Shown one piece after another: positions 1 to 64,000 of a stretch of DNA of 64,000 bases. A model generated the notes under the pieces. The model was given only the letters and a program-made list of their open reading frames with translations, was not told the origin of the DNA and searched no databases. Source of the stretch: Vampirovibrionales bacterium (GTDB lineage Bacteria; Cyanobacteriota; Vampirovibrionia; Vampirovibrionales; Vampirovibrionaceae); NCBI GenBank assembly GCA_029262635.1, contig JAJCZA010000018.1:1-64000 (forward strand), given 5' to 3'. A program made the position numbers and the translations under genes. Each line of letters opens with the position of its first letter. The first letter of the stretch is position 1.

Positions 1-7
1 AGAAGGA

Positions 8-133
8 ATGAATTCTCGTATCCGTCACTATTTAGCAAGATTTCGACGGAAAACATTTTGCTATTCAAAATCAAAATCAATGGTCGTCGCAAGCCTTAAA
101 TTACTTTTTGCATTAAAACTCTCAAATAGTTAG
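8..133 (+). CDS. possible 41-aa ORF or 3' end of an upstream gene
   Basis: An open frame runs from the window edge through an ATG at 8 to a TAG at 131-133, 12 nt before the convergent stop of the next gene. The peptide is basic (about a quarter Lys/Arg) with a hydrophobic C-terminal third. The frame stays open to the left edge, so this may be the tail of a longer gene. No function is recognised, and chance is a real possibility. Confidence 0.2.
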   Translation: MNSRIRHYLARFRRKTFCYSKSKSMVVASLKLLFALKLSNS

Positions 134-145
134 CAACACCAAATA

Positions 146-1222
146 CTATTGCTGAGAGGTGAGAAGATCGAACGGGGTCTCTGGAGGCAGTTCGTTAATA
201 ACCTTCAGTACATCAATGATAGCGGCGTGGTTTTGAATGTTTTTGGGGACGGTACTAGAGTCTTTATAATGATTCACAAGGGCAAGGTAGATCTGATGTC
301 TCGCTCCTTCTAATGTTAATGGAGCATCTTCGGGTTGCTCGCTTTTTCTCTCTGAGTCTTTTGAGGTGCTGTTTTCCAGCAGAACGATTTTTTCTAGAAT
401 GTTCGGTGTTTCTTTAGGGAAAAATCTTGTCAGCCTTGCTAGGTAGCCTCGGTAGTGTTTGAGGGCTTTTTCAGGCTCTGGGTAGGTTTTTTCTGTTCCA
501 AGATAGTAAATATCTCCCAAACGTTTGTGTGATTGAGAGGAAAGGTTTCTTGCCCCCATATTTTTTTCTAGTAAATGTTTCGCATGAAACCCATCAAAGA
601 TATGCCGAGCTGCCTTTTTAATAAAAAGTGAATAAGCGTTTAAAGCGCTAATTTCGTCTCCTTCGCTCAGAGTATAATAGAGCAGCTCGACGGCTTTATC
701 TCTAAATGTTGTGCCGTCTTGAAGGGGTAAATCGGGGTAATGGAGTAATTTTTTGGCGACCTCGAATTCTACTTTTTCTCTGTCTCCCCATTGAGTCGAT
801 GTGTTCAGGTATTTGAGGACGATGTCGCCTATACCATCTGTGTCATCAAAATGGCGGAGTAGGCTGTTGGCCATTTCCCAAGCCTTATCGGATATTTTAT
901 GGGCCGGGTATTGGCTTAACGCCCGTTTGTAATAATAATCGGCCTTGGCCAAATCTTTAGGAACAAGTACTTCTTGGACGTATTTGTGGCCTTCATTTTC
1001 TAGGGTTTTGGCAGAAGAAAAAGCGGTCCATAGATTATTCCACCTTTGCTGCCAATTGGATAAAGTAGGGGCTTTTTTATAGGGTTTGTTGGTTAAGGTT
1101 AGGGTATCACCTGCTTTGGCAACGGGAGTCTGATGACCAAAATAGGGAGTGTTCTTTGGGGAAATGTCTTGCTTCATAGAATAAAGCGAAGGATTATTGG
1201 AAACGGTAGAGAGGGCGGGCAC
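146..1222 (-). CDS. hypothetical TPR/Sel1-like repeat protein with N-terminal PxFG motif
   Basis: 358 aa, function not recognised. The start is GTG at 1222, supported by AAGGAG 8 nt upstream. The N-terminal 60 residues look disordered and contain P-Y-F-G at residues 26-29, a motif shared with other lineage-type proteins in this window. From about residue 80 the protein is helical, with segments such as YYKRALSQYP and LGDIYYLGTEK...ALKHYRGYL that resemble TPR/Sel1 repeats, so it is probably a protein-binding scaffold. No classical signal peptide or membrane segment is visible. It stands alone on the minus strand, divergent from the amidohydrolase, and its stop is followed by a weak AATAGT/ACTATT hairpin. 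The repeat assignment is inference from pattern. Confidence 0.7.
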   Translation of the reverse strand: MPALSTVSNNPSLYSMKQDISPKNTPYFGHQTPVAKAGDTLTLTNKPYKKAPTLSNWQQRWNNLWTAFSSAKTLENEGHKYVQEVLVPKDLAKADYYYKRALSQYPAHKISDKAWEMANSLLRHFDDTDGIGDIVLKYLNTSTQWGDREKVEFEVAKKLLHYPDLPLQDGTTFRDKAVELLYYTLSEGDEISALNAYSLFIKKAARHIFDGFHAKHLLEKNMGARNLSSQSHKRLGDIYYLGTEKTYPEPEKALKHYRGYLARLTRFFPKETPNILEKIVLLENSTSKDSERKSEQPEDAPLTLEGARHQIYLALVNHYKDSSTVPKNIQNHAAIIDVLKVINELPPETPFDLLTSQQ

Positions 1223-1368
1223 GAAACAGACTCCTTAAAAGAACGTGAAAGAGAAAAGGGCGAAGTAAAATTACTAATTGTGTAGTTTACAGAAGCATAG
1301 ACCTTAATTCAAGAATAAATTATAAAATGATAAACTATTAAAGGCGATTTAAAGGCAGGGCAGTGCAC

Positions 1369-2679
1369 ATGACATTTTATACAGCAGATTCGATTTACAC
1401 GTCAGGTCAAGGTGTTTTAACCGGTTATTCGTTTGAGGTGCTTGATGGTGTTATTGCACGACTTATTCCGATAGCCGAACTCACGCCAGAGGAAAAGAAA
1501 ACCCTGATTTCTTTTAAAGACAGTCTGATTATTCCCGGACTAGTAAATACCCACAACCACTCGTTTCAATCTCTTCTTAAGGGTTTCTGTGATGATAAGG
1601 GCTTTTTCGACTGGCGAGATAACGCCTTATATAAATATGCGAATACCCTGACGGAGGAAGATATTTATAATGGTGCGCTATTCGCTTTTGGCGAGATGCT
1701 GTTGCAAGGGATTACTACGGTGTGTGACTTTTTCTATATTAATGATCAGGACAATCGTAATGCGCAGGCCGTGATTCGGGCGGCACGAGATTTGGGCATG
1801 CGGATCACACTGGCCCGCACCATGTACGATTGGGACGGCGCTCCTCGGCGCTTTCAGGAAACGGTGGATCAGGCTGTTAGCAATACCCGAGAGTTATTTC
1901 AAGCTTTTGAAAGCGATCCCATGGTTTTTGTCTTGCCCGCACCTCATAGTCTGCATGCAGCGAGCCCAGTTATGATCAAAGCTGGGCGAGATCTGGCTAA
2001 AGAACTGGGTACCAAATTTCATATGCACGTAGCCGAAGGCGAATATGAGCGCCAAATGATACAGGAAAAGCACGGTCATCCGCCTGTTAAATATCTGGCT
2101 GAAACCGGGATTCTTAATGAAGATCTAGTGATGGTTCACTGCGTCTGGCTGGATGACGAAGAAATTCAACTCATGGCCGATTGCCAATCGGGTCTGTCGT
2201 ATAACCCTTCCAGTAATATGTTTTTGGGTGATGGCATTACCCGAATTAGAGAAATGGAAGAAGCGGGCGTGGTTATTTCTCTGGGAACTGATGGCGGGTG
2301 CAGTAACAACCGGGCCAGTATTATTGAGGAAATGCGGATGACCAGCCTGCTTCAGAAAGTTAAATGGTGCGATTCGACGGTTACAATGGCGGAGTCAATG
2401 TTCACCATGGGTACTCTGAACGGTGGTTTGAATCTGAATCAATCCATTGGACAAATTCAGTCGGGGTTTGCCGCTGATTTTGTTGTGGTGGATCTCAATG
2501 ATCTCTCGATGCAACCCCGACAAAATATGACCAAAAATCTGGTTTATTCGCTTCAGCCATCAGCGTTTCAATCGGTTTATATCGCCGGGGCTCCCGTGGT
2601 GGAAAAGGGCCATATTCTAACAATTGCTGAAGAAAAAATTGTGGAAAAAGTTCAAAAAACAACGCAGGGCTGGCGTTAG
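1369..2679 (+). CDS. amidohydrolase-superfamily deaminase (MtaD/TRZ-ATZ type)
   Basis: 436 aa metal-dependent hydrolase. The superfamily's metal ligands are visible: HxH in GLVNTHNH (H62, H64), HMHVAEGE (H218), MVHC (H257) and the catalytic Asp in SLGTDGG (D308). The length and these motifs fit S-adenosylhomocysteine/5'-methylthioadenosine deaminases and related TRZ/ATZ cytosine-deaminase-like enzymes; the exact substrate cannot be read from sequence. An alternative GTG start at 1363 adds two residues and has AAAGG 7 nt upstream. ATG at 1369 is preferred for codon type, with only partial AGGG upstream. It appears to be a single-gene unit, with pepP 110 nt downstream behind its own promoter. 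It is probably cytosolic. Confidence 0.85.
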   Translation: MTFYTADSIYTSGQGVLTGYSFEVLDGVIARLIPIAELTPEEKKTLISFKDSLIIPGLVNTHNHSFQSLLKGFCDDKGFFDWRDNALYKYANTLTEEDIYNGALFAFGEMLLQGITTVCDFFYINDQDNRNAQAVIRAARDLGMRITLARTMYDWDGAPRRFQETVDQAVSNTRELFQAFESDPMVFVLPAPHSLHAASPVMIKAGRDLAKELGTKFHMHVAEGEYERQMIQEKHGHPPVKYLAETGILNEDLVMVHCVWLDDEEIQLMADCQSGLSYNPSSNMFLGDGITRIREMEEAGVVISLGTDGGCSNNRASIIEEMRMTSLLQKVKWCDSTVTMAESMFTMGTLNGGLNLNQSIGQIQSGFAADFVVVDLNDLSMQPRQNMTKNLVYSLQPSAFQSVYIAGAPVVEKGHILTIAEEKIVEKVQKTTQGWR

Positions 2680-2710
2680 AGTTTTTATCCGACGAGGCCT
2701 GCTTTTATAG

Positions 2711-2739
2711 TTGCTATATTGATAGTGGTTGGTGTATCA
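2711..2739 (+). promoter_or_regulatory. sigma70-type promoter of pepP
   Basis: TTGCTA at 2711-2716 and TATCAT at 2734-2739 are separated by 17 nt. Transcription would start near 2746, leaving a leader of about 45 nt before the pepP ribosome binding site (GAAGGGAT, 2773-2780). Predicted from sequence only. Confidence 0.5.
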
Positions 2740-2789
2740 TGCGAGTTGACTGGTATTAGAGGATTTTAACTGGAAGGGATGGTTCACAA

Positions 2790-4439
2790 ATGCAAACGTA
2801 TGGGATGATGTCGCCTTACACAGCGTATCAAACACGCTTTAGCGCGTCTCAATCTATTGAGAAGCGATTTTTAGGACAACAGCGTTCGGAAGGCTTTCAA
2901 AGACAGGCGAGCGTGCCTAAGTTCGGTTTAAGCGAAGAGTCCATCACCTATACGGGCTGGCAGGAAAAAGAAGTACGCCAGTACATGAAAGAATTCGGCG
3001 AACTTGAACAACCGCCTTACAACGCTAAATTTCATGCGGGTCGTCGTGAAGCCTTTTTGGATAAACTTCCGCCGAACACAACGGTGATTATTCCCGGAAA
3101 CACCCTGCATTTACGTAACGGGGATGTGGATTATGACTTTCGGCAGGATAGTAACTTCTGGTACCTGACCGGCTTTAACGAACCCGATGCCATTGCGATT
3201 CTCTCCAACGATCCAGAGCAACCTGAATTTGCCCTGCTGGTCCCTCCCATGGATCCAGAAGCGACCATTTGGACAGGTAAACGGGCCGGCGTGGAAGGGG
3301 CGCAAAATATTTATCAAGCCAATGAGGCTTATAGTCTGGATGATAAAAGCACAGTTCTTGAACATGTGGCTACGGAGAGTCGAAAACTGATGATGATTCC
3401 TTCGCAAGTCAATGAAAGCCTGAATGAGGAAATTCGTGTTCATGTTATCAGTAGCCGACTGGACAGTAGGATGGGAAACCCGGTGAGTTATTTGTATAAA
3501 CTTCGGGCCGTTAAAACGCCTTACGAAATTGCTCTGATGCAACGGGCCGTTGATATTTCCATTAAAGGCCATCGTCGTGCCATGGAGAAATTGAAGCTGA
3601 CGCCCGGACTCATGAAAAAGTACCCGGATCATTTGGGCAAGGGATTAAACGAAGGGACGATTCAGGCAGCCTTGGAAGAACCTTTCAAGCAAAACGGCGG
3701 GGTCCGTACGGCGTATCCCTCTATTGTCGCTTCGGGAGCCAATGCCTGTGTGCTTCATTATTTCCAGAACAATGACAATGCCCAGCCGAAAGATTCTGTC
3801 TTGATCGATGCCGGGTCAGAATGTGGAAACTATGCTGGGGATATTACTCGGGTCTGGCCGGTGGGAGGGAAGTTTTCTCCAGCGCAAAAGGCTCTGTACC
3901 AAGTGGTGCTGGGCGCACAAAAGGCGGCCATCGAAGCAGTGAAACCGGGCGTGACAATGGGTGAAATTGATGCCGTTGCCCGTGAGAAAATGGCTGAAGG
4001 GCTGATTCGATTGGGTATTTTGACAGGAACCGTTGAAGAAGCCCTGGGGACGGATGTGTTAACCGCACCGCTTCGGAAGTACTTTCCGCACAGCACCGGC
4101 CATATGCTTGGGTTGGATGTGCATGATGTCGGTATTGGTGAAACGGGAAAAGGGGTGCCTTCGTCGAGTAACGGAAAGCGGGATTATTTGGATACACCGA
4201 TAGAGGAGGGCTGGACCTTTACTATTGAGCCGGGGATTTATATCACACAAAAAATGGTCGAAGAAGAAGGGCTGGATCCCAAGTGGGCGAATATCGGTAT
4301 TCGAATTGAGGACGATATTCTGATGACGCCCGACGGTGCTAAAAATCTATCAGAGGCGCTTCCGCGAGAGATCAAGGATATTGAAGCGCTGATGAAAGGA
4401 AAAAGCCGTTTGGCGCAGACGCTGGACCTGAATGGCTAG
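2790..4439 (+). CDS. pepP: Xaa-Pro aminopeptidase P, M24B, with lineage-specific N-terminal extension
   Basis: 549 aa, longer than the usual 430-440 aa. It removes the N-terminal residue from peptides with proline at position 2, using two metal ions. The AMP_N domain starts near residue 75 and the M24 'pita-bread' domain near residue 235. All five metal ligands are present: D340 (LIDAG), D351 (YAGDITRVWP), H438 (HSTGHMLG), E480 (TIEPGIY) and E507 (IRIEDD). The first roughly 75 residues are extra, disordered-looking, and contain P-K-F-G at 43-46. GAAGGGAT at 2773-2780 supports this start. Its TAG stop overlaps the stop of the convergent gene in the palindrome CTAG. The core call is firm; the role of the extension is unknown. 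Confidence 0.93.
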   Translation: MQTYGMMSPYTAYQTRFSASQSIEKRFLGQQRSEGFQRQASVPKFGLSEESITYTGWQEKEVRQYMKEFGELEQPPYNAKFHAGRREAFLDKLPPNTTVIIPGNTLHLRNGDVDYDFRQDSNFWYLTGFNEPDAIAILSNDPEQPEFALLVPPMDPEATIWTGKRAGVEGAQNIYQANEAYSLDDKSTVLEHVATESRKLMMIPSQVNESLNEEIRVHVISSRLDSRMGNPVSYLYKLRAVKTPYEIALMQRAVDISIKGHRRAMEKLKLTPGLMKKYPDHLGKGLNEGTIQAALEEPFKQNGGVRTAYPSIVASGANACVLHYFQNNDNAQPKDSVLIDAGSECGNYAGDITRVWPVGGKFSPAQKALYQVVLGAQKAAIEAVKPGVTMGEIDAVAREKMAEGLIRLGILTGTVEEALGTDVLTAPLRKYFPHSTGHMLGLDVHDVGIGETGKGVPSSSNGKRDYLDTPIEEGWTFTIEPGIYITQKMVEEEGLDPKWANIGIRIEDDILMTPDGAKNLSEALPREIKDIEALMKGKSRLAQTLDLNG

Positions 4440-5494
4440 CTGATGTTAACCCGAGCTTTTAGCTCAAAGGGTTGCGGCTCATTTTCATCGAGTGTTCCGT
4501 TGATATTTAGGTTAAAGCCGATAAAACGAAGCAGGGAGAAAACCCTCTGCGCTTCCCCGGTTTCTGGATTTTGAACTGCGTTCTCATGATATCTAAATAA
4601 CATATCCCGTAAAAGTTCCTGTAAATCGGGCTTTTCGTCATTATTTAAGTGTTGAAGAATTAAGCCCCCAAAATTCGTATCGGCTTGGCCGTTGTGGGTT
4701 ATTCCGGCATCGGCTAGTCCTTTTAGAGCCATGGTCTGACGTTCAGGTTTCATGGCTTTTAAAAACGGATTAAATAGGCTTCGAGGCTGAAGGGTGCCAT
4801 CGGTCACCAGTTGAGTAATCAGTCCTTGATATTCATCCAGCGCGTCACTGCTGATACGCCCCATTTTCGCCATAATCGCTTGCCCCAGTTCTTTTTCTGA
4901 GAAATCCCCTCGGGCAATCCCGTCTTTAAAGGCTTGCAGATCTGCGTCGGAAAAATGGTAGCGATCGCCGTCAGCGTTGACCTCCGTTTCAGACGAATCT
5001 ACTTTTTGCTTGTCTAACAGGAGATCCAGTGCGTCATTGCCTCGGAGTAGAGGCGCCTGACCTGCACTAATTCCTCGTCGACGAGATGCCTGCGCCAAAT
5101 CGTTATTTCCGTTATCAGAATAGCCCGCTGGATTCATCAGGCGATTGAGCATGGCGAGCTTATTCATAATGTCATACTGGAGAAAGACCTCTTGGCTAAA
5201 GAATTGTTGATGGAAAGGGTTGCCTATTTGTTGGATGGGAAGTTGGAAGCCACCTTGATATCCTCCGCCAGCGTTATTATTAAAGCCAAATTGGGGTACC
5301 TGCTGAGAGATGTATCCTTGCAAATAATTGTTATCAAAAGGGACACTTGAATTTTGAGGTGGGGCGCTAGCTATCATGCCACCCGTTCTGTAGTCAAACT
5401 CCTGTCCGGAGCTTTGGGCGCTTTTAAAATTTTTTAAGTACTGGTACTGAGCTGAAATACCGGAACTGACAAATCCGGGAATAATATTGGACAT
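4436..5494 (-). CDS. hypothetical protein with PxFG motif and helical C-terminal half
   Basis: 352 aa, not recognised. A longer reading to 5611 is possible, but ATG at 5494 has GGAGAGGAG 8 nt upstream and is clearly better. The first 100 residues are low-complexity (Q/N/S/G-rich) and include P-Q-F-G at 67-70. A middle segment with NADGDRYHFSDADLQAF has a faint EF-hand-like look, and the C-terminal half is helical and charged. No membrane segment is visible. It is convergent with pepP. GAAACCGAGGTTTC, an inverted repeat at 5580-5593, lies upstream and could be regulatory. It is best regarded as one of the window's lineage-type proteins. Confidence 0.7.
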   Translation of the reverse strand: MSNIIPGFVSSGISAQYQYLKNFKSAQSSGQEFDYRTGGMIASAPPQNSSVPFDNNYLQGYISQQVPQFGFNNNAGGGYQGGFQLPIQQIGNPFHQQFFSQEVFLQYDIMNKLAMLNRLMNPAGYSDNGNNDLAQASRRRGISAGQAPLLRGNDALDLLLDKQKVDSSETEVNADGDRYHFSDADLQAFKDGIARGDFSEKELGQAIMAKMGRISSDALDEYQGLITQLVTDGTLQPRSLFNPFLKAMKPERQTMALKGLADAGITHNGQADTNFGGLILQHLNNDEKPDLQELLRDMLFRYHENAVQNPETGEAQRVFSLLRFIGFNLNINGTLDENEPQPFELKARVNIS

Positions 5495-5670
5495 TGAAGC
5501 GGCTCCTCTCCACCCTTGCTTTCGCTCCTTTTTTAGGATGGATTCCATCAAAAAACTATCTATACAAGTTTTATCGGCGGAAACCGAGGTTTCTGCTATA
5601 AATGTAAGCAAATGTTTACAAAGCCAGTGAAGCCGGTCTTCTTTAGGGTTGGCTTGGCAGCTCTGCTATG

Positions 5671-6867
5671 TTAGAGAGACTCAAGGTGTTCTGGACGGAG
5701 GCGGGCGTTGTACTGGGCAAGAGCAGTTTGAATATCGGCGAGGTTGTCTTCGCCGAACTTATCGAGTACGGCTTGAACCAGTACAAAGGCGACCATGGCC
5801 TCACAAACCACGCCGCAGGCAGGGACAGCTGTTACATCTGAGCGTTCAAAATGGGCAGTTTCCGCTTTGCCAGTTTCTAAATTAACGCTCTGAAGTGCCT
5901 TCCGCATGGTCGAAATAGGTTTCATGACAGCTTTGATGACCAAAGGCATTCCGTTGGTGATGCCAGCCTCTAGTCCGCCAGCCCGATTACTGGCTCGGCT
6001 AACGATAGTTTTACCTTGGCGGCTGCCGGTCAGGATTTCGTCATGAAATTCGGTGCCGAACACCAGGCCACCGGTATCACCGGCGCCAATGGAAATGCTT
6101 TTGACTGCCTGAACACTCATGACAGCTTGAGCCAATAAACCATCCAGTTTTTTGTCCCACTGAGCATAAGAGCCTAAACCCGGTGGTAAATTTCGTACAA
6201 GCACTTCAATATCGCCGCCTAATGTGTTGCCTTCTTTTAAGGCGGCGTCAATGTGTGCTCGAATCTTACTCAGGGTAACCTCTTCAGCCCCACACCGCAG
6301 ATCGTTACTTTCCACTCGTTGCATTAGTTCATCAAATGTGTTGGGATAATCCGCTTCGGGGACTTTAATACCCCCTAGTTGAGTGACGTGACTTCCCATG
6401 TCAATACCGAGTGCGTCCAGTAAACTTCGGGCAACAGAACCGGCGGCAACCCGAGCAGCAGTTTCCCGAGCGCTGGCTCGTTCCAGAGCATCCCGTAAAT
6501 CTGTTAGGCCGTACTTATAATAGGCGGCTAAGTCTGCATGGCCTGGTCGGGGTCGGATAAATCGCTTGGCTTCTGCTGATTCTGTCCACTCACCTTCAAC
6601 AGCCATCACGTCTTCCCAGTTCTTCCAATCTCGATTTTCGATAAACAGAGCGATTGGAGCACCGGTTGTTTTCCCAAAACGAACACCAGAAAGAATTTTT
6701 GCCTGGTCTTTTTCAATGTGCATTCGTCCCCCACGCCCATAACCCACTTGACGCCGAGCAAGCTGTTGGTTGATTGCGGCGTGGGTCAAAGGAACACCGG
6801 CGGGAAATCCGTCAACAAGAACAGTTAAGCCCTGCCCGTGGGATTCACCGGCTGTTAAGAAACGCAT
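5671..6867 (-). CDS. aroC: chorismate synthase
   Basis: 398 aa, full length. It converts 5-enolpyruvylshikimate-3-phosphate to chorismate with reduced FMN, the last step of the shikimate pathway. The family's opening block (MRFLTAGESHGQGL) is intact, as are GRGGRM (substrate-phosphate contacts), RPRPGHAD with the following DLRDALERASARETAARVA segment, and the C-terminal RSDVTAVPA block. It lies 15 nt downstream of rpmB on the same strand, so the two are probably co-transcribed. No good Shine-Dalgarno is seen directly before the ATG, which suggests translational dependence on rpmB. Cytosolic. Confidence 0.97.
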   Translation of the reverse strand: MRFLTAGESHGQGLTVLVDGFPAGVPLTHAAINQQLARRQVGYGRGGRMHIEKDQAKILSGVRFGKTTGAPIALFIENRDWKNWEDVMAVEGEWTESAEAKRFIRPRPGHADLAAYYKYGLTDLRDALERASARETAARVAAGSVARSLLDALGIDMGSHVTQLGGIKVPEADYPNTFDELMQRVESNDLRCGAEEVTLSKIRAHIDAALKEGNTLGGDIEVLVRNLPPGLGSYAQWDKKLDGLLAQAVMSVQAVKSISIGAGDTGGLVFGTEFHDEILTGSRQGKTIVSRASNRAGGLEAGITNGMPLVIKAVMKPISTMRKALQSVNLETGKAETAHFERSDVTAVPACGVVCEAMVAFVLVQAVLDKFGEDNLADIQTALAQYNARLRPEHLESL

Positions 6868-6882
6868 CGTGACAAGAAGACC

Positions 6883-7074
6883 TTAACCGATTTTACGGAC
6901 TTTATTCTTTCGAATACAGCTTGTACACATCCGAATAGTTTTGTGGGTTCCGTTTTGAAGAACGACTCGGCACCGTTGCAGGTTCGGTTCCTGAAAGAAA
7001 CGGTGGTGCTTGTTGGAAAAGCTGACTTTGTTCGATTTGTTTCGTTTTTTACCGCAAGTTTCGCAGACTGCCAT
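6883..7074 (-). CDS. rpmB: 50S ribosomal protein bL28, zinc-ribbon form
   Basis: 63 aa, normal for bL28. The basic sequence contains the family's HHRFFQEPNLQRCRV-like core. Two CxxC pairs (C4/C7 and C50/C53) mark it as the zinc-binding (C+) form, as opposed to the zinc-free paralogue that some bacteria induce under zinc limitation. AAAGG lies about 12 nt before the ATG. A plausible promoter on the minus strand is TTGCCA, 17 nt, TTAAAT, lying between 7150 and 7120. It is the first gene of a likely rpmB-aroC unit, separated from the small gene upstream by a strong terminator. Confidence 0.95.
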   Translation of the reverse strand: MAVCETCGKKRNKSNKVSFSNKHHRFFQEPNLQRCRVVLQNGTHKTIRMCTSCIRKNKVRKIG

Positions 7075-7200
7075 GATTTGGAACGCCTTTAAAATTAATC
7101 GAGATACTGATGTGGTATTTAATCATTAACAGACCCACTTGGCAACCCAGAGAATCGAACAGGTTTTCTAATGGAGAGAGGCCGCTAAAAAGAGCTGAAA

Positions 7201-7237
7201 AAAGAGGCAAGTCCTGAAATTCAGGAAATGCCTCTTT
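7201..7237 (-). terminator. rho-independent terminator after the 56-aa small gene
   Basis: The hairpin has outer arms AAAGAGGCA / TGCCTCTTT and an inner palindrome CCTGAAATTCAGG. Read on the minus strand it is followed by a run of T residues (complement of the A-run at 7197-7203). It ends the transcript of the small gene at 7322-7492 and insulates rpmB. Confidence 0.7.
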
Positions 7238-7321
7238 GAGTTGAATCTTGCGATAATTCTCTACAATTATGCATGATTAAATCAAACTATTTTATCTATC
7301 TCTTACTTTTTCTCCTTTTAT

Positions 7322-7492
7322 TTATCTCTCTCTTACTCGATTAACCCGTTTTTGCGACATAATTAGTCGTTTTAAACGAGTGGATGATAATGAATGTGGG
7401 CCCTCCTGTTCTATTATCTGGACATCATTCAATAGAAAATACTCCTTTCCTTCTATTGGATTTACAATGAACCTACTCAGACATTTTTTCAT
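7322..7492 (-). CDS. small 56-aa hypothetical protein
   Basis: A 56-codon frame starts at ATG 7492 with GAGGAC about 8 nt upstream and stops at 7322, followed by a strong rho-independent terminator at 7201-7237. The product has a central YFLLNDVQIIEQEG strand-like segment and a very basic C-terminus (KRLIMSQKRVNRVRER), suggesting nucleic-acid or ribosome contact. No family is recognised. The combination of ribosome binding site, frame and terminator supports a real gene. It is upstream of rpmB on the same strand but is a separate unit. An unannotated lineage-specific gene is the simplest reading. Confidence 0.5.
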   Translation of the reverse strand: MKKCLSRFIVNPIEGKEYFLLNDVQIIEQEGPHSLSSTRLKRLIMSQKRVNRVRER

Positions 7493-7761
7493 TGTTCCGT
7501 CCTCATTTTAATAAAAACAATTAGCAGGCTTAAATTGCTCTCAAATAAGTATTCTGTTACATTTTTTACCCTGATTTATGGGTGTATACATATCTGTATA
7601 CTCGAAAGGTAGAATAAAACATGTTTTGTTACATATTTGTGACTTATTTTGTAGGGTCGAGTGGATAAATCGAGAGATTATAAGTTTACGCTTCGCCTTT
7701 TCCTCGCCAGAATCTTGCTTTAATGATATTCTTTCCATATCGTTATATGAAGAGAATCCCC
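7493..7761. other. intergenic region between the small gene and rph
   Basis: About 270 AT-rich bases between divergent genes. GTATAC occurs twice around 7584-7602 (as GTGTATACATATCTGTATAC), an inverted-repeat-like arrangement that could be an operator. ACCC-8nt-GGGT at about 7568-7583 can form a small hairpin. No convincing -35/-10 pair was found for rph. Confidence 0.3.
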
Positions 7762-8502
7762 ATGTTTGAACGCTCTGACAGCCGATCGGCTAATATTCTG
7801 CGTCCCATTGAAATTACCCGGAACTATACCAAACACGCTGATGGATCGGTGCTCATTGTTTATGGGGATACAAAAGTGTTGGTCACGGCGTTTGTCGAAG
7901 AACGGGTGCCTCGTCACGTATTTATTTCGGGTGTGGAAAAGGCTGGCTGGTTGACGGCAGAGTATTCTCTGCTTCCCGGTTCTACTAATACCCGTTCGAA
8001 TAGAGAGCGAAGTCGAGTATCTGGTCGAACATCTGAGATCCAGCGGTTGATTGGTCGATCGCTTCGTGCGTCGATTGATCTTAGCAAACTGGGACAGCGT
8101 ACGATTACCATTGACGCGGATGTTATTCAGGCTGATGGTGGTACCCGGTGCGCGGCTATTACAGGTGGGTATGTGGCCATGATGGATGCTTTAAAAAACC
8201 TTCAGCGTAAGGAACTGCTAACTGAATTGCCACCGATTACCCCTATTGCCGCTGTTAGTGTGGGCCTGATTGACGGTGAGGTTGTTCTTGATTTGAATTA
8301 CGAAGAAGATTTTGCCGCTGATGTAGATGCCAATGTGGTGATGAATGCTGATGATTGCATTATTGAATTTCAGGCCACTTCTGAAGGCACCCCGTTTACG
8401 AAGGTTCAGCAAAACCAGATGCTGGATTACGCTCACGAAGGCATTAAAACGCTTTTAAAACTTCAGCGAGATGCGCTTGAAGAGGAAATTTTTTCTTCCT
8501 AA
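7762..8502 (+). CDS. rph: ribonuclease PH
   Basis: 246 aa. It is a phosphorolytic 3'-5' exoribonuclease that trims tRNA 3' ends and other RNAs, and works as a hexamer. The typical opening (R-x-x-x-R then ILRPIEITRNY) and blocks VTAFVEERVPRH, EYSLLPGSTNTR, RSLRASIDL and QADGGTRCAAITG are all present. Upstream in-frame ATGs exist at 7723 and 7747. The 7762 ATG matches the family N-terminus and has GAAGAGA about 7 nt before it. hisS follows 33 nt downstream on the same strand, so the pair is probably one unit for tRNA maturation and charging. Confidence 0.95.
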   Translation: MFERSDSRSANILRPIEITRNYTKHADGSVLIVYGDTKVLVTAFVEERVPRHVFISGVEKAGWLTAEYSLLPGSTNTRSNRERSRVSGRTSEIQRLIGRSLRASIDLSKLGQRTITIDADVIQADGGTRCAAITGGYVAMMDALKNLQRKELLTELPPITPIAAVSVGLIDGEVVLDLNYEEDFAADVDANVVMNADDCIIEFQATSEGTPFTKVQQNQMLDYAHEGIKTLLKLQRDALEEEIFSS

Positions 8503-8535
8503 CCCTTTATATTATTAGTCCAGCCGAATTTTTTA

Positions 8536-9810
8536 ATGACTTCAACGACCAATAGACGTCAACAGCCGATTCAGCGCCCGAAGGGGACGCAGGATATATT
8601 TCTCGACAAGGTAGCGCTTTGGCATGCTGTTGAACGCACCGCCACTCAATTACTAGAGTCTGCCGGGTATTCCGAAATTCGTACTCCTGTTTTTGAGTCG
8701 ACGGAATTGTTCAAACGAAGTGTGGGCGAAGACACGGATATTGTTAACAAGGAAATGTATACCTTTGAAAAAGGCGATCGGAGTCTGACCTTACGTCCAG
8801 AAGGGACAGCCGGTGTTGTCAGGGCTTTTATCGAGCAAGGGTTACATCGTCAGCCGAAGCCGCTTAAGCTTTTCTATTCGGCTCCCATGTTTCGTTATGA
8901 GCGACCTCAGGCGGGGCGTCAGCGACAATTTCACCAATTTGGTGTTGAGGTATTTGGTGCTGATAGTCCGGCGGCGGATGCGGAAGTGATTCAGTTGGCC
9001 ATGAGGCTGTTTGAACGATTAGGGCTACCTAACTTGGTGTTGGAAATCAATAATATTGGCGACTCAGCCTCCCGGCAACAGTTTCGCGAATCCTTTTGTC
9101 AGCTTATAGAACCCGTGTTATTAGAATTCTGTGACACGTGTCAGACCCGCTTCCATACGAATCCGTTTCGAATGTTAGACTGCAAAAACTCGGCGTGTCA
9201 GGAACATTACAGCGAACCCACCGTTGCCCGGTTTTTGGCTAGCGAATGGACCAGTGAAGCTAGTCAAAAGCATTACACTCAGGTGACGACTATTCTTGAT
9301 TACCTGAAGATTCCGTATCAACGAAACCATCGATTGGTTCGAGGGCTGGATTATTACAACGCCACCGTGTTCGAAATTACCTCAACGCATTTGGGGGCAC
9401 AAAATACGGTGTGTGGTGGTGGGCGATACGACTCTCTGGTAGAACAGCTTGGTGGTCCGTCAACACCAGCTGTTGGCTGGGCGCTTGGCATGGAACGGTT
9501 GGTTTCTTTGGTTGAAGACTGTGCTTTACCAGCACTAGACTACTATATTGTGACGGATCAGCATGCTTCGGCGTTGGCTTTAGCGGATCAGTTACGCCAG
9601 CAAGGTAAAAGCGTGGAAGTGGATTTAACGGCTCGGGCTTTTGGTAAGCAATTAGCCACTGCTAATAAACGACATGCCCACAGTGCTATCATTCTCGGTG
9701 AAGCTGAAGCAAGCTCGGGGCAACTTCAGATCAAGTTTTTGTCTTCCGGACAGCAAATAGAACAGTCGAGAGATGACTTGCTTAAGAGCTGCAAATTGCC
9801 AGAAGCCTAG
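8536..9810 (+). CDS. hisS: histidyl-tRNA synthetase
   Basis: 424 aa class II aminoacyl-tRNA synthetase that charges tRNA-His. The opening RPKGTQDI block, class II motif 2 (FRYERPQAGRQRQFHQFGVE) and the histidine-specific LVRGLDYYNATVFE block are visible. Motif 3 lies in AVGWALGMERL, and the anticodon-binding domain follows from about residue 330. Two Cys pairs around FCDTCQTR and LDCKNSAC form a zinc-like site seen in some HisRS. Length is normal. It follows rph by 33 nt. The Shine-Dalgarno is weak. Cytosolic. Confidence 0.97.
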   Translation: MTSTTNRRQQPIQRPKGTQDIFLDKVALWHAVERTATQLLESAGYSEIRTPVFESTELFKRSVGEDTDIVNKEMYTFEKGDRSLTLRPEGTAGVVRAFIEQGLHRQPKPLKLFYSAPMFRYERPQAGRQRQFHQFGVEVFGADSPAADAEVIQLAMRLFERLGLPNLVLEINNIGDSASRQQFRESFCQLIEPVLLEFCDTCQTRFHTNPFRMLDCKNSACQEHYSEPTVARFLASEWTSEASQKHYTQVTTILDYLKIPYQRNHRLVRGLDYYNATVFEITSTHLGAQNTVCGGGRYDSLVEQLGGPSTPAVGWALGMERLVSLVEDCALPALDYYIVTDQHASALALADQLRQQGKSVEVDLTARAFGKQLATANKRHAHSAIILGEAEASSGQLQIKFLSSGQQIEQSRDDLLKSCKLPEA

Positions 9811-9912
9811 AAAAATTTCTCTCGGACTGTGAGAAAGAGCAGATGAACTTCCTATTTAAAGCCCCATTTCTGGCATTGTAGCATTGTATAAACTTTGGAA
9901 AGGGAGTGATTA

Positions 9913-9954
9913 ATGACCCTTGTCTGGCCTTATCAGAGTAGAATTAGCGAATGA
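9913..9954 (+). CDS. possible 13-aa mini-ORF upstream of the pilin-like gene
   Basis: ATG at 9913 is preceded by AAAGGGAG with 6 nt spacing, a strong ribosome binding site for so short a frame (MTLVWPYQSRISE). Its TGA overlaps a second tiny frame. It could be a leader peptide or chance; nothing else supports it. Confidence 0.2.
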   Translation: MTLVWPYQSRISE

Positions 9955-10075
9955 TTAGAGAGTCCTTAAAAAATGTAACAATCTATTAACTACTTGTTCA
10001 AGAAAGGGTTAATGGGGCCGATGATAGATATGAAGGTAATGTAGTGATACTACTCAGAAGGATAGAGGAAAAGAG

Positions 10076-11041
10076 ATGCGTCATAGAATATCCCCCAAAG
10101 GGCAAAGTGTTTCAGAATATACTCTTTTAGGCGTTTTAGTGGCGGTCGCATCAATAGGGGCTTTAGGGAGTATGACTGGTGTTTTCGATAATGCCTTACC
10201 CGGCGTTCTTGACCGGATTTTTGGTAAGCCTGACATAGCTGTCTCTGCTCCTTCCGTTTACGCTACAACGAGTGGGCCAAACGTGGCTTTGCAAAAAACC
10301 TTTCCAGGCTCTAAAACCCTTACTATTACTCTCGACAGCGGATTAGAGATAGAACTTGGACCCTATGCCGATGACATGACGGCATTGGTTGAAACAGCAG
10401 GTGCCAATGGGGCAACTCGTCAACTTGCTTCCACCCTTGAGAACCTGACTAAACAAATGTTGACTGCCGAAGAACTCTCGCCAGAACAAGCTCAAGCACT
10501 TATGGATTTAGCCAACAGTGGCCATACTAATGCCAATATGGAAGCTGCTTTGGAAAAAGCGTTTCAGTCAGGCCATACGGGTCCACTTACTTATAACGGC
10601 GTCACTTACTCCGGTCTAGATGATTTTGGGGATGAATTGTTCTTTATGTATGCATCGGACGCAGAGTTTCCGGACGTGGAAGAATTGATCAGAAGCGGGG
10701 ATTATGGGCCGGCCATGGAACTTATTGCCAGCTCGTATCAAAACTGGGAGGGCCGTGGTCAGTTTTCAGCGCCTTTTTTATCAGCATACACAAAGGCGCT
10801 GGATAGCGGTGCTATGGAAGATCCGGCTGTTAAGACGGTGGTGGATACGTTGTCCGCAAAAATTCTTATGGCAGGGCAAGCCATTGGATGGACTGATGGC
10901 GATATCAATCACCCTCAGTTAATGGAAGCTGCGAACGGTGTTTTGGATGGAGGAAAATCCGTTTCCGAATTGACTCACAAGGACTCTGTTGGAATTTGTA
11001 ACCTAGACAATGGGCAAGATACGGGTGTTGAGTGTTATTAA
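10076..11041 (+). CDS. pilin-like secreted protein with class III/Flp-type N-terminus
   Basis: 321 aa. Residues 8-34 read KGQSVSEYTLLGVLVAVASIGALGSM: a Q-x-x-x-E-Y processing motif directly followed by a hydrophobic helix. This is the layout of class III/Flp-type prepilins cut by a TadV/FppA-like peptidase. The remaining roughly 285 residues form a large soluble domain, unusual because Flp pilins are tiny. Two cysteines near the end (GICNLDNGQ...VECY) may form a disulfide outside the cell. AGAGGAAAAG lies just before the ATG. It stands alone at the edge of the glycan block and no Tad machinery is recognised nearby. It may be a minor pilin, a tip adhesin or a pseudopilin-like anchor. Confidence 0.65.
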   Translation: MRHRISPKGQSVSEYTLLGVLVAVASIGALGSMTGVFDNALPGVLDRIFGKPDIAVSAPSVYATTSGPNVALQKTFPGSKTLTITLDSGLEIELGPYADDMTALVETAGANGATRQLASTLENLTKQMLTAEELSPEQAQALMDLANSGHTNANMEAALEKAFQSGHTGPLTYNGVTYSGLDDFGDELFFMYASDAEFPDVEELIRSGDYGPAMELIASSYQNWEGRGQFSAPFLSAYTKALDSGAMEDPAVKTVVDTLSAKILMAGQAIGWTDGDINHPQLMEAANGVLDGGKSVSELTHKDSVGICNLDNGQDTGVECY

Positions 11042-11127
11042 TACCCATACGGGCATTTAATCATTTTAATCGGAGCCTTTGGTATAATCAATTTAACGCA
11101 TCGAGTTCAGGTTAATAAAGATTTTAA

Positions 11128-12201
11128 ATGTTACCATCGGCTGAATTACAGGAGCAAACGGTTGTTGCTCTTTTCCAAAAGATGGAAAAAGAGGGGATTC
11201 GCTATGCGTTGCTCCGAAATTTTGAGGACTTTCCTCGATTTGGTCACGATGTGGATTTGGTAATCCACCGGGATGACTTGTTGAAATGGCGAAATCAGCT
11301 TAAATCAGTCGCTCTGGAAGAAGGTTGGGATACGGTAACGGAATGCGCGCACTGGGCTCAATCGGGTTCGGCACTTCATAATATTGAAGTTTTTCGTTTG
11401 TATCGAAAAGAGCCGCTCGCCTATCTTCAGGTGGATGTTTTTCACGGTTCACTATTGTGGGCCCTTCCTCTTTATTCGGAAGAAGACATACTGACGGGCC
11501 GAATTAAACATTCGGCCCAACCCTTTACCCAGTGTCATCCCCACGTGGAGCACATTAACCATTTGTTGCAGATCGCCAAGGTGTCAGCTTATTCCGGGAT
11601 GACGGCTGAGCTGTTTGATACGGAAGGAAAAGCTGAACGATATCGGCAGAAAGTGCTTACTTATCACCAAAGCGATCAGGACGCTTTTGAAACCGTTTTA
11701 AAGTCTTCCTTTTCAGTTCATGGGCTTCAAGCGCTTCAGGCACTTGAAAGTAAAAACTTGCTTCGCTTTAATCATGCTATTCAAAAATGTCGGCAATATT
11801 TTTTCTTTGCCTTTTTGATGCGCCATCCTCTTAAAACACTGAGGCTACTTGGGAATCGACTCCAACACAAGTTTTACTCTTTCTGGTTCCGGCCTTGTGG
11901 CTTTGTTCTCTCTATTCATGTCAGTGCAGAAGAGGAAAAACAACGAATTCAGGACGCATTGCAATCTTTAATGGATGCCAATGCGCTCATCGGCTTTTCA
12001 TTAAAATGGGCTGATTTACCCCGGCTGAACAAGCAGGAACGTTGTATCCTGGAACGGGGAGGGCTTATTGTTAAATGGGTGAATGTTGCTAAGAAGGGGT
12101 GTCAATCGACTTTAACGGTTGCTGATTATGGAACAAAAGCCGCTTTAACTGGCGTTCTTTTAGAACGGTTAATCCAGCGTCATCAGAGACTATCAGGGTA
12201 A
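11128..12201 (+). CDS. nucleotidyltransferase-fold protein of the glycan block
   Basis: 357 aa. The N-terminal half has the nucleotidyltransferase-superfamily pattern: YALLRNFEDFP followed by GHDVDLVI (D41 and D43, the metal-binding D-x-D) and a later acidic strand YLQVDVFHG. The family is often found in polysaccharide and teichoic-acid loci as a transferase of nucleotide or phospho-groups. The C-terminal half is not recognised, and no clear membrane segment is seen. TATAAT at 11083-11088 may be its -10 element. It is the first gene of the block running to pseI. The exact donor and acceptor are unknown. Confidence 0.6.
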   Translation: MLPSAELQEQTVVALFQKMEKEGIRYALLRNFEDFPRFGHDVDLVIHRDDLLKWRNQLKSVALEEGWDTVTECAHWAQSGSALHNIEVFRLYRKEPLAYLQVDVFHGSLLWALPLYSEEDILTGRIKHSAQPFTQCHPHVEHINHLLQIAKVSAYSGMTAELFDTEGKAERYRQKVLTYHQSDQDAFETVLKSSFSVHGLQALQALESKNLLRFNHAIQKCRQYFFFAFLMRHPLKTLRLLGNRLQHKFYSFWFRPCGFVLSIHVSAEEEKQRIQDALQSLMDANALIGFSLKWADLPRLNKQERCILERGGLIVKWVNVAKKGCQSTLTVADYGTKAALTGVLLERLIQRHQRLSG

Positions 12202-12226
12202 TGTAAACAATCAGAAACACGAACTT

Positions 12227-12249
12227 GGAACTCCTTCTTTAAGGAGTCC
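12227..12249 (+). other. hairpin between glycan-block genes
   Basis: ACTCCTT (12230-12236), loop of 4, AAGGAGT (12241-12247), extended by GG/CC outside a mismatch. No T-run follows, so it may be a weak terminator, a processing site or an operator. Confidence 0.35.
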
Positions 12250-12352
12250 CGACTGTGGTATGATTCTAACGCTTTACTTTTTATATTGATAATAAGGTTT
12301 TAGGCAATTGACTTGGCAGGTGTAAGGTAATCACAAAGGATTTTTTTTGAAG

Positions 12353-13729
12353 ATGGGAATCTTGACCACGGTTAAAGACCAGTTAAACGAACTTAAACAA
12401 CACCGGAAAAAGGAAAAGTTCCTTAAACAGGTGGTTCAGGTTTATTCAAGCCCATGGTCCAAACGTCGGGGTAATTTTCGTTACTTAGAGGAATACGAGA
12501 ACGAGCGTTTTCAGAGACACATGAAAAGTCGTTTTCTCACGGATCAACAGCAAATTTTAAGCCGTTTGTTCAGCACGTTTGCCATCGAAAGTCTGGAGCA
12601 ACTCCCGGAGGAGTCCCGGCAAACTGTCCGACCCATTATCTCGCTTATGGCATTGGGCCAGCCTGATGCATCAGACGAGGAACTCAATGAGGCGATTGGA
12701 TGCATTGGTATTACTCCCATGCCGATTTACGCCTCATTTGCGGAAAACTCTGCCCAAGCAACCCTGATTCGTATGATCCTGGATCAGCTGATTCAAAAAG
12801 ACACGGTGCCTAAATTTTATGATTATGACCACTTAGAGGATATTGTTCCTATTGTTCAGAGCCGTTATCTCTCTGAAAATGGCACGACGAATCCAGAACA
12901 CAGTCAGCGATTCCTCGATGCCTTGTGGCTACTAATCGGTCATGAGCTTCCTGTGACGGATTGGTCAAAACTACCTCAAAGCCTGAAAGCCCTTTTAGGT
13001 AACGAGCATGGCTATGTGCCGGTACGTAATACCATTGATCCCCAAGCCGCAGAAACTCTGTCGGACGTGGTAGAAGAATTTTCAGCCATGCGAGGTGAGG
13101 ATAATCCCGAGCGCTTTTTAGAAATCAATAAAATTTACTCCCATCGGGTTGGTAGTGGGAAAGAACCGAGCTACTCCAAACGGGATCTCTCTTTGATTCG
13201 AGGCTTTGAAGCCAATCATCACCTGATGCTCCGTACTATTATTGCCTTGAAAAACGAAGGTAAAATAAGAAAAGACGATGAGGTTCTCATCATTGGGCCT
13301 CGCCATGTGGATGAAATCCTGTTTTTCCGAAAGCATCTGGGGCTGAGAAATACCATTGGACTTGATTTATTCAGCGAAAAAGATCTGGTGGTTTACGGTG
13401 ATATGCACAACATGCCGTTTGAAGATAATCGGTTCCGTTTAATCTTCAGCGCCAAGACTTTTCCGTATGCTTATAATTTGCGAAAAGTGATTCAGGAACT
13501 CGGACGTGTAACCCAGCGTCCCGGCTATATTGTTAACCTGGATTCTGCGGGTCGGGTTAAAGGGCCGGACCCATTGGGCCGAACCGATACCACTAATCTG
13601 GAAACCGTACTGAGCATGTTCTACGAATTCCCCAACCGAGTTATTGCCAAGGATCCCGGCCAGAGCCATAATCCAGAAAAACGGGCACATTGGCCTTGTT
13701 ATGCTGTTGAATTAACCTCATCAATTTGA
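12353..13729 (+). CDS. SAM-dependent class I methyltransferase-domain protein
   Basis: 458 aa. The C-terminal third has a Rossmann methyltransferase pattern: EVLIIGPRHVDEILF (SAM-binding motif I, though GPR replaces the usual GxGxG), NTIGLDLF (motif II) and YGDMHNMPFEDNRFRLIFSAKTFPY (motifs III-IV, Methyltransf_11 style). The N-terminal 270 residues are charged, helical and unassigned. AAAGGA at 12335-12340 is 12 nt from this ATG and 6 nt from an in-frame TTG at 12347, so either may start the protein. The gene abuts the PhyH gene. It probably methylates a sugar or lipid-linked glycan, which is inference from context. Confidence 0.65.
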   Translation: MGILTTVKDQLNELKQHRKKEKFLKQVVQVYSSPWSKRRGNFRYLEEYENERFQRHMKSRFLTDQQQILSRLFSTFAIESLEQLPEESRQTVRPIISLMALGQPDASDEELNEAIGCIGITPMPIYASFAENSAQATLIRMILDQLIQKDTVPKFYDYDHLEDIVPIVQSRYLSENGTTNPEHSQRFLDALWLLIGHELPVTDWSKLPQSLKALLGNEHGYVPVRNTIDPQAAETLSDVVEEFSAMRGEDNPERFLEINKIYSHRVGSGKEPSYSKRDLSLIRGFEANHHLMLRTIIALKNEGKIRKDDEVLIIGPRHVDEILFFRKHLGLRNTIGLDLFSEKDLVVYGDMHNMPFEDNRFRLIFSAKTFPYAYNLRKVIQELGRVTQRPGYIVNLDSAGRVKGPDPLGRTDTTNLETVLSMFYEFPNRVIAKDPGQSHNPEKRAHWPCYAVELTSSI

Positions 13730-13743
13730 AGAAAGAGCTTTTT

Positions 13744-14670
13744 ATGACTCCATTGACTGTTGAAAAAACATCCAATCTTGATAAAGAGGCGATTGAAGCG
13801 CAGTTTCAGCGAGATGGCTATGTGTTGGTTCCGGGCGCAATCTCCCGTGAGCGGGTTCTTGAAATTCGAAAAGGCATTGCTGAACGCATTAACAACCAGT
13901 CCTCTGGCGTTTTTAACCAACCTGCCGAACTGCTTCAGAAAGTCTACAGTCAGGAACCGGCCAAAGGTATTTTGACCGATCTGTTTGTCAACTATCCTGA
14001 GGCATTGGACGTAGCTTGTAATGATAAAGTGACTGAAATGCTGAAAGTGGTTTTGGGTGATAACTTTGTTATGCTCCCTGATTCGACCGCTCATTGGGGC
14101 TATTACAATATCATGCATGCCGATACGACCACAGCGGAACAGCAGGGCTGGATGTATCATAAAGAATCGGATTACCGTATCGTGGTTGTGGGTATGTACC
14201 TTCAGGATAATCAGGGTGACGGTGGTGGGTTGTACCTAGTTCCAGGTACCCATAACGAACCTGATCCGTTTGTTAAGTTACGACGAGAACTGCCTGGTAA
14301 GCAAGCTAAACTGGCCAAATCTCCATTGAAGCGGTTATTAAGAACCCTTTCTTTGGGTCGCCTTTATAATTACGAGAAACCTTTTCTTGAAATTCCTACC
14401 GGGTTTGATGTCCCGACAAAAGCGGGCGATGTATTAATTTTTGATATGCGCTTGCTTCATCGTTCCAGCTTTCCCTTGGAAAAAGGCTTGCAACCAGAAG
14501 GCGGGAAAATGTCGATTTTCGTTCATGCTTCCCGCAATAATCAGCATGCGACCAACTATGTGGACTACATCAAAACCAAGTTTGAGGCTTATGCCCACTT
14601 GCATAATGAAGATCGGAACACCACGGAACAAACTCGACGCTGTGAAGAGTACGGGTTTACGGCCCTTTAG
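13744..14670 (+). CDS. phytanoyl-CoA dioxygenase (PhyH) family Fe(II)/2-oxoglutarate oxygenase
   Basis: 308 aa. PhyH enzymes hydroxylate small molecules or lipids using Fe(II) and 2-oxoglutarate. FQRDGYVLVPGAISRERVLEIRK is the typical start. The iron facial triad is visible as H-x-E in YHKESDYR (instead of the commoner HxD) and the distal His in MRLLHRSSFP. DGGGLYLVPGTHN lies between them. ATG at 13744 has AAGAAAGAG just upstream. The TTG-started alternative at 13726 overlaps the previous stop and has no ribosome binding site. It is co-directional with the methyltransferase and convergent with the next gene (11 nt apart). The likely target is a glycan or its lipid carrier. Confidence 0.75.
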   Translation: MTPLTVEKTSNLDKEAIEAQFQRDGYVLVPGAISRERVLEIRKGIAERINNQSSGVFNQPAELLQKVYSQEPAKGILTDLFVNYPEALDVACNDKVTEMLKVVLGDNFVMLPDSTAHWGYYNIMHADTTTAEQQGWMYHKESDYRIVVVGMYLQDNQGDGGGLYLVPGTHNEPDPFVKLRRELPGKQAKLAKSPLKRLLRTLSLGRLYNYEKPFLEIPTGFDVPTKAGDVLIFDMRLLHRSSFPLEKGLQPEGGKMSIFVHASRNNQHATNYVDYIKTKFEAYAHLHNEDRNTTEQTRRCEEYGFTAL

Positions 14671-14681
14671 ATTTTTAATAG

Positions 14682-15521
14682 CTAGAGCTTTTGGTACAGG
14701 TGACCCGGTAAATACAATCGGGTGGCTTTCTTAAAGTGGGTCTTTATAAAGTCGCAAGCGGCCTTTCGTGCGTCAGCGGCTTCTTTTAAATGGCATCCAC
14801 CCACGTTGCGTTCATTATTCGGGAACCCGCTATACCAGAGTAAGCCTCCTTTGGGTAAACTGGTGTGCATGTTTTGAAGTACCCGCAAAGGGTTTCGCAC
14901 GTGTTCCAGCACCTCGCCGGTGACAATAATGTCCTGCTTGCCTAAATCCGGGTACAGGCATTCTTCTTGAATAGGAATAACCGTTACCGGATTCTCTCGT
15001 TGGGTATAGCGCCATTTGGAAAACTCCAGATTCCCGCCTTTAATATCAGCGATGGTTACCGAATAGCCAAACGAGGCAAAAGCTAAACCATAATCACTAA
15101 CACCACAGCCGTAATCTAAAACCCGAAGGGTTTTCCGTTGCTTTGGCGGATAAAGGCTGTTGATATGCTTTAGGATTTTACTGGCCGGATCAAATCTAGT
15201 ATAGGCTAACATGTAGCGAGAGGTGGAGAGAAACGTACAGGCCCGGTAGTTATCGAGTAACTTTTTGTCGGTTTCTACCCCGCTATCAAAGGCTTTTTTG
15301 TATTGTTCCATACTTTCATCGCTCTGCGTATAGCGTGCTTCCGCTTCGGACACTTGGTAAAACGTCATAATCTCGTGAAGTCGATCCGTTGCCAACGTTC
15401 GGGACGGATTTAGTCGAGTCCTTAAACCCAATGTGGCTTCATCCAGCGTCAGGTTTTCAGGATCAAACAGCCAGGAACGCAGTTTTAATCGACGTTTTTC
15501 GTAAGAACGTAGTAAATTCAT
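14682..15521 (-). CDS. class I SAM-dependent methyltransferase
   Basis: 279 aa. It carries a clear methyltransferase core: LRVLDYGCGVSDYGLAFASFGYSVTIADIKGG (motif I and the acidic residue at the end of beta-2) and DIIVTGEVLEHVRNPLRVLQNMHTSLPKGGLLWYSG (motifs IV-VI). The N-terminal 110 residues are helical. The reading frame extends further upstream to 15839, but that part overlaps the neighbouring gene. ATG at 15521 forms an ATGA overlap with the upstream stop (15518), so the start is secure and the two genes are translationally coupled. It is part of the glycan block on the opposite strand; acceptor unknown. Confidence 0.75.
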   Translation of the reverse strand: MNLLRSYEKRRLKLRSWLFDPENLTLDEATLGLRTRLNPSRTLATDRLHEIMTFYQVSEAEARYTQSDESMEQYKKAFDSGVETDKKLLDNYRACTFLSTSRYMLAYTRFDPASKILKHINSLYPPKQRKTLRVLDYGCGVSDYGLAFASFGYSVTIADIKGGNLEFSKWRYTQRENPVTVIPIQEECLYPDLGKQDIIVTGEVLEHVRNPLRVLQNMHTSLPKGGLLWYSGFPNNERNVGGCHLKEAADARKAACDFIKTHFKKATRLYLPGHLYQKL

Positions 15522-16765
15522 GGAAGAATCCCTTGCTGGTATTGAGAGGATAATGGTGCAGGAAAAAGCCTTTGTGTCACGCATGAAACCACATTTTGGA
15601 TGGCATCCGGCTGAAACGGAAACACGGATTCGGGCTCTTGCACTAAAACCCCTCCTGTTTTTAGCGTGGTAAGTGTCTCGGCTAATTGTCGGGTTAATGT
15701 CTCCGGAGAGTCTAAAGTCTGAACCCAGTTCCGCTGGGCCAGAACGAAGGGGTTTGGTTGGTTGAGGCCAATTTGAATATTTAACACCGGCTTTCCAACT
15801 AAAAACGCTTCCAGCAACATCATGGAGGTCATCCCACACACCACATCCGATACAGCTAAAACATCCAATGTGGCGAGAGATTGGTCTATGATGGCAGATA
15901 CCTGACTCTTTCTCTTGCGATTTTGAAAAAACGTTTTGTAATTGGTTGAATCTTCTCGTGGATGTAGTTTAATCAGAAGCGTTATGAGGTCTAAGTTTAT
16001 GGTCTCACTCACCGTATCTAGAGCGTTTAGCAGTTGGTTTAACACGGTTTTTTCCGTATAGCCAAAGTCAACCGCTCCCTTAGAGTCCGTTTTCAACTGG
16101 CTTAATGGTTCTGACACAAACGTAATCACTTGCGAGTTCGGTGTCAAATTCAGGGACTGTTTTGAATCACGGACTCGTGCCGATGCCTCTTTTAATGTAT
16201 TAAACTGTTCCCATTGTTGCTGAAACCACTGAAAATAAGGTTGTCCCGTTATTTGGATTCGATCTGCTTCAAGGCCTTCGGCAATCAGCCTGTTTTTCGC
16301 TTCCTCATCCATCACGAGAATCTGATCCGGCACGTAGGGATGTTGCCGATCCTTCTCGTATAAGTGGCACTCAGAAACGCCATAGTTTGAAAATCGGATA
16401 CCATAATTCAACCATTGATCCAGAATAGCTGCTGACGGAATACCCAGCGATTGTGCCGCTTGCCACAGATATTTTTCCGTTGGGTCTTCGCCACTGGTGC
16501 CGGTTAGGATAAAACCGGGCACTATCTCTTGTAGCCATTGGTTTAGAGTTTGAGGAGTAATGCCTGAAGACAAAAGAATTTGGTTAATATCCTCTCCCTG
16601 ATAGCCCGCTTCGGTATATTTTTTAAGCGCTATTTCCTTCCCCACGAGACGAGGGGTCAGTCCTGCCGCTTTTAGCGGTTCAATTAGAGGGATAATCGTA
16701 TTAGCGCCACCTGGATCCCGGGCGAACAGCAAGATATTTTTAGAAGGTAAAGAGAAAGGTTCCAT
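15518..16765 (-). CDS. GT-B-fold glycosyltransferase-like / UDP-sugar epimerase-like protein
   Basis: 415 aa. The opening ILLFARDPGGANTIIPLIEPLKAAG is a Rossmann-type strand and glycine loop. VITFVSEPLSQ and the downstream TLLIKLHPRED and VLAVSDVVCGMTSMMLLEAFLVGKPVLNIQ blocks resemble the C-terminal nucleotide-sugar lobe of GT-B glycosyltransferases, CDP-glycerol transferases and 2-epimerases. No membrane segment is visible, so it is probably a cytosolic enzyme using an activated sugar. It is coupled by ATGA to the methyltransferase gene. A transferase of the modified nonulosonate onto a protein is one attractive role, but this is inference. Divergent from the Gfo/Idh gene, 88 nt away. Confidence 0.55.
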   Translation of the reverse strand: MEPFSLPSKNILLFARDPGGANTIIPLIEPLKAAGLTPRLVGKEIALKKYTEAGYQGEDINQILLSSGITPQTLNQWLQEIVPGFILTGTSGEDPTEKYLWQAAQSLGIPSAAILDQWLNYGIRFSNYGVSECHLYEKDRQHPYVPDQILVMDEEAKNRLIAEGLEADRIQITGQPYFQWFQQQWEQFNTLKEASARVRDSKQSLNLTPNSQVITFVSEPLSQLKTDSKGAVDFGYTEKTVLNQLLNALDTVSETINLDLITLLIKLHPREDSTNYKTFFQNRKRKSQVSAIIDQSLATLDVLAVSDVVCGMTSMMLLEAFLVGKPVLNIQIGLNQPNPFVLAQRNWVQTLDSPETLTRQLAETLTTLKTGGVLVQEPESVFPFQPDAIQNVVSCVTQRLFPAPLSSQYQQGILP

Positions 16766-16810
16766 AATAGCGGTATTTTACCAAAAACAGGCATACGAAA
16801 CCGCTTGGGA

Positions 16811-16816
16811 TATAAT
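16811..16816 (+). promoter_or_regulatory. -10 element upstream of the Gfo/Idh gene
   Basis: A perfect TATAAT lies 38 nt before the start codon of the oxidoreductase gene. No good -35 hexamer is seen at the expected distance. Confidence 0.35.
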
Positions 16817-16853
16817 AGGATTTCGTCTCCTCCAACCAAGAAGCGATTTCATC

Positions 16854-17849
16854 ATGCCCCCTGTTTTTAATGTGTTAATCATCGGTGCTGGACAAATTGG
16901 CGCCTTTTACGACACCCCAAAAAATCTGCAAGTGCTGACTCATGCCCATGGTTTTTCTCAAGTCGATGGCTTCAACCTGCTGGGGTTTGTAGATACAGAC
17001 ACGGATAAAGCCGAACAAGCCGCCCGTCTTTGGGGGGGGCAAGCATTTCTTTCGATTGACGACGCTTTTGGACAATGTGCTTCTATTGATGTGGTGTGCT
17101 TGACCACACCCACGGCCACCCATCTGGATTTATTACGCTCACTAGCGACTCGCCCTATTCGAATGGTTTTTGCTGAAAAACCACTGGTTCAAACCCTGAA
17201 CGATGCCCATGAAATTGTTCGTCTTTACACTGAACGAGACATTGCCCTAGCCATTAACTTTATTCGACGCTTTGTTCCCGAATTTCAGGCGTTGAAAGCT
17301 CATATTCAATCTGGGTTACTCGGCGAGTTTCAAAGCGGCGTAGCTTATTATGGTAAGGGTTTTTTAAACAACGGCTCTCACCATTTGGATCTTATTAATT
17401 TTCTGTTGGGCTCGTTCCACTGTGTGGGTGTTACCGAGAGTCTGGACGACTTTTGGCCCCATGATCCCTCTCTGAGTTTCAGGTTGGAAGCCGATAACCC
17501 GAAAAAAAGCCCTCTCCTGCTTAAGGCTGTGGATGCTCGTCATTATACTCTGTTTGAGTTTGACTTTCTTTTTGAAAAAGGACGGCTTCGAATGATTAAC
17601 GACGGACAAACGCTGGAATATTATACCGTCGAACCTCATCCTCACGTGTCAGGGTATCAGAGTCTAACGTTAGCGCGTCGGGTGGATACTCGAATTCATC
17701 AGGCGATGGCCTTTGCCGCAGAAAACCTGTATCATTACCTGGCCGATGGAATAGCCCTTCAATGCGACGCTTCAGCCGCTATTCAGAGCCTTGAGCTCTA
17801 TGAGGAAACCCTTTATCAAGCTAACCGCTACGAGAAACAAGGGTGTTAA
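16854..17849 (+). CDS. Gfo/Idh/MocA-family NAD(P)-dependent sugar oxidoreductase
   Basis: 331 aa. The N-terminal Rossmann fold has VLIIGAGQIGAFYD (GxGxxG dinucleotide loop), followed by DVVCLTTPTATHLD and the family's EKPL motif (MVFAEKPLVQ). The C-terminal half contains NNGSHHLDLINFLLG, whose His residues match the catalytic region of this family. Such enzymes oxidise or reduce hydroxyls on nucleotide sugars and often pair with a DegT/DnrJ aminotransferase to install amino groups. That aminotransferase is the next gene, 85 nt away, though a terminator-like hairpin lies between. Substrate not determinable. Cytosolic. Confidence 0.8.
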   Translation: MPPVFNVLIIGAGQIGAFYDTPKNLQVLTHAHGFSQVDGFNLLGFVDTDTDKAEQAARLWGGQAFLSIDDAFGQCASIDVVCLTTPTATHLDLLRSLATRPIRMVFAEKPLVQTLNDAHEIVRLYTERDIALAINFIRRFVPEFQALKAHIQSGLLGEFQSGVAYYGKGFLNNGSHHLDLINFLLGSFHCVGVTESLDDFWPHDPSLSFRLEADNPKKSPLLLKAVDARHYTLFEFDFLFEKGRLRMINDGQTLEYYTVEPHPHVSGYQSLTLARRVDTRIHQAMAFAAENLYHYLADGIALQCDASAAIQSLELYEETLYQANRYEKQGC

Positions 17850-17881
17850 TCGATTTTAAGCCTGTGGGTTTTGGTTTTTAA

Positions 17882-17917
17882 AAATACCCTGTTAATGCTA
17901 AACTAACGGGTGTTTTT
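17882..17917 (+). terminator. rho-independent terminator or attenuator between oxidoreductase and aminotransferase genes
   Basis: ACCC-t-GTTA and TAAC-GGGT arms with a loop of about 9 nt, followed by GTTTTTC. It ends only 3 nt before the Shine-Dalgarno of the aminotransferase gene, so it could also attenuate read-through. Confidence 0.5.
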
Positions 17918-17934
17918 CAATTGGAGTTTTCCCG

Positions 17935-19317
17935 ATGGCACAGCTTATTCAGGATTCCCGCACTGATCAGACTTCTCAGGTGCTGGCGGTACATGGAGGC
18001 GATAAAGTCCGAACTATTCCGTTTCCAGGTTATCGAACCATTGGTGATGAGGAAAAACAAGCGGTTTCCCGTGTGTTGGATAGTGGCGTTCTGTCTCAGT
18101 TTCTCGGGTGTTGGCATGAGAGTTTTTATGGGGGTCCGGAAATCCAGGCGTTTGAACGAGAGTGGGCAACGTTTTTTGGTGTTAAGCACGCCATTACGGT
18201 TAATTCCGCTACCTCTGGCCTGTATGCCGCTGTAGGCGCACTTGGGATTGAACCTGGTGACGAAGTGATTGTTTCCCCCTACACCATGTCTGCTTCCGCT
18301 ACCGCTCCGCTAGTCTATAATGCCATTCCTGTTTTTGCAGATATTGAAGAGAAAACTTACTGTCTTTCGGTTGAATCGGTGGAACAACGGATCACCGAAC
18401 GGACCAAAGCTATCATTATTGTGGATCTTTTTGGTCTGCCTTACGATGCCAAAGGGATCAATGCACTGGCGAAAAAGCATGGAATTAAAGTTATTGAAGA
18501 CTGCGCTCAAGCGCCGGGTGCCCGATATAACGACCAATATGCTGGAACTCTGGGCGATATTGGAGTGTATTCTCTAAATTATCACAAACACATTCACACG
18601 GGCGAAGGCGGTGTGCTTGTGACCAATAACGATACCCTTGCAGAAAGGTTGAAGCTCATTCGCAACCACGCTGAAGCTGTATTGCCGGGCAAATACCCGG
18701 ACCCAAACGACTGGACTGAAAGCAATCTGACCAACATGATTGGCTTTAATTACCGGATGACTGAAGTCGATGCGGCCATTGGTCGGGAGCAACTGAAAAA
18801 ACTGCCCAAATTGCTGGAAGCCCGTCAGAATAATGTGAACTATCTAAATCAGGCGTTAGGCAAAATTCCCTGTATCCAACCCACAACCCTTCGAGAAGAA
18901 GCCACCCACGCTTTTTATATTCATCCAATTCAGTTTAACGCCGATGTGGCAGGCGTTCATCGTGACGTGTTTATCAATGCAGTCAAAGCGGAACTTTCAC
19001 CCACGAATTTGCGTTCTGGCGAAGGTGTTCCTATTTCGACAGGCTATGTTAAGCCGTTGTATCTTTTGCCTATGTATCAAAAACGTCAAGCCTACGGCAC
19101 CGGCGGCCTTCCGTGGAGTTTGCCAGAATACACAGGCTCCGTCAGCTACGAAGCGGGGTTATGTCCGGTGGCTGAACGAATGCACACCGATGTGTTGTTT
19201 TTGAACAATTTAATTCACCCGGAATTGACTCAAGCGGATCTGGATGATGTTATCCAAGCCTTTCAAAAGGTTTGGGATAATCGAACTCAGCTTGGACAAG
19301 GAGAACCTGCCGTATGA
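17935..19317 (+). CDS. DegT/DnrJ/EryC1/StrS-family PLP-dependent sugar aminotransferase
   Basis: 460 aa, longer than the usual 370-400. It transfers an amino group to a keto-sugar nucleotide using pyridoxal phosphate. Visible blocks are FFGVKHAITVNSATSGLYAAVGALGIEPGDEVIVSPYTMSASA, VIEDCAQAPGA (PLP-binding Asp) and YSLNYHKHIHTGEGG with the Schiff-base Lys. The N-terminal 40 residues and an extra loop (FLGCWHESFYGG) depart from the short family members. It lies downstream of the Gfo/Idh partner and overlaps the next gene by ATGA. TTGGAG just upstream supports the start. It is not obviously PseC, so the product sugar is uncertain. Confidence 0.85.
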   Translation: MAQLIQDSRTDQTSQVLAVHGGDKVRTIPFPGYRTIGDEEKQAVSRVLDSGVLSQFLGCWHESFYGGPEIQAFEREWATFFGVKHAITVNSATSGLYAAVGALGIEPGDEVIVSPYTMSASATAPLVYNAIPVFADIEEKTYCLSVESVEQRITERTKAIIIVDLFGLPYDAKGINALAKKHGIKVIEDCAQAPGARYNDQYAGTLGDIGVYSLNYHKHIHTGEGGVLVTNNDTLAERLKLIRNHAEAVLPGKYPDPNDWTESNLTNMIGFNYRMTEVDAAIGREQLKKLPKLLEARQNNVNYLNQALGKIPCIQPTTLREEATHAFYIHPIQFNADVAGVHRDVFINAVKAELSPTNLRSGEGVPISTGYVKPLYLLPMYQKRQAYGTGGLPWSLPEYTGSVSYEAGLCPVAERMHTDVLFLNNLIHPELTQADLDDVIQAFQKVWDNRTQLGQGEPAV

Positions 19318-19901
19318 AACAAGCATTTTTAACCGGCGAACGCATTTATCTTCGAGGGCTGCGCGAGGCCGATCTGGATGGCAACTACATTGACTGGTTG
19401 AATGATGCTGAAATTTGTCGCCATAATTCCCATCATGTTTTCCCCTACTCTCGAAATGTCGGGGCGGACTATATAAAAAACCTCGATAACAATCGACAGA
19501 CGCTGGTTTTGGCTATTTGTCTGAATGTAACCGCTGAACACATTGGTAATATTTCTCTCCAGCGCATTGATCCCATCAGCCGTCAGGCCGAATTTGCTAT
19601 TCTCATGGGAGAAAAAGAGCATTGGGGCCAAGGCTACGCCAAAGAAGCCGCCCGATTAATTTGTGACCATGGGTTTAACACCCTGAATCTCAACCGAATT
19701 TATTGCGGTACGTCGGAAGAAAATATTGCCATGCAAAAGCTGGCTCAATTTATGGGCATGCAGAAGGAAGGTCGGCGACGACAAGCCCAGTTTAAAAATG
19801 GAAAATATGTGGATATTATGGAATTTGGTGTTTTAAAATCCGAATTTGTTGATGTTTTTTCCAGCAAGCATCAACAAAAAAGTAAACCTGTTTCAGTTTA
19901 G
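19314..19901 (+). CDS. GNAT-family N-acetyltransferase
   Basis: 195 aa. It has the RimJ/PseH-like layout: YLRGLREADLDGNYIDWLNDAEICRHN at the start, a beta-bulge acetyl-CoA site with AEFAILMGEKEHWGQGYAKEAARLICDHGF (Q/RxxGxG/A type, here GQGYAKEA), and LNRIYCGTSEENIAMQKLAQFMGMQKEGRRR typical of acylation of small substrates. Its ATG overlaps the aminotransferase stop (ATGA). The natural inference is that it acetylates the amino group installed by that enzyme. PseF follows 21 nt downstream. Confidence 0.8.
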   Translation: MKQAFLTGERIYLRGLREADLDGNYIDWLNDAEICRHNSHHVFPYSRNVGADYIKNLDNNRQTLVLAICLNVTAEHIGNISLQRIDPISRQAEFAILMGEKEHWGQGYAKEAARLICDHGFNTLNLNRIYCGTSEENIAMQKLAQFMGMQKEGRRRQAQFKNGKYVDIMEFGVLKSEFVDVFSSKHQQKSKPVSV

Positions 19902-19922
19902 TAAAATAAAACGAGTAAAATA

Positions 19923-20651
19923 ATGACTGAAAAACGCATTGCTATTATTACCGCTAAAGGCAGGAGTCGTCGACTCCCCGGAAAAAATACCCGCCCCTTT
20001 TTTGGTAAACCTATTATTAACTATTCGATTGAACCTGCTATTCAATCCGGTTTGTTTGATACGGTTATGGTCTCGACTGATGATGAAAACATTGCGGAGA
20101 TTGCTCGATCCTGTGGTGCTGAGGTCCCTTTCCTTCGCTCGCCAGAAATGGCAAGTGACAGCGCCCTGATTTACGAAGTGGTAGAAGAGGTGCTGACCAA
20201 CTATAAAAGTCAGCAGAAAAGAACTTTTGATTGGGTGTGCTGTATGCTGCCGACAGCTGTCTTTATCACGCCGGAAAAATTACGAGATGCCCATCAACGA
20301 CTGCAAGCCCACCCGGAGATGGAAGGTCTGTTCACTGTTGTTCGTTATGCGGATCCGATTCAACGGGCACTGCAGCTGGATAACGACGGACAAGTTAGTA
20401 TGGTTTGGCCGGAGAACGTGACTGCGGTCTCTAACGATTTGCCGCCTCGCTATCATGATGGCGGGCAGTTTTGGTGGATTCGCCCCAATGCTTTGCTTGA
20501 ACAGCACAAAATGTATGCGGATAAATCGTTGGGTATGGAGATCCCCGAGTTTGAAGCCGTGGATCTAGACAATGAAACCGATTGGCAAATGGCTGAATTG
20601 AAGTATCGACTTCTTTTAGATAAAAAGGAAAAAGAAAAGGCGCTTGCTTAA
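19923..20651 (+). CDS. pseF: pseudaminic acid cytidylyltransferase
   Basis: 242 aa. It activates pseudaminic acid, or a close nonulosonate, as the CMP-sugar. The CTP-binding start is IAIITAKGRSRRLPGKNTRPFFGKP, with A-K-G where most family members have A-R-G. Family-specific blocks follow: VMVSTDDENIAEIA, GAEVPFLRSPEMASDSA, MLPTAVFITPEKL, DPIQRAL and YHDGGQFWW, the last two diagnostic of PseF rather than NeuA. It sits between two acetyltransferase genes and 0.5 kb upstream of pseI. Cytosolic. Confidence 0.88.
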   Translation: MTEKRIAIITAKGRSRRLPGKNTRPFFGKPIINYSIEPAIQSGLFDTVMVSTDDENIAEIARSCGAEVPFLRSPEMASDSALIYEVVEEVLTNYKSQQKRTFDWVCCMLPTAVFITPEKLRDAHQRLQAHPEMEGLFTVVRYADPIQRALQLDNDGQVSMVWPENVTAVSNDLPPRYHDGGQFWWIRPNALLEQHKMYADKSLGMEIPEFEAVDLDNETDWQMAELKYRLLLDKKEKEKALA

Positions 20652-20654
20652 CTC

Positions 20655-21161
20655 ATGACTGTTGCGAATACCGAAATTCGAGTTCAACTAAGAAAAGCGG
20701 TTGAGTCTGATTGTGAGGCTATTTATCAGTGGCGAAATCATGAAAAAACACGCCAGTTTATTTTCGATTCAACTATTATTTCGTTTGATGCCCATGCACA
20801 ATGGTTTACCAAAACCCTAAAAAACCCTCAGCGTGTCTTACTTATTGGTGAGGTTAATCATTTGCCCATTGGGGTTTTGCGATTTGATTTTAATGAGCAA
20901 AAACAGGCTATTGTCTCTATTTACCTAGTTCCTGGCGAAGAAGGTAAAGGTCATGGTTCTGAATTACTAAAATCCGGAAATCATTGGCTTGCTTCAGCTC
21001 ATCCTGAAATTACTGAAGTCATCGCCCAGATACTACCGGAAAATACCGCCTCCTTGAAAGCATTTGAAAAAGCAGGCTATAAAGAATTTAGCCGAGAATA
21101 CCATTATTCACTCCACCTTGCTGATGAACCGACTAGAGGAGCTTTCTATGAGTCTGAGTGA
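20655..21161 (+). CDS. GNAT-family acetyltransferase, PseH-like position
   Basis: 168 aa. RKAVESDCEAIYQWRNHEKTRQFIFDSTIISFDAHAQWF is the opening typical of the GNAT domain that acts in pseudaminic/legionaminic pathways, either as PseH or fused to PseG. VSIYLVPGEEGKGHGSELLK holds the acetyl-CoA loop (GKGHGS), and PENTASLKAFEKAGYKEF the last helix. It begins 3 nt after pseF and overlaps pseI by 14 nt, so translation of the three is coupled. Acetylation of the 4-amino group of a UDP-amino sugar is the likely role. The distinction from PseH proper needs a tree. Confidence 0.72.
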   Translation: MTVANTEIRVQLRKAVESDCEAIYQWRNHEKTRQFIFDSTIISFDAHAQWFTKTLKNPQRVLLIGEVNHLPIGVLRFDFNEQKQAIVSIYLVPGEEGKGHGSELLKSGNHWLASAHPEITEVIAQILPENTASLKAFEKAGYKEFSREYHYSLHLADEPTRGAFYESE

Positions 21162-22236
21162 GATTCGTATCGCTAACCGTCCAATTGGTGAAGAGCATCC
21201 TCCCTTTATTATCGCCGAGATGTCCGGGAATCATAATCAGTCTCTTGAGCGGGCGTTAGCCATTGTGGATGCGGCCGCAAAAGCCGGAGCGGATGCATTG
21301 AAAATCCAGACATATACGGCTGATACGATGACGCTGGATATTGACGAGGGTGAGTTTTTTATTGAAAACCCGAATAGCCTCTGGCAAGGTGAGTCTCTGT
21401 ATAACCTGTACCAAAAAGCTTATACCCCGTGGGAATGGCATGAGCCCATTATGAAACGGTGCGAAGAAAAGGGGCTCATCTTTTTTAGCGCTCCGTTTGA
21501 CACTACGGCCGTGGACCTTCTCGAAACCCTCAATGTACCGGCCTATAAAATTGCTTCGTTTGAAAATGTGGATATCCCTCTAATCAAAAAGGTCGCCCTA
21601 ACGGGAAAACCGCTAATTATCTCCACCGGTATGGCCAGCGAAGAAGAGCTGCGAGAAGCCGTTGAGGCGGCTCGCTCCGTTGGATGTCAAGAGCTGATCC
21701 TGTTGAAATGCACCAGCAGTTATCCGGCTTCGCCCTCGGATAGTAACTTGAGGACGATACCCGCGTTTCAGGACTGTTTCGCATCCATGGTTCCCCACTT
21801 TCAAGTGGGTTTGTCCGATCACACTCCCGGCATCGGTGTGGCAATGGCGAGTACTGCCCTCGGTGCTCGAGTGATTGAAAAACATTTTACTTTGTCCCGA
21901 GTAGACGGTGGTGTGGACTCGGCGTTTTCGCTAGAACCTGATGAACTGACCCAGTTGGTTCGAGAAAGTAAAATGGCGCATGCGGCTTTAGGAGAGGCTT
22001 TTTGGGGCCCGACGGAAACTGAAAAGTCATCACTCCAGTTTCGGCGATCTTTGTATATTGCTGAAGACATTCAGACTGGCGAGATACTCACCCCGAAAAA
22101 TTTGCGTGCCATTCGCCCCGGAAAAGGACTGGCTCCTAAATATTATGAACAACTTTTGGGCCAGACGGTTACCCGTGATCTAAAGCGAGGCACGCCCATG
22201 AGTTGGGATGCGGTTGAAATCACTTTGCGAGTTTAG
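21148..22236 (+). CDS. pseI: pseudaminic acid synthase
   Basis: 362 aa NeuB-family enzyme that condenses a 2,4-diacetamido-hexose with phosphoenolpyruvate. FIIAEMSGNHNQSLERALAIVDAAAKAGADALKIQTYTADTMTLD, IISTGMAS, LLKCTSSYPAS, QVGLSDHTPGIGVA and EKHFTLSRVDGGVDSAFSLEPDE are all present; the last block (GGVDSAFS) fits PseI more than NeuB/LegI. A C-terminal SAF antifreeze-like domain follows (SLYIAEDIQTGEIL...LRAIRPGKGL). ATG at 21148 with AGAGGAG upstream is chosen over 21064, which lies deep inside the preceding gene. It ends four bases into the convergent lytic transglycosylase gene. Confidence 0.9.
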   Translation: MSLSEIRIANRPIGEEHPPFIIAEMSGNHNQSLERALAIVDAAAKAGADALKIQTYTADTMTLDIDEGEFFIENPNSLWQGESLYNLYQKAYTPWEWHEPIMKRCEEKGLIFFSAPFDTTAVDLLETLNVPAYKIASFENVDIPLIKKVALTGKPLIISTGMASEEELREAVEAARSVGCQELILLKCTSSYPASPSDSNLRTIPAFQDCFASMVPHFQVGLSDHTPGIGVAMASTALGARVIEKHFTLSRVDGGVDSAFSLEPDELTQLVRESKMAHAALGEAFWGPTETEKSSLQFRRSLYIAEDIQTGEILTPKNLRAIRPGKGLAPKYYEQLLGQTVTRDLKRGTPMSWDAVEITLRV

Positions 22237-23642
22237 TGCTTTAGAGGTTGGTTGGTTTGTTTAGTCTTCTTTTCGTAAGCGGTTATTGCTTTTGCCCATT
22301 TTTCGGTTTCGCTAAGTGATGTATCGGCTTTATGTTCGTTATACAGGCGTGCTAAAGCTAGAATTTTTGGGCCGTAAGCTTTGGATTGTGGACCGATCCT
22401 GGTTCCGTTTCGAAAGTTTCTTGGGCCCGCAATATACGCGGTTAAGGCTTGCTTCCAATTTTCCTCTTCACTGAGGGATGGATCTTTAAATCGACGATAC
22501 ATTTCGGTTAGATAACGACCGCCCCCTTGTAAGCTTTTTTCTGGATCAAACCGTTCATCTATTTCGTCGTTTACTTTAAGTCCGACTTCGCGTGCAGTTG
22601 GGGCTAGCAACTGACCGAGCCCAACAGCTTTATTTGCCGAGTTGATGTAAGGTCGATCGCTTGATTCCTGAAAAATTTTAGCCATCCAAATGGCTTTGGG
22701 CACATTAATTTTAGGATCCTTGGAGACCTTATCGATTAAACTGGAGATTTGTTCTTTCGTTAATTTGTGTGTCTTGGCATATTCCACATTGGGAATATGG
22801 ATGTGTTCAGGTGGAGGGCCTTTACCCGAGAGTTGTTTCCAAACGGGTTGAGAGGGTGCCTTTTTTCTTTCTTTTGGAGAGAGAGGAGCTGGTTTTGGTT
22901 TGGGTGTTAGTCCACTGGGTTCTCGGATAAAACCCGGCATATCAATGGAAACACCCGCGATTAAATCTTCGCCGAAATAACCTTGCAGCTTCGTAACCAA
23001 TTCTTGAGGAGATAGATTAGGAAATTGTCCTGCTTGCTTTAGCCGTCGAGCAATACTATAAAAACTATCACCCCGAACCACCGGATAGCTTTCCGATGGA
23101 TTAATGGAAGCCTTCCCTTCATCGCTATAAGGAATTTCTTCCTTTTTTAAGAAAGCGGGGAGATCGAGCACAGACATGCCGGCTTTGAGTTCCATGTTCT
23201 TAAAGTAGGTTTGCAGTTCATCCGAAACGTTTTTTTGAGATTTCTCTGGAAACAGGCTCATGAGTCGTCCCGCAATACTCCCATAGGTATCGCCAGAGAC
23301 CACCGAATAAGGCTCGCTAGGATCAATCGCTGGCAAAGGTTTAAAAAGGATGGCTTCTTGAGTGGACTGATTTTGAGACGGACTTAGTGTCGGCCTGCGA
23401 TTTTGGGGTTCAGTTACACCAGAAAGGCCTTTCATCGCGATAAAGTTCCCCATGGGATCCCTGTTTGCCTTAGGAAGAGTCTTCATAAAATGTCCCAAAG
23501 GATCTTTAGACGGCTTTTGCTCCTCCGGGGGTGATTTGAGTAGATGGTAAACCAATTGATCAAGATTTTCTTCTGGAGTCCTTTGCCTAGAAACCGCTCC
23601 TCTAGTTGGAGACCCCTGTAAAGCGTTTGTCCCTGTATCCAA
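22233..23642 (-). CDS. LysM-like/SLT lytic transglycosylase without a visible signal peptide
   Basis: 469 aa. Two LysM-like modules lie at about residues 110-165 (YSVVSGDTYGSIAGRL) and 185-235 (YPVVRGDSFYSIARRL). An SLT goose-lysozyme-like domain follows at about 315-440: catalytic Glu in AKIFQESSD, then VGLGQLLAPTAREVG and YIAGPRNFRNG. It would cleave peptidoglycan to anhydro-muropeptides. The start is TTG at 23642 with AGGAGT 6 nt upstream. The N-terminus is hydrophilic and shows no signal peptide or lipobox, which is odd for a wall enzyme. A 27-bp motif shared with another gene lies upstream (23725-23751). Export may use a non-Sec route. Confidence 0.8.
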   Translation of the reverse strand: MDTGTNALQGSPTRGAVSRQRTPEENLDQLVYHLLKSPPEEQKPSKDPLGHFMKTLPKANRDPMGNFIAMKGLSGVTEPQNRRPTLSPSQNQSTQEAILFKPLPAIDPSEPYSVVSGDTYGSIAGRLMSLFPEKSQKNVSDELQTYFKNMELKAGMSVLDLPAFLKKEEIPYSDEGKASINPSESYPVVRGDSFYSIARRLKQAGQFPNLSPQELVTKLQGYFGEDLIAGVSIDMPGFIREPSGLTPKPKPAPLSPKERKKAPSQPVWKQLSGKGPPPEHIHIPNVEYAKTHKLTKEQISSLIDKVSKDPKINVPKAIWMAKIFQESSDRPYINSANKAVGLGQLLAPTAREVGLKVNDEIDERFDPEKSLQGGGRYLTEMYRRFKDPSLSEEENWKQALTAYIAGPRNFRNGTRIGPQSKAYGPKILALARLYNEHKADTSLSETEKWAKAITAYEKKTKQTNQPLKH

Positions 23643-23724
23643 AACCTAACTCCTATTCTGTGTTTTCCTGACGGAATAGAGAGAAATTCTAAGAAAATTT
23701 CCCCAAATAACCCCTTGTAAATAT

Positions 23725-23751
23725 ATAAAAACAAGTATATGGATTTTTGTG
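23725..23751 (-). repeat. copy 1 of a dispersed 27-bp motif upstream of the lytic transglycosylase gene
   Basis: Pattern ATAAAAACA, 6 variable bases, TGGRTTTTTGTG as read on the + strand. It lies about 83 nt before the TTG start. It matches the copy at 34916-34942 at 23 of 27 positions and the copy at 35071-35097 at 21 of 27. Confidence 0.5.
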
Positions 23752-23762
23752 CGGTTATTCAT

Positions 23763-23792
23763 AAAAAGCACGCCCTGAAAACATTAGGGCGT
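23763..23792 (-). terminator. rho-independent terminator of korAB
   Basis: ACGCCCT and AGGGCGT arms with a 9-nt loop. On the minus strand the stem is followed by GC and a run of five T. It lies about 40 nt after the korB stop. Confidence 0.75.
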
Positions 23793-23828
23793 ACTCTTAA
23801 GTTTCTTTTTCGTTTTAACTCAGAAAGA

Positions 23829-24818
23829 TTATTTCGAGAAAAACTCTTGGTATGTGTTAGAGAGATCTGTCGTCGGGTTTCCGTCGGCATCGGCGATAAC
23901 CATTTTACAAACCGGTGTTTCTTTAAGCTTGGGGTTCATGGGGTACAAGCGCTCCATAAAGGTGGGGCGTTCAACTTCCCAAAATACGCCGATGGCCTTT
24001 CGCTCGTCCGGCTTACGGATTCGAGTTAGTGCTTCAATTTCTTTTCGGTTGACCTCTTCCGGGTCGTTGGGGTTTTGCACCTTGCCACAGTAACCTTCTG
24101 CTTCAATGTCATAAACCCGTGGGAAAGACGCACCACTAATTTCTACCTCTTCATCAAACCAACTCTTTGTGTGGAGGTCGTTGTAGGTGGGGCAGGGTTG
24201 TAGAATGTCAACAATAGCCATGCCTTGATGCTCGACGGCTCGCTTAATGGTGGCCGTCAGGTGTTTTTTATTATACGCATAGCTTCTGGCCACAAACGTA
24301 TAACCAGCACTCACAGCCAGTGCTAGCGGGTCGACCCCGTCATTCGGGTTGGGTGCTGGAAGCGACTTGGGCTGTTCGCCCAATGATAGGGTTGGTGATG
24401 CTTGTCCTTTGGTTAGCCCGTATACTTCGTTGTTATACACTAGGTAGGTCATGTTCACGTTACGACGCCCGGCGTGGAGGAAGTGTCCTGCCCCGATTCC
24501 ATAGCCGTCACCATCACCACCGGTTGTAATCACTTTAACATCTGGGTTGCACAAGGCAATTCCGATAGAGAATGGTAGTGAGCGTCCATGAAGCGTATGC
24601 ACGCCATAGGTTTTGGTTAGGTGAGGGGATTTACTGGAACAACCGATACCTGAACATGAGATCACGTTATGGGGTGCAAAGGCAAGTTCAGCTAAAACAC
24701 TTTGATAGGCGTTAACGATACCAAAGTCACCACAGCCAGGACACCAGTCAGAAACAACGTCAGACTTAAAATCCCGTGCCGTTAAGGGTTTTGTTGATTT
24801 TTCAAGATTAGTGGCCAT
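23829..24818 (-). CDS. korB: 2-oxoacid:ferredoxin oxidoreductase, beta subunit
   Basis: 329 aa. This is the thiamine-diphosphate subunit of an enzyme that decarboxylates a 2-oxoacid to acyl-CoA and reduces ferredoxin. SDWCPGCGDFGIVNAYQ, SCSGIGCSSKSPHL (Fe-S/ThDP region) and ITTGGDGDGYGIGAGHFLHAGRRNVNMTYLVYNNEVYGLTKGQASPT (GDG...NN ThDP motif) are intact. HTLHGRSLPFSIGIAL also fits KorB. The last 60 residues are typical of 2-oxoglutarate-type enzymes. It overlaps korA by 11 bp and is the second gene of the operon. Substrate preference (2-oxoglutarate versus pyruvate) is inferred from similarity in layout. Confidence 0.88.
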   Translation of the reverse strand: MATNLEKSTKPLTARDFKSDVVSDWCPGCGDFGIVNAYQSVLAELAFAPHNVISCSGIGCSSKSPHLTKTYGVHTLHGRSLPFSIGIALCNPDVKVITTGGDGDGYGIGAGHFLHAGRRNVNMTYLVYNNEVYGLTKGQASPTLSLGEQPKSLPAPNPNDGVDPLALAVSAGYTFVARSYAYNKKHLTATIKRAVEHQGMAIVDILQPCPTYNDLHTKSWFDEEVEISGASFPRVYDIEAEGYCGKVQNPNDPEEVNRKEIEALTRIRKPDERKAIGVFWEVERPTFMERLYPMNPKLKETPVCKMVIADADGNPTTDLSNTYQEFFSK

Positions 24819-26655
24819 AGGTCAGAACAATCTCCTTGGACTTTTGACTAACAATTTCACGAATGGCTTGGACCGCTTCGGTTTCGGAAATTGGACGACC
24901 CGTCCATTTTCGAACTCGATGATCCATTGAAATGCCGGTTTCCATTTTTACCAATTCCGCCAGTTGCCCGGTTGTGTTTGATTCAAAACCGACTTTCACC
25001 TTGGCCTGATTCAGGATTCGGCTCACGCCCTCTGTTGGGAAGGGGGAGAATAATTTAATTACTAGAATATTCATGGAAATGCCATCGCTATTCAAACTCG
25101 GCATGGCGTCTAATAACGGTCCTACAGAAGCGCCCCAGGTAACGACTGTCACATCGGCATTAGCCGGGCCATGGAGACTGTACTGAAGGTGCTCTGGAAT
25201 CATCTTCGCAACGGTTTCCAATTTTCGCTCTCGTTTGGCCAGCATGATTTGTCGGTTTTCCGATTCTTCATCGATATGACCGTACTCATCATGCTCGTCA
25301 CCGGTGTTCCAGTATATTCCATACTCTTGGCCTAAAGCGACTCGAGGGGAAATGCCATCTTCGGTGAATTTAAACCGTTTGAACTGACCATTAAATTCGG
25401 GCAGTTCAGCCAATCGATTCAACTCTTCCTGAGATGCCATCTTGCCGCGACGAATCTTTAAGCTATTTTCGTTAAAAGGTGGAATACTTTGAGAGTTTCC
25501 ACCAATGCACTTGTCCGTCAGTACAATTACTGGTCCCTGAAATTCATCGGCAATGTTAAATGATTCAAACGCAAATTCAAAGTACTCCGGCAAAGAACTA
25601 GGCGCCATCACTATCCGAGGCGGATTACCATGGGAAATGAATCGGGCAGAAAGTAAATCGCCTTGTTCATGTCGTGTTGGTAACCCGGTTGCTGGTGCAC
25701 CCCGTTGATAATCGAATATCACGACGGGAACTTCATTAATAGAAGCCCAGCCAATGGGCTCTGCCATTAAACCAAACCCCGGACAAGAGGTTGATGTAGA
25801 CGCACGAACACCGGTTAAAGCTCCGCCTACAGCCATACAGGCTGAAGCAATTTCATCTTCCGCCTGAACCACGTTAATCCCGTATTCGCTGGCCTTGGAC
25901 TCTAGAAATACACTTTCATCCGATGCTGGTGTAATAGGATAATAGGTCTGGAAACGGCATCCGGCTTTTAATTTACCGAGAGCAACAGCCGTGGTTCCGT
26001 TGAGAACCAGTTGAGCCGGACTTTCCGGACGAGCTTCCAATCGGTAAAGGAATTTATCTGAGACACCCAAATCTTTAATATATTGATAGCCTCGTTCGAC
26101 CGCTTTCATATTCGGTGCCACCAATTTGGCCTTGCGTCCAGAGAAAGTCGCTTTTAAAGCTTCTTCAATATATTGAGGGTCAAAATCTGTTAATGCCAGA
26201 GAAGCACCTACCGCCAGCGTATTTTTCATAATCATGGCTTTTGCTGCGGGTAACCCTAATTCTTCGGCCAGTTTGGTCAGAATTTCATCAAAAGGAACGG
26301 CCACTAGGAGAACTTCGGGATGTAAATCCAGCTCAGCCGGATCCGTTACTTTTGGGTCATAAATAAAGGCGCCGCCGGGCACAACTTCATGTGCATGAAT
26401 GAGTGGTGCAGATTTTTCAAAAGAGGTCAGCAAATGTACGGGATCCACATGAGAGTTGATGGGGGTCTCGCTAACACGAATTTGGGTGTAGCTATGCCCG
26501 GTCTTGATGGTTGAATGATATTCTCGTTTTCCATAACAATGCAAGCCCGCCGCCGCACAAGATCTTAAAAAGAGATTCGCCGAGGAATCAACGCCTGTGC
26601 CTTGCGGACCGCCAATGGTCCATGAAAAATGGTTAACTGTTTCCGTTTTAGTCAT
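24808..26655 (-). CDS. korA: 2-oxoacid:ferredoxin oxidoreductase, fused gamma-alpha subunit
   Basis: 615 aa. Residues 1-190 are the gamma domain (WTIGGPQGTGVDSSANLFLRSCAAAGLHCYGKREYHSTIKTGHSY). From about 210 follows the alpha chain (NGTTAVALGKLKAGCRFQTYYPITPASDESVFLES, GVRASTSTSCPGFGLMAEPIGWASINEVPVVIFDYQRGAPATGLPTRHEQGDL). The fusion is normal for the KorA/PorA two-subunit type, and there is no ferredoxin domain. It supplies the interface to the ThDP subunit encoded next. AAGGG lies about 9 nt before the ATG. It is transcribed divergently from lexA across 349 bp. Confidence 0.88.
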   Translation of the reverse strand: MTKTETVNHFSWTIGGPQGTGVDSSANLFLRSCAAAGLHCYGKREYHSTIKTGHSYTQIRVSETPINSHVDPVHLLTSFEKSAPLIHAHEVVPGGAFIYDPKVTDPAELDLHPEVLLVAVPFDEILTKLAEELGLPAAKAMIMKNTLAVGASLALTDFDPQYIEEALKATFSGRKAKLVAPNMKAVERGYQYIKDLGVSDKFLYRLEARPESPAQLVLNGTTAVALGKLKAGCRFQTYYPITPASDESVFLESKASEYGINVVQAEDEIASACMAVGGALTGVRASTSTSCPGFGLMAEPIGWASINEVPVVIFDYQRGAPATGLPTRHEQGDLLSARFISHGNPPRIVMAPSSLPEYFEFAFESFNIADEFQGPVIVLTDKCIGGNSQSIPPFNENSLKIRRGKMASQEELNRLAELPEFNGQFKRFKFTEDGISPRVALGQEYGIYWNTGDEHDEYGHIDEESENRQIMLAKRERKLETVAKMIPEHLQYSLHGPANADVTVVTWGASVGPLLDAMPSLNSDGISMNILVIKLFSPFPTEGVSRILNQAKVKVGFESNTTGQLAELVKMETGISMDHRVRKWTGRPISETEAVQAIREIVSQKSKEIVLTYGH

Positions 26656-26853
26656 CTCTTCTGCCCTTATAACTTGGAAATTCGTAAAATTTTAACTTTA
26701 AAACATAAAATTGTCATCTTTACACTTTGTCCTTTTTTTACCTTACTTCAAACTTGCGGGTAAACCTAACCGAGAAGCCTACCTTTTTTTGTTTGTTAAC
26801 ATATCTTAAAACACTTTCACTCAGCCTTTTTTCCCGAAATAAAAGAGAATAGC

Positions 26854-26881
26854 TTGATCTTCTTAGAAAATTTGATATACT
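26854..26881 (+). promoter_or_regulatory. lexA promoter
   Basis: TTGATC (26854-26859), 16-nt spacer, TATACT (26876-26881). Predicted transcription start near 26888, immediately before the inverted repeat at 26891-26910. Confidence 0.55.
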
Positions 26882-26890
26882 AATCTCAAA

Positions 26891-26910
26891 TATCGAAATA
26901 ATATTCGATA
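26891..26910 (+). promoter_or_regulatory. candidate LexA operator (SOS box)
   Basis: Inverted repeat TATCGAA-6nt-TTCGATA. An additional TTCGATA half-site lies at about 26919-26925. It sits at about +3 to +22 relative to the predicted lexA start, where a repressor would block its own gene. The core differs from the E. coli, Bacillus and cyanobacterial LexA boxes, so it would be a lineage-specific variant. Inference. Confidence 0.5.
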
Positions 26911-27004
26911 ACTAAAATTTTCGATAAAGTAATTCTATTAGTCAATTTTTAAAATACTATTCCATAAGTTTGTATAAGCCTATTAAAAGAAAGTTTGATT
27001 CCTA

Positions 27005-27622
27005 ATGACCAGTAGTCTCGATATTGAAACCCTACCTCCTAAACAGCGGCATGTGCTGGAATCTATTCTGGCGTTTATTGAAGAGAACGCTTACCCGCCT
27101 TCGATTCAGCAGTTGTGCGATCTTTGTGGTGTTAGTTCGACATCTACGATTCACCATCACATTAGCGCACTTAAGCGAAAAGGCTTTATTCACTGGAATC
27201 CAGCGGAGAAACGAGCGATCAGTATTAATACTGAATTTCTATCACCGAAAGGTGAGCTTCCTGTTTTAGGAACGATTGCTGCAGGAAGCCCTCTTCAGAC
27301 AGTTACCGATACGGTCGAAACACTTAATTTGAGTGAAGATCTTTGCCCAACTGGCTGTTATGCCCTTCGGGTCCGTGGCGAAAGTATGATTGAGGATCAC
27401 ATTATGGATGGCGATATTGTTATTATTAACCCCAAAAGTAGGGTTAGAGATGGTGATGTGGTGGTCGCTCTGGTAGATAGCGAAACCGCTACCCTTAAAC
27501 GGATTTATCGAGAAAGCAATGGTGTTCGTCTTCAACCGGCCAATGCCTCTATGGACCCAATCTTTGCTACCGACGTCCAAGTTCAGGGCAAGGTCGAAGC
27601 CATTATCCGGCAAAATATTTAA
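27005..27622 (+). CDS. lexA: LexA repressor, SOS response regulator
   Basis: 205 aa. The N-terminal winged helix (residues 10-70, with SIQQLCDLCGVSSTSTIHHHISALKRKGFI as the recognition region) binds SOS operators. The C-terminal S24 domain self-cleaves when RecA filaments form. The cleavage bond A93-G94 (GTIAAGSPL), the nucleophile S127 (RGESM) and the general base K165 (TATLKRIY) are all present, so it should be an active auto-protease. Recognition-helix residues differ from both E. coli and Bacillus types. A promoter and inverted-repeat operator sit just upstream, consistent with autoregulation. Confidence 0.95.
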   Translation: MTSSLDIETLPPKQRHVLESILAFIEENAYPPSIQQLCDLCGVSSTSTIHHHISALKRKGFIHWNPAEKRAISINTEFLSPKGELPVLGTIAAGSPLQTVTDTVETLNLSEDLCPTGCYALRVRGESMIEDHIMDGDIVIINPKSRVRDGDVVVALVDSETATLKRIYRESNGVRLQPANASMDPIFATDVQVQGKVEAIIRQNI

Positions 27623-27763
27623 TAAAACACCCCTTTCACCCCAGTTCAATTTTAGTCTCTATTCTTTTAAATCTCTCACATTATTCAAGTAAGTTAGAAA
27701 ACAGAAATCGAAACACATTGTTTTAAGTCTGATGGTTAGTCTATCCAACAGGAGAAATTACTT

Positions 27764-27937
27764 ATGTCTATTCAACCAACCCTCCAATTTCCTAGATCAA
27801 CCGGTCCATTTCTTAAACTACAACTTCAACGTCCTTACATTAAAAAACGAAAAGAAAACAGATTTCGTCAATTTGTTGTCAGTATGATTCGAAACACATC
27901 GGCGACTTTACTCTTGGTTTTGCCTCATGTTGTTTAA
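27764..27937 (+). CDS. 57-aa small protein downstream of lexA
   Basis: ATG at 27764 is preceded by CAGGAGAAA about 8 nt upstream, and a rho-independent terminator follows at 28035. The product has a basic middle (PYIKKRKENRFRQ) and a hydrophobic C-terminal stretch (SATLLLVLPHVV), so it may associate with the membrane. No family is recognised. It lies 141 nt after lexA with no clear terminator between, so it may share the lexA transcript and be DNA-damage inducible, like the small membrane peptides some SOS regulons contain. That link is inference. Confidence 0.5.
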   Translation: MSIQPTLQFPRSTGPFLKLQLQRPYIKKRKENRFRQFVVSMIRNTSATLLLVLPHVV

Positions 27938-28034
27938 ATTATGTTTATAAATATGCCAAGTTAACTCTACGAACAAAATAAAAGCGATAAATAACCGACT
28001 CACATACGACCCTCGTTATTCCACAAATCAACAG

Positions 28035-28064
28035 GAGGCAATTTATTTGCCTCTTTTTCTTTTA
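28035..28064 (+). terminator. rho-independent terminator after the 57-aa gene
   Basis: GAGGCAA, 5-nt loop, TTGCCTC, then TTTTTCTTTT. Ends the lexA/small-gene transcript ahead of rlmN. Confidence 0.8.
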
Positions 28065-28169
28065 ATTCATGCAAGAATAATTTGACTGGAAATAAGAGAT
28101 CTTTTCTTTTTACTCTCTATCTGCGTTTACGTTATATTTGATAGATACAAAACAGGAATTCTTTTTACT

Positions 28170-29237
28170 ATGAGCTGTTCTCCTTCTTTAGCACCCATCG
28201 AGGTACTTGATTCCCTCGCCGGAAAAACCCTGGGTGAGCTTCAAGCACTTGTAGCCGATATGGGTGAACCGGTATTTAGAGCACAGCAACTCCATCACTG
28301 GATTTACGTAAAAAACGCACGAACTTTTGATGAAATGACCAATTTAGCCAAGTCGTTTCGAGAAAAATTGGCGCAACACTTTACTATCGGACACTTGGAA
28401 TTGGCAGAAAAGCAAATCAGCTCCGATGGCACCCGGAAGTATCTGTTCCGACTTTCAGACGGACAGCTCATTGAATCGGTGCTGATGCATTTTAAAGACC
28501 GGGACGGTTATAGTATTTGTATTAGCTCTCAAGTGGGCTGTGCGGTAGATTGCTCGTTTTGCGCTACCGGGAAACTTGGATTTAAACGAAACTTGACGGT
28601 TCCCGAAATTGTGGACCAATACCTTTATGTTCAGGCTGATCTTGGTAAAGAGGTTCGAAATATTGTATTTATGGGGCAAGGTGAACCTTTGCTGAATTAC
28701 GACAACCTACTTGCCGCTATTCGCCTTCTGAATCAATCCGCAGAAGTTGGTATGCGACACATTACCATATCAACCTCCGGCATTATCCCCCGGATTAGTC
28801 AACTGGCACAGGAAAAACTCCAATTGGTTCTTGCTGTCTCCCTCCATGCTCCAGATAATGATACCCGAAATCAGTTTATGCCCATCAATAAAAAATGGCC
28901 AGTAGAACAGCTTATCCAAAGCCTTCAAGACTATATCCGCCTTTGTGGACGTCGGATTACTATTGAGTATATTCTATTGGCGGGGATTAATGACTCCCGA
29001 GAACACGCCCATCGTTTAGGTCAGCTCACTCAGTCGCTTAAATGCAATATTAACCTGATTCCTTATAACCCTATTGGGCAGGACTATGATTTTAAGCGGC
29101 CTTCGCTAGAAACCATTGAAGCGTTTAAAAGCCGGCTAAGCCGTTATGGGAAAAAGGTGACCCTGCGTATGGAGCGAGGAACAGATATTGACGCGGCCTG
29201 CGGTCAACTGGCGAATCAGGCGAGCCTAAACAGGTAA
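28170..29237 (+). CDS. rlmN: 23S rRNA (A2503-C2)/tRNA (A37-C2) methyltransferase RlmN
   Basis: 355 aa radical-SAM enzyme that methylates C2 of A2503 in 23S rRNA and A37 in some tRNAs, tuning translation accuracy. The 4Fe-4S cluster motif C-x3-C-x2-C is at C124, C128 and C131 (GCAVDCSFCATGK). IVFMGQGEPLLNYDNL is the GEP-type SAM-binding block. The catalytic C-terminal Cys is in DAACGQLA. The N-terminal helical accessory domain (EPVFRAQQLHHWIYVKNARTF) is intact. Length is normal. It starts about 100 nt after the terminator at 28035 and is a single-gene unit. Confidence 0.96.
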   Translation: MSCSPSLAPIEVLDSLAGKTLGELQALVADMGEPVFRAQQLHHWIYVKNARTFDEMTNLAKSFREKLAQHFTIGHLELAEKQISSDGTRKYLFRLSDGQLIESVLMHFKDRDGYSICISSQVGCAVDCSFCATGKLGFKRNLTVPEIVDQYLYVQADLGKEVRNIVFMGQGEPLLNYDNLLAAIRLLNQSAEVGMRHITISTSGIIPRISQLAQEKLQLVLAVSLHAPDNDTRNQFMPINKKWPVEQLIQSLQDYIRLCGRRITIEYILLAGINDSREHAHRLGQLTQSLKCNINLIPYNPIGQDYDFKRPSLETIEAFKSRLSRYGKKVTLRMERGTDIDAACGQLANQASLNR

Positions 29238-29251
29238 AAACATTACAAAAC

Positions 29252-29279
29252 GTTACTTTTACGGTAACCTATTTTTTCT
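29252..29279 (+). terminator. probable terminator after rlmN
   Basis: GTTAC, 7-nt loop, GTAAC, then CTATTTTTTCT. The stem is short, so confidence is moderate. Confidence 0.4.
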
Positions 29280-29309
29280 CCTCCTTCCTTCTATTGTCAG
29301 TCAGGATTT

Positions 29310-29350
29310 CAGTCGATCGACTGGACAAACTCATGGCTTTATCCTAGAAT
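29310..29350 (+). promoter_or_regulatory. promoter with adjacent 14-bp palindrome
   Basis: TGGACA (29322-29327), exactly 17 nt, TAGAAT (29345-29350): five of six consensus matches in each hexamer. The perfect palindrome CAGTCGATCGACTG (29310-29323) touches the -35 box and is a good operator or activator site. TGTCAC is repeated at 29351-29356 and 29362-29367 around the predicted start site. Confidence 0.55.
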
Positions 29351-29390
29351 TGTCACTGAAATGTCACGAAAACCTTGAGGGGGGTTGGGT

Positions 29391-29540
29391 ATGATGAGGG
29401 TCTCTTTTTTAGAGAGTCGGTTATTAAAACCGGTCGGTATATTTCTTATTCCTTTTGGAACATTTAGGCAATCTGGCATTATGTTTGGTGTTAATACCCA
29501 CATATCCCCTAGCATCCTGCTAATCCTTTTGGGAACATAA
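29391..29540 (+). CDS. 49-aa hydrophobic small protein, translationally coupled to the next gene
   Basis: ATG at 29391 is preceded by GAGGGGGG with about 6 nt spacing and a good promoter about 40 nt upstream. The peptide is hydrophobic, with LLKPVGIFLIPFG and SPSILLILLGT segments, and could span or line the membrane. Its TAA stop overlaps the ATG of the next gene (TAATG), which itself lacks a ribosome binding site. Translation of the downstream gene therefore probably depends on this one. No family is recognised. It may be a functional small membrane protein or a regulatory leader. Confidence 0.5.
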   Translation: MMRVSFLESRLLKPVGIFLIPFGTFRQSGIMFGVNTHISPSILLILLGT

Positions 29541-30610
29541 TGATCGGTATGCTTGAAAAACCAAATATTCAACCTCCTCACCTGTCCAATTTAAGGGCCA
29601 CTTCGTCTCCTGCTTTTGGTAATGCGGCGCTCAAACGAGGGGTTCAGACCACGGGAATGGACGTAATCGAACGGTTTTCCCAAAAGCTGATGGAAAACCC
29701 CAAACTGGAAAAATGGGGGGCTTTTAATCCCAAACTGTGGAACTTGTCACTTCAAGACTGGTCTGCTCGGGTTTCGACCCTTTTTGCTTTCTATACCCCG
29801 CAAACGATTCTGGCCTTTACAGAGGAGAAACATAAGTGGGAGACTTTGGGGAGAAATCTTCTGAACTGGACGGGTACGATCGGTATAGTAGCTCTCTGTA
29901 AACATGATAAATACGGTATTAATGCCTTGTTTAACCCGTTTCTCAAACCTCGGGAAAATCTTTCTGAAACGGTTAAAGAAGTTACCGGCAAGCTTGAAAA
30001 CGCCGTAAAAGACTCAAGGACATTAGAACCTATAGTAAAAGAATCAGTGACCAGACTGAGAGCTTCCATAACATTTTTAGGAAAATGGGTTAACAGTAAA
30101 CGGTTCAAACCGGAGTTTTTCGATTTTCTCTCTGAGAAAGCCTATATTAACTTAGCAAACTGGACGGAACTGGACGAAAACCACTTTGACGAGATGAAAA
30201 ATATTTGGAAAGAGTTAGAGGCACAAAAAGTGAAAGCTGGGTTGACTGAATCGGAAAAATACATTCATGAAGCCATCCCGAAAGCAATGAACCGCATTAG
30301 TTCCTTTAAGTTTGCGGCTATCGGCCTTTCAACGGCCGCTTTGGCCTTTTTTATCGGTAAAGTGGTGATGGATTTGGTCTATCAATTTATCGCGCCGTTT
30401 GATCATGATTTTGATGCTGAAAAATATGCGAACTTAGGCAGAGGTAAAAAAGATAAAACCCTTCAAACACTTAATCTACCGTCGCCCTCTCGTCTTCCCT
30501 CTCGCCTTGCCCGAAGCCAAGAAAATGACCCCTTTACAGTCCCACCCCTCCAATATGTGACTCCGTTTCAACCCTTTAACCCGGCTTATGAAGGGGAGAG
30601 GCGTCCATGA
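29540..30610 (+). CDS. hypothetical membrane-associated protein with PxFG motif
   Basis: 356 aa, not recognised. P-A-F-G lies at residues 24-27. A weakly hydrophobic stretch occurs near 112-125 (WTGTIGIVALC), then a long charged helical region that could be coiled coil (ENLSETVKEVTGKLENAVKD). A clear membrane helix lies near 255-285 (FAAIGLSTAALAFFIGKVVMDLVYQFIAPF), and the last 70 residues are Pro-rich. The start has no Shine-Dalgarno but overlaps the stop of the 49-aa ORF; an internal ATG at residue 4 is an alternative. The stop overlaps the next start by ATGA, so this is the middle gene of a tightly coupled trio. Confidence 0.65.
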   Translation: MIGMLEKPNIQPPHLSNLRATSSPAFGNAALKRGVQTTGMDVIERFSQKLMENPKLEKWGAFNPKLWNLSLQDWSARVSTLFAFYTPQTILAFTEEKHKWETLGRNLLNWTGTIGIVALCKHDKYGINALFNPFLKPRENLSETVKEVTGKLENAVKDSRTLEPIVKESVTRLRASITFLGKWVNSKRFKPEFFDFLSEKAYINLANWTELDENHFDEMKNIWKELEAQKVKAGLTESEKYIHEAIPKAMNRISSFKFAAIGLSTAALAFFIGKVVMDLVYQFIAPFDHDFDAEKYANLGRGKKDKTLQTLNLPSPSRLPSRLARSQENDPFTVPPLQYVTPFQPFNPAYEGERRP

Positions 30611-31716
30611 ATTTTTTAACGCTAAATACCATTGCTCAAAATACGTTTCCCCATACTTCAAACATTGGCTATCAGGTTCGAGGAGCTTATCGAATTGAAA
30701 CCGCTATTCCGGAAGATCGAAAAATTGGTTATTGGTACCGGGACATGCTTGTTCCTCTTTTCGCCACTTATGGAATTGATTTAAGTATCCGTTTAGCCAA
30801 CTATTTACTGGCTTTTCCGGCCTACATACGGGCTTTAGGATTAGACAAACTGACCAAAGACAAAAATAGGGCTGAGTCCGTTAAAAATTACAATTACAAA
30901 GATTTTAACAGCCCGGGTGTTCTGCAAAGCCTTCGAGAACGGGTTCTTAATGCCTCAAAAGGGGGAAGTTACAGACGCATCCCAAAACTCTTCGAAGAAG
31001 TGGATATACCGAAAATGTCCGAACCCGAGAAAAAAGAGGCAAAAACCTTTTTAAATCACTTGAAACGGCAATTAAATTATTCTCAATATATTGATGATGT
31101 ATTGGTTCCCGCCAAAGAACTATCCCAAGAAGAAGGCGAGCTTCTCAAGAGAACGCTGACCGAAAGAGCCAAAAAGGCAACGGAAGAAGTAGCCCATAAA
31201 CTCCCACAAAAACTAAAGTTTCACCTGGAAGAGGCACTGAAAAACGATGCCGTGGTCAAACAATTGAAACATGTGAAAAGCATTAATTTTTTCCCTCAAA
31301 TGGCTGGAAACTTGCTTTATAGTTTCGTCATTCTCGGTGTTCTTACCAGTATCATTGATGTTAAAAAAATACAGCCCTGGCAAAGTAAACTGGTTGAACA
31401 AGGCTATGATTCGAATATTATTATGAAGCCGGCCTATCTTAGTTTTATCCCGGCTATTGGGGCTTTCGCCCTGGCTCATAAGAGTAAGGCGCTAAAAAAG
31501 CTAGGTTATATGACTCATTTCAATCTGACATGGCTCTCGGCATTAGCTGTCTATACAGCCAGCGCTTTTCTTTGGACATTTTCTCGGATTAAGCGAACTG
31601 AGCCACAGCCGCCTTTAAAGGTACAGCCTAAGGTGGCTATTCCTCAAGGGTTTAAGGAACTTCCGTTGAGCCGACCTAATCGGTTTAGTGCCTTCTCTGC
31701 CACGATGACTCGCTAG
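30607..31716 (+). CDS. hypothetical multi-helix membrane protein, partner of the preceding gene
   Basis: 369 aa, not recognised. Hydrophobic segments occur near residues 45-75 (DMLVPLFATYGIDLSIRLANYLLAFPAYI), 235-255 (MAGNLLYSFVILGVLTSII), 280-297 (AYLSFIPAIGAFALAH) and 307-328 (HFNLTWLSALAVYTASAFLWTF). A charged helical region with EEGELLKRTLTERAKKATEEVAHK lies between the first two. The C-terminus is Pro-rich and basic. The gene starts inside the stop of its neighbour (ATGA), indicating fixed stoichiometry and probably a membrane complex. No transport or enzyme motif is visible. Confidence 0.65.
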   Translation: MNFLTLNTIAQNTFPHTSNIGYQVRGAYRIETAIPEDRKIGYWYRDMLVPLFATYGIDLSIRLANYLLAFPAYIRALGLDKLTKDKNRAESVKNYNYKDFNSPGVLQSLRERVLNASKGGSYRRIPKLFEEVDIPKMSEPEKKEAKTFLNHLKRQLNYSQYIDDVLVPAKELSQEEGELLKRTLTERAKKATEEVAHKLPQKLKFHLEEALKNDAVVKQLKHVKSINFFPQMAGNLLYSFVILGVLTSIIDVKKIQPWQSKLVEQGYDSNIIMKPAYLSFIPAIGAFALAHKSKALKKLGYMTHFNLTWLSALAVYTASAFLWTFSRIKRTEPQPPLKVQPKVAIPQGFKELPLSRPNRFSAFSATMTR

Positions 31717-31984
31717 CCCGTTTAACTCTAGGATTTGCCTTTTCATTCTAACCATGCCTAACCGGACGGGTCCTAGAGCAATTTTCGGTTGTGAATACTG
31801 ACTTTTTATGAAAGTTGTTTAAGCTCTGAGTAAAAGTCACGGTTTATAAGCTTTGAGTAAAGAAGCTTTTAGAGATTTAGATTAATGAAACTGAATCCTG
31901 TTATCTCTCCTCTAAACAGTTGAATAATCAGGGTTTGGATTAAAGTCCCCTCTTTATACGTCGAAATAATGAAGGAGGAAACCT
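31717..31984 (+). promoter_or_regulatory. upstream region of the coiled-coil operon with a direct repeat
   Basis: AAGCTCTGAGTAAA (31821-31834) and AAGCTTTGAGTAAA (31848-31861) differ at one base and are 27 bp apart, a candidate tandem regulator site. No perfect -35/-10 pair was found. The rest is AT-rich with no gene seen. Confidence 0.35.
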
Positions 31985-32020
31985 GTGTGTCTCTTTTTTA
32001 AGTTCTTTAAGGAGGTTTAA
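31985..32020 (+). CDS. possible 11-aa leader peptide of the coiled-coil operon
   Basis: GTG at 31985 follows AAGGAGGA with 5-nt spacing, among the strongest ribosome binding sites in the window. The frame encodes MCLFFKFFKEV and stops at 32020, five bases before the next start. The AAGGAGG of the next gene (32009-32015) lies inside this mini-frame, so ribosomes translating it would mask or unmask that site. Four Phe codons in nine suggest possible Phe-dependent attenuation. It could still be chance. Confidence 0.35.
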   Translation: MCLFFKFFKEV

Positions 32021-32025
32021 ACCCC

Positions 32026-32355
32026 ATGGGTTTAGCTGCTAGCCAATCTCGATTTTTAATGTTGACCGCCCGAAAAAGTGATTTGGAATTAACCGGTCAG
32101 CAAATTAACCAATCTCGTTTGCAATTGGCCAATGTGACCAATGACCTTTTCAATGTAGCCTCTACTTTGGATCCCGATGCAGACGAAGCGATTCAAATTC
32201 AACTGCGAATCAACAGCTTGCAAGAGCTGGATCAAGCACTTGAGCTTCAACTCCGTCGTGTCGATACTCAGCAACAAGCTGTTGCTACCGAGATTGACGC
32301 CGTTCGAAAAATTATTGATAAGAATATTGATCTGACCTTTAAAACGTTCGCTTGA
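32026..32355 (+). CDS. small coiled-coil protein with MGLAASQ-type N-terminus
   Basis: 109 aa, almost entirely helical. The opening MGLAASQSRFLMLTARKSDLELTGQQINQ follows a pattern (G-x-AASQ-x-R-x-L-x-x-T-x-R) that I have seen at the start of small uncharacterised proteins in several bacterial groups. The remainder is heptad-like, with many Gln and Leu. There is no signal peptide, membrane helix or enzymatic motif. AAGGAGG lies 10 nt upstream. It is the first full-size gene of a three-gene operon with the Ala/Gly-rich protein and a second coiled-coil protein. A structural or chaperone role is conceivable; function unknown. Confidence 0.7.
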   Translation: MGLAASQSRFLMLTARKSDLELTGQQINQSRLQLANVTNDLFNVASTLDPDADEAIQIQLRINSLQELDQALELQLRRVDTQQQAVATEIDAVRKIIDKNIDLTFKTFA

Positions 32356-32398
32356 TAAACGATAAATGACCCCAAGCACTTAAATATTGAGGATTCCC

Positions 32399-33316
32399 AT
32401 GAGTTATAAGCATGATTCTGAACTGGTTATCTTGAATAAATATGGTAAAGCCAGCCATGCGGCTAAGGCTGAACTGTTTGAAACCTATGATCGTATTCGG
32501 GACTTAACTGTATCTGGGCCAGCATTAGGCGGAAGCGGGAACGGAAAATTTTTCAGCTTTTTTATGAACCTGGCACGAACCTTTAGCTCTTCTGCTTTTG
32601 CGCCGACGTTTGGAAATGAATCCATTAATATTCCGGGTACCAATTTCTTTAGTCCGGTCACTGGCGGAACAGGAATTGTGCCGGGTGGTCAAGCCGCCTT
32701 TGGCTTAGCACCTTTTTCTCAATTTGGTGGTGGTCCAGCGGCTGGTAGTGCGGCCCCCGTCGGCTTTCTGGCAGGTGGTGCGGCTCCCTTGAGTACTAGC
32801 GCCTCGCCATTATCCTTAATGTCATCTTTTGGTGTTGGCTCAGATTTTACAAGTGGTCTCGGCATTAATGGCATTGGCGATAATGGGTTCCCTATTGAAA
32901 CCCTCGGCGGTGGAATTTTAGCTGGTGGTGCCAGTGGAATCGGAACGGCCGCAGCAGCAGGAGGGTTAGCCGCTGGAACGGCCGCCGGTGCAGGCTTTGG
33001 TAGGAATTGGGTTCTCCCTGCCGCTGGTATCGTTAGTGGAATTGGCGGCGTACTGACAACGCTAGGACCATTTTTTGGGCCTTTTGGAACAGCCGCAGCG
33101 GCTGGTGGAGCCGTTGTTAACGGGGCGGCAGGAGCCGTTCTCCAATCATTCCAGCATGTATCTAATCGGATTCTGGTAAATGCCGATACGATTTTAGCGA
33201 ACAAGGTAAAAAATTTAGAAACCACAGTCAAGCAGTTGGATGCTCAACAGAATATTATTAAAAAGCTCTTGAAAGAATCGGTAGACGGCGATAAAAAAGC
33301 TTTGGATAATCTCTAG
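32399..33316 (+). CDS. Ala/Gly-rich hydrophobic hypothetical protein
   Basis: 305 aa. ATG at 32399 with GAGGAT 5 nt upstream is preferred over an in-frame TTG at 32387. Residues 1-65 are mixed and include P-T-F-G at 69-72. Residues 90-255 are dominated by Gly/Ala with hydrophobic stretches (GGILAGGASGIGTAAAAGGL, WVLPAAGIVSGIGGVLTTLGPFFGPFG). The final 55 residues are a coiled coil (ILANKVKNLETTVKQLDAQQNIIKK). The mix of hydrophobic core plus coiled coil recalls pore-forming or translocator proteins, but no family match is claimed. The codon-rich Gly/Ala tract produces long spurious antisense frames. Confidence 0.65.
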   Translation: MSYKHDSELVILNKYGKASHAAKAELFETYDRIRDLTVSGPALGGSGNGKFFSFFMNLARTFSSSAFAPTFGNESINIPGTNFFSPVTGGTGIVPGGQAAFGLAPFSQFGGGPAAGSAAPVGFLAGGAAPLSTSASPLSLMSSFGVGSDFTSGLGINGIGDNGFPIETLGGGILAGGASGIGTAAAAGGLAAGTAAGAGFGRNWVLPAAGIVSGIGGVLTTLGPFFGPFGTAAAAGGAVVNGAAGAVLQSFQHVSNRILVNADTILANKVKNLETTVKQLDAQQNIIKKLLKESVDGDKKALDNL

Positions 33317-33326
33317 AGAGGTCTGG

Positions 33327-33587
33327 ATGAAAAAACTTAAAAAAACTCCTGATACCTTATTGAATACAACATTCGTAACGGCTTCCGTTCAGGGCAAAAA
33401 TTGGGTAACCGAGTTTTTTGATGAAATGATTCGAAATGTCAAAAACCTTTTCTTTTTACGAAAAAATATGCAAGCCGCTACCTCTCGGCTAAAAGAATTA
33501 GAAGGACGAGTAAAACAAATGGAATCCTTCATGGAACAGAATGACACAAATCCTTCGATTGGTAAGCGTATTGACAAAAAACGATAA
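33327..33587 (+). CDS. 86-aa coiled-coil hypothetical protein
   Basis: It starts 10 nt after the Ala/Gly-rich gene with GAGAGG just upstream. The basic N-terminus is followed by a predicted amphipathic coiled coil (NMQAATSRLKELEGRVKQMESFMEQ) and a basic tail (KRIDKKR). No function is recognised. It is the last gene of the three-gene operon. Its coiled coil could pair with the C-terminal coil of the preceding protein, which is inference. Confidence 0.6.
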   Translation: MKKLKKTPDTLLNTTFVTASVQGKNWVTEFFDEMIRNVKNLFFLRKNMQAATSRLKELEGRVKQMESFMEQNDTNPSIGKRIDKKR

Positions 33588-33612
33588 AGCATTAGAGGTG
33601 AAAAAATCAGGC

Positions 33613-33646
33613 CAAACAAAAAGCCCTTTCCGATGTGGATAAGGGC
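33613..33646 (-). terminator. rho-independent terminator of the repeat-protein gene
   Basis: GCCCTT (33623-33628) and AAGGGC (33641-33646) with a 12-nt loop. On the minus strand the stem is followed by TTTTTGTTT. It lies between convergent genes and serves the minus-strand gene ending at 33709. Confidence 0.6.
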
Positions 33647-33708
33647 ATGGGTGTGGGATGGAGGTAGGTAGGTAAAAATTATATGGCTTGCTCTCCGGCC
33701 ATGGAAAT

Positions 33709-34815
33709 CTAGCTTGCCTTGTAATTCGCTTCGACTGTGCCGCGCTTATCTTCAAGCTGTTCGGCAATATTATTTTTATTAATGGTAGAGCTAAAGCTGC
33801 CGCTTAACTGATCGAATCTCTTTTTAAATAAATGCTGGTTGGGGGGAATTTGGCCATGATGTTTGCCATAACTTTGATTCCACTCTGCAATAGGTGTCAA
33901 TATTTCATCCTTGTCAATTGAACGATTGCTGCCCGAATACTGGTCAAAACGGTCCTCTAAAAACGCCAGGAATTTGGGATTATCGATGGTTAAACGGTTA
34001 GCCCCTGTACTGGCCCTGGCTTGGGCTACTTCAATATCTGCTTTTGTTACATTACCTTTATCCGTACCCAATTCATCAACATTCAGAGCATGATCCCGGA
34101 TAAATTGTTCAGCAAGTACGTTACGTACTTCGGCGTTAAATCCTTTTTGGCTAAGGTTATAGACTCCATAAAATTCATTCATGGTCTTTGCAATGTCTGC
34201 CTGTTCTAATTCACCATCATTCCAGATGCTGTCAGATTCATTATCAATCTCATCAAAATTCTGAGCCAAATATTCTAAAAATAGTGGATTATTAAGCAAG
34301 TAATCTGCATTCCCTGTTTTTTGAGCATGATTCAAGATGCCATTGGCAGATTGCGGAGTCGATTCTGCTTGAACTTGCTCCTCTTGCTGTTTTAAGAGTG
34401 GTGCTGTCTGAGATTCTCTTATCCTTTGATCTCTGGAAGATAATTCTGATGGCGAATAAGGCTGATTTAATCGACTAAGTAAATCGTGTACTGGATCTTG
34501 AGTCGGTTGCCTTTGCCCTTCGTATACTGGACTGTTAGGACCCAATTGCTCTGTTAATCTTTGTATCTCCCCAGTTAAGCTGGAGATGTTCTGGTCCATC
34601 CCATAGGGATAAGACTCCTGCAATTGCCCTCTTAGTCTTTGATTAAAGCCAAAATTCAGGTGTTGTGGATTCATTGGATTTAGTGGCACTAAACCACTGC
34701 CGAAAAAACTGTATGGACTGTTTGGATTTAGATAACTCTCTTCACCAAAGATTGGATCTCGTCCATGCATCCCCGGTAATGCCGAAAGGTTAATAAATTG
34801 TCTTGGATCAATCAT
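33709..34815 (-). CDS. hypothetical protein with three helix-loop repeats (degenerate EF-hand-like) and PxFG motif
   Basis: 368 aa. ATG at 34815 with AAAGGCG upstream is preferred to 34917, which has no ribosome binding site. P-I-F-G lies at 21-24; the first 170 residues are low-complexity (N/P/Q/S). Three internal repeats follow: FLEYLAQNFDEIDNESDSIW, FLAFLEDRFDQYSGSNRSID and LFKKRFDQLSGSFSSTINKN, each a helix, an acidic/polar loop and a second helix. They resemble EF-hands, but calcium ligands at the usual positions are incomplete. Two copies of the 27-bp motif lie upstream. Function unknown; possibly a secreted or regulatory binding protein. Confidence 0.65.
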   Translation of the reverse strand: MIDPRQFINLSALPGMHGRDPIFGEESYLNPNSPYSFFGSGLVPLNPMNPQHLNFGFNQRLRGQLQESYPYGMDQNISSLTGEIQRLTEQLGPNSPVYEGQRQPTQDPVHDLLSRLNQPYSPSELSSRDQRIRESQTAPLLKQQEEQVQAESTPQSANGILNHAQKTGNADYLLNNPLFLEYLAQNFDEIDNESDSIWNDGELEQADIAKTMNEFYGVYNLSQKGFNAEVRNVLAEQFIRDHALNVDELGTDKGNVTKADIEVAQARASTGANRLTIDNPKFLAFLEDRFDQYSGSNRSIDKDEILTPIAEWNQSYGKHHGQIPPNQHLFKKRFDQLSGSFSSTINKNNIAEQLEDKRGTVEANYKAS

Positions 34816-34915
34816 GATCGCCTTTAGCCCCCTAATGCCTGTCAATGCCCCGTTATGTTGTTCTGCCCCATTCAGGATTCTGTCTTGTCCTCCTGCCGAA
34901 CAACTGCTTGTTGGC

Positions 34916-34942
34916 ATGAAAACAAATCAATGGATTTTTGTG
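34916..34942 (-). repeat. copy 2 of the dispersed 27-bp motif
   Basis: Same pattern as at 23725-23751 (ATAAAAACA-N6-TGGRTTTTTGTG, here with G at position 3). It lies about 100 nt upstream of the repeat-protein start. Confidence 0.5.
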
Positions 34943-35070
34943 TTAGCAATCTTTTAATATTTGAGAGAAAATAGGGTTTACCTATTCCTGTTATGTTAAC
35001 CCCTGCCTTTATTTAGATAGAACAACAAAAAATGTGATGTGTGTCATCTCGTTTTAATGTTCTTGAATTT

Positions 35071-35097
35071 ATAAAAACATACTTTTGGGTTTTTGTG
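35071..35097 (-). repeat. copy 3 of the dispersed 27-bp motif
   Basis: ATAAAAACA, 6 bases, then TTGGGTTTTTGTG-like right half. It lies between the scpB terminator and copy 2, about 155 bp from copy 2. The surrounding intergenic stretch (34816-35188) shows no further convincing gene. Confidence 0.45.
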
Positions 35098-35169
35098 CTC
35101 TTCCTCATGGTTCTTTTTACTTTAAGATCCGTAAAATAGCTACAGGAAAAGACGATGAAAGATTTACAT

Positions 35170-35199
35170 TTAAAAATAATTTCAGGGGCTAGCCTGAAA
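35170..35199 (-). terminator. terminator of smc-scpA-scpB with the scpB stop codon in its loop
   Basis: TTTCAGG (35180-35186) and CCTGAAA (35193-35199) flank a 6-nt loop that contains the scpB stop triplet at 35189-35191. On the minus strand the stem is followed by TTATTTTTA. Confidence 0.6.
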
Positions 35200-36073
35200 A
35201 AGAGTCATCGGTCGAACCGTCTACCAAGCTACCAAAATCCTTAGCTGAAGCAGCCATTACATCAGGATCGACTTCAACGTTACCAGTTAAATCCTCGTAA
35301 GAGCGATCAGAGTTTCTAGTCGGAATTTCAACGTTAATTAATCCCATCATGATTTCTAATTCTTTCTTGTCACCCCGAAGTTTGAAGTATTCATGGAAAT
35401 TTTTAGTGACCTTCAGTCGATAACTTCGCCCTGCCCGGTTTTTGGTAATCAGTTTTTTAGTCACCAGTTCCGGGATGTGATCGTAAACTGTTGAACCGCG
35501 TAATTCAACCAAATCCGACTGAAGCAGTGGCCCTTTAATTGCAATAGCTGACAAGGTACGTAATGCACCAGGCGTTAGCTCCATGGGCATCATGGTATCA
35601 AGAACCGGCTTAAAGTCTTCTTTCACTTGTAAAATATAGCCGTCAGAATCATCAACCTCCAGTGCGGATCCTTCCCGAAAAGCATAGTCATTCATCAATT
35701 CCATCAGAGATTCTTCCACGTCAAAATCGTCGGCACCCACGATTTCAGAGATTTCCATAATCTGCATGGGGCGATTGGTAACAAAAAGCACGGCTTCGAC
35801 CTTGCCTTTAATGGTTTGGATAGGATTGGTATTCGGAACGTTCACGTTTGGGTTGTTAGTTTGTTTGGTTTTTGGAGGCGTTTTAGTTTGTGGCTTTTTT
35901 TCCGAAGCTTTTTGATGAGCTTCCGCCTTAATAGCGTTAGCCTCTTCTTCTAAACGACGTGCTTCGTCGCTCCATGAGTCTTCATTGAAGCCAAAATCCA
36001 CATCTTTTAAACTGTTCCGTTTACGACGCCCAGGTTGAAATCGGAATTTTTGCAGGCGGTCTTTTTCGCTCAT
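35189..36073 (-). CDS. scpB: segregation and condensation protein B
   Basis: 294 aa. ScpB is the kite subunit of the SMC-ScpAB condensin, two winged helices that dimerise and bind ScpA. The core begins at about residue 88 (IKGKVEAVLFVTNRPMQIMEISEIVG) and contains MELTPGALRTLSAIAIKGPLLQSDLVELRGSTVYDHIPELVTKKLITKNRAGRSYRLKVTKNFHEYF, close to the family pattern. The first 85 residues are an extra charged, Lys/Asn-rich extension. It is the last gene of smc-scpA-scpB, 3 nt after scpA. Chromosome-associated. Confidence 0.92.
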   Translation of the reverse strand: MSEKDRLQKFRFQPGRRKRNSLKDVDFGFNEDSWSDEARRLEEEANAIKAEAHQKASEKKPQTKTPPKTKQTNNPNVNVPNTNPIQTIKGKVEAVLFVTNRPMQIMEISEIVGADDFDVEESLMELMNDYAFREGSALEVDDSDGYILQVKEDFKPVLDTMMPMELTPGALRTLSAIAIKGPLLQSDLVELRGSTVYDHIPELVTKKLITKNRAGRSYRLKVTKNFHEYFKLRGDKKELEIMMGLINVEIPTRNSDRSYEDLTGNVEVDPDVMAASAKDFGSLVDGSTDDSFSG

Positions 36074-36076
36074 AAT

Positions 36077-36967
36077 CTAGCTTACCTTTTCCATGGGTTC
36101 CTCAACCGGTGAGTTGTCTTCCTCCGGAATCAGGTCGTTGTCGTCATCATAGGAAACATAGAGTTCCGAGTAAAATTCTTCCTGATGCATGTTGACCTGA
36201 CCTCGGGCGGAAAGGAAGAGCAGTGCTAAGAAAGCGGATACTTTATCAATTTCGCCTTCATCCATTAATTGAGAAAGACTGATTTCTTCATGATAAACCA
36301 ATAAGCGTTCCAGAACGCCCATGAGTCGCAAAATAGTATCTTCGATAAATTCTTCGTGAGCCAGCCCTTCAATGTCATCTGATGTTAAATGACTATAGTC
36401 TCGCATTTCATGGCGCTCTTCGTTTTTCTCCAGCTTTTGACGAAGAGTACGTTTGGCTTCCAGCTCCTCATAACGTTTTAGTTCGACAATTAGATCCTTT
36501 AAGGTCACTTTACGGATACGCCTGGCCTTAATACTGGTTCGTCGTTCTAAAAATTCATCAATTGAATTATAGGGTAAAAGCTTTTGCCGATTGCCATCGG
36601 CCAACTCAATGTCTTCTTCCATCTCATGGTCCTGAAAAGAATCTTCCGGTGGTTCGAGATAGTCAATTCCTGCCAGTTGATCGGATTTCATGCGAAGGAG
36701 AATCGCCAGATATAAAATCATTTTCCCGGTAATTTTTAACCCGATGGACTGTCCTGACTCATCGGCTTCATCCTTAAGATCGGCCACGGCTCTTAAATAC
36801 TCGTCGGCAATTTTCACAATGTCAATGTTCCACGGATCGATCTGACCGGTTTTTGCCATATTTAACAAAATTTCTAGTCCGTCATTCTGGTTGGCCTCGG
36901 AAAACACCTCCGCGGTCGAAGCAGGCGGTTTTTGAAGAGACGATTTACGATGAGATGGTGGGTTCAT
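36077..36967 (-). CDS. scpA: segregation and condensation protein A
   Basis: 296 aa kleisin that bridges the SMC heads. NDGLEILLNMAKTGQIDPWNIDIVKIADEYLRAV is the typical N-terminal helical domain that contacts the SMC neck. LKITGKMILYLAILLRMKSDQL and the C-terminal winged helix (ISLSQLMDEGEIDKVSAFLALLFLSARGQVNMHQEEFYSELYV) are present. An in-frame start at 37030 exists, but ATG at 36967 has AAGGAG about 10 nt upstream and reduces the overlap with smc to 23 bp. The central linker is acidic and long. Second gene of the condensin operon. Confidence 0.9.
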   Translation of the reverse strand: MNPPSHRKSSLQKPPASTAEVFSEANQNDGLEILLNMAKTGQIDPWNIDIVKIADEYLRAVADLKDEADESGQSIGLKITGKMILYLAILLRMKSDQLAGIDYLEPPEDSFQDHEMEEDIELADGNRQKLLPYNSIDEFLERRTSIKARRIRKVTLKDLIVELKRYEELEAKRTLRQKLEKNEERHEMRDYSHLTSDDIEGLAHEEFIEDTILRLMGVLERLLVYHEEISLSQLMDEGEIDKVSAFLALLFLSARGQVNMHQEEFYSELYVSYDDDNDLIPEEDNSPVEEPMEKVS

Positions 36968-39900
36968 GGCTAACCGGCTCCTTTTTTGTTTTATCGGAAT
37001 TGATCTCCTGGGCGGAAAGTTCGTCGGCAACGAGCCTGGACAGTGGAGCGGTCTCCTCCCTTATTTTAACTCCGGTTACTCGGGTAATTCCACTCCGTTT
37101 CTGAGTAACCCCAATGGTGCGATTTGAATTTTCGATCATTGGTTTTCGTAGGGAGACCACAATAAATTGGGCACCTTTTTCTGATTCGGCCTTAACCATC
37201 TGGGCCAGTTTTTCCGCATTAATCCCATCCAGATTCATATCGACCTCATCAAGAGCGTAAAAGGGAGCGGGCATGTAGCGTTGAAGAGCAAAGACAAAGG
37301 CTAGTGAGGTCAAGGATTTTTCACCTCCGCTCATGGCTTCAATTCGCTGAAGTTTTTTACCGCGCGGCTGAGCCATAATGGACATGCCACCCTCGAAAGG
37401 ATGCTCCGGGTTAGAAAGGACCAGCCTCCCTTCACCGTCGGCCAGTTCCGCAAAAATATACTTAAAGTTCTGATCCGCTTCTTTAAAGGCTTTCTTAAAG
37501 GAAGAGAGCTTCAGCTCTTCATAACCGCCGATCCGCTCTTGGATAGCTTGTGTCTCATTAATCAAGGTTTCAATTTTTTCCGCCAGCTCTGCCCGACGGC
37601 CATCCACATCGTCATATTCTTGAACCGCCAGCATATTGACCGGCTCCATGGCCTCCATCCGTTTGGTTAAACGGGCAATGTTTTTCGCCACTTCTTCTCC
37701 TGTGGGAAGATCTTCAAGAGCGATGTTCTCTGCTTCGACTCCGTGGGCTTTGAGTTCTTCTCGAACGGCTAGAAGTTCGGGCTCCAACTCCGTTTTACGG
37801 GTTTGAAAAGCAATAATCTGCTCGTCCAACTGCTCAATTTTTCGCTCCAGAATATTTTTTTTGTTTTCTTCCTCAATCAGTCGGTTTTGAATTTTATCCC
37901 GCTCATCTTGAAGCTTTTTTAACTCCTCGTCCAGTTCGCTGGTTTGGCTTTCTAGATCCTGAATTTGAACCAGGGTTAGCTTAATCTCTTCCAGATGTTC
38001 CAGTTTTTCCTTATTCAGCTCGATGTTTTGATTCAGATTTTGTTCAATGCGTTCTTTTTGTTCTTCAATACTGTTCTTTTGGTAATTTTTTTCCAGCTCT
38101 TTGCTTTGACGATCGGTTTGCACGTTACGAATTTGGGCGTCGTAATGATCCATTTGAAATTTGACGTTATTCATCTCATCGCGAAGTTCCGTCATCTGAT
38201 CGGAGGGAAGATTACCTTCAATGGCTTCCAGTTCGCTTTTGAGGGCTTGAACCCCTTGCTCTTGAGTCGATAACTTTGCGTGCAAAGTGGAAACGGCCTG
38301 CTGGGCATCATTAATTTTTTGGTCGGCTTCTGATGTATCCACGCTATCTGCAAAGGAGGCTTTTAATGCTGTAAGCTGTTCCTGAACACTGTTTAGTTCG
38401 GTTTCACATCGAGTGTGATTGTTAACACACTGGCCGTATTCATTTTTAAGGGTATCCAGCTTCAATTCAAGGCGAGTTAGCTTCTTCTCAAGCTCTTCCT
38501 TGCCAATCTCCGCTTTTTCCACTTGGCGAGCCAATCGTTCCATTTCGAGTTCAATTTTTCCACTATTGGCAAACCGGGAACCCGCACGGTTACCACCGGG
38601 CGAGGATCCTCCACTCATAGCACCGGAACGCTCCAGTAAACTACCCTCAAGGGTAACCATACGGTATTTTCGAAGGTACTGTCGGGCAGACTCCATGTCT
38701 TCCACAATCAGGGTTTCACCTAATGCGTAGGCAAACACATCTGTATAGACCGGTTCAAACTGAATCAGGTTGATGGCGTAGTCAATAATGCCACTACCGT
38801 GGGGAAGGGGTGGTCGGGAACGTCCCCCCTGAATTTTATTCATAGGCAAGAATGTAGCGCGTCCGCCCCGATTCTGCTTTAAATACTGAATTGCTTCAGC
38901 GGCGACTTGATCATCATCCACCACAACATTCTGGATGCGTCCCCCAATGGCAACCCCCATCGAGGTTTCAAATTCAGAATCTACTTGTCCCAATTGACCA
39001 ATAGGGCCATGAATACCAGAAATACCTGAATTTATCGCCATTTCAACAGGGCGGGCAAAATTCATTTCATCATACGCCCGCTTTTGGGCGTCCAAGCCCA
39101 TGGCTTGCCGGTTGAGTTCATTGAGCTGAGCCGTGGCCGTGTTAAGTTCAACTCGAGTCTGGTTATAATCCAACTGAGTTTTTCGTAGCTGGGCTTCGTA
39201 GGCTGATTGTTCTAATGCTAGATCCTTGAGCGTTTTACTTAAAACCCCTTCCCGCTGGCTTAAGGCGTCTGCTTTGTCCGTATATTCCTGATGGCCTTGA
39301 AGCCGGATCTCTTTTTCATATTCCAGACGATTTTGCAGAGCTTCCGCATCCAGATGCTCTCGGGTTAGCTGGGAATAGATATATTCTTCAGCATTCAACT
39401 TTTGACGAACGTCAGTCCGTTTGGAACTTAACTCACCACTGGATTCAGTAATTTTATCAAACTGCTGGTTCAGAGACTCATAGGCTTTCGCCTCTTTATC
39501 ATAAAATGCTTGAAGCTCTTTTAGTTGATGGTTAAAGCCCTCGGTTTCTGTGTCAATGCCTTCGATGGTTTCCTGATGTCGAACAATATCGCCTTCCATT
39601 GCCTTGATACTTGCCAAATTTTTGGTAATTTGCTCGTCGTTGAACTGGATGGTGTTTTCTTTGCGATCAATATGTCCTTTGAGCCCTTCTATCTGTTTTT
39701 TCAGGGCAATTTGCTGGTCTTCGCCTTTTTTCTTAACCTCTTCCGATATTTTTAAAAGTGATTGCCGAGTCTGGGAGATAATATCAACAAGCCCTCGAAG
39801 AGTTGTCTCAGTACCGGTCTTGCCTTTTTGAGCTTCTGTAATATTTTGTTTGGCGGCTTCCAGCGATTTTTTAATATCCAGATACTTGGAGGAAAGCAGT

Positions 39901-40745
39901 TTGTTTTCCCAATCCTGCTTTTCGTCTCGTAATTTTTGGTATTTAAGCGCTGTTTCCCGCTCCGTTGACAATTGTTCCAATCGAGCAATCAGTTCGTCCA
40001 GTAAAATGGTGTTGCGCTCGATATTGGCACCTGTTGCTTCCAATTCACGTTGGGCCTGTTCAATTTTTCGGTCAAACTCGGCAACACCGGCAATTTCATC
40101 AATAATCTTTCGCCGCTCGACCCCGGACATGTTCACAAAGCCAGCCACATCGCCCTGCATCATCACGTTAAAAGAACCGGGGGAAATATTGAATTGACCG
40201 AGGCATTCATGAATCTGGGTTAGGGTAGATGTGGAGCCATTTAGGAAGTACGTACTGGTATAACCGCTAGAAGTCCCTTTAATCCGTCGGCTGACGGTGA
40301 CAAACTCCTTGGGATCCAGTTTCGGGTCAATATTCAGTTTCTTCTCAATGGCATTACGTGTATCGGTTGATTCAGGGGTGCTTCCTGGAGCTGAACTTGG
40401 ATTCACTTGGCCTTTAGCGATAATGTCTTTATTTGAAACCTCTATGTTTAGTTGGGTTTCATTCGATTCTTCTGTGACTCGATTGACTTCGTTGGGCTCT
40501 TTTCGAAAGGTTATGGTGACCAGACACTCTTTACGTTTGGAAAGGTTATTAATAAGATCGGAAACTTTTTCTGCCCGCATCGTGCGAGAAGTAGACAGGC
40601 CAAGGCAAAACAGAATACTGTCAATAATATTACTTTTCCCGGACCCATTGGGGCCAGAAACGGTTGTAAACCCTTTGCGAAACGGAATGGTGGTTTTTTC
40701 GGCAAAGGATTTAAAATTATCGATATAAATCTGATGAATATACAT
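36945..40745 (-). CDS. smc: chromosome segregation ATPase SMC
   Basis: 1266 aa, slightly longer than the usual 1150-1200. Walker A GPNGSGKS is at residues 31-38. Long coiled coils flank a hinge near residues 570-690 (ISGIHGPIGQLGQVDSEFETSMGVAIGGRIQNVVVDD). The ABC signature is in EAMSGGEKSLTSLAF and Walker B in FYALDEVDMNLD. The ATP-dependent dimer loads and compacts DNA with ScpA/ScpB. The N-terminal head carries an extra low-complexity insert (about residues 75-150, NEVNRVTEES...SSAPGSTPESTDTR) before VTVSRRIKG. First gene of the operon. A TATAAT-like element lies about 100 nt upstream on the minus strand, beside GTATCGATAC. Confidence 0.96.
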   Translation of the reverse strand: MYIHQIYIDNFKSFAEKTTIPFRKGFTTVSGPNGSGKSNIIDSILFCLGLSTSRTMRAEKVSDLINNLSKRKECLVTITFRKEPNEVNRVTEESNETQLNIEVSNKDIIAKGQVNPSSAPGSTPESTDTRNAIEKKLNIDPKLDPKEFVTVSRRIKGTSSGYTSTYFLNGSTSTLTQIHECLGQFNISPGSFNVMMQGDVAGFVNMSGVERRKIIDEIAGVAEFDRKIEQAQRELEATGANIERNTILLDELIARLEQLSTERETALKYQKLRDEKQDWENKLLSSKYLDIKKSLEAAKQNITEAQKGKTGTETTLRGLVDIISQTRQSLLKISEEVKKKGEDQQIALKKQIEGLKGHIDRKENTIQFNDEQITKNLASIKAMEGDIVRHQETIEGIDTETEGFNHQLKELQAFYDKEAKAYESLNQQFDKITESSGELSSKRTDVRQKLNAEEYIYSQLTREHLDAEALQNRLEYEKEIRLQGHQEYTDKADALSQREGVLSKTLKDLALEQSAYEAQLRKTQLDYNQTRVELNTATAQLNELNRQAMGLDAQKRAYDEMNFARPVEMAINSGISGIHGPIGQLGQVDSEFETSMGVAIGGRIQNVVVDDDQVAAEAIQYLKQNRGGRATFLPMNKIQGGRSRPPLPHGSGIIDYAINLIQFEPVYTDVFAYALGETLIVEDMESARQYLRKYRMVTLEGSLLERSGAMSGGSSPGGNRAGSRFANSGKIELEMERLARQVEKAEIGKEELEKKLTRLELKLDTLKNEYGQCVNNHTRCETELNSVQEQLTALKASFADSVDTSEADQKINDAQQAVSTLHAKLSTQEQGVQALKSELEAIEGNLPSDQMTELRDEMNNVKFQMDHYDAQIRNVQTDRQSKELEKNYQKNSIEEQKERIEQNLNQNIELNKEKLEHLEEIKLTLVQIQDLESQTSELDEELKKLQDERDKIQNRLIEEENKKNILERKIEQLDEQIIAFQTRKTELEPELLAVREELKAHGVEAENIALEDLPTGEEVAKNIARLTKRMEAMEPVNMLAVQEYDDVDGRRAELAEKIETLINETQAIQERIGGYEELKLSSFKKAFKEADQNFKYIFAELADGEGRLVLSNPEHPFEGGMSIMAQPRGKKLQRIEAMSGGEKSLTSLAFVFALQRYMPAPFYALDEVDMNLDGINAEKLAQMVKAESEKGAQFIVVSLRKPMIENSNRTIGVTQKRSGITRVTGVKIREETAPLSRLVADELSAQEINSDKTKKEPVSHEPTISS

Positions 40746-40958
40746 GATGGGCTCTTGCTATAGAGGGTTTACCTTGTTTTTTTGATTTTTGCTTCGTTTA
40801 TTTTTAGGTTTGGTATCGATACAGTCAGAATGGGGCTTTATCCATTATAAGTCCTTTTCTGGTGATTCCCTTCTTTTCTGTCCGTCTTACTAATTAATCA
40901 ACATCGACACTATTATACTTGAATGTTGCTTATTGAGAACGGATTATTAAGGAAATTA
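40746..40958. other. divergent smc / M16 peptidase intergenic region
   Basis: AT-rich. On the minus strand TATAAT (complement of 40844-40849) may be the smc -10 element. The palindrome GTATCGATAC (40813-40822) lies between it and smc and could be an operator. No gene on the left part. Confidence 0.35.
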
Positions 40959-41042
40959 ATGACGAAAGCCCTTGACTGTCATGGGTTTAGAGAATTTTTA
41001 ATATTTGTCTGGACAAAATACCCGGTTTCAAGGCTATACTAG
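40959..41042 (+). CDS. possible 27-aa mini-ORF before the M16 peptidase gene
   Basis: ATG at 40959 follows AAGGAAA with about 4-5 nt spacing and the frame stops at 41042. It may be a leader. Against it, TATACT at 41035-41040 inside the frame looks like a -10 element for the peptidase gene. Low confidence. Confidence 0.25.
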   Translation: MTKALDCHGFREFLIFVWTKYPVSRLY

Positions 41043-41086
41043 TAAGGGTATTGAACCTGACTAACTTGCAAAAGGATCCTAATATT

Positions 41087-42475
41087 TTGACGAGACAGAC
41101 CGTAAAAACCTTGAAAATCCCTTATCTTAAAGAGGAAGCGACCCAAATAACCTATGAAAACGGTTATACCTTTATCTTTGTACCAAAGCGAGGCGATGTT
41201 TTCAACATTAGCACGTGGGTTCGAACAGGTTCTATCCATGAAAATGATGAAAATAGTGGAATTTCTCACTTTCTAGAACACCTTATGTTTAAGGGAACCA
41301 AGCGGTTTAAACCGGGAGAGTTTGATCGAGCTATGGAATCATTGGGTAATGTGATTAACGCCGCGACTTGGAAAGACTTTACTTTTTACTATGTGTCAGG
41401 CCCCAAAGGTAGTGGGGGTAAGAACTTTAATATTACGCTGGATATGCATGCTGATATGATGACTTGCTCGACCCTTCCCAATGAAGAGATTGGCCCGCAA
41501 TACGATCCCTTTGATCCGAATTACCAGGGAGATAAACGAGAACGAAGCGTGGTTATTGAGGAAATTGGTATGCGAGAGGACCAGCCCTGGACCAAAGTCT
41601 ACAACTCTCTTAATAAAATGATGTATCCGGAAGGTCACCCTTACCGCCGGGATGTTATTGGAACCCGGCAAATTATTGGCTCCATTCCGCGAGAAACGAT
41701 TCTAAATTATCATCAGAAATGGTATTCGCCTCAAAATTTTATCACCATTGTGGTGGGTGATTTTAAGCTGGACGAGTTGGAGGCCAAAGTACTTGATGCT
41801 TTCAAATTTGAGCAAAAACCTCAAGCCAAAGCGCTTACCAAAGGGCCTCCCATTACAGAAGGGAAAACCTATTTTGACACGATCAAGGGTGATTATACGA
41901 CCAATTTCTTCATTATGGGGTACCATGGCCCGTCTTCTCTGAGTTTTGAAGAAACCATTGCGCTGGATGTCATTAGCCATTCGCTTGGAGAAGGGCGTAG
42001 TTCCCGGCTCACTCAGGCATTAGTCGAAAAGCCGGAGCATCCGCTGTTTAATTTTATTAGCTGTGGTCAATCCGCATTCAAGCTGGGTAATGTCTTTTTC
42101 ATTCAGGGGAATTTTATCGCCGGTCTGCCCGATCCCAAAATGGCCATTGCTCAGGTAGAAGCGGAAATTGAAAAGCTACTGGACAAAGAGCCTCTGACTG
42201 AAGCCGAATTTCAGCGGGCGATTAAAAGCCTGAAATCTTCTTTTGCGGAAACTTCGGAAACAGCCTCTGGTATTGCTGATGCCATCGGGGAAAGTATAAC
42301 CGTGGTGGATGATCTGGATTATTACCTTACTTATCTGGATGTACTGGCCAACCTTAAGTTGGGAACGGTTCAGGCCGTGGCTAAGAAATACTTAACTCGG
42401 GAAAAAGCCTATACGACTTTATTGGTTCCTGAAGCCGCCAAACAAAAATTAGAAAAATCAACCCAATTAACGTAG
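41087..42475 (+). CDS. M16-family zinc metallopeptidase, active subunit
   Basis: 462 aa from a TTG start at 41087 with AAAGGAT 9 nt upstream. A TTG at 41051 has its ribosome binding site too close and would be nearly leaderless relative to TATACT at 41035. The inverted zinc motif HxxEH is intact (H61, E64, H65 in SGISHFLEHLMFKGT), and the distal Glu region ERSVVIEEIGMREDQP is present. Family members (PqqL, mitochondrial processing peptidase beta type) degrade peptides or cut transit peptides. No signal peptide is visible. A second M16 gene lacking the zinc motif starts 12 nt downstream, so the two should form a heterodimer. Confidence 0.88.
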   Translation: MTRQTVKTLKIPYLKEEATQITYENGYTFIFVPKRGDVFNISTWVRTGSIHENDENSGISHFLEHLMFKGTKRFKPGEFDRAMESLGNVINAATWKDFTFYYVSGPKGSGGKNFNITLDMHADMMTCSTLPNEEIGPQYDPFDPNYQGDKRERSVVIEEIGMREDQPWTKVYNSLNKMMYPEGHPYRRDVIGTRQIIGSIPRETILNYHQKWYSPQNFITIVVGDFKLDELEAKVLDAFKFEQKPQAKALTKGPPITEGKTYFDTIKGDYTTNFFIMGYHGPSSLSFEETIALDVISHSLGEGRSSRLTQALVEKPEHPLFNFISCGQSAFKLGNVFFIQGNFIAGLPDPKMAIAQVEAEIEKLLDKEPLTEAEFQRAIKSLKSSFAETSETASGIADAIGESITVVDDLDYYLTYLDVLANLKLGTVQAVAKKYLTREKAYTTLLVPEAAKQKLEKSTQLT

Positions 42476-42487
42476 GACATAAGCACC

Positions 42488-43756
42488 ATGCTAACTGCAA
42501 CCCAAGTTCAACTGAAAAAGAAAAAACTGGCTAATGGGAGTCTGTTTTTGTTCAACTCAATGGAAGACGCTCCCAGAATAGCTATGTACTTTTTAATTCC
42601 GGGAGGCAATACCCTAGACACAATCCCAGGTATCATGGATATTTCAGATCGCCTTGTTATGAAAGGGACAGAAAAGCGAGATCAGGAAAAACTTTCCATT
42701 GAGCTGGATAGCCTAACTTTGGAACTTGATGTGGATACCAAGCGGGATTTTAGTCTGATTAGCGCTATTTTCTTGGAAGAGGATTTGGACAAAGCGTTTG
42801 AGCTTATTTCGGATATTTTTTATAACGCCACATTTGCCGAATTTGATCGGGAACGAGAAAAAATTGCAGGCGAATTGCAAATGGAACTGGACTCCCCTCG
42901 TGCCCGAGCTTCGGATTTATTCTTGCGCACCCTGTTTGCTGGTACTCCTTATGGAACCACCAGCAGTGTCTTTCTGGAGAATATCGAAAAGCTGACCTCT
43001 CGCCAAGAGGCTCTTAAGCATTATCACCGAGCCTTTCAGCCGGAACGAATGATTGTTTCCGTGGCAGGAAACATTGACCCGGCTCGACTGATAGAAAAAG
43101 TGGAGACCTTCTTTCCTAAAGGGGAAGGTGCCCCGTCTTTTCCTTTAGAGTCTGCATGTGTGGAAGACTTGTTAAAATATGAGCTTAAAGAAAGTCAATA
43201 TGTTACTTTCCCAAGAGATGATTCTTCACAGGCCCATATCTACAAGGGGTGGCTGGCCCCCTCTCTCTCTCATCCAGATTACTATCCCATGGTCGTTCTT
43301 AATACACTCCTTGGAGCCGCTGGACTTAGCTCTCGGCTGTTTTTGGAGTTGAGGGATAAACAAGGACTTGCTTACAATGTGCGAAGCAGTTATGAAGGGT
43401 ATCGGTATCAAGGTTTGTTTCAACTCTATATTGGAACCGAACCTGCTAACAAAGAAAAGTGTCTGCAAGGCTTTATCGATGAATGTCAAAAGCTAATCGA
43501 CATACCGGTTTCTGAAAAGGAATTGGCCGAGACCAAAGAGAATATTTTGGGCCGCCGGACCGTTTATCTGGAAACAGCATCACAACAAGCTGGCTATGTG
43601 GGCTCTAATTTCGTAATGGGGCGGGACATCGATGATTTAAGTCAGTTGAGCGATCGTGTCAATGCCGTCACCGCAGAAGATATCCAGCGAGTGGCTCAGA
43701 CCTATTTGACTCGCCCATCTGTTGTCTCTGTTGTTGGCCCATCTTCCATACTTTAA
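42488..43756 (+). CDS. M16-family peptidase homologue, catalytically inactive subunit
   Basis: 422 aa. The M16 fold is clear (MEDAPRIAMYFLIPGGNTLDTIPGIMD; KGWLAPSLSHPDYYPMVVLNTLLGAAGLSSRLFLELRDKQGLAYNVRSSYEG, with the R/Y pair of the C-terminal half). Where the active partner reads HFLEH this one reads DISDR (residues 51-55), so no zinc can be held. This is the usual division of labour in paired bacterial M16 proteins and in mitochondrial MPP-alpha/beta: the inactive chain binds substrate. It lies 12 nt downstream of the active subunit gene and shares the terminator at 43764. Confidence 0.88.
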   Translation: MLTATQVQLKKKKLANGSLFLFNSMEDAPRIAMYFLIPGGNTLDTIPGIMDISDRLVMKGTEKRDQEKLSIELDSLTLELDVDTKRDFSLISAIFLEEDLDKAFELISDIFYNATFAEFDREREKIAGELQMELDSPRARASDLFLRTLFAGTPYGTTSSVFLENIEKLTSRQEALKHYHRAFQPERMIVSVAGNIDPARLIEKVETFFPKGEGAPSFPLESACVEDLLKYELKESQYVTFPRDDSSQAHIYKGWLAPSLSHPDYYPMVVLNTLLGAAGLSSRLFLELRDKQGLAYNVRSSYEGYRYQGLFQLYIGTEPANKEKCLQGFIDECQKLIDIPVSEKELAETKENILGRRTVYLETASQQAGYVGSNFVMGRDIDDLSQLSDRVNAVTAEDIQRVAQTYLTRPSVVSVVGPSSIL

Positions 43757-43763
43757 AAAAGAA

Positions 43764-43793
43764 AAAGCCTGATGATATAAACATCAGGCTTTT
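43764..43793. terminator. bidirectional rho-independent terminator
   Basis: AAAGCCTGATG (43764-43774), 7-nt loop, CATCAGGCTTT (43782-43792). It is followed by T on the + strand, and by a long T-rich run on the minus strand (complement of AAAAAAGAAAAA at 43755-43766). It serves the M16 pair and the convergent regulator gene. Confidence 0.8.
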
Positions 43794-43852
43794 GAGTTTC
43801 TACTGTGTATAAGTCAGTCTTAACGCAGGAGATTAACCTGCCTGATAAGGTA

Positions 43853-44275
43853 TTAACCTTTATTTTTTAAATTAATTAAAAGTTTTTGGGTTTCATGGAG
43901 TGCTAATTCTAGATCCCCATCAAAAAATTCATCTGAAAAAGCTTTAAACCTTCTATATACCCGCTCTTCACGCATTTCTCTTGGCGATTGGTTTAAATAA
44001 AAGCTGTATCGGTGCCGAACATCATCGCCTGTATTTGCGACACGAGTAACCAGACCCTTCTTAACCAATCGATTTAATACAACGATAATCGTTTGTATCG
44101 GGTATTCAATCTCATAAGTCTTCAGAATATAGTCAGTAATACTGCGTGCTGTCACCGAAGAGTCTGGACGTCCTTCCCATTCCTGAATAGCAGCTAAACT
44201 GGATAAGATCATTTCGTTCAGAGAGTGCTTTTTTCTATGTCCTGAGTTTATTGGGGGTGCGGGTGTTCTAGTCAT
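43853..44275 (-). CDS. BlaI/MecI-like winged-helix transcriptional regulator
   Basis: 140 aa. The middle (SLNEMILSSLAAIQEWEGRPDSSVTARSITDYILKTYEIEYPIQTIIVVLNRLVKKGLVTRV) has the helix pattern of penicillinase-repressor-type regulators, and the helical C-terminus would dimerise. No sensor protease (BlaR/MecR) lies nearby, so its signal is unknown. The ribosome binding site is weak. TATTTGCAAATA, a 12-bp palindrome at 44349-44360, lies upstream and may be its own operator. It ends in the bidirectional terminator. Confidence 0.6.
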   Translation of the reverse strand: MTRTPAPPINSGHRKKHSLNEMILSSLAAIQEWEGRPDSSVTARSITDYILKTYEIEYPIQTIIVVLNRLVKKGLVTRVANTGDDVRHRYSFYLNQSPREMREERVYRRFKAFSDEFFDGDLELALHETQKLLINLKNKG

Positions 44276-44607
44276 GATGCCCTATTGTATTTTCGTTTTA
44301 ATACTTGTCTGCTTTATTCTATCCCATAATATCTTAAAGAGTATATTATATTTGCAAATACTTTACATATGTTTCATAAAATGGTTCGCTGACTAATAGA
44401 TATACTGACCTTCTTATATGTTAACGGGTAAGCTTATTTCTCAATACTGTCCAAAAAGAACACATTTTCGTTTTTTATATACTAATGATAATCCAATCTG
44501 TTTTTAGGCTCCAAAAATGACAGTGAGGACCAATCGAAAGGTTTAATCTATCTAATTGTTGCCTTTTCTATAATTCAAATTGACTCACGATTCTAAAAAT
44601 AGGTGGG
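44276..44607. other. intergenic region between the BlaI/MecI-like regulator and tRNA-Arg
   Basis: AT-rich. Notable elements are the perfect palindrome TATTTGCAAATA (44349-44360) and GTATT/AATAC (about 44285-44303), both upstream of the regulator gene. No gene or clear ncRNA seen. Confidence 0.3.
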
Positions 44608-44636
44608 TTGAATTTCCTATTCGTTTTGATTATAGT
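44608..44636 (+). promoter_or_regulatory. promoter of tRNA-Arg
   Basis: TTGAAT (44608-44613), 17-nt spacer, TATAGT (44631-44636). Start predicted near 44643, giving a 5' leader of about 37 nt to be removed by RNase P. Confidence 0.6.
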
Positions 44637-44679
44637 CGAGGCTCTTACGCACGCTGTTGGCTCGCTTAGATTGTATTAT

Positions 44680-44756
44680 GCGCTTGTAGCTCAGTTGGAT
44701 AGAGTGTCTGGCTACGAACCAGAAGGTCGGGAGTTCGAATCTCTCCAAGCGCACCA
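44680..44756 (+). tRNA. tRNA-Arg (anticodon ACG), CCA encoded
   Basis: 77 nt cloverleaf. Acceptor GCGCTTG (44680-44686) pairs with CAAGCGC (44746-44752), discriminator A, then encoded CCA. The D-arm contains AGCTCAGTTGGATAGAGT. The anticodon stem is TCTGG/CCAGA with loop CTACGAA, giving anticodon ACG, read as ICG after deamination by TadA. The T-arm is GGGAG-TTCGAAT-CTCTC. All standard features are present. Confidence 0.97.
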
Positions 44757-45071
44757 CCTTTTTAAAATAAGTTCTATATTCTCATTATTGCTCTTACTGA
44801 TATAAGGCTGATGAAGGGGAACGGTTCAATTTTAGGCTTCTGCTTGGGGTATACCCTGTATTAAGAGCTGGGTAGGTTAGGTGAGATTCGTTTTAGATTG
44901 CCAAACTAACCTGGAGTATTAAGTTGTATAGCCTTTAAAGCTTGTTTTAAACAGGGCCAAAGCAGGCCGTTATAAACTGCTTAATACTTGAACTCCGGTC
45001 ACCTTTAAGCTTTGATTGAATCTACTCAATGATTAATCAGTAAATTACAAGAATCACAGGATAATGAATTT
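44757..45071 (+). other. structured intergenic segment, candidate ncRNA or rimO leader
   Basis: 315 bp with several long complementary arms: the palindrome GGGTATACCC (44847-44856), AGGTTAG/CTAACCT (44874-44880 and 44906-44912), and AGTATTAAG/CTTAATACT (44915-44923 and 44980-44988). GGTGA/TCACC offers an alternative pairing. No known RNA family is recognised and no ORF with a good ribosome binding site is seen. Confidence 0.35.
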
Positions 45072-46427
45072 ATGTCTGATGCTCAGGTCTTTCCAGATGA
45101 AGAAACTGAAAATAATTTGGAAAATAAGATTCCTCGTAAAATTGGCTTTGTGCATTTGGGATGTCCAAAGAATCTGGTGGATACAGAAAACATGCTGGGC
45201 TTGCTGGAAAAAGATGGACACGAAATTGTAGCGTCAGAAGACGAAGCAGACGTCGTGCTTGTGAATACCTGCTCGTTTATTGAAAAAGCTCAAGAAGAAT
45301 CGGTTCAGGTCTTGGCAGGATTAGCAGAACAAGGTAAGAAATTAATGATTACCGGCTGTTTAGCGCAAAAATTTCAGGGTGAATTACTAGACCTCTTTCC
45401 TGAGGCGGAAGCTGTTGTAGGGATCAACGATGTCCCCGATATTGCGCGTATTATGCGTCGGACAGCAAAGGGCGAACGGGTACTGGCGACACAGCAGGAC
45501 CCCACTTATGTTCTGGAAGACGATTCGGTACGCCGACATGTGACCTTGGGTGCCTGGACCTATATCAAGATCGCTGAAGGGTGTGACTACAAGTGTTCTT
45601 TTTGCATTATTCCATCTATGCGAGGTCGGTTTCGAAGCCGCTCTGAGGAAAATGTAGTGGAAAACGCTCGGGAATTAGCGGAAAAGGGTGTAGTAGAAGT
45701 TATCTTGGTGGGGCAGGATACCACCAGCTATGGTAAGGATTTTGGCGGTAGCCTAGCCAGTCTGCTTCGAAAACTAAACAAAATTGAGAAACTGGAACGG
45801 ATCCGTTTTATGTATGCCTACCCCAACCTGGTCAGTGACGAATTGTTGGAAGCTATTAACGAATGTGAGAAAGTGGTAAAGTACTTGGATTGTCCGCTAC
45901 AGCATACTCACCCTGAGATGCTTAAGCGAATGCGTCGTCCGGTAATGGATCATGTGGCATTTGCCCGCCGGGTTCGAGAAAAAATACCCGGCATCAAACT
46001 ACGAACGGCTTTTATTGTAGGCTTTCCCGGCGAGACAGAAGAACATATCGAGCATTTGAAGCAGGCTATTCGAGAAGCACGCTGGGATCGGCTGGGTGTA
46101 TTTGAGTACTCTGATGTGGACACAGCCCACAGCCAGACGTTAGACCAAAAAGTCCCGGTCGAAGTAATTCGACGGCGACGAGAAGCGTTGATGGCGCTTC
46201 AGCAGGAAGTTGCTTATGAGGAAAACTTAAAATTAATCGGGCAAACGTTACCTGTGCTCATTGACGAGATTAATGCCTATGGTCAAATGACCGGACGTAC
46301 CCAATGGGATGCACCAGAAGTAGATAATACCGTATTGGTTAAGGGTGAAGCGCTTCCCGGCGAAATTGTGCCTGTCGAAATAACGGCTGCAGGTCCTTAT
46401 GACTTAAAAGGCTTCGTGGTTTCTTAG
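45072..46427 (+). CDS. rimO: ribosomal protein uS12 methylthiotransferase RimO
   Basis: 451 aa radical-SAM methylthiotransferase that modifies an Asp of ribosomal protein S12. The UPF0004 domain (GFVHLGCPKNLVDTENMLGLL...VLVNTCSFI...ITGCLAQ) holds the auxiliary-cluster cysteines. The radical-SAM cluster is C171, C175 and C178 (EGCDYKCSFCIIP). The C-terminal TRAM domain starts near residue 385. The SMRGRFRSR stretch after the cluster and PNLVSDELLEAI favour RimO over MiaB. AGGAT is about 10 nt upstream. A hairpin terminator follows. Confidence 0.94.
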   Translation: MSDAQVFPDEETENNLENKIPRKIGFVHLGCPKNLVDTENMLGLLEKDGHEIVASEDEADVVLVNTCSFIEKAQEESVQVLAGLAEQGKKLMITGCLAQKFQGELLDLFPEAEAVVGINDVPDIARIMRRTAKGERVLATQQDPTYVLEDDSVRRHVTLGAWTYIKIAEGCDYKCSFCIIPSMRGRFRSRSEENVVENARELAEKGVVEVILVGQDTTSYGKDFGGSLASLLRKLNKIEKLERIRFMYAYPNLVSDELLEAINECEKVVKYLDCPLQHTHPEMLKRMRRPVMDHVAFARRVREKIPGIKLRTAFIVGFPGETEEHIEHLKQAIREARWDRLGVFEYSDVDTAHSQTLDQKVPVEVIRRRREALMALQQEVAYEENLKLIGQTLPVLIDEINAYGQMTGRTQWDAPEVDNTVLVKGEALPGEIVPVEITAAGPYDLKGFVVS

Positions 46428-46449
46428 CCGAATTAACAGACAAAGAAAA

Positions 46450-46480
46450 AGGCAGTCAATTAAATGAACTGCCTGAGTTT
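46450..46480 (+). terminator. probable terminator after rimO
   Basis: AGGCAGT (46450-46456) and ACTGCCT (46468-46474) with an 11-nt AT-rich loop, followed by GAGTTT. An A-run precedes the stem. Confidence 0.5.
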
Positions 46481-46798
46481 AATGAGCAAACAATAGTGAA
46501 CCAATAGAATCTATTAATATATCAATAGATTTATTTAATATATCACTATTAGAATAAAAACATTCGTCATTGAAAAAATGCTTAGCAAAATGAGAAAAGT
46601 TAAATCAGTTTGATAAAACAAAAAATAGAAAGGTTAAGGCTTGGGTGAGTACAGGGGATTTTTCGTGTGACTGGCAGGCCTGATCTATAACAAGGAATGA
46701 CCTAAAATCATTTTAAATTACTTTTTAGAGGTCACTTTTCTATTTACATTTCTAGAGGATCGCGACCTAAAGTCAGGATAAATCGCTATAATAAACCT
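46481..46798 (+). promoter_or_regulatory. upstream region of the division cluster with tandem AT-rich repeats and a -10 element
   Basis: TTAATATATCA occurs at 46514-46524 and 46535-46545, exactly 21 bp apart (two helical turns), preceded by the small palindrome ATAGAATCTAT. A perfect TATAAT at 46787-46792 lies only 6 nt before the ftsL-like ATG, with no ribosome binding site between. No gene seen in this stretch. Confidence 0.45.
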
Positions 46799-47197
46799 AT
46801 GGATAGAGAGGCTCATCATGAACATCCTTTGTTAATCGAAGGAAATTTTAAACCCACCCGAGGTATTCGGGTGTTTCGAGTGTTTCTTCTGTTCTTGGGC
46901 GCTGTTTTGTTGCTGGGTGTACTCGCAACATGGTTGATGTATGGGCTTGTTGTTCATTATGAGTCGGGAATTAATACTGTGGGTGAGAAAACCCGCCTGT
47001 TGAACGAGGAAAACAAAGAGCTTCAGGTGCGAGCAAACCGTCTTCAGTCTTATCAAAACGTTGAGGCTGCATCCGTTCATGTCTCCTTTTTAAAGAAACC
47101 CTCTGATATTATTGAAATTGATGCCCGATACATGGAAAAACGCTTGCCTCGACTCCCAGAACGAAAAAAAACACGTCCAAAAATCTACGGCTATTGA
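46799..47197 (+). CDS. ftsL: FtsL-like single-pass division protein
   Basis: 132 aa. It has a short cytoplasmic N-terminus, one membrane helix at about residues 27-50 (VFRVFLLFLGAVLLLGVLATWLMYGLVV), then a periplasmic coiled coil (EKTRLLNEENKELQVRANRLQSY) and a basic Pro-rich tail. This topology, and its place directly before the FtsI gene, match FtsL/DivIC, which bridge FtsQ to FtsWI in the divisome. FtsL is poorly conserved, so the name rests on topology and context. The mRNA may be leaderless, since TATAAT ends 6 nt before the ATG. Confidence 0.65.
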   Translation: MDREAHHEHPLLIEGNFKPTRGIRVFRVFLLFLGAVLLLGVLATWLMYGLVVHYESGINTVGEKTRLLNEENKELQVRANRLQSYQNVEAASVHVSFLKKPSDIIEIDARYMEKRLPRLPERKKTRPKIYGY

Positions 47198-47245
47198 TAA
47201 CTAAGTGATTGAAAAATAAATGGATTTTTTAAGGAACCTTATTAG

Positions 47246-49099
47246 ATGAGATCCTATCAGGCAAAGCTTACTGAACAACGAAAGGTAAAACAGCGTCAGA
47301 AAAAGGGAAAAGACCGCGTTTTTCGGAGCTTTGTACTGTTCTGGATTTTTGGATTACTCGGAATAGCGTTGGCCGGTCGACTGGTCTATGTCCAGATCTG
47401 GGAGTCTCCTGAGTTGGTAAGTAAAGCCAGCCAGTTTAGAAACCAGTCGTTGGTATTGTATAACCGAGGAAGGATATTAGACCGAAATGGCGTTATTTTA
47501 GCGCAGGACACGATCCTTTATGACCTGTACGCTCACCCCCAGTACTATTTTAAGGCCACAGCGGATCAAATTGCTGGTGCGCTAGCGCCGATTTTATCTC
47601 AGTCGGAGGAAGGGCTGAAAACACTTTTAAAAAAAGAACATCGAACCATTCGAGTGGCGAATAACCTAAATAAAGGTAGTATGGACCAAATTTTAAAATC
47701 TCAAATTACCTTGCCGTTAATTGATCCCAAGACCAAGGTTTCGTTGGTGGGGGATGATGGGAAACCATTGACCCGAAAAATAGCCATTCCGGGGTTGGAT
47801 TTTTCTAAAAAAGCGGTTCGGAATTATCCACAAGGCGGACTGGGAGCTCATGTTTTGGGTTATGTCAATGATGAGGCCGAAATTAGTAGCGGTGTGGAGT
47901 ACAGCGCCCGGAGCATTCTGAAAAAAAAGCCAACGGATATGATTCATGCGGAACTGGATGGCCGAGGGCGGGTTATTAACGTGGCTAATTTTGATCCCAA
48001 GGCCATGGTGAAAGTACCTAAAGCGGATGATGTTACACTGACCTTGGATTCGCGACTCCAGTATATTGCCGAACGGGAATTGGATGCGGGTATGAAGCGC
48101 TCAGGCGGCCGACGGGGTGCTGTGATTATGATGGCACCGAAAACGGGAGAGGTTCTGGCGTTTGCTGTAACCCCAAAATACGATCCGGCCCGGTACTTTC
48201 AGGCCAATGCGTCGGCCCTAAAAAACTGGGCCATTACCGATGTTTATCCACCAGGATCGACCATGAAAGTTTTAACCGTGGCTAGCGGGTTGGATTCCGG
48301 GGTGATACAAAAGGACAGCCGTATTCTGGATACGGGAAAGATGAAAATTGGGGGCTGGACGATTCATAACTACGATTATTACCGGAATCGATATCCGGGG
48401 ATGATTGATTTGGTCTACTTGCTTCAGCACTCCAGCAATATTGCCAGCGCCAAAGTTTCCCTCATGATTCCGAAAGCAAAGCAGCGAGAGTTGCTCCATC
48501 GTTTTGGTGTGGGTAGTAAAACTGGCGTGGATTTATCGGGCGAGTCCAGTGGTATTCTACTACCTTTAAGTAATTGGGATCAGGCAACCCATGCCAGTAT
48601 TGGTTATGGTTATGGAATTGCCATGACCCCCTTGCAAGTTGCCGCGAGCGTTGCGGCTATTGCCAATGACGGTATCTGGAACAAGCCTTATTTGATTCAA
48701 AACAATCATGAACCCGTCAAGCGGCGGGTTATTTCAAAAACGGCGGCACGTACCACGACGGAACTGCTGGCAACGGCTATTGAGAAACCGAAAACCTCCT
48801 CTGTCCGGCTTGATGGTGTTCGGGTGGCGGGAAAAACGGGCACTTCAAAACGGCCTAACGATAACGGGCGAGGGTATACAAATCAGCGCTACACCTCTTT
48901 TGTGGGTTATTATCCAGCGGAAGATCCAAGAATCCTGATGTTAGTGGTCGTGGATTCGCCGACACAGGCCGAATCTTGGGGAAGTACGGTAGCCGGGCCA
49001 ATTTTTAAAGCCATTGCTCAAGAAACCATTAGCTATTTGGGGCTGACTCCTGCTAGAATATCCTCAAAAGGCTCTGAAACTGTTAAGAAGCCTCTTTAG
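47246..49099 (+). CDS. ftsI: peptidoglycan transpeptidase, class B penicillin-binding protein (FtsI/PBP2-type)
   Basis: 617 aa. The N-terminal membrane anchor lies at about residues 28-50 (SFVLFWIFGLLGIALAGRLVYVQI). The PBP dimerisation domain includes RGRILDRNGVILAQDT. The transpeptidase domain has all three motifs: SxxK at S338-K341 (PPGSTMK), SxN at 396-398 (HSSNI) and KTG at 530-532 (VAGKTGTSK). It cross-links septal peptidoglycan in complex with FtsW. AAGGAA lies about 10 nt upstream. It lies 48 nt after the ftsL-like gene and 29 nt before murE, which favours FtsI over an elongation PBP2. No FtsW gene is in the window. Confidence 0.92.
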   Translation: MRSYQAKLTEQRKVKQRQKKGKDRVFRSFVLFWIFGLLGIALAGRLVYVQIWESPELVSKASQFRNQSLVLYNRGRILDRNGVILAQDTILYDLYAHPQYYFKATADQIAGALAPILSQSEEGLKTLLKKEHRTIRVANNLNKGSMDQILKSQITLPLIDPKTKVSLVGDDGKPLTRKIAIPGLDFSKKAVRNYPQGGLGAHVLGYVNDEAEISSGVEYSARSILKKKPTDMIHAELDGRGRVINVANFDPKAMVKVPKADDVTLTLDSRLQYIAERELDAGMKRSGGRRGAVIMMAPKTGEVLAFAVTPKYDPARYFQANASALKNWAITDVYPPGSTMKVLTVASGLDSGVIQKDSRILDTGKMKIGGWTIHNYDYYRNRYPGMIDLVYLLQHSSNIASAKVSLMIPKAKQRELLHRFGVGSKTGVDLSGESSGILLPLSNWDQATHASIGYGYGIAMTPLQVAASVAAIANDGIWNKPYLIQNNHEPVKRRVISKTAARTTTELLATAIEKPKTSSVRLDGVRVAGKTGTSKRPNDNGRGYTNQRYTSFVGYYPAEDPRILMLVVVDSPTQAESWGSTVAGPIFKAIAQETISYLGLTPARISSKGSETVKKPL

Positions 49100-49128
49100 T
49101 AGCAGGCTTATTTAAAAGGGAATAACCC

Positions 49129-50703
49129 ATGAAACTGGCCGTATTTTTTCGTGATCTTCGAAATCTCCGTTTGCTTAATCCGGATGCCGAATCATTGCTA
49201 GCTGAAAGCGAAATTCAGGGAATCACTAGTGATTCGAGAAAAGTAACGCCTGGCATGGTGTTTGTGGCCTTGATTGGAACGCAAACGGATGGACACCAAT
49301 ATTTAGCGAAAGCATTAAAAGCAGGTGCTGTAGCGGTAATCGTGGACTCAAAACGTCGATCACATGGCCAACTAGACGGACTGAATCTAGGGAATCTGAC
49401 TGAAACCCTGGTGTTTGAGTCAGGTAATACCTACCAGGCACTAGGCGAATTAAGCAGTGCCTTTTATGGGCATCCGGGGCAAGGCATGACTCTTGTGGGT
49501 GTGACCGGAACCAATGGTAAAACCACGGTAACCCACTTGCTAGAGCGAATGATAGGTGATACGGGTCGTTCAGTTGGAATGATTGGTACCTTAGGACAAC
49601 GGATGGGTCGACTCGGCCCCGATTCGATCGATTATGAAACCACAGGCCATACCACGCCTATGGCCGTTGAATTGCACGCAATTCTTGCCGGGATGAAGGC
49701 CGATCAGACGGATGTGGTGGTCATGGAAGTTAGTTCCCACGCATTGGAACAGCACCGGGTCTATGGATGTGATTTTGATGTAGCAATTCACACCAATGTC
49801 ACGCAGGACCATTTGGACTATCACAAGACCATGGAAAACTACGGTCAGGCTAAAGCCCTATTGTTTTCTGGTCTTAGAACCAGACCTAACGGCTTGGGAC
49901 AAATACCTGTGGCGGTGGTTAATCTGGATGACCCTTGGGGCCAGCGATTTTTAGATTCATGTTCGACCGGAGTCCGTATTTACACTTACGGAATCGATTC
50001 GTTTGATGCCAACGTTCGCCCGGAAAATGTGAATTACAGTATTGCTGGAGCGTCATTTGAGGTTCACACGCCAGAGGGACAAGCTGAGGTGCAGTTGAAA
50101 ATTGCCGGTCGCTTTAGTGTGTATAACGCATTGGCTGCCATCGCAGGTGGATTAGCACTGGGGATTCCTCTAGCTTCTTGCGTTAAATCCTTGGGAGCAA
50201 TTGAAGGGGTTCGAGGCCGCTTTGAGGTAGTCTCTCAAGCACCTTATGTGATTGTGGATTATGCCCATACACCGGATGGATTGGAGAATATTCTCTCTGC
50301 CGCCCGGTTAGTAACGCCGAAAAACGGACGGTTGATTGCTGTGTTTGGCTGTGGCGGTGATCGAGACGCTACTAAACGGCCTAAAATGGGGGCCATTGCT
50401 GAACGATTAGCCGATATGCTTGTTGTAACATCCGATAATCCAAGAACAGAAGATCCACAACAGATTCTTACCGATGTAATCAGTGGTATTAAAACCTTTG
50501 ATTCCGAGCGAATGCTGGTGAACGTGGATCGGAAACAGGCCATTCATCAGGCTATTAACCTAGCGTCGTCTGAAGATATTATTGTGGTGGCGGGCAAAGG
50601 ACACGAGGATTATCAAATCTTAGCGGATAAAACTATCCATTTTGATGATCGAGAAGTGGTTCAGAACTACGTGGATCACCGAAAAGAGGAGACGCCAGCA
50701 TGA
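49129..50703 (+). CDS. murE: UDP-MurNAc-L-Ala-D-Glu:meso-diaminopimelate ligase
   Basis: 524 aa Mur ligase adding the third residue of the stem peptide with ATP. The P-loop GVTGTNGKTT has K131. EVSSHALEQHRV (with the carbamylated-Lys-region pattern) and the DNPR motif at 436-439 (SDNPRTEDP) mark it as meso-DAP-specific rather than lysine-adding. YAHTPDGLENIL and GKGHEDYQI complete the C-terminal domain. AAGGGAA lies just before the ATG. Its stop overlaps the murC start (ATGA). dapB later in the same cluster supplies the DAP pathway. Confidence 0.96.
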   Translation: MKLAVFFRDLRNLRLLNPDAESLLAESEIQGITSDSRKVTPGMVFVALIGTQTDGHQYLAKALKAGAVAVIVDSKRRSHGQLDGLNLGNLTETLVFESGNTYQALGELSSAFYGHPGQGMTLVGVTGTNGKTTVTHLLERMIGDTGRSVGMIGTLGQRMGRLGPDSIDYETTGHTTPMAVELHAILAGMKADQTDVVVMEVSSHALEQHRVYGCDFDVAIHTNVTQDHLDYHKTMENYGQAKALLFSGLRTRPNGLGQIPVAVVNLDDPWGQRFLDSCSTGVRIYTYGIDSFDANVRPENVNYSIAGASFEVHTPEGQAEVQLKIAGRFSVYNALAAIAGGLALGIPLASCVKSLGAIEGVRGRFEVVSQAPYVIVDYAHTPDGLENILSAARLVTPKNGRLIAVFGCGGDRDATKRPKMGAIAERLADMLVVTSDNPRTEDPQQILTDVISGIKTFDSERMLVNVDRKQAIHQAINLASSEDIIVVAGKGHEDYQILADKTIHFDDREVVQNYVDHRKEETPA

Positions 50704-52172
50704 CTCTTCCCTCTCAACATAAACCTCTTCAACAATTTTTGAGCCTTGATAAAACTCAACCCGTTCATTTTATTGGCATGGGGGGTATTGGTATGAGCGG
50801 ATTAGCCAGAATCCTGGCTGAATCTGGCTTCCAGGTCAGCGGGTCAGACCTGAGGAAAAATACGAATACTTGTCAGTTGGCGGCGCTGGGTGCAACAGTT
50901 TATCTGGGGCACCAAGCTGAAAACGTACCATCTAACGGGGTTGTGATTACCTCCACCGCCGTGCCGGATGATAATCCAGAGATAAAAATAGCCAGAGACT
51001 TAGGTGTTCCGGTGTTTCATCGTTCGGATGTCCTTCGGGAGATTCTTCAGGGCGAGACGTTGGGTCATGAGCGAACGGTGGGCATTTCCGGCTCTCACGG
51101 TAAAACCAGTGTCACGGGTATGTTGGGGATGGCGCTTCAGGGTTTTAAAATAAAACCCACCATTGTTGCTGGTGGAGTGATTCCTGAATTAGCAACCAAC
51201 GCCGTCTTAGGAAGTAACCGTGAATTGGCCGTTGCTGAACTGGATGAAAGCGATGGTACACTTGTAAAATACGCTCCCACACATTCCATCATTTTAAATA
51301 TGGAACTGGATCATGCGGATCATTACCGAGGCGGACTCGATGAATTAACAGCGACCTTTCAAGCCTATTTACGAGGCTTGACTCATGATAGTCAGGTGTT
51401 TTTTAATTGGGCGTGCCCTAATACGCGGGCATTATGTGAATCCTTTGATTCACCGACGTTTGAATCAATTTTGTTGTCACCTGGCGATATTTTTACGGGC
51501 AAGGAGCCTCAGGTGACTTACAATCTAAAAAATGCCAGAGACTATGATCGGGGTTGTTATCTAGGTTATGTGTACAAAAAAAATAAGCTGATGGGCGAGC
51601 TGAGCATGGGAATTCCCGGCATGCACCAATTGTTCAATGGCTTAGCGGCCATTGCAGTCGGTGATCAACTGGGTTTTGATTTTGACACCATGGCCCGAAA
51701 CTTGAGTACGTTTTCCGGTATGGGGCGCCGGTTTGAAAAAGTAGGGCACTATAACGGCGCTTTACTGGTGGATGACTATGCCCACCACCCCACAGAAGTG
51801 GCAGCCATGGTTAGGGCGGGTAAAGAATATTTATCCGGTATTGGTCGGTTGATCGTGGTGTTTCAGCCTCATCGTTATACACGCTTAAAGCAATTTTGGA
51901 GTGAGTTTATAGGAAGTTTTGCCGGAGTCGATGTATTAATTTTAATGGACGTTTATTCTGCCGGAGAAGCTCCTCTTGTAGGAACGGACAGTCAGATATT
52001 TTCCCAAGAGATTGAAGCATCAGGAATGGTTGCTCAGGTCCAATGCCATCCAGAAGCTGACTTTAGCGACTTAAAAGAAAGGCTTCAATCACAGATTTGT
52101 CCAGGTGATTTGGTCATGTCGATGGGTGCAGGTAACATTACTCAACTGCTCCGGGGTTGGGAGGAAGGATAA
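50700..52172 (+). CDS. murC: UDP-N-acetylmuramate:L-alanine ligase
   Basis: 490 aa Mur ligase that adds the first amino acid to UDP-MurNAc. HFIGMGGIGMSGLARILAESGFQVSGSD is the N-terminal Rossmann domain typical of MurC. GISGSHGKTSVTGML is the P-loop (SHGKT instead of TNGKT is diagnostic). VAELDESDG, NMELDHADHY, DDYAHHPTEV and FQPHRYTR follow in normal order. Translationally coupled to murE by ATGA, and 9 nt before murB. Cytosolic. Confidence 0.96.
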   Translation: MTLPSQHKPLQQFLSLDKTQPVHFIGMGGIGMSGLARILAESGFQVSGSDLRKNTNTCQLAALGATVYLGHQAENVPSNGVVITSTAVPDDNPEIKIARDLGVPVFHRSDVLREILQGETLGHERTVGISGSHGKTSVTGMLGMALQGFKIKPTIVAGGVIPELATNAVLGSNRELAVAELDESDGTLVKYAPTHSIILNMELDHADHYRGGLDELTATFQAYLRGLTHDSQVFFNWACPNTRALCESFDSPTFESILLSPGDIFTGKEPQVTYNLKNARDYDRGCYLGYVYKKNKLMGELSMGIPGMHQLFNGLAAIAVGDQLGFDFDTMARNLSTFSGMGRRFEKVGHYNGALLVDDYAHHPTEVAAMVRAGKEYLSGIGRLIVVFQPHRYTRLKQFWSEFIGSFAGVDVLILMDVYSAGEAPLVGTDSQIFSQEIEASGMVAQVQCHPEADFSDLKERLQSQICPGDLVMSMGAGNITQLLRGWEEG

Positions 52173-52181
52173 GATTTCGTG

Positions 52182-53156
52182 ATGGTGTGCGCTCAGGTTA
52201 AAATACCCGACTGTTTGGGATCCAAATATTCAACCTATCGTATAGGTGGACTTTTTGAGGAAGCCTATCAACCGACCTCCTTGGATGAGGCTTTAGAGCT
52301 GCTTCAGTATGTGTGCGATTCTAAAAAACAGCTGACCGTGATTGGTGCTGGGAGTAATCTGATTGTCGCCTCAGGCGGCATTGAGGGCATTACGCTATTG
52401 ACTCGAAAAATGACTCGGATTCAGGAGAGCTTCGCTGACGACCAAAAAACGGTGGAAGTCCTGTTTGGGGCCGGGGTACATTTGGCCAAGGCCGCCACGT
52501 TTGTCGAATCTTTAGGTATGACGGGTGCCGAGTACATGATTGGGATTCCCGGAACCATTGGTGGGGCCGTCCGAATGAACGCAGGCGCCATGGGGCAGGA
52601 AACATCGGAAGTCGTCCGATCAGTTAGGCTATTTAACTTGAGAGCCAGCGGTCCGGAGCACTGGCCATTAGAAAAACTGGCGTATCAATATCGATCCAGT
52701 GCCATTGATCCGGCGATACACATTGTTCTGGAGGCCCGAATGGTTTTCAAAGGAGGAGACCCGACAGAGATTCGAGCCAAAATGCAGGGAAATCTGGATT
52801 TTCGCAAAGCCCACCACCCAACAACGCCCAATGGCGGGAGCGTGTTTAAAAACCCGTACCCAAAGGGGACAGAAAAAGCCCACATGACCGCCGGGTGGAT
52901 GCTGGATCAGTTGGGTACAAAAGATTGGACGGAAGGTGATGTTCGGGTTAGTCCAAAGCATGCTAATTTTATTGAAAACATCGGTAATGGGACCTCGACG
53001 GATTTGTTACGGTTAATGTGCCGAATGAAACAAGCGGTAAAAGCTGTGTATGAGGTCGAACTTTATCCTGAAAACTTGTTTATAGGCAAGGCCACGGACG
53101 AGGAAGCGGCGCTGTGGAAAGAGTTAACAGGGGGTGCACATGTCGGAATGCATTAA
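52182..53156 (+). CDS. murB: UDP-N-acetylenolpyruvoylglucosamine reductase
   Basis: 324 aa FAD enzyme that reduces UDP-GlcNAc-enolpyruvate to UDP-MurNAc. YSTYRIGG, LTVIGAGSNLIVASGGIEG (FAD-binding PP-loop), YMIGIPGTIGGAVRMNAGA, the catalytic Ser in NGGSVFKNP and the terminal YEVELYPENLFIG are visible. The short C-terminal domain corresponds to type II MurB. GGAGGAAGGAT sits upstream. GTG at 52179 is an equally possible start one codon earlier. murC, murB and ddl are adjacent, the common bacterial order. It overlaps ddl by 17 bp. Confidence 0.95.
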   Translation: MVCAQVKIPDCLGSKYSTYRIGGLFEEAYQPTSLDEALELLQYVCDSKKQLTVIGAGSNLIVASGGIEGITLLTRKMTRIQESFADDQKTVEVLFGAGVHLAKAATFVESLGMTGAEYMIGIPGTIGGAVRMNAGAMGQETSEVVRSVRLFNLRASGPEHWPLEKLAYQYRSSAIDPAIHIVLEARMVFKGGDPTEIRAKMQGNLDFRKAHHPTTPNGGSVFKNPYPKGTEKAHMTAGWMLDQLGTKDWTEGDVRVSPKHANFIENIGNGTSTDLLRLMCRMKQAVKAVYEVELYPENLFIGKATDEEAALWKELTGGAHVGMH

Positions 53157-54108
53157 ATCTCCTATTATATCGATTGAGAAAACAACTCGAATCGGTGTTC
53201 TTTATGGGGGGCTGTCGTCAGAGCGCGAGGTTTCCTTACGCAGTGGGAAAAACTGTCATGAGGCGCTGGAACGGTTGGGTTATACGAATACGGTGTGTAT
53301 GGATGTGGGGCGAGATATCGGTAGACGACTGGAAGAGGAAGGCATCGAAGTTGCGTTTCTTGCGCTTCACGGGCGATATGGAGAGGATGGTGCGATTCAG
53401 GGCCTACTGGAAATGATGGGGATTCCATATACAGGAAACCGCTTGACGGCTAGCGCGTTGGCCATGAATAAGGGGCTGACTAAAAAAATTCTGGCGGACG
53501 CCGGTTTACCGGTTCTGCCATCGGTAATTCTGGATTTTTCAAAGCATCAGCAACAAGCGATGGCGGGTGTGGCTTATCAGGACACTTATCCTGTAATGGT
53601 TAAACCTATTGATGAAGGTTCTAGCGTGGGAATGGTTAAGGTAAACAGTCCATCAGAACTGGATTCTGCGGTTCAAAAAGCAGCAAAATACGCTAATTCA
53701 GTAATGATTGAACAGTACATTCCTGGTAAATCCATTACGGTCGGAGTTATTAATATTGATGGTGAACCCACGGTAACACCCATTCTGGAGTTAAGAACCC
53801 GCACCGAATGGTACGACCAAGAGGCGAAATACACTGAAGGGCTAACCGAATTTATTTTGCCAGCCGAACTGCCGGACGAGGTGACTCGATCTATTCAAGA
53901 AAAAACCCTAAAAGCCCATTCTGCGTTAGGGTGTAGTGGAATTTCTCGTACTGATTATGTGGTTGACGCGGAGTACAGGTTTTACATTCTGGAAGTAAAC
54001 ACCATACCCGGTATGACCAACCTAAGCGATCTACCTGCCCAAGCTAAAACCATGGGCATTGGGTATGATCAGTTGGTAGAATATATTTTGAAAACAGCAT
54101 TGGATTGA
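53140..54108 (+). CDS. ddl: D-alanine:D-alanine ligase
   Basis: 322 aa ATP-grasp ligase making the D-Ala-D-Ala dipeptide. VLYGGLSSEREVSLRSGKNC is the signature start; LALHGRYGEDGAIQGLLEMMGIPYTG and TVGVINIDGEPTVTPILEL follow. Substrate and Mg contacts lie in SGISRTDYVVD and ILEVNTIPGMTNLS. The EGSSVGM loop (VKPIDEGSSVGMVKV) is complete. ATG at 53140 has AGGGGG 5-6 nt upstream, better than GTG at 53134. It sits in the murC-murB-ddl-ftsQ order. Confidence 0.95.
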   Translation: MSECIKSPIISIEKTTRIGVLYGGLSSEREVSLRSGKNCHEALERLGYTNTVCMDVGRDIGRRLEEEGIEVAFLALHGRYGEDGAIQGLLEMMGIPYTGNRLTASALAMNKGLTKKILADAGLPVLPSVILDFSKHQQQAMAGVAYQDTYPVMVKPIDEGSSVGMVKVNSPSELDSAVQKAAKYANSVMIEQYIPGKSITVGVINIDGEPTVTPILELRTRTEWYDQEAKYTEGLTEFILPAELPDEVTRSIQEKTLKAHSALGCSGISRTDYVVDAEYRFYILEVNTIPGMTNLSDLPAQAKTMGIGYDQLVEYILKTALD

Positions 54109-54133
54109 AATTGGAAACAGAAAGTCCCACGGT

Positions 54134-55354
54134 ATGAGTCTTGAGAATGAACCACCCGAATCCTCGAATGTTCCCCCTTCTGAAGAAGTCTATGAAGGGG
54201 AACTGGTAGTTGAAACCATTGATCCTTCTGGTCTTTCGGAGCCTCTTGGTGATGAACCTAGCGTGGAAAGCACAAAAAGCTTGGAGAATATTCATTGGGT
54301 AGATATACCGATGAAAAAAGTGTCCCCCTCAAAAGACGCATCGGTAGAAGTGCCCGGAAAACCGTATTCGGCGCCTCTCAGCCCACCTGATTCTCAAAAA
54401 ACACCGGTAGAGGATGGTGTTGAAAAAGAGAACAGTACTCGAACAGAAGACGATGAGGCACGGGCACGGCAACGGCAGAAAACTTTTTTACTGGAACGGC
54501 GACGACAGAAAAAGCGGCAAGTGCTTTTTGGACGTCTGCGAGTTTTATTAAAGCTCTGCTTTATAGTGGCGATGACATTGGGTCTCTGGCAGTTTGCTAC
54601 GGCACCCTTCTGGATTTATGAATCGCCGGATTTTAAGGTGAACGACCTGCATCTGTTGAGCCGAAAAAATATTGAGTCAATGGTGCAACCTTATACTGGA
54701 CAAGCTATCTACCAGGTGGATCCGAAACAGATTGAAACTATTTTGAAAAAAAAATACGCTATCATTGAACGCATTGATGTCCGCCGTCAACTGTTTCCAG
54801 GGCGGTTAAATTTATTGATTACTGAAAAACACCCTTGGGGGGAACTCTACGCTTCGGCTTCTGAGGTATTTCCGTATGCGGTGGTGGCCGATGATTACGA
54901 GCCAATTCGTCTTAAGGATTATAAAAGTGCCGCAACATTTTACCCCGATCGTGCTTTGCCAAAAGTTATTCTTCCGATTCAGCGGTTAACGACTGAGGGT
55001 AAAGATTATCTTCAGCGGTTAAATGAAGTGAGCTATCAGTTGGCTCAGGTTCCGGGTTTAACATTAAAATACATTGATGCCAGTGATCCTAAAGCCGTGG
55101 ATGCTTATTTCAGTCATGTTCGAGTTCGGTTAGGACGGCTGGATGCGACTCGTTCCGAGCGATTAGGGCGCTTGTTTGGCTTGGTTGGCGAGATCACCAA
55201 GCATCAGAATAAGATTGATGATGTGGATCTGCGGTGGCTGAACCAGGTGACGTTTCATCGAGGTAAATATAAGTTGGCCAAGCCGTATCAGGGTAAAAAA
55301 GAAGATAATCAACAAAAGAATAAGAAAGAAGGTTCCAAAGTTAATGGCAGATAA
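54134..55354 (+). CDS. ftsQ: cell-division protein FtsQ/DivIB-type, POTRA domain
   Basis: 406 aa. It begins with an unusually long cytoplasmic region (residues 1-133, acidic then strongly basic RRRQKKRQVLFGRLR). One membrane helix follows at about 136-158 (VLLKLCFIVAMTLGLWQFATAPF), then a POTRA domain (about 167-235, FKVNDLHLLSRKNIESMV...RIDVRRQLFPGRLNLLITEKHPWGEL) and an FtsQ/DivIB-like beta domain ending near IDDVDLRWLNQVTF. The tail is Lys-rich. FtsQ links FtsL/FtsB with upstream divisome parts. It follows ddl by 25 nt with a weak ribosome binding site and overlaps dapB by 11 bp. Confidence 0.85.
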   Translation: MSLENEPPESSNVPPSEEVYEGELVVETIDPSGLSEPLGDEPSVESTKSLENIHWVDIPMKKVSPSKDASVEVPGKPYSAPLSPPDSQKTPVEDGVEKENSTRTEDDEARARQRQKTFLLERRRQKKRQVLFGRLRVLLKLCFIVAMTLGLWQFATAPFWIYESPDFKVNDLHLLSRKNIESMVQPYTGQAIYQVDPKQIETILKKKYAIIERIDVRRQLFPGRLNLLITEKHPWGELYASASEVFPYAVVADDYEPIRLKDYKSAATFYPDRALPKVILPIQRLTTEGKDYLQRLNEVSYQLAQVPGLTLKYIDASDPKAVDAYFSHVRVRLGRLDATRSERLGRLFGLVGEITKHQNKIDDVDLRWLNQVTFHRGKYKLAKPYQGKKEDNQQKNKKEGSKVNGR

Positions 55355-56177
55355 TTCGACACAAAAAATTCGAGTGGTGGTTTCCGGTTGTGCGGGAAAA
55401 ATGGGAAAAGAAGTGGTGAAAACCGCGATTGCCGATCCTCAACTTCAGTTGGTTGGCGCAGTAGATAAGTGTCACACGAGTGAGGATGCGGCGCTGGTTG
55501 CCGGGGTGGGTGATTCGTGTCAGGTCGGTATTTCGTCAGATCTATCAGAAACGCTGATTCGGACGGATGCGCAAGTTTGTGTGGATTTTACGCACCCCGA
55601 TGTGGTGCTGAGCAACACCTTAAGTATTATCGAAGCGGGTTGTCGTCCGGTTATAGGGACTACCGGGTTTTCTGCTGGAGCAATGGATGATATTGCTAAA
55701 GCATTAGAAGCGAAAGGGTTAGGGGGAATGATCGTACCCAACTTTGCCATTGGAGCGGTGCTACTCATGAAGTTTGCTGAAGAAGCATCCAAATACATGG
55801 ATCATGCGGAAATTATCGAACTGCATCATAATCAAAAAGCCGATGCGCCGAGCGGAACAGCGATTAAGACGGCTGAAAAAATGCTGGAGGGTTTAAAAGC
55901 TTCCGGTCAATCGAAATTTGGTGGAACCAATGGCCAGGAAGCAGAGACCATCACAGGGTCTCGCGGCGGAACTTATGAGGGAAATCTCCACATCCACAGC
56001 GTACGCTTACCCGGACTAGTGGCCCATCAGGAGGTCCTTTTTGGTGCCAGAGGTCAAATGCTGACCATTCGCCACGACAGTATCGATCGTACCTCATTTA
56101 TGCCCGGTGTCGCTTTGGCTTGTAAGAAAGTGATGAATTTAAGTGGGCTTGTCTATGGTTTAGAGCATGTGCTTTAG
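55344..56177 (+). CDS. dapB: 4-hydroxy-tetrahydrodipicolinate reductase
   Basis: 277 aa. It reduces the DapA product with NAD(P)H on the path to meso-diaminopimelate and lysine. VVVSGCAGKMGKEVVK is the nucleotide loop (GxxGxMG type). GTTGFS, VPNFAIGAVLLMKFAEEASKYMDHAEIIELHHNQKADAPSGTA (catalytic H-H-x-x-K-x-D-x-P-S-G-T-A) and the C-terminal FGARGQMLTIRHDSIDRTSFMPGV are intact. It overlaps ftsQ by 11 bp and shares TTAG with the convergent gene's stop. Placing dapB with murE in one cluster couples DAP supply to its use. Confidence 0.96.
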   Translation: MADNSTQKIRVVVSGCAGKMGKEVVKTAIADPQLQLVGAVDKCHTSEDAALVAGVGDSCQVGISSDLSETLIRTDAQVCVDFTHPDVVLSNTLSIIEAGCRPVIGTTGFSAGAMDDIAKALEAKGLGGMIVPNFAIGAVLLMKFAEEASKYMDHAEIIELHHNQKADAPSGTAIKTAEKMLEGLKASGQSKFGGTNGQEAETITGSRGGTYEGNLHIHSVRLPGLVAHQEVLFGARGQMLTIRHDSIDRTSFMPGVALACKKVMNLSGLVYGLEHVL

Positions 56178-57331
56178 CCGATTCGAAGCGTGAGGCATTT
56201 GGAAGAGCCGCCTGACTTTAGGAATTCGCTCATATCCACCTGAATCACGTTAAACCCACGGGATTTTAACTCGTCGGCCAAACGATGAGACCCTTGATTG
56301 AAAATCACGGTATCGTTAATGGCTACCGTATTACAGGCAAAATGAGCGGCTTCTTCATCAGTAACCGGAATTAGTTTATCTTTAGGTATGTTTGCTTCAA
56401 TGACACTGCGCCCATAGGCGTCAAAGGCATTGGGATAATAGATAAAGTGGCCGTCATAGAGTGGACAGATGCACACATCGATATGGTAAAACCGCTGGCT
56501 AATTAGCTCAAGCGACAAAACGGGCAAACCGGTTTGAGTCGTGATGAAGCTATGGGAGGCAATGTCGGTTCGTGTTTTGTAACCGGCAAACACACGGTCC
56601 TGCCAGATAAGTGCATCACCGGCACCTTCAAAGGTGATACCACTTGGCATGGTAAAGGTTTTAAATCCGTGATCGGCAAACCATTTCTCACAATGAGGTT
56701 CTTCGCCTTGACGCTCTTCAAATTTATAATGGGCAATAATCGCTTTATCGCCATAGACAAAGGCTGCATTGGCGGTAAAAACCAGATCTGGCAATCCTTT
56801 AACCGGCTCCATTAAATGGACATCCGCTTTGGCCTGTTTCGTAATTGCCTGATAAAGGGAATCCCACTGCTTTTTAGCCAATTCCACGTCGCAAGGGCCC
56901 GCTTCTTTCATCCATGGATTAATAGCGTATTCTACCGTAAAGTAATCCGGTGGGCACATCAGGATTTTCGGCGTATCGACATCCCCTAAAGGACTTGGAG
57001 GGGAGCGAAAAATACCCACTTTTTTCTCTTGCACTGCTGGAGAAGCGGGTGTGGTAACCGGCGTTTTTTCCATATAAGGCTGAACGTCGTTAATAATTGC
57101 TTCAAGCGAATTGTTATCCAGAGCCGTAATCATAATGCGGGCGTAACTGAAGTCTTCGCTGGAAGTACCAATATTAAAGTCCGTAATCTCGAAACTTCCA
57201 TGATGGCGTACAATAATATCCAACACACGAGAGAGCGTTAAAGAATCAATAAAATGCCCTTTAAGTTCAATGGTTTTTCGAATAACATTTTCTGTGTGTT
57301 CTGACTGTTTACTCTCTGACTGTGTGCTCAT
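56174..57331 (-). CDS. arginine deiminase/dihydrolase-like guanidine hydrolase with N-terminal LOR/SDH-type domain
   Basis: 385 aa. Residues 18-90 (IRKTIELKGHFIDSLTLSRVLDIIVRHHGSFEITDFNIG...SYARIMI) match the LOR/SDH conserved domain (Saccharop_dh_N type). From about 125 to the end is a guanidine-modifying (pentein) hydrolase: LPDLVFTANAAFVYGDKAI, ITFEGAGDALIW, FYHIDVCICPL and the nucleophile C379 in SSKCLTLRIG. Substrates could be arginine (dihydrolase, ammonia and ornithine forming) or a methylarginine. In cyanobacterial AgrE/ArgZ the hydrolase comes first and the LOR/SDH part after it; here the order is reversed and the C-terminal cyclodeaminase is absent. Convergent with dapB. Confidence 0.72.
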   Translation of the reverse strand: MSTQSESKQSEHTENVIRKTIELKGHFIDSLTLSRVLDIIVRHHGSFEITDFNIGTSSEDFSYARIMITALDNNSLEAIINDVQPYMEKTPVTTPASPAVQEKKVGIFRSPPSPLGDVDTPKILMCPPDYFTVEYAINPWMKEAGPCDVELAKKQWDSLYQAITKQAKADVHLMEPVKGLPDLVFTANAAFVYGDKAIIAHYKFEERQGEEPHCEKWFADHGFKTFTMPSGITFEGAGDALIWQDRVFAGYKTRTDIASHSFITTQTGLPVLSLELISQRFYHIDVCICPLYDGHFIYYPNAFDAYGRSVIEANIPKDKLIPVTDEEAAHFACNTVAINDTVIFNQGSHRLADELKSRGFNVIQVDMSEFLKSGGSSKCLTLRIG

Positions 57332-57428
57332 GGAATGGAGTCCTTTTTGATTCTATTTTCTATGGACTCATCATAACGCAAGCATATGCCCCAACCAAGG
57401 ATGAGAGGGTGACAAGCTGTATTCCCCC

Positions 57429-58085
57429 TTAGGAACGGGGACGAGCCTGAGAGGCCTCCAGATTAAAAGCGATGGATATGCGCTCGACCGGACTAAGGTT
57501 GGGGTGAACCAGATGCATCAGGTAGCCTGGAAAAAGAAGGATCATTCCGTTTTCAGGATGATAGGTCACGACACTGGACCGGTGATAATGACGTCCCAAA
57601 GGCAAGGGATTCATAAACTCAATAAGACCACTGCGGTCTTTGGGATTTTTTTTACGGGACTCTTCGTCTCGCTCCAGACTTTTCTCCACGTCCACATAAA
57701 AGACGCCCGACCACTGACAGGGCAAGTGGTTATGGGGAGCATTCCATGCGTTTCCGCCACTGATATTGCCCCAACAAGAGGTAAGTAGAATTTCCGTTTG
57801 AGCTTCCTGACCTGGATAAAACGGGGCAACACATTGACCGGAAAACTGGCCAATGGCCTGATTAAGCCATTGAATATCCGGGTGATCTTGAAGGTGTAGA
57901 TTATTTTCCGAATGCCAGCCATTTAAATTGCTTTTTTTGAGACCCGGACTTTTTTGCTGAAGTTCCAGCAAGAAGGTACGCAAGCCTGCTTGGTGTGCCG
58001 GAAAATTGTTGAGTTTACTTTTGAAAACAGGAACGGCAAAATGCCAGTCCGTTTGAACATCTTGAAGGGTGTTTGGTATGGTCAT
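57429..58085 (-). CDS. putative 2OG-Fe(II) oxygenase (TIGR02466-like)
   Basis: 218 aa. KKSNLNGWHSENNLHLQDHPDIQWL is the hallmark start of this family. The double-stranded beta-helix region has CWGNISGGNAWNAPHNHLPCQWSGVFYVD, with an H-x-H pattern where most dioxygenases use HxD/E, and a distal His in GYLMHLVHPNLSPVERISIAFN, where the Arg binds 2-oxoglutarate. Related proteins hydroxylate small molecules or proteins; the substrate is unknown. It lies 97 nt upstream of the guanidine hydrolase on the same strand and may be co-transcribed. Cytosolic. Confidence 0.72.
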   Translation of the reverse strand: MTIPNTLQDVQTDWHFAVPVFKSKLNNFPAHQAGLRTFLLELQQKSPGLKKSNLNGWHSENNLHLQDHPDIQWLNQAIGQFSGQCVAPFYPGQEAQTEILLTSCWGNISGGNAWNAPHNHLPCQWSGVFYVDVEKSLERDEESRKKNPKDRSGLIEFMNPLPLGRHYHRSSVVTYHPENGMILLFPGYLMHLVHPNLSPVERISIAFNLEASQARPRS

Positions 58086-58257
58086 GATTTTTATTATAAC
58101 GTCTCAATTTAAAAATAATAGACCATGTGGTTGAGTTTGAGGAGCGGGAAAGTAGGGAACTTTATATTTATAGTGGATTAAGCCCTTTTTTATGTAGTTA
58201 GACTTCCTTTATTCAGTGGATGAAACCAGGAAGCACAAAGGATACGGTATAAGTGGG

Positions 58258-58273
58258 TATCTATCGATAGATA
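58258..58273. promoter_or_regulatory. 16-bp perfect palindrome upstream of the flagellar operon
   Basis: TATCTATCGATAGATA, 22 nt before the GTG start of the SLT gene. It is a plausible operator for the operon. No clear sigma28 or sigma54 promoter was found in the 210 bp upstream. Confidence 0.45.
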
Positions 58274-58295
58274 ACGAGGTTAAAGAGAGGAAAAA

Positions 58296-58871
58296 GTGAA
58301 TCACTTTGAGGTTACATTGCAACGTGTTTCTCAGATCGAGCAGCAACTTCATTCGATCCGGCAACGCACAACAGCCCCTGATAGCAAGATGGGAGCATTT
58401 CAAGGCGTGCTAAAAGAGGTTCAGACTGAAACACCCTCAGGGCTTCCTTCGACTTCTCGATCTGAAATTGAATCTTTGATTCAAAAAATTGGTTCAAAAG
58501 AAGGGGTGGATCCCAATTTGGTGAGGGCTGTGGTTCAAACAGAATCCGGTTTTAACGCCAAAGCGGTTTCGCCTGTCGGCGCACAAGGATTAATGCAGTT
58601 GATGCCTTCGACGGCTCGTGGGTTAGGAGTCTCTAATAGCTTCAATCCGGCTGAAAACATTCAGGGTGGGACTCGATACCTGAAAGGACAGATTTCAAAA
58701 TATCAGTCGTTGCCTAAAGCATTGGCTGCCTATAATGCTGGACCGGGGGCTGTCGATAAATACGGCGGTGTCCCTCCTTATCAAGAGACAAAAAATTACG
58801 TTAGCAAAGTCATGGGGCTTTACCAGCAATATAGCGATGCCCAACCCTTGAGTAAGGCGGTGGTTCGATGA
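58296..58871 (+). CDS. SLT-domain lytic transglycosylase heading the flagellar operon
   Basis: 191 aa. GTG start at 58296 with GAGAGG 6 nt upstream. Residues 60-180 form a complete SLT domain: catalytic Glu in RAVVQTESGFNAKAVSPVGAQGLMQLMPSTARGLGV, then NIQGGTRYLKGQI and ALAAYNAGPGAVDKYGGVPPYQET. The N-terminal 55 residues are helical (FEVTLQRVSQIEQQL) and lack a signal peptide, so export may be through the flagellar type III apparatus. It is coupled to flgF by ATGA. Because FlgJ here has no hydrolase domain, this enzyme probably opens the wall for the rod. Role inferred from context. Confidence 0.82.
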   Translation: MNHFEVTLQRVSQIEQQLHSIRQRTTAPDSKMGAFQGVLKEVQTETPSGLPSTSRSEIESLIQKIGSKEGVDPNLVRAVVQTESGFNAKAVSPVGAQGLMQLMPSTARGLGVSNSFNPAENIQGGTRYLKGQISKYQSLPKALAAYNAGPGAVDKYGGVPPYQETKNYVSKVMGLYQQYSDAQPLSKAVVR

Positions 58872-59644
58872 TTAAAGGGCTATATACCGCAGCGGCAGGC
58901 ATGCTTTCCACTAGTATTTCTATGGATACGATGGCGAATAATATGGCCAACATGAATACGGTTGGATTTAAGAAAAACCATGCCAGTTTTCAAAGTTTTC
59001 CTGAGTTGTTGATTCAACGGACAGGCGCAGATGGGGTTAAGCAGATCGGCTCGCTCAATTCAGGTAGTAAAATTAAAGCCACCCCTATCAATTTTTCTCA
59101 AGGCTCATTGAGAACGACAGGAAACACTTTTGATTTGGCCATTCAGGGAGATGGGTTTTTTACGGTATCCGATGATGAGGGCAATACGTTCTATACTCGA
59201 AACGGAGCATTTGCGCTGGATGCCAATGGGGATTTGATTAATCAGGAAGGCCAAAAAGTACTGGCTTTTAATAACCGCCCGATTAATATCCCGCGGGACG
59301 GACAAAAAATTGAAATAACACCAACGGGTATGATTACCGCTGATGGAGAAGTTATTGATGAATTATACATCACCCAGTTTAAAAACAATGCGACATTAGA
59401 AAAAATGGGTGGTCATCTTTTTAAGGCAACCGATGCCACTGAATTCAGCGATGCGGCGCCCGTGGATCAGACTTTGAAGTATTCCATATTTCAACGGACC
59501 CTAGAAGGTTCCAATGTTAATATGGTGCAAGAAATGGTTAATAATATAACGGGTCTCAGGCTGTATGAGTCGTTACAGAAAAATATTCAATTACAAAATC
59601 AGACCTTGGGCAAGGTTGTTAATGACGTGGGCCGTTACCGGTAA
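58868..59644 (+). CDS. flgF: flagellar rod protein FlgF
   Basis: 258 aa proximal-rod protein. It opens with the rod/hook family motif MIKGLYTAAAGMLSTSISMDTMANNMANMNTVGFKKNHASF. It contains DLAIQGDGFFTVSDDEGNTFYTRNGAFALDANGDLI and closes with LEGSNVNMVQEMVNNITGLRLYESLQK, the coiled-coil termini that build the rod. It is distinguished from FlgG by length and order: it precedes a second, more typical FlgG gene. Its start overlaps the SLT stop (ATGA). Exported through the flagellar type III system without a cleaved signal. Confidence 0.88.
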   Translation: MIKGLYTAAAGMLSTSISMDTMANNMANMNTVGFKKNHASFQSFPELLIQRTGADGVKQIGSLNSGSKIKATPINFSQGSLRTTGNTFDLAIQGDGFFTVSDDEGNTFYTRNGAFALDANGDLINQEGQKVLAFNNRPINIPRDGQKIEITPTGMITADGEVIDELYITQFKNNATLEKMGGHLFKATDATEFSDAAPVDQTLKYSIFQRTLEGSNVNMVQEMVNNITGLRLYESLQKNIQLQNQTLGKVVNDVGRYR

Positions 59645-59740
59645 CATGTTGTTAGAAGAAAAGACTTAGAGAAGTAGAGAAATAAAGAGAGAAATCTAAA
59701 AAGAGAAGTCAATAATAATAGAGAAGAGAGACGGTGTGTA
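59645..59740 (+). other. purine-biased GA-rich leader between flgF and flgG
   Basis: About 90 bases that are nearly all A and G, with repeated AGAGAAG/GAGAGA units, interrupted by a few T and C. It should be unstructured single-stranded RNA and could bind a purine-specific protein or modulate ribosome loading on flgG. Confidence 0.35.
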
Positions 59741-59791
59741 ATGACACAACAACCGAAAAAATTACAAAATGGGAGGTTAAAGGCGATATAA
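59741..59791 (+). CDS. possible 16-aa leader ORF before flgG
   Basis: ATG at 59741, peptide MTQQPKKLQNGRLKAI, TAA at 59789-59791, one base before the flgG ATG. The flgG ribosome binding region (GGGAGG...AAAGGCG) lies inside it. AGAGAG about 10 nt upstream is a fair ribosome binding site. It could couple translation of flgG; unproven. Confidence 0.28.
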   Translation: MTQQPKKLQNGRLKAI

Positions 59792-59792
59792 C

Positions 59793-60584
59793 ATGATGCG
59801 AGCTCTATATACCTCAGCCACCGGGGCACAAGCCCAGCAATTTAATATTGATATTATTGCGAACAATGTGGCCAACGTAAATACCAGCGGGTACAAGAAA
59901 ACCCGTGCTGAATTTCAAGATCTATTAAGCCAAACCTTTCAGGCGGCTGGCGCATTGACGGCAGAAGGAACGTTTGATCCAGTTGGTGTTCAAGTTGGGT
60001 TAGGTGTGGGTATTTCCGCAACTCAACGTGTCTTTCTGGAAGGATCTGTGGTTCAAACTGCTAACCCGTTGGATCTTGCCATTCAGGGTGATGGTTTTTT
60101 TCAGATCCTTCAGCCAGATGGTTCTACAGCATACACTCGGGACGGGACTTTTAAGCGGGATGCTAACGGACAGTTGGTAACTTCTGACGGATATTTGCTT
60201 CAGCCTAATATCACGGTTCCAGTGGATTCAACCGAAATTGTTATTGCTCTGGATGGGAATGTTATGGTTCGGCAATCCGGTAGTACGACATTAAACCAGG
60301 TGGGCCAGATTCAAATGGTTAAATTCTCTAACGCTGCCGGTCTAGAAAGTATTGGCCGAAATCTGTTTAAAGAGACGCCAGGTTCAGGAACGGCGATTCA
60401 GGGAACCGCTGGTACCGGACAATTTGGTGATACCAGTATTAATCAAGGTTTTTTAGAAAATTCTAATGTTCAAATTGTTGAAGAGTTAATTAACCTGATT
60501 GCGGCTCAGCGGGCATTCGAAGCCAATTCAAAAGTCATGCGAGCTTCAGGAGAGGTCTTAAGTAATGTCAATAATATTGTTTAG
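59793..60584 (+). CDS. flgG: flagellar distal-rod protein FlgG
   Basis: 263 aa, the standard FlgG length. MMRALYTSATGAQAQQFNIDIIANNVANVNTSGYKKTRAEFQDLLSQTFQAAG is the N-terminal family block, which includes the FlgG-type DLLSQTFQAAG insertion that keeps the rod straight. NPLDLAIQGDGFFQI and the C-terminal FLENSNVQIVEELINLIAAQRAFEANSKVM are present. An ATG one codon later is an equal start. It follows the GA-rich leader and mini-ORF. Exported by the flagellar type III system. Confidence 0.95.
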   Translation: MMRALYTSATGAQAQQFNIDIIANNVANVNTSGYKKTRAEFQDLLSQTFQAAGALTAEGTFDPVGVQVGLGVGISATQRVFLEGSVVQTANPLDLAIQGDGFFQILQPDGSTAYTRDGTFKRDANGQLVTSDGYLLQPNITVPVDSTEIVIALDGNVMVRQSGSTTLNQVGQIQMVKFSNAAGLESIGRNLFKETPGSGTAIQGTAGTGQFGDTSINQGFLENSNVQIVEELINLIAAQRAFEANSKVMRASGEVLSNVNNIV

Positions 60585-60619
60585 GTTAACTTAAGTTAAA
60601 TCAGAAGGAGTCTCTTTAG

Positions 60620-61387
60620 GTGACGAAACACCGTTCATTTCAATTCATTACTGCTTTATTTATTGCTACTGCTTTTTGTACAATAAGCTATTGGAATGAA
60701 GGACATGCGGTGGTTGTGGATGAAGCGGTTATCAGTAAAACCGTGATTCAACATGTCACTGATATGGCAAAGAATTCAGGGCGAATCTCTCATGGGGAAC
60801 GTCTGAATATTGAAATTATGGGGATTCCTCGCGCTCCTTTTGATTTTAGAGAAACACCGAAACTATCCAATATCACGCTGAATACGACATCCAGTTTAGA
60901 TCGGTTTTTTTCGAACCGAGCGCTCGTTCAGGTAAAAATTACTTCCAATATATCCGGGCGTACCCGGCAGGTCGGGGTTCCTGTCAAAGTTTCACTCAGC
61001 AAAAAAGTCTGGGTGGCTAAAACAATGATTATGCCAGGAGAATCTCTTTCACCTCGAAACCTTGAATTAGAAAATCGGGAAATTACTACGAATTTTGATT
61101 ACGTGGCCGGGGCTGAAATAGATTTGTCGCAATATTCAACCCGGATGATGTTAAAAAAAGGTCAAATGGTGACCACACATCAAATGGTTCGTCCTCCAGC
61201 GGTACAACGCAACAACATGGTAAAAATTATTATGGCTGGTGCCAATGGCTTAAAAATTATACTCGATGGGAAATCCATGGAAGACGGTCATATTGGCCAA
61301 CGAGTCCGGGTTCGTAATCGGTATAGCAAGGATAAGTTTTATACAGGAAAAGTAATTTCCGAAAATCGTGTTCAGGTCGGGATGTAA
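60620..61387 (+). CDS. flgA: flagellar P-ring assembly chaperone FlgA
   Basis: 255 aa. A signal peptide occupies residues 1-29 (hydrophobic FITALFIATAFCTISYW). The C-terminal SAF/FlgA domain starts near residue 130 (KKVWVAKTMIMPGESLSPRNLELENREI) and ends VKIIMAGANGLKIILDGKSMEDGHIGQRVRVRN...KVISENRVQV, typical of FlgA, which chaperones FlgI in the periplasm. The start is GTG at 60620 with AAGGAG 9 nt upstream. It sits in the order flgG-flgA-flgH-flgI. Confidence 0.9.
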   Translation: MTKHRSFQFITALFIATAFCTISYWNEGHAVVVDEAVISKTVIQHVTDMAKNSGRISHGERLNIEIMGIPRAPFDFRETPKLSNITLNTTSSLDRFFSNRALVQVKITSNISGRTRQVGVPVKVSLSKKVWVAKTMIMPGESLSPRNLELENREITTNFDYVAGAEIDLSQYSTRMMLKKGQMVTTHQMVRPPAVQRNNMVKIIMAGANGLKIILDGKSMEDGHIGQRVRVRNRYSKDKFYTGKVISENRVQVGM

Positions 61388-61399
61388 GGGGTTATTAGA

Positions 61400-62077
61400 A
61401 TGGAGTTTAAAAATTATTTAGTTCATTCAGTGTTTCGAGCAACCTTAGCTCTGACCATCGCTGTAGTCTGGGTTCCAATTACTGTGGACACCGCTTCCGC
61501 TGAATCACTTTTCCGTGCTTCGGCCAATTACTCTGCAAGTACGCCCTATACGCCAAATTCGTTGTATTCCCAGCCCCTCCCTAACTCAGTAGGAGATATG
61601 CTGACGATCTTGATCGATGAACAGACCATCATGAGTAACAGTGCACAACTGGAAATCGAACGAACCCAAGCGATTCAAGAGAACAGTTCAGGCTTATTGA
61701 ATCGGGTGATTCATAAAATCGGGGTTCCTCAGCGGTTTTCTTTCCCTGATTTTAACGGATTAGATACGGATAATAATTTGGAGAGTCAAGCGTCTGCTTC
61801 CAGAACCAGTCAGCTAAAAGATACAATTTCTGTTCAGGTTGTCCAGATTTTACCTAATGGTAATCTTGTCGTTCAAGGAACCAAAGTGGTATTAATTAAC
61901 CGTGATCGAGTCAACATGATGGTGACCGGGATTATAAATCCTTATTACCTTAATCAAAATAACCAAATTGCCTCAACTCAGGTGGGTAATTTTCAAATGC
62001 TGATGAGCGGTAAGGGCATCATTAATAGACAACAAAATGATGGGATTTTCAACAAGGTTTTTCAGTTCTTTAATTAA
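61400..62077 (+). CDS. flgH: flagellar L-ring protein FlgH, without lipobox cysteine
   Basis: 225 aa. It forms the outer-membrane L ring. A signal peptide spans residues 1-35 (FRATLALTIAVVWVPITVDTASAES) and is probably cut after ASA. The protein contains no cysteine at all, so it cannot be a lipoprotein as in enteric bacteria. VGDMLTILIDEQTIMSNSAQLEIERTQ, DTISVQVVQILPNGNLVVQGTK and VTGIINPYYLNQNNQIASTQVGNFQM identify the family. Its presence argues for an outer membrane. It follows flgA by 12 nt. Confidence 0.9.
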   Translation: MEFKNYLVHSVFRATLALTIAVVWVPITVDTASAESLFRASANYSASTPYTPNSLYSQPLPNSVGDMLTILIDEQTIMSNSAQLEIERTQAIQENSSGLLNRVIHKIGVPQRFSFPDFNGLDTDNNLESQASASRTSQLKDTISVQVVQILPNGNLVVQGTKVVLINRDRVNMMVTGIINPYYLNQNNQIASTQVGNFQMLMSGKGIINRQQNDGIFNKVFQFFN

Positions 62078-62114
62078 TTGAAACTGAATAAATGAAGGCA
62101 AAGGATTTAATTTG

Positions 62115-63272
62115 ATGAGAGAAAAGCAATTAACTAAAAGTGCAAAAACAGGACTACGATCGCTGATCAGTGTGGTAATGACACTGGGAATTCTGGTGGC
62201 ATTTTCCTGGGTTCAGTTTTCAATGGAATCTTCTGCTGCAAAACTACGATTAAAGGACATTACCCATGTAAAGGGGGTTCGGAATAATTTTGTTGTTGGC
62301 CGAGGGTTGGTCATGGGTTTAAACCGAACAGGTGATCAAAGTCGTTCAACCTTGCAAGATGAATTTAACTTGATCCGAAATATGGGCGGCAGATTAAACA
62401 GCCAAAATGATATTAGAAGTACAAACACAGCGGCGGTGATTGTCACTGCGATCATTCCGCCGTTTGCTAAAGCGGGTGATCAGATTGACGTTATTGTTTC
62501 GTCTATGGCTGATGCGAAAAGTCTGGAAGGCGGAACCTTGATTGAAACCCAGTTGGTTGCCCCTAACGGAGAAGTGATTGCCATCGCCCAAGGCCCCATT
62601 TCAGTGGGTGGTACCTCCGTAGATTCAGGTGGCTCATCAGCCAGGACGTCCATGACGACAGCAGGGCGAATTCCACAAGGTGCTATAATGGAGCGAGAAA
62701 TTCATACGGAGATCGGTGACGATTTTGGACTGGATATTGTGCTGGATCGGACGGACTTTTCCATGGCCAACCGAGTAGCCGATGCGGTTACCCGTAATTT
62801 AGCACCGGCTCGGGCGGTTGATGGTAGTACAATTCGGATTCAGTTACCTGACAAGTTTATTGACGATCGGGTTCGGTTTATTTCTTTTATGGAAAATATT
62901 GAAGTGGATTCCATTGATGAAATTGCCAAGGTTGTGGTCAACGAGCGTACGGGCACGATTGTGATCGGGAACGGTGTTCGTTTATTGCCTTCTGCAGTGG
63001 CTCATGGTGGGATTACAGTAACGGTTAAAACAACAAATGAGATTAGCCAGCCAAATGCCTTATCTACGGGCGGAGAAACTATGGGTGTGACTAATAGCGA
63101 AATTAATATTGAAGAACAACCCGGATCGTTAATTGAGTTAAATGGAGGCTCTACATTGGCGGATCTCGTTGCGGCATTAAATGCCATTGGTGTATCTCCC
63201 AACGATTTGATCTCTATTCTACAAGCACTAAAAGCTTCTGGTAGTTTAGAAGCACAGTTGGAAATTATTTAA
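62115..63272 (+). CDS. flgI: flagellar P-ring protein FlgI
   Basis: 385 aa. It forms the periplasmic P ring around the rod. A membrane/signal segment lies at about residues 16-40 (LISVVMTLGILVAFSWVQFSMESSAA). LRLKDITHVKGVRNNFVVGRGLVMGLNRTGDQS, NTAAVIVTAIIPPFAKAGDQIDVIVSSMADAKSLEGGTLIETQLVAPNGEVIAIAQGPISVGG and the VVNERTGTIVIGNGVRLLPSAVAHGGITV block are highly typical. ATG at 62115 with AAGG 10 nt upstream is chosen over TTG at 62112. With flgH it completes the LP ring of a diderm. Confidence 0.96.
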   Translation: MREKQLTKSAKTGLRSLISVVMTLGILVAFSWVQFSMESSAAKLRLKDITHVKGVRNNFVVGRGLVMGLNRTGDQSRSTLQDEFNLIRNMGGRLNSQNDIRSTNTAAVIVTAIIPPFAKAGDQIDVIVSSMADAKSLEGGTLIETQLVAPNGEVIAIAQGPISVGGTSVDSGGSSARTSMTTAGRIPQGAIMEREIHTEIGDDFGLDIVLDRTDFSMANRVADAVTRNLAPARAVDGSTIRIQLPDKFIDDRVRFISFMENIEVDSIDEIAKVVVNERTGTIVIGNGVRLLPSAVAHGGITVTVKTTNEISQPNALSTGGETMGVTNSEINIEEQPGSLIELNGGSTLADLVAALNAIGVSPNDLISILQALKASGSLEAQLEII

Positions 63273-63299
63273 TAACGTAAAAAGGAGTGTAATTTTTAA

Positions 63300-63722
63300 A
63301 TGAATCCTCTGGAAGGTATGACACAAGGTGCCGCCTCGATGGCATTGTCTCAAACAGAGACAACTGCGGCCCGCATGGAACAGATGTATAAAAATCCAGA
63401 GACTTTTGAACAGAAAAAAATGACGGAATCCTCACAGGAGTTCGAGGCGATTTTTTTCCAACAAATGTTGGACGAAATGGATAAAACTGTTGATCGCTCT
63501 GATTCTTTATTTGGTAATAGTGAAGGCGAAAAAGTATTTCGTGAAATGATGAACAAAGAAATCGCTATGTCAGTTTCAACGGCACCAGGGGGTAGTGGCT
63601 TGGGCTTGGCTGAAACAATCTATCGCCAAATGGCAATAACAAAAGAGGCTGAAACTTCGGGAAGAAGTGCCTTAGATGAGCATCAGGGAAAATCGTTACA
63701 ACGAGTTGATATAAAAGGTTAA
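63300..63722 (+). CDS. flgJ: flagellar rod-binding protein FlgJ, N-terminal domain only
   Basis: 140 aa. The rod-capping domain is recognised by SSQEFEAIFFQQMLDEMDKTVDRSDSLFGNSEGEKVFREMMNKEIAMSVSTAPGGSGLGLAETIYRQM. The C-terminal muramidase/glucosaminidase domain of enteric FlgJ is absent; the length equals the short form found in many bacteria, which rely on a separate wall hydrolase. The SLT gene at the operon head is the obvious candidate. AAGGAG lies 12 nt upstream. Last complete gene of the operon in the window. Confidence 0.9.
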   Translation: MNPLEGMTQGAASMALSQTETTAARMEQMYKNPETFEQKKMTESSQEFEAIFFQQMLDEMDKTVDRSDSLFGNSEGEKVFREMMNKEIAMSVSTAPGGSGLGLAETIYRQMAITKEAETSGRSALDEHQGKSLQRVDIKG

Positions 63723-63765
63723 AGGTAAAAATAAAAGCAGATAAAGAGAGAAATTAATTATTGGT

Positions 63766-64000
63766 ATGACTCATTCAATCACATCACAAGAAACGTCTTC
63801 CCTGCAATTACTGCAGGCTCAAAAGGCATTTAAAACAAAGACTCAATCTGCTAATTTGGGTGATTTTTCGTCTAACATACCTGTTGATGAGGCCGTTTTG
63901 TCTAATGGGAAGATAATTAAAGGGTCATCAAATTCAATCAATAGTCAAAAAACAACATCCATGTCTAACGTGGCTAAATTTAATGAAATTAACATGGTTG
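63766..64000 (+). CDS. partial gene after flgJ, possibly an FlgM-like protein
   Basis: The frame opens at ATG 63766 and stays open to the window edge (78 codons). The visible part is Ser/Thr/Gln-rich and hydrophilic, disordered-looking, without signal peptide. In many genomes flgM/flgN/flgK follow flgJ, and FlgM is small and disordered, but no diagnostic block is visible yet. Treat the identity as unknown. Confidence 0.45.
   Translation, partial: MTHSITSQETSSLQLLQAQKAFKTKTQSANLGDFSSNIPVDEAVLSNGKIIKGSSNSINSQKTTSMSNVAKFNEINMV

Follow-up and report, generated by a model that had tools for sequence, protein, structure and literature searches.

The 64,000-nt stretch of DNA analyzed here (hereafter, the window) carries two adjacent genes for predicted membrane proteins, A and B, that are found together in nearly all sampled genomes of their order. 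We put at about even the chance that A and B are order-specific, co-transcribed and co-translated membrane proteins that serve as subunits of one envelope-anchored complex. The original prediction had described a trio, in which a 49-aa hydrophobic frame and a palindrome-marked promoter completed the system; of this, the coupled A-B membrane pair, with its presence in 16 of 18 genomes and its predicted helices, stood, whereas the 49-aa frame and the palindrome did not.

The genome carrying the window has a size of 3.0 Mb in 31 contigs. Upstream of A-B, and on the same strand, lie a gene judged LexA-like from its sequence (27005-27622, +) and rlmN (28170-29237, +), identified by a Pfam match. 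The sequence features listed in the original prediction are all present, namely the palindrome CAGTCGATCGACTG (29310-29323, +), the promoter-like TGGACA-17 nt-TAGAAT (29322-29350, +; TGGACA at 29322-29327, TAGAAT at 29345-29350), the ribosome-site-like GAGGGGGG (29377-29384, +) located 6 nt before the ATG at 29391, the 49-aa open frame (29391-29540, +), the TAATG by which that frame ends in A (356 aa; 29540-30610, +), and the ATGA by which B (369 aa; 30607-31716, +) starts inside the stop of A. Codon scores of 0.162 for A and 0.164 for B were coding-like, relative to a 5th percentile of 0.054 for coding windows and a 95th percentile of 0.023 for off-frame open windows.

Hydropathy analysis of A predicted one membrane helix near residues 262-279. 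Its N-terminus is disordered-looking and contains a PAFG motif at residues 24-27, followed by a soluble helical region in which the alignment showed S70, D73, R77, E101, T102 and R105 to be invariant. R252 and D288 are further invariant polar positions, the latter within a PFD/PLD motif, and the protein has a Pro-rich tail. For B, about three membrane helices were predicted in the C-terminal third, which also contains a QPxQ motif, and the alignment identified an N-terminal conserved block (Y22, R25, R29, P35, R38, D41, Y42). The helical middle of B is much longer in relatives, where the protein has 555-977 aa as opposed to 369 aa in the window. A would thus cross the membrane once, its disordered tail leading into a helical domain of some 200 residues, and B would cross it several times and have a helical middle whose length varies. 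Searches of Pfam, NCBIfam, PHROGs, PADLOC and PDB sequences gave no meaningful match to A or B, which bore out the view that they have no recognizable family, and no literature on such a gene pair was found. Homology between A and B was weak (E 0.06 and 0.016 in two comparisons). AlphaFold models, made from 5-row and 4-row alignments of the window proteins and proteins of related loci only, had mean pLDDT values of 38.8 and 39.6 and were of too low quality to be informative.

Protein and profile searches found both genes in the same 16 of the 18 order genomes; the two genomes without them have estimated completeness of 78% and 56%. From the names of matched relatives, we take these 18 genomes to be Vampirovibrionales. 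A relative search with Vampirovibrio-type A proteins showed that Vampirovibrio chlorellavorus NCIMB 11383 carries the pair, with 100% identity to the A query taken from G004, and also returned three Vampirovibrio MAGs; these matches correspond to genomes of the window's own family. Outside the order, B had no match in 240 sampled genomes of the class, neither A nor B was found at E 1e-4 in 194 sampled genomes of the phylum, and the A profile gave only weak matches class-wide (E about 1e-3). B adjoins A in the genomes that have the pair, adjacency not being visible in G008, where the two genes lie at the ends of different contigs. The order lexA-rlmN-A is common to 7 of the 9 family genomes having the pair, and elsewhere its neighbors include genes for a phosphopantetheinyl transferase and PEP carboxykinase and an aspartyl-tRNA-synthetase-like gene. 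Since the neighbors vary between genomes while A and B stay adjacent, the pair persists as its surroundings change. As it occurs in every sufficiently complete genome of the order and was not found outside, the pair is a good candidate for a lineage-defining trait.

The start of B overlaps the stop of A, on the same strand, at all 15 readable junctions, either by 4 nt (ATGA/GTGA/TTGA) or by 1 nt (TGATG/TAATG), so that the tight coupling originally claimed for the window holds across the order. A purine-rich (G/A), Shine-Dalgarno-like sequence occurs inside the last codons of A, shortly upstream of B, at 15/15 junctions; in the window this is GAAGGGGAGAGG (30590-30601, +), a ribosome-site-like element of B that was absent from the earlier list. 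The recurring Gly-Gly near the C-terminus of A may be a by-product of this internal sequence. With the aid of the Shine-Dalgarno-like sequence, ribosomes that complete A would initiate on B at its overlapping start codon, and the two proteins would in this way be made together. Overlaps of 4 nt and 1 nt are ordinary in bacterial operons and therefore support joint expression rather than a fixed ratio; a fixed ratio, which had been read from the coupling, does not follow from the overlap, and B has its own Shine-Dalgarno-like sequence inside A. The overlap on its own is not proof of a complex. It is conceivable that A and B are co-transcribed, lineage-specific proteins that act in different processes and are adjacent through operon conservation, given that overlapping genes are common in bacteria and that contact between A and B is something we infer. 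We regard this as rather improbable, because the pair is kept as a unit across three families and in varied neighborhoods, with strict co-occurrence.

Coupled hypothetical membrane proteins are often part of mobile, phage or defense modules, and the pair could be read as such a module. This is very hard to reconcile with its near-universal presence in the order, with the single copy of A in its own genome and with the lack of a PADLOC or PHROG match of weight, and we give it almost no credence. No relative of A was found in plasmids or in IMG/VR, none of B was found in phages, and a scan of genome-contig data with B alone gave no match. Vertical, near-universal presence refutes a phage, plasmid or defense origin.

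The 49-aa frame was described fairly as hydrophobic (GRAVY 0.93, max KD19 1.62), and GAGGGGGG is a good, properly spaced start site for it. Its codon score of -0.029 lies below the coding range and resembles that of off-frame windows; short hydrophobic peptides can show atypical codon use. When the peptide was searched in the 18 genomes, no relative had a match adjacent to A. From its own Met onward, the N-terminus of A can be aligned with that of relatives having no such upstream frame. In five Vampirovibrio-type genomes the leader is partly kept as nucleotides, and three of these genomes have interruptions in the reading frame that corresponds to the 49-aa frame. Thus, among relatives of family and order level, none of them from the window's genus, the 49-aa frame is not kept together with A and B: it is lost while the two large genes remain, the outcome that had been named beforehand, for close relatives, as refuting the trio. 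With a non-coding-like codon score and no counterpart before A, it did not hold up as a gene or third member. An ATG frame of 30-90 aa ending no more than 4 nt from a gene start was found for 6 of 364 genes of the same genome (about 1.6%), and for this reason the TAATG is unusual, not extraordinary. Unrelated frames also end within 4 nt of the start of A in L052 (79 aa) and L061 (42 aa). These frames, the rarity of such an arrangement in the genome and the well-placed GAGGGGGG are what speaks for a 49-aa peptide that is a third stoichiometric membrane subunit or accessory peptide, TAATG-coupled to A and translated from its own strong site; set against the missing homologs, the codon score and the broken frames, they leave that reading unlikely.

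Somewhat better placed, if still doubtful, is a translated leader (upstream ORF) of neutral sequence, which would regulate or feed A by termination-reinitiation. It would account for the strong start site of the 49-aa frame beside the weak site of A, which has at most TTTTGGGAACATAATG and was fairly said to have no ribosome site, and it draws on the same frames in L052 and L061. Such a leader is not universal, as no ATG frame stops within 4 nt of the start of A in L054-L057, L060 or L062; in relatives a G-rich site immediately precedes A, and the leader fold showed no unusual stability (z -1.33). This reading concerns the 49-aa frame only and can hold together with an A-B complex. On balance, we favor placing the 49-aa frame within a 5′ leader that is specific to its lineage; it is probably not a conserved gene.

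The palindrome CAGTCGATCGACTG overlaps the -35 element by 2 nt. It occurs once in the whole 3-Mb genome, with one mismatch allowed, and is absent from all loci of relatives that were examined; perfect palindromes of 14 nt number 5 in the window and 1-9 in shuffles, which is chance level. It is probably not part of the system. As an operator it was also rejected, given the single genome copy and the lack, on visual inspection, of a similar site ahead of lexA. A 16-nt perfect palindrome, TCAGTATTAATACTGA (27219-27234), lies inside the LexA-like gene. The number of promoter-like sites in the region is at background level (7 observed vs. 5.5 ± 2.3 expected); TGGACA-17-TAGAAT scores 10 of 12, with only six such sites in 64 kb, and is a plausible, putative start of the A-B transcript. 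In the five Vampirovibrio-type genomes (L054, L055:7380-7545, L056, L057, L061), about 120 nt preceding A show partial nucleotide conservation, with the blocks ATATCATG, CTTCA-CG-CATTGAT, GCTA and GGGTG and a GGGTGTTATG-like sequence at the end; this block is a possible promoter and leader element. The window leader aligns unconvincingly with these blocks, and Rfam gave a sub-threshold match only. Future descriptions of the system should leave out both the small frame and the palindrome.

Next to the pair, the window encodes a 109-aa protein of a multicopy family (32026-32355, +; also L212-L217). Each of the 18 order genomes tested had matches to this family, mostly 3-7, with a single one in the genome that is 56% complete. 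Genomes of f6, a second family of the class, had 14-25 matches each, and none were found in the sampled families f4, f5 and f7-f9. The first 50 and last 50 residues of the 109-aa protein match the two ends of frames of 325-608 aa in f6, a predicted layout of conserved ends and variable center that is like that of filament proteins. The 109-aa gene is directly followed by a Gly/Ala-rich 305-aa frame (32399-33316, +) and then by an 86-aa coiled-coil-like frame (33327-33587, +), neither of which has a Pfam match above cut-off.

Among residues 8-60 of 367 proteins of the same genome, P-x-F-G was the most enriched three-residue pattern in an unbiased count (16 vs. 3.1 expected); it was not among the top patterns without the window, nor in two added genomes. 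The wider pattern P-x-F-[GSKT]-[GASN], which was picked after inspection and counted with crude gene starts, occurred 30 times vs. 6.7 expected when the window was left out and genome stretches of V. chlorellavorus (G004) and f6 were added. It is found in the first 60 residues of many uncharacterized proteins, in the window at 146-1177 (-), 2790-4439 (+) and 29540-30610 (+), the last being A itself, and at loci L152-L211, which span the same genome, V. chlorellavorus and f6. In the protein at 2790-4439 (+), which is Xaa-Pro aminopeptidase-like, the motif lies in an N-terminal extension. No literature on such an N-terminal motif was found. The motif is a lead, not a result on the function of A.

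Following the weak class-wide matches of the A profile led to a family of membrane proteins of about 440-1060 aa, which is found in the order and in f6 (L117-L146; in the same genome, G000:C2:317050-318501 and G000:C7:74662-77340) and for which no Pfam name was found. It has several copies per genome, and the taxonomic families in which it occurs are also those of the 109-aa family. Each chain contains two tandem modules (repeat 1 vs. repeat 2, hhalign E 2.7e-9), and each module has one predicted membrane helix and then a K/R-rich tail. When 389 proteins were searched with an HMM of the repeat unit containing no A sequence, the window's A was the top non-member (E 2.4e-5) and other A proteins came next. 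An A HMM recovered all five family members tested (7e-7 to 2e-4) above unrelated proteins, a half of the reciprocal test that is biased because a search with A had brought up these five in the first place. The C-terminus of A matched the repeat unit in hhalign at 1.5e-4, with 0.06 for the reversed control. B scored E 0.029 against the repeat unit, near unrelated proteins, and 0.01-0.03 in hhalign. Homology of A to the repeat unit was of moderate strength only. Because A shows a single membrane helix and not two modules in one chain, we consider it a probable distant relative of this class-wide tandem-repeat family rather than a typical member.

The module present twice in the tandem-repeat proteins is probably also the one from which A derives, and A plus B may represent a split two-module architecture. 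More broadly, we infer for the pair a physical complex, a scaffold role and a split-module origin. A bolder version, in which an order-defining envelope complex is a split double-module scaffold and A is targeted or assembled via an N-terminal P-x-F-[GSKT]-[GASN] tag, is speculative, and we hold it to be improbable. If true, this motif, common to many uncharacterized proteins of the class, would represent a previously undescribed signal for sorting or docking. Being linked both to a larger membrane family that lacks annotation and to an N-terminal motif shared with other proteins, the A-B pair provides handles for experiments in a poorly understood, non-photosynthetic cyanobacterial class, and the lineage with the pair includes the algal predator Vampirovibrio chlorellavorus.

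Compared with known translationally coupled gene pairs (ATGA/TAATG), A-B has the same type of overlap and a Shine-Dalgarno-like sequence in the upstream gene; the overlap itself is usual, and what sets the pair apart from common coupled pairs is the conservation of this overlap across one order. The tandem-repeat family resembles A in its one-helix module with a K/R-rich tail, in the x-F-[GSKT] motif that precedes the second module, and in the match of its repeat unit to the C-terminal region of A, but differs in having two modules per chain where A has one.
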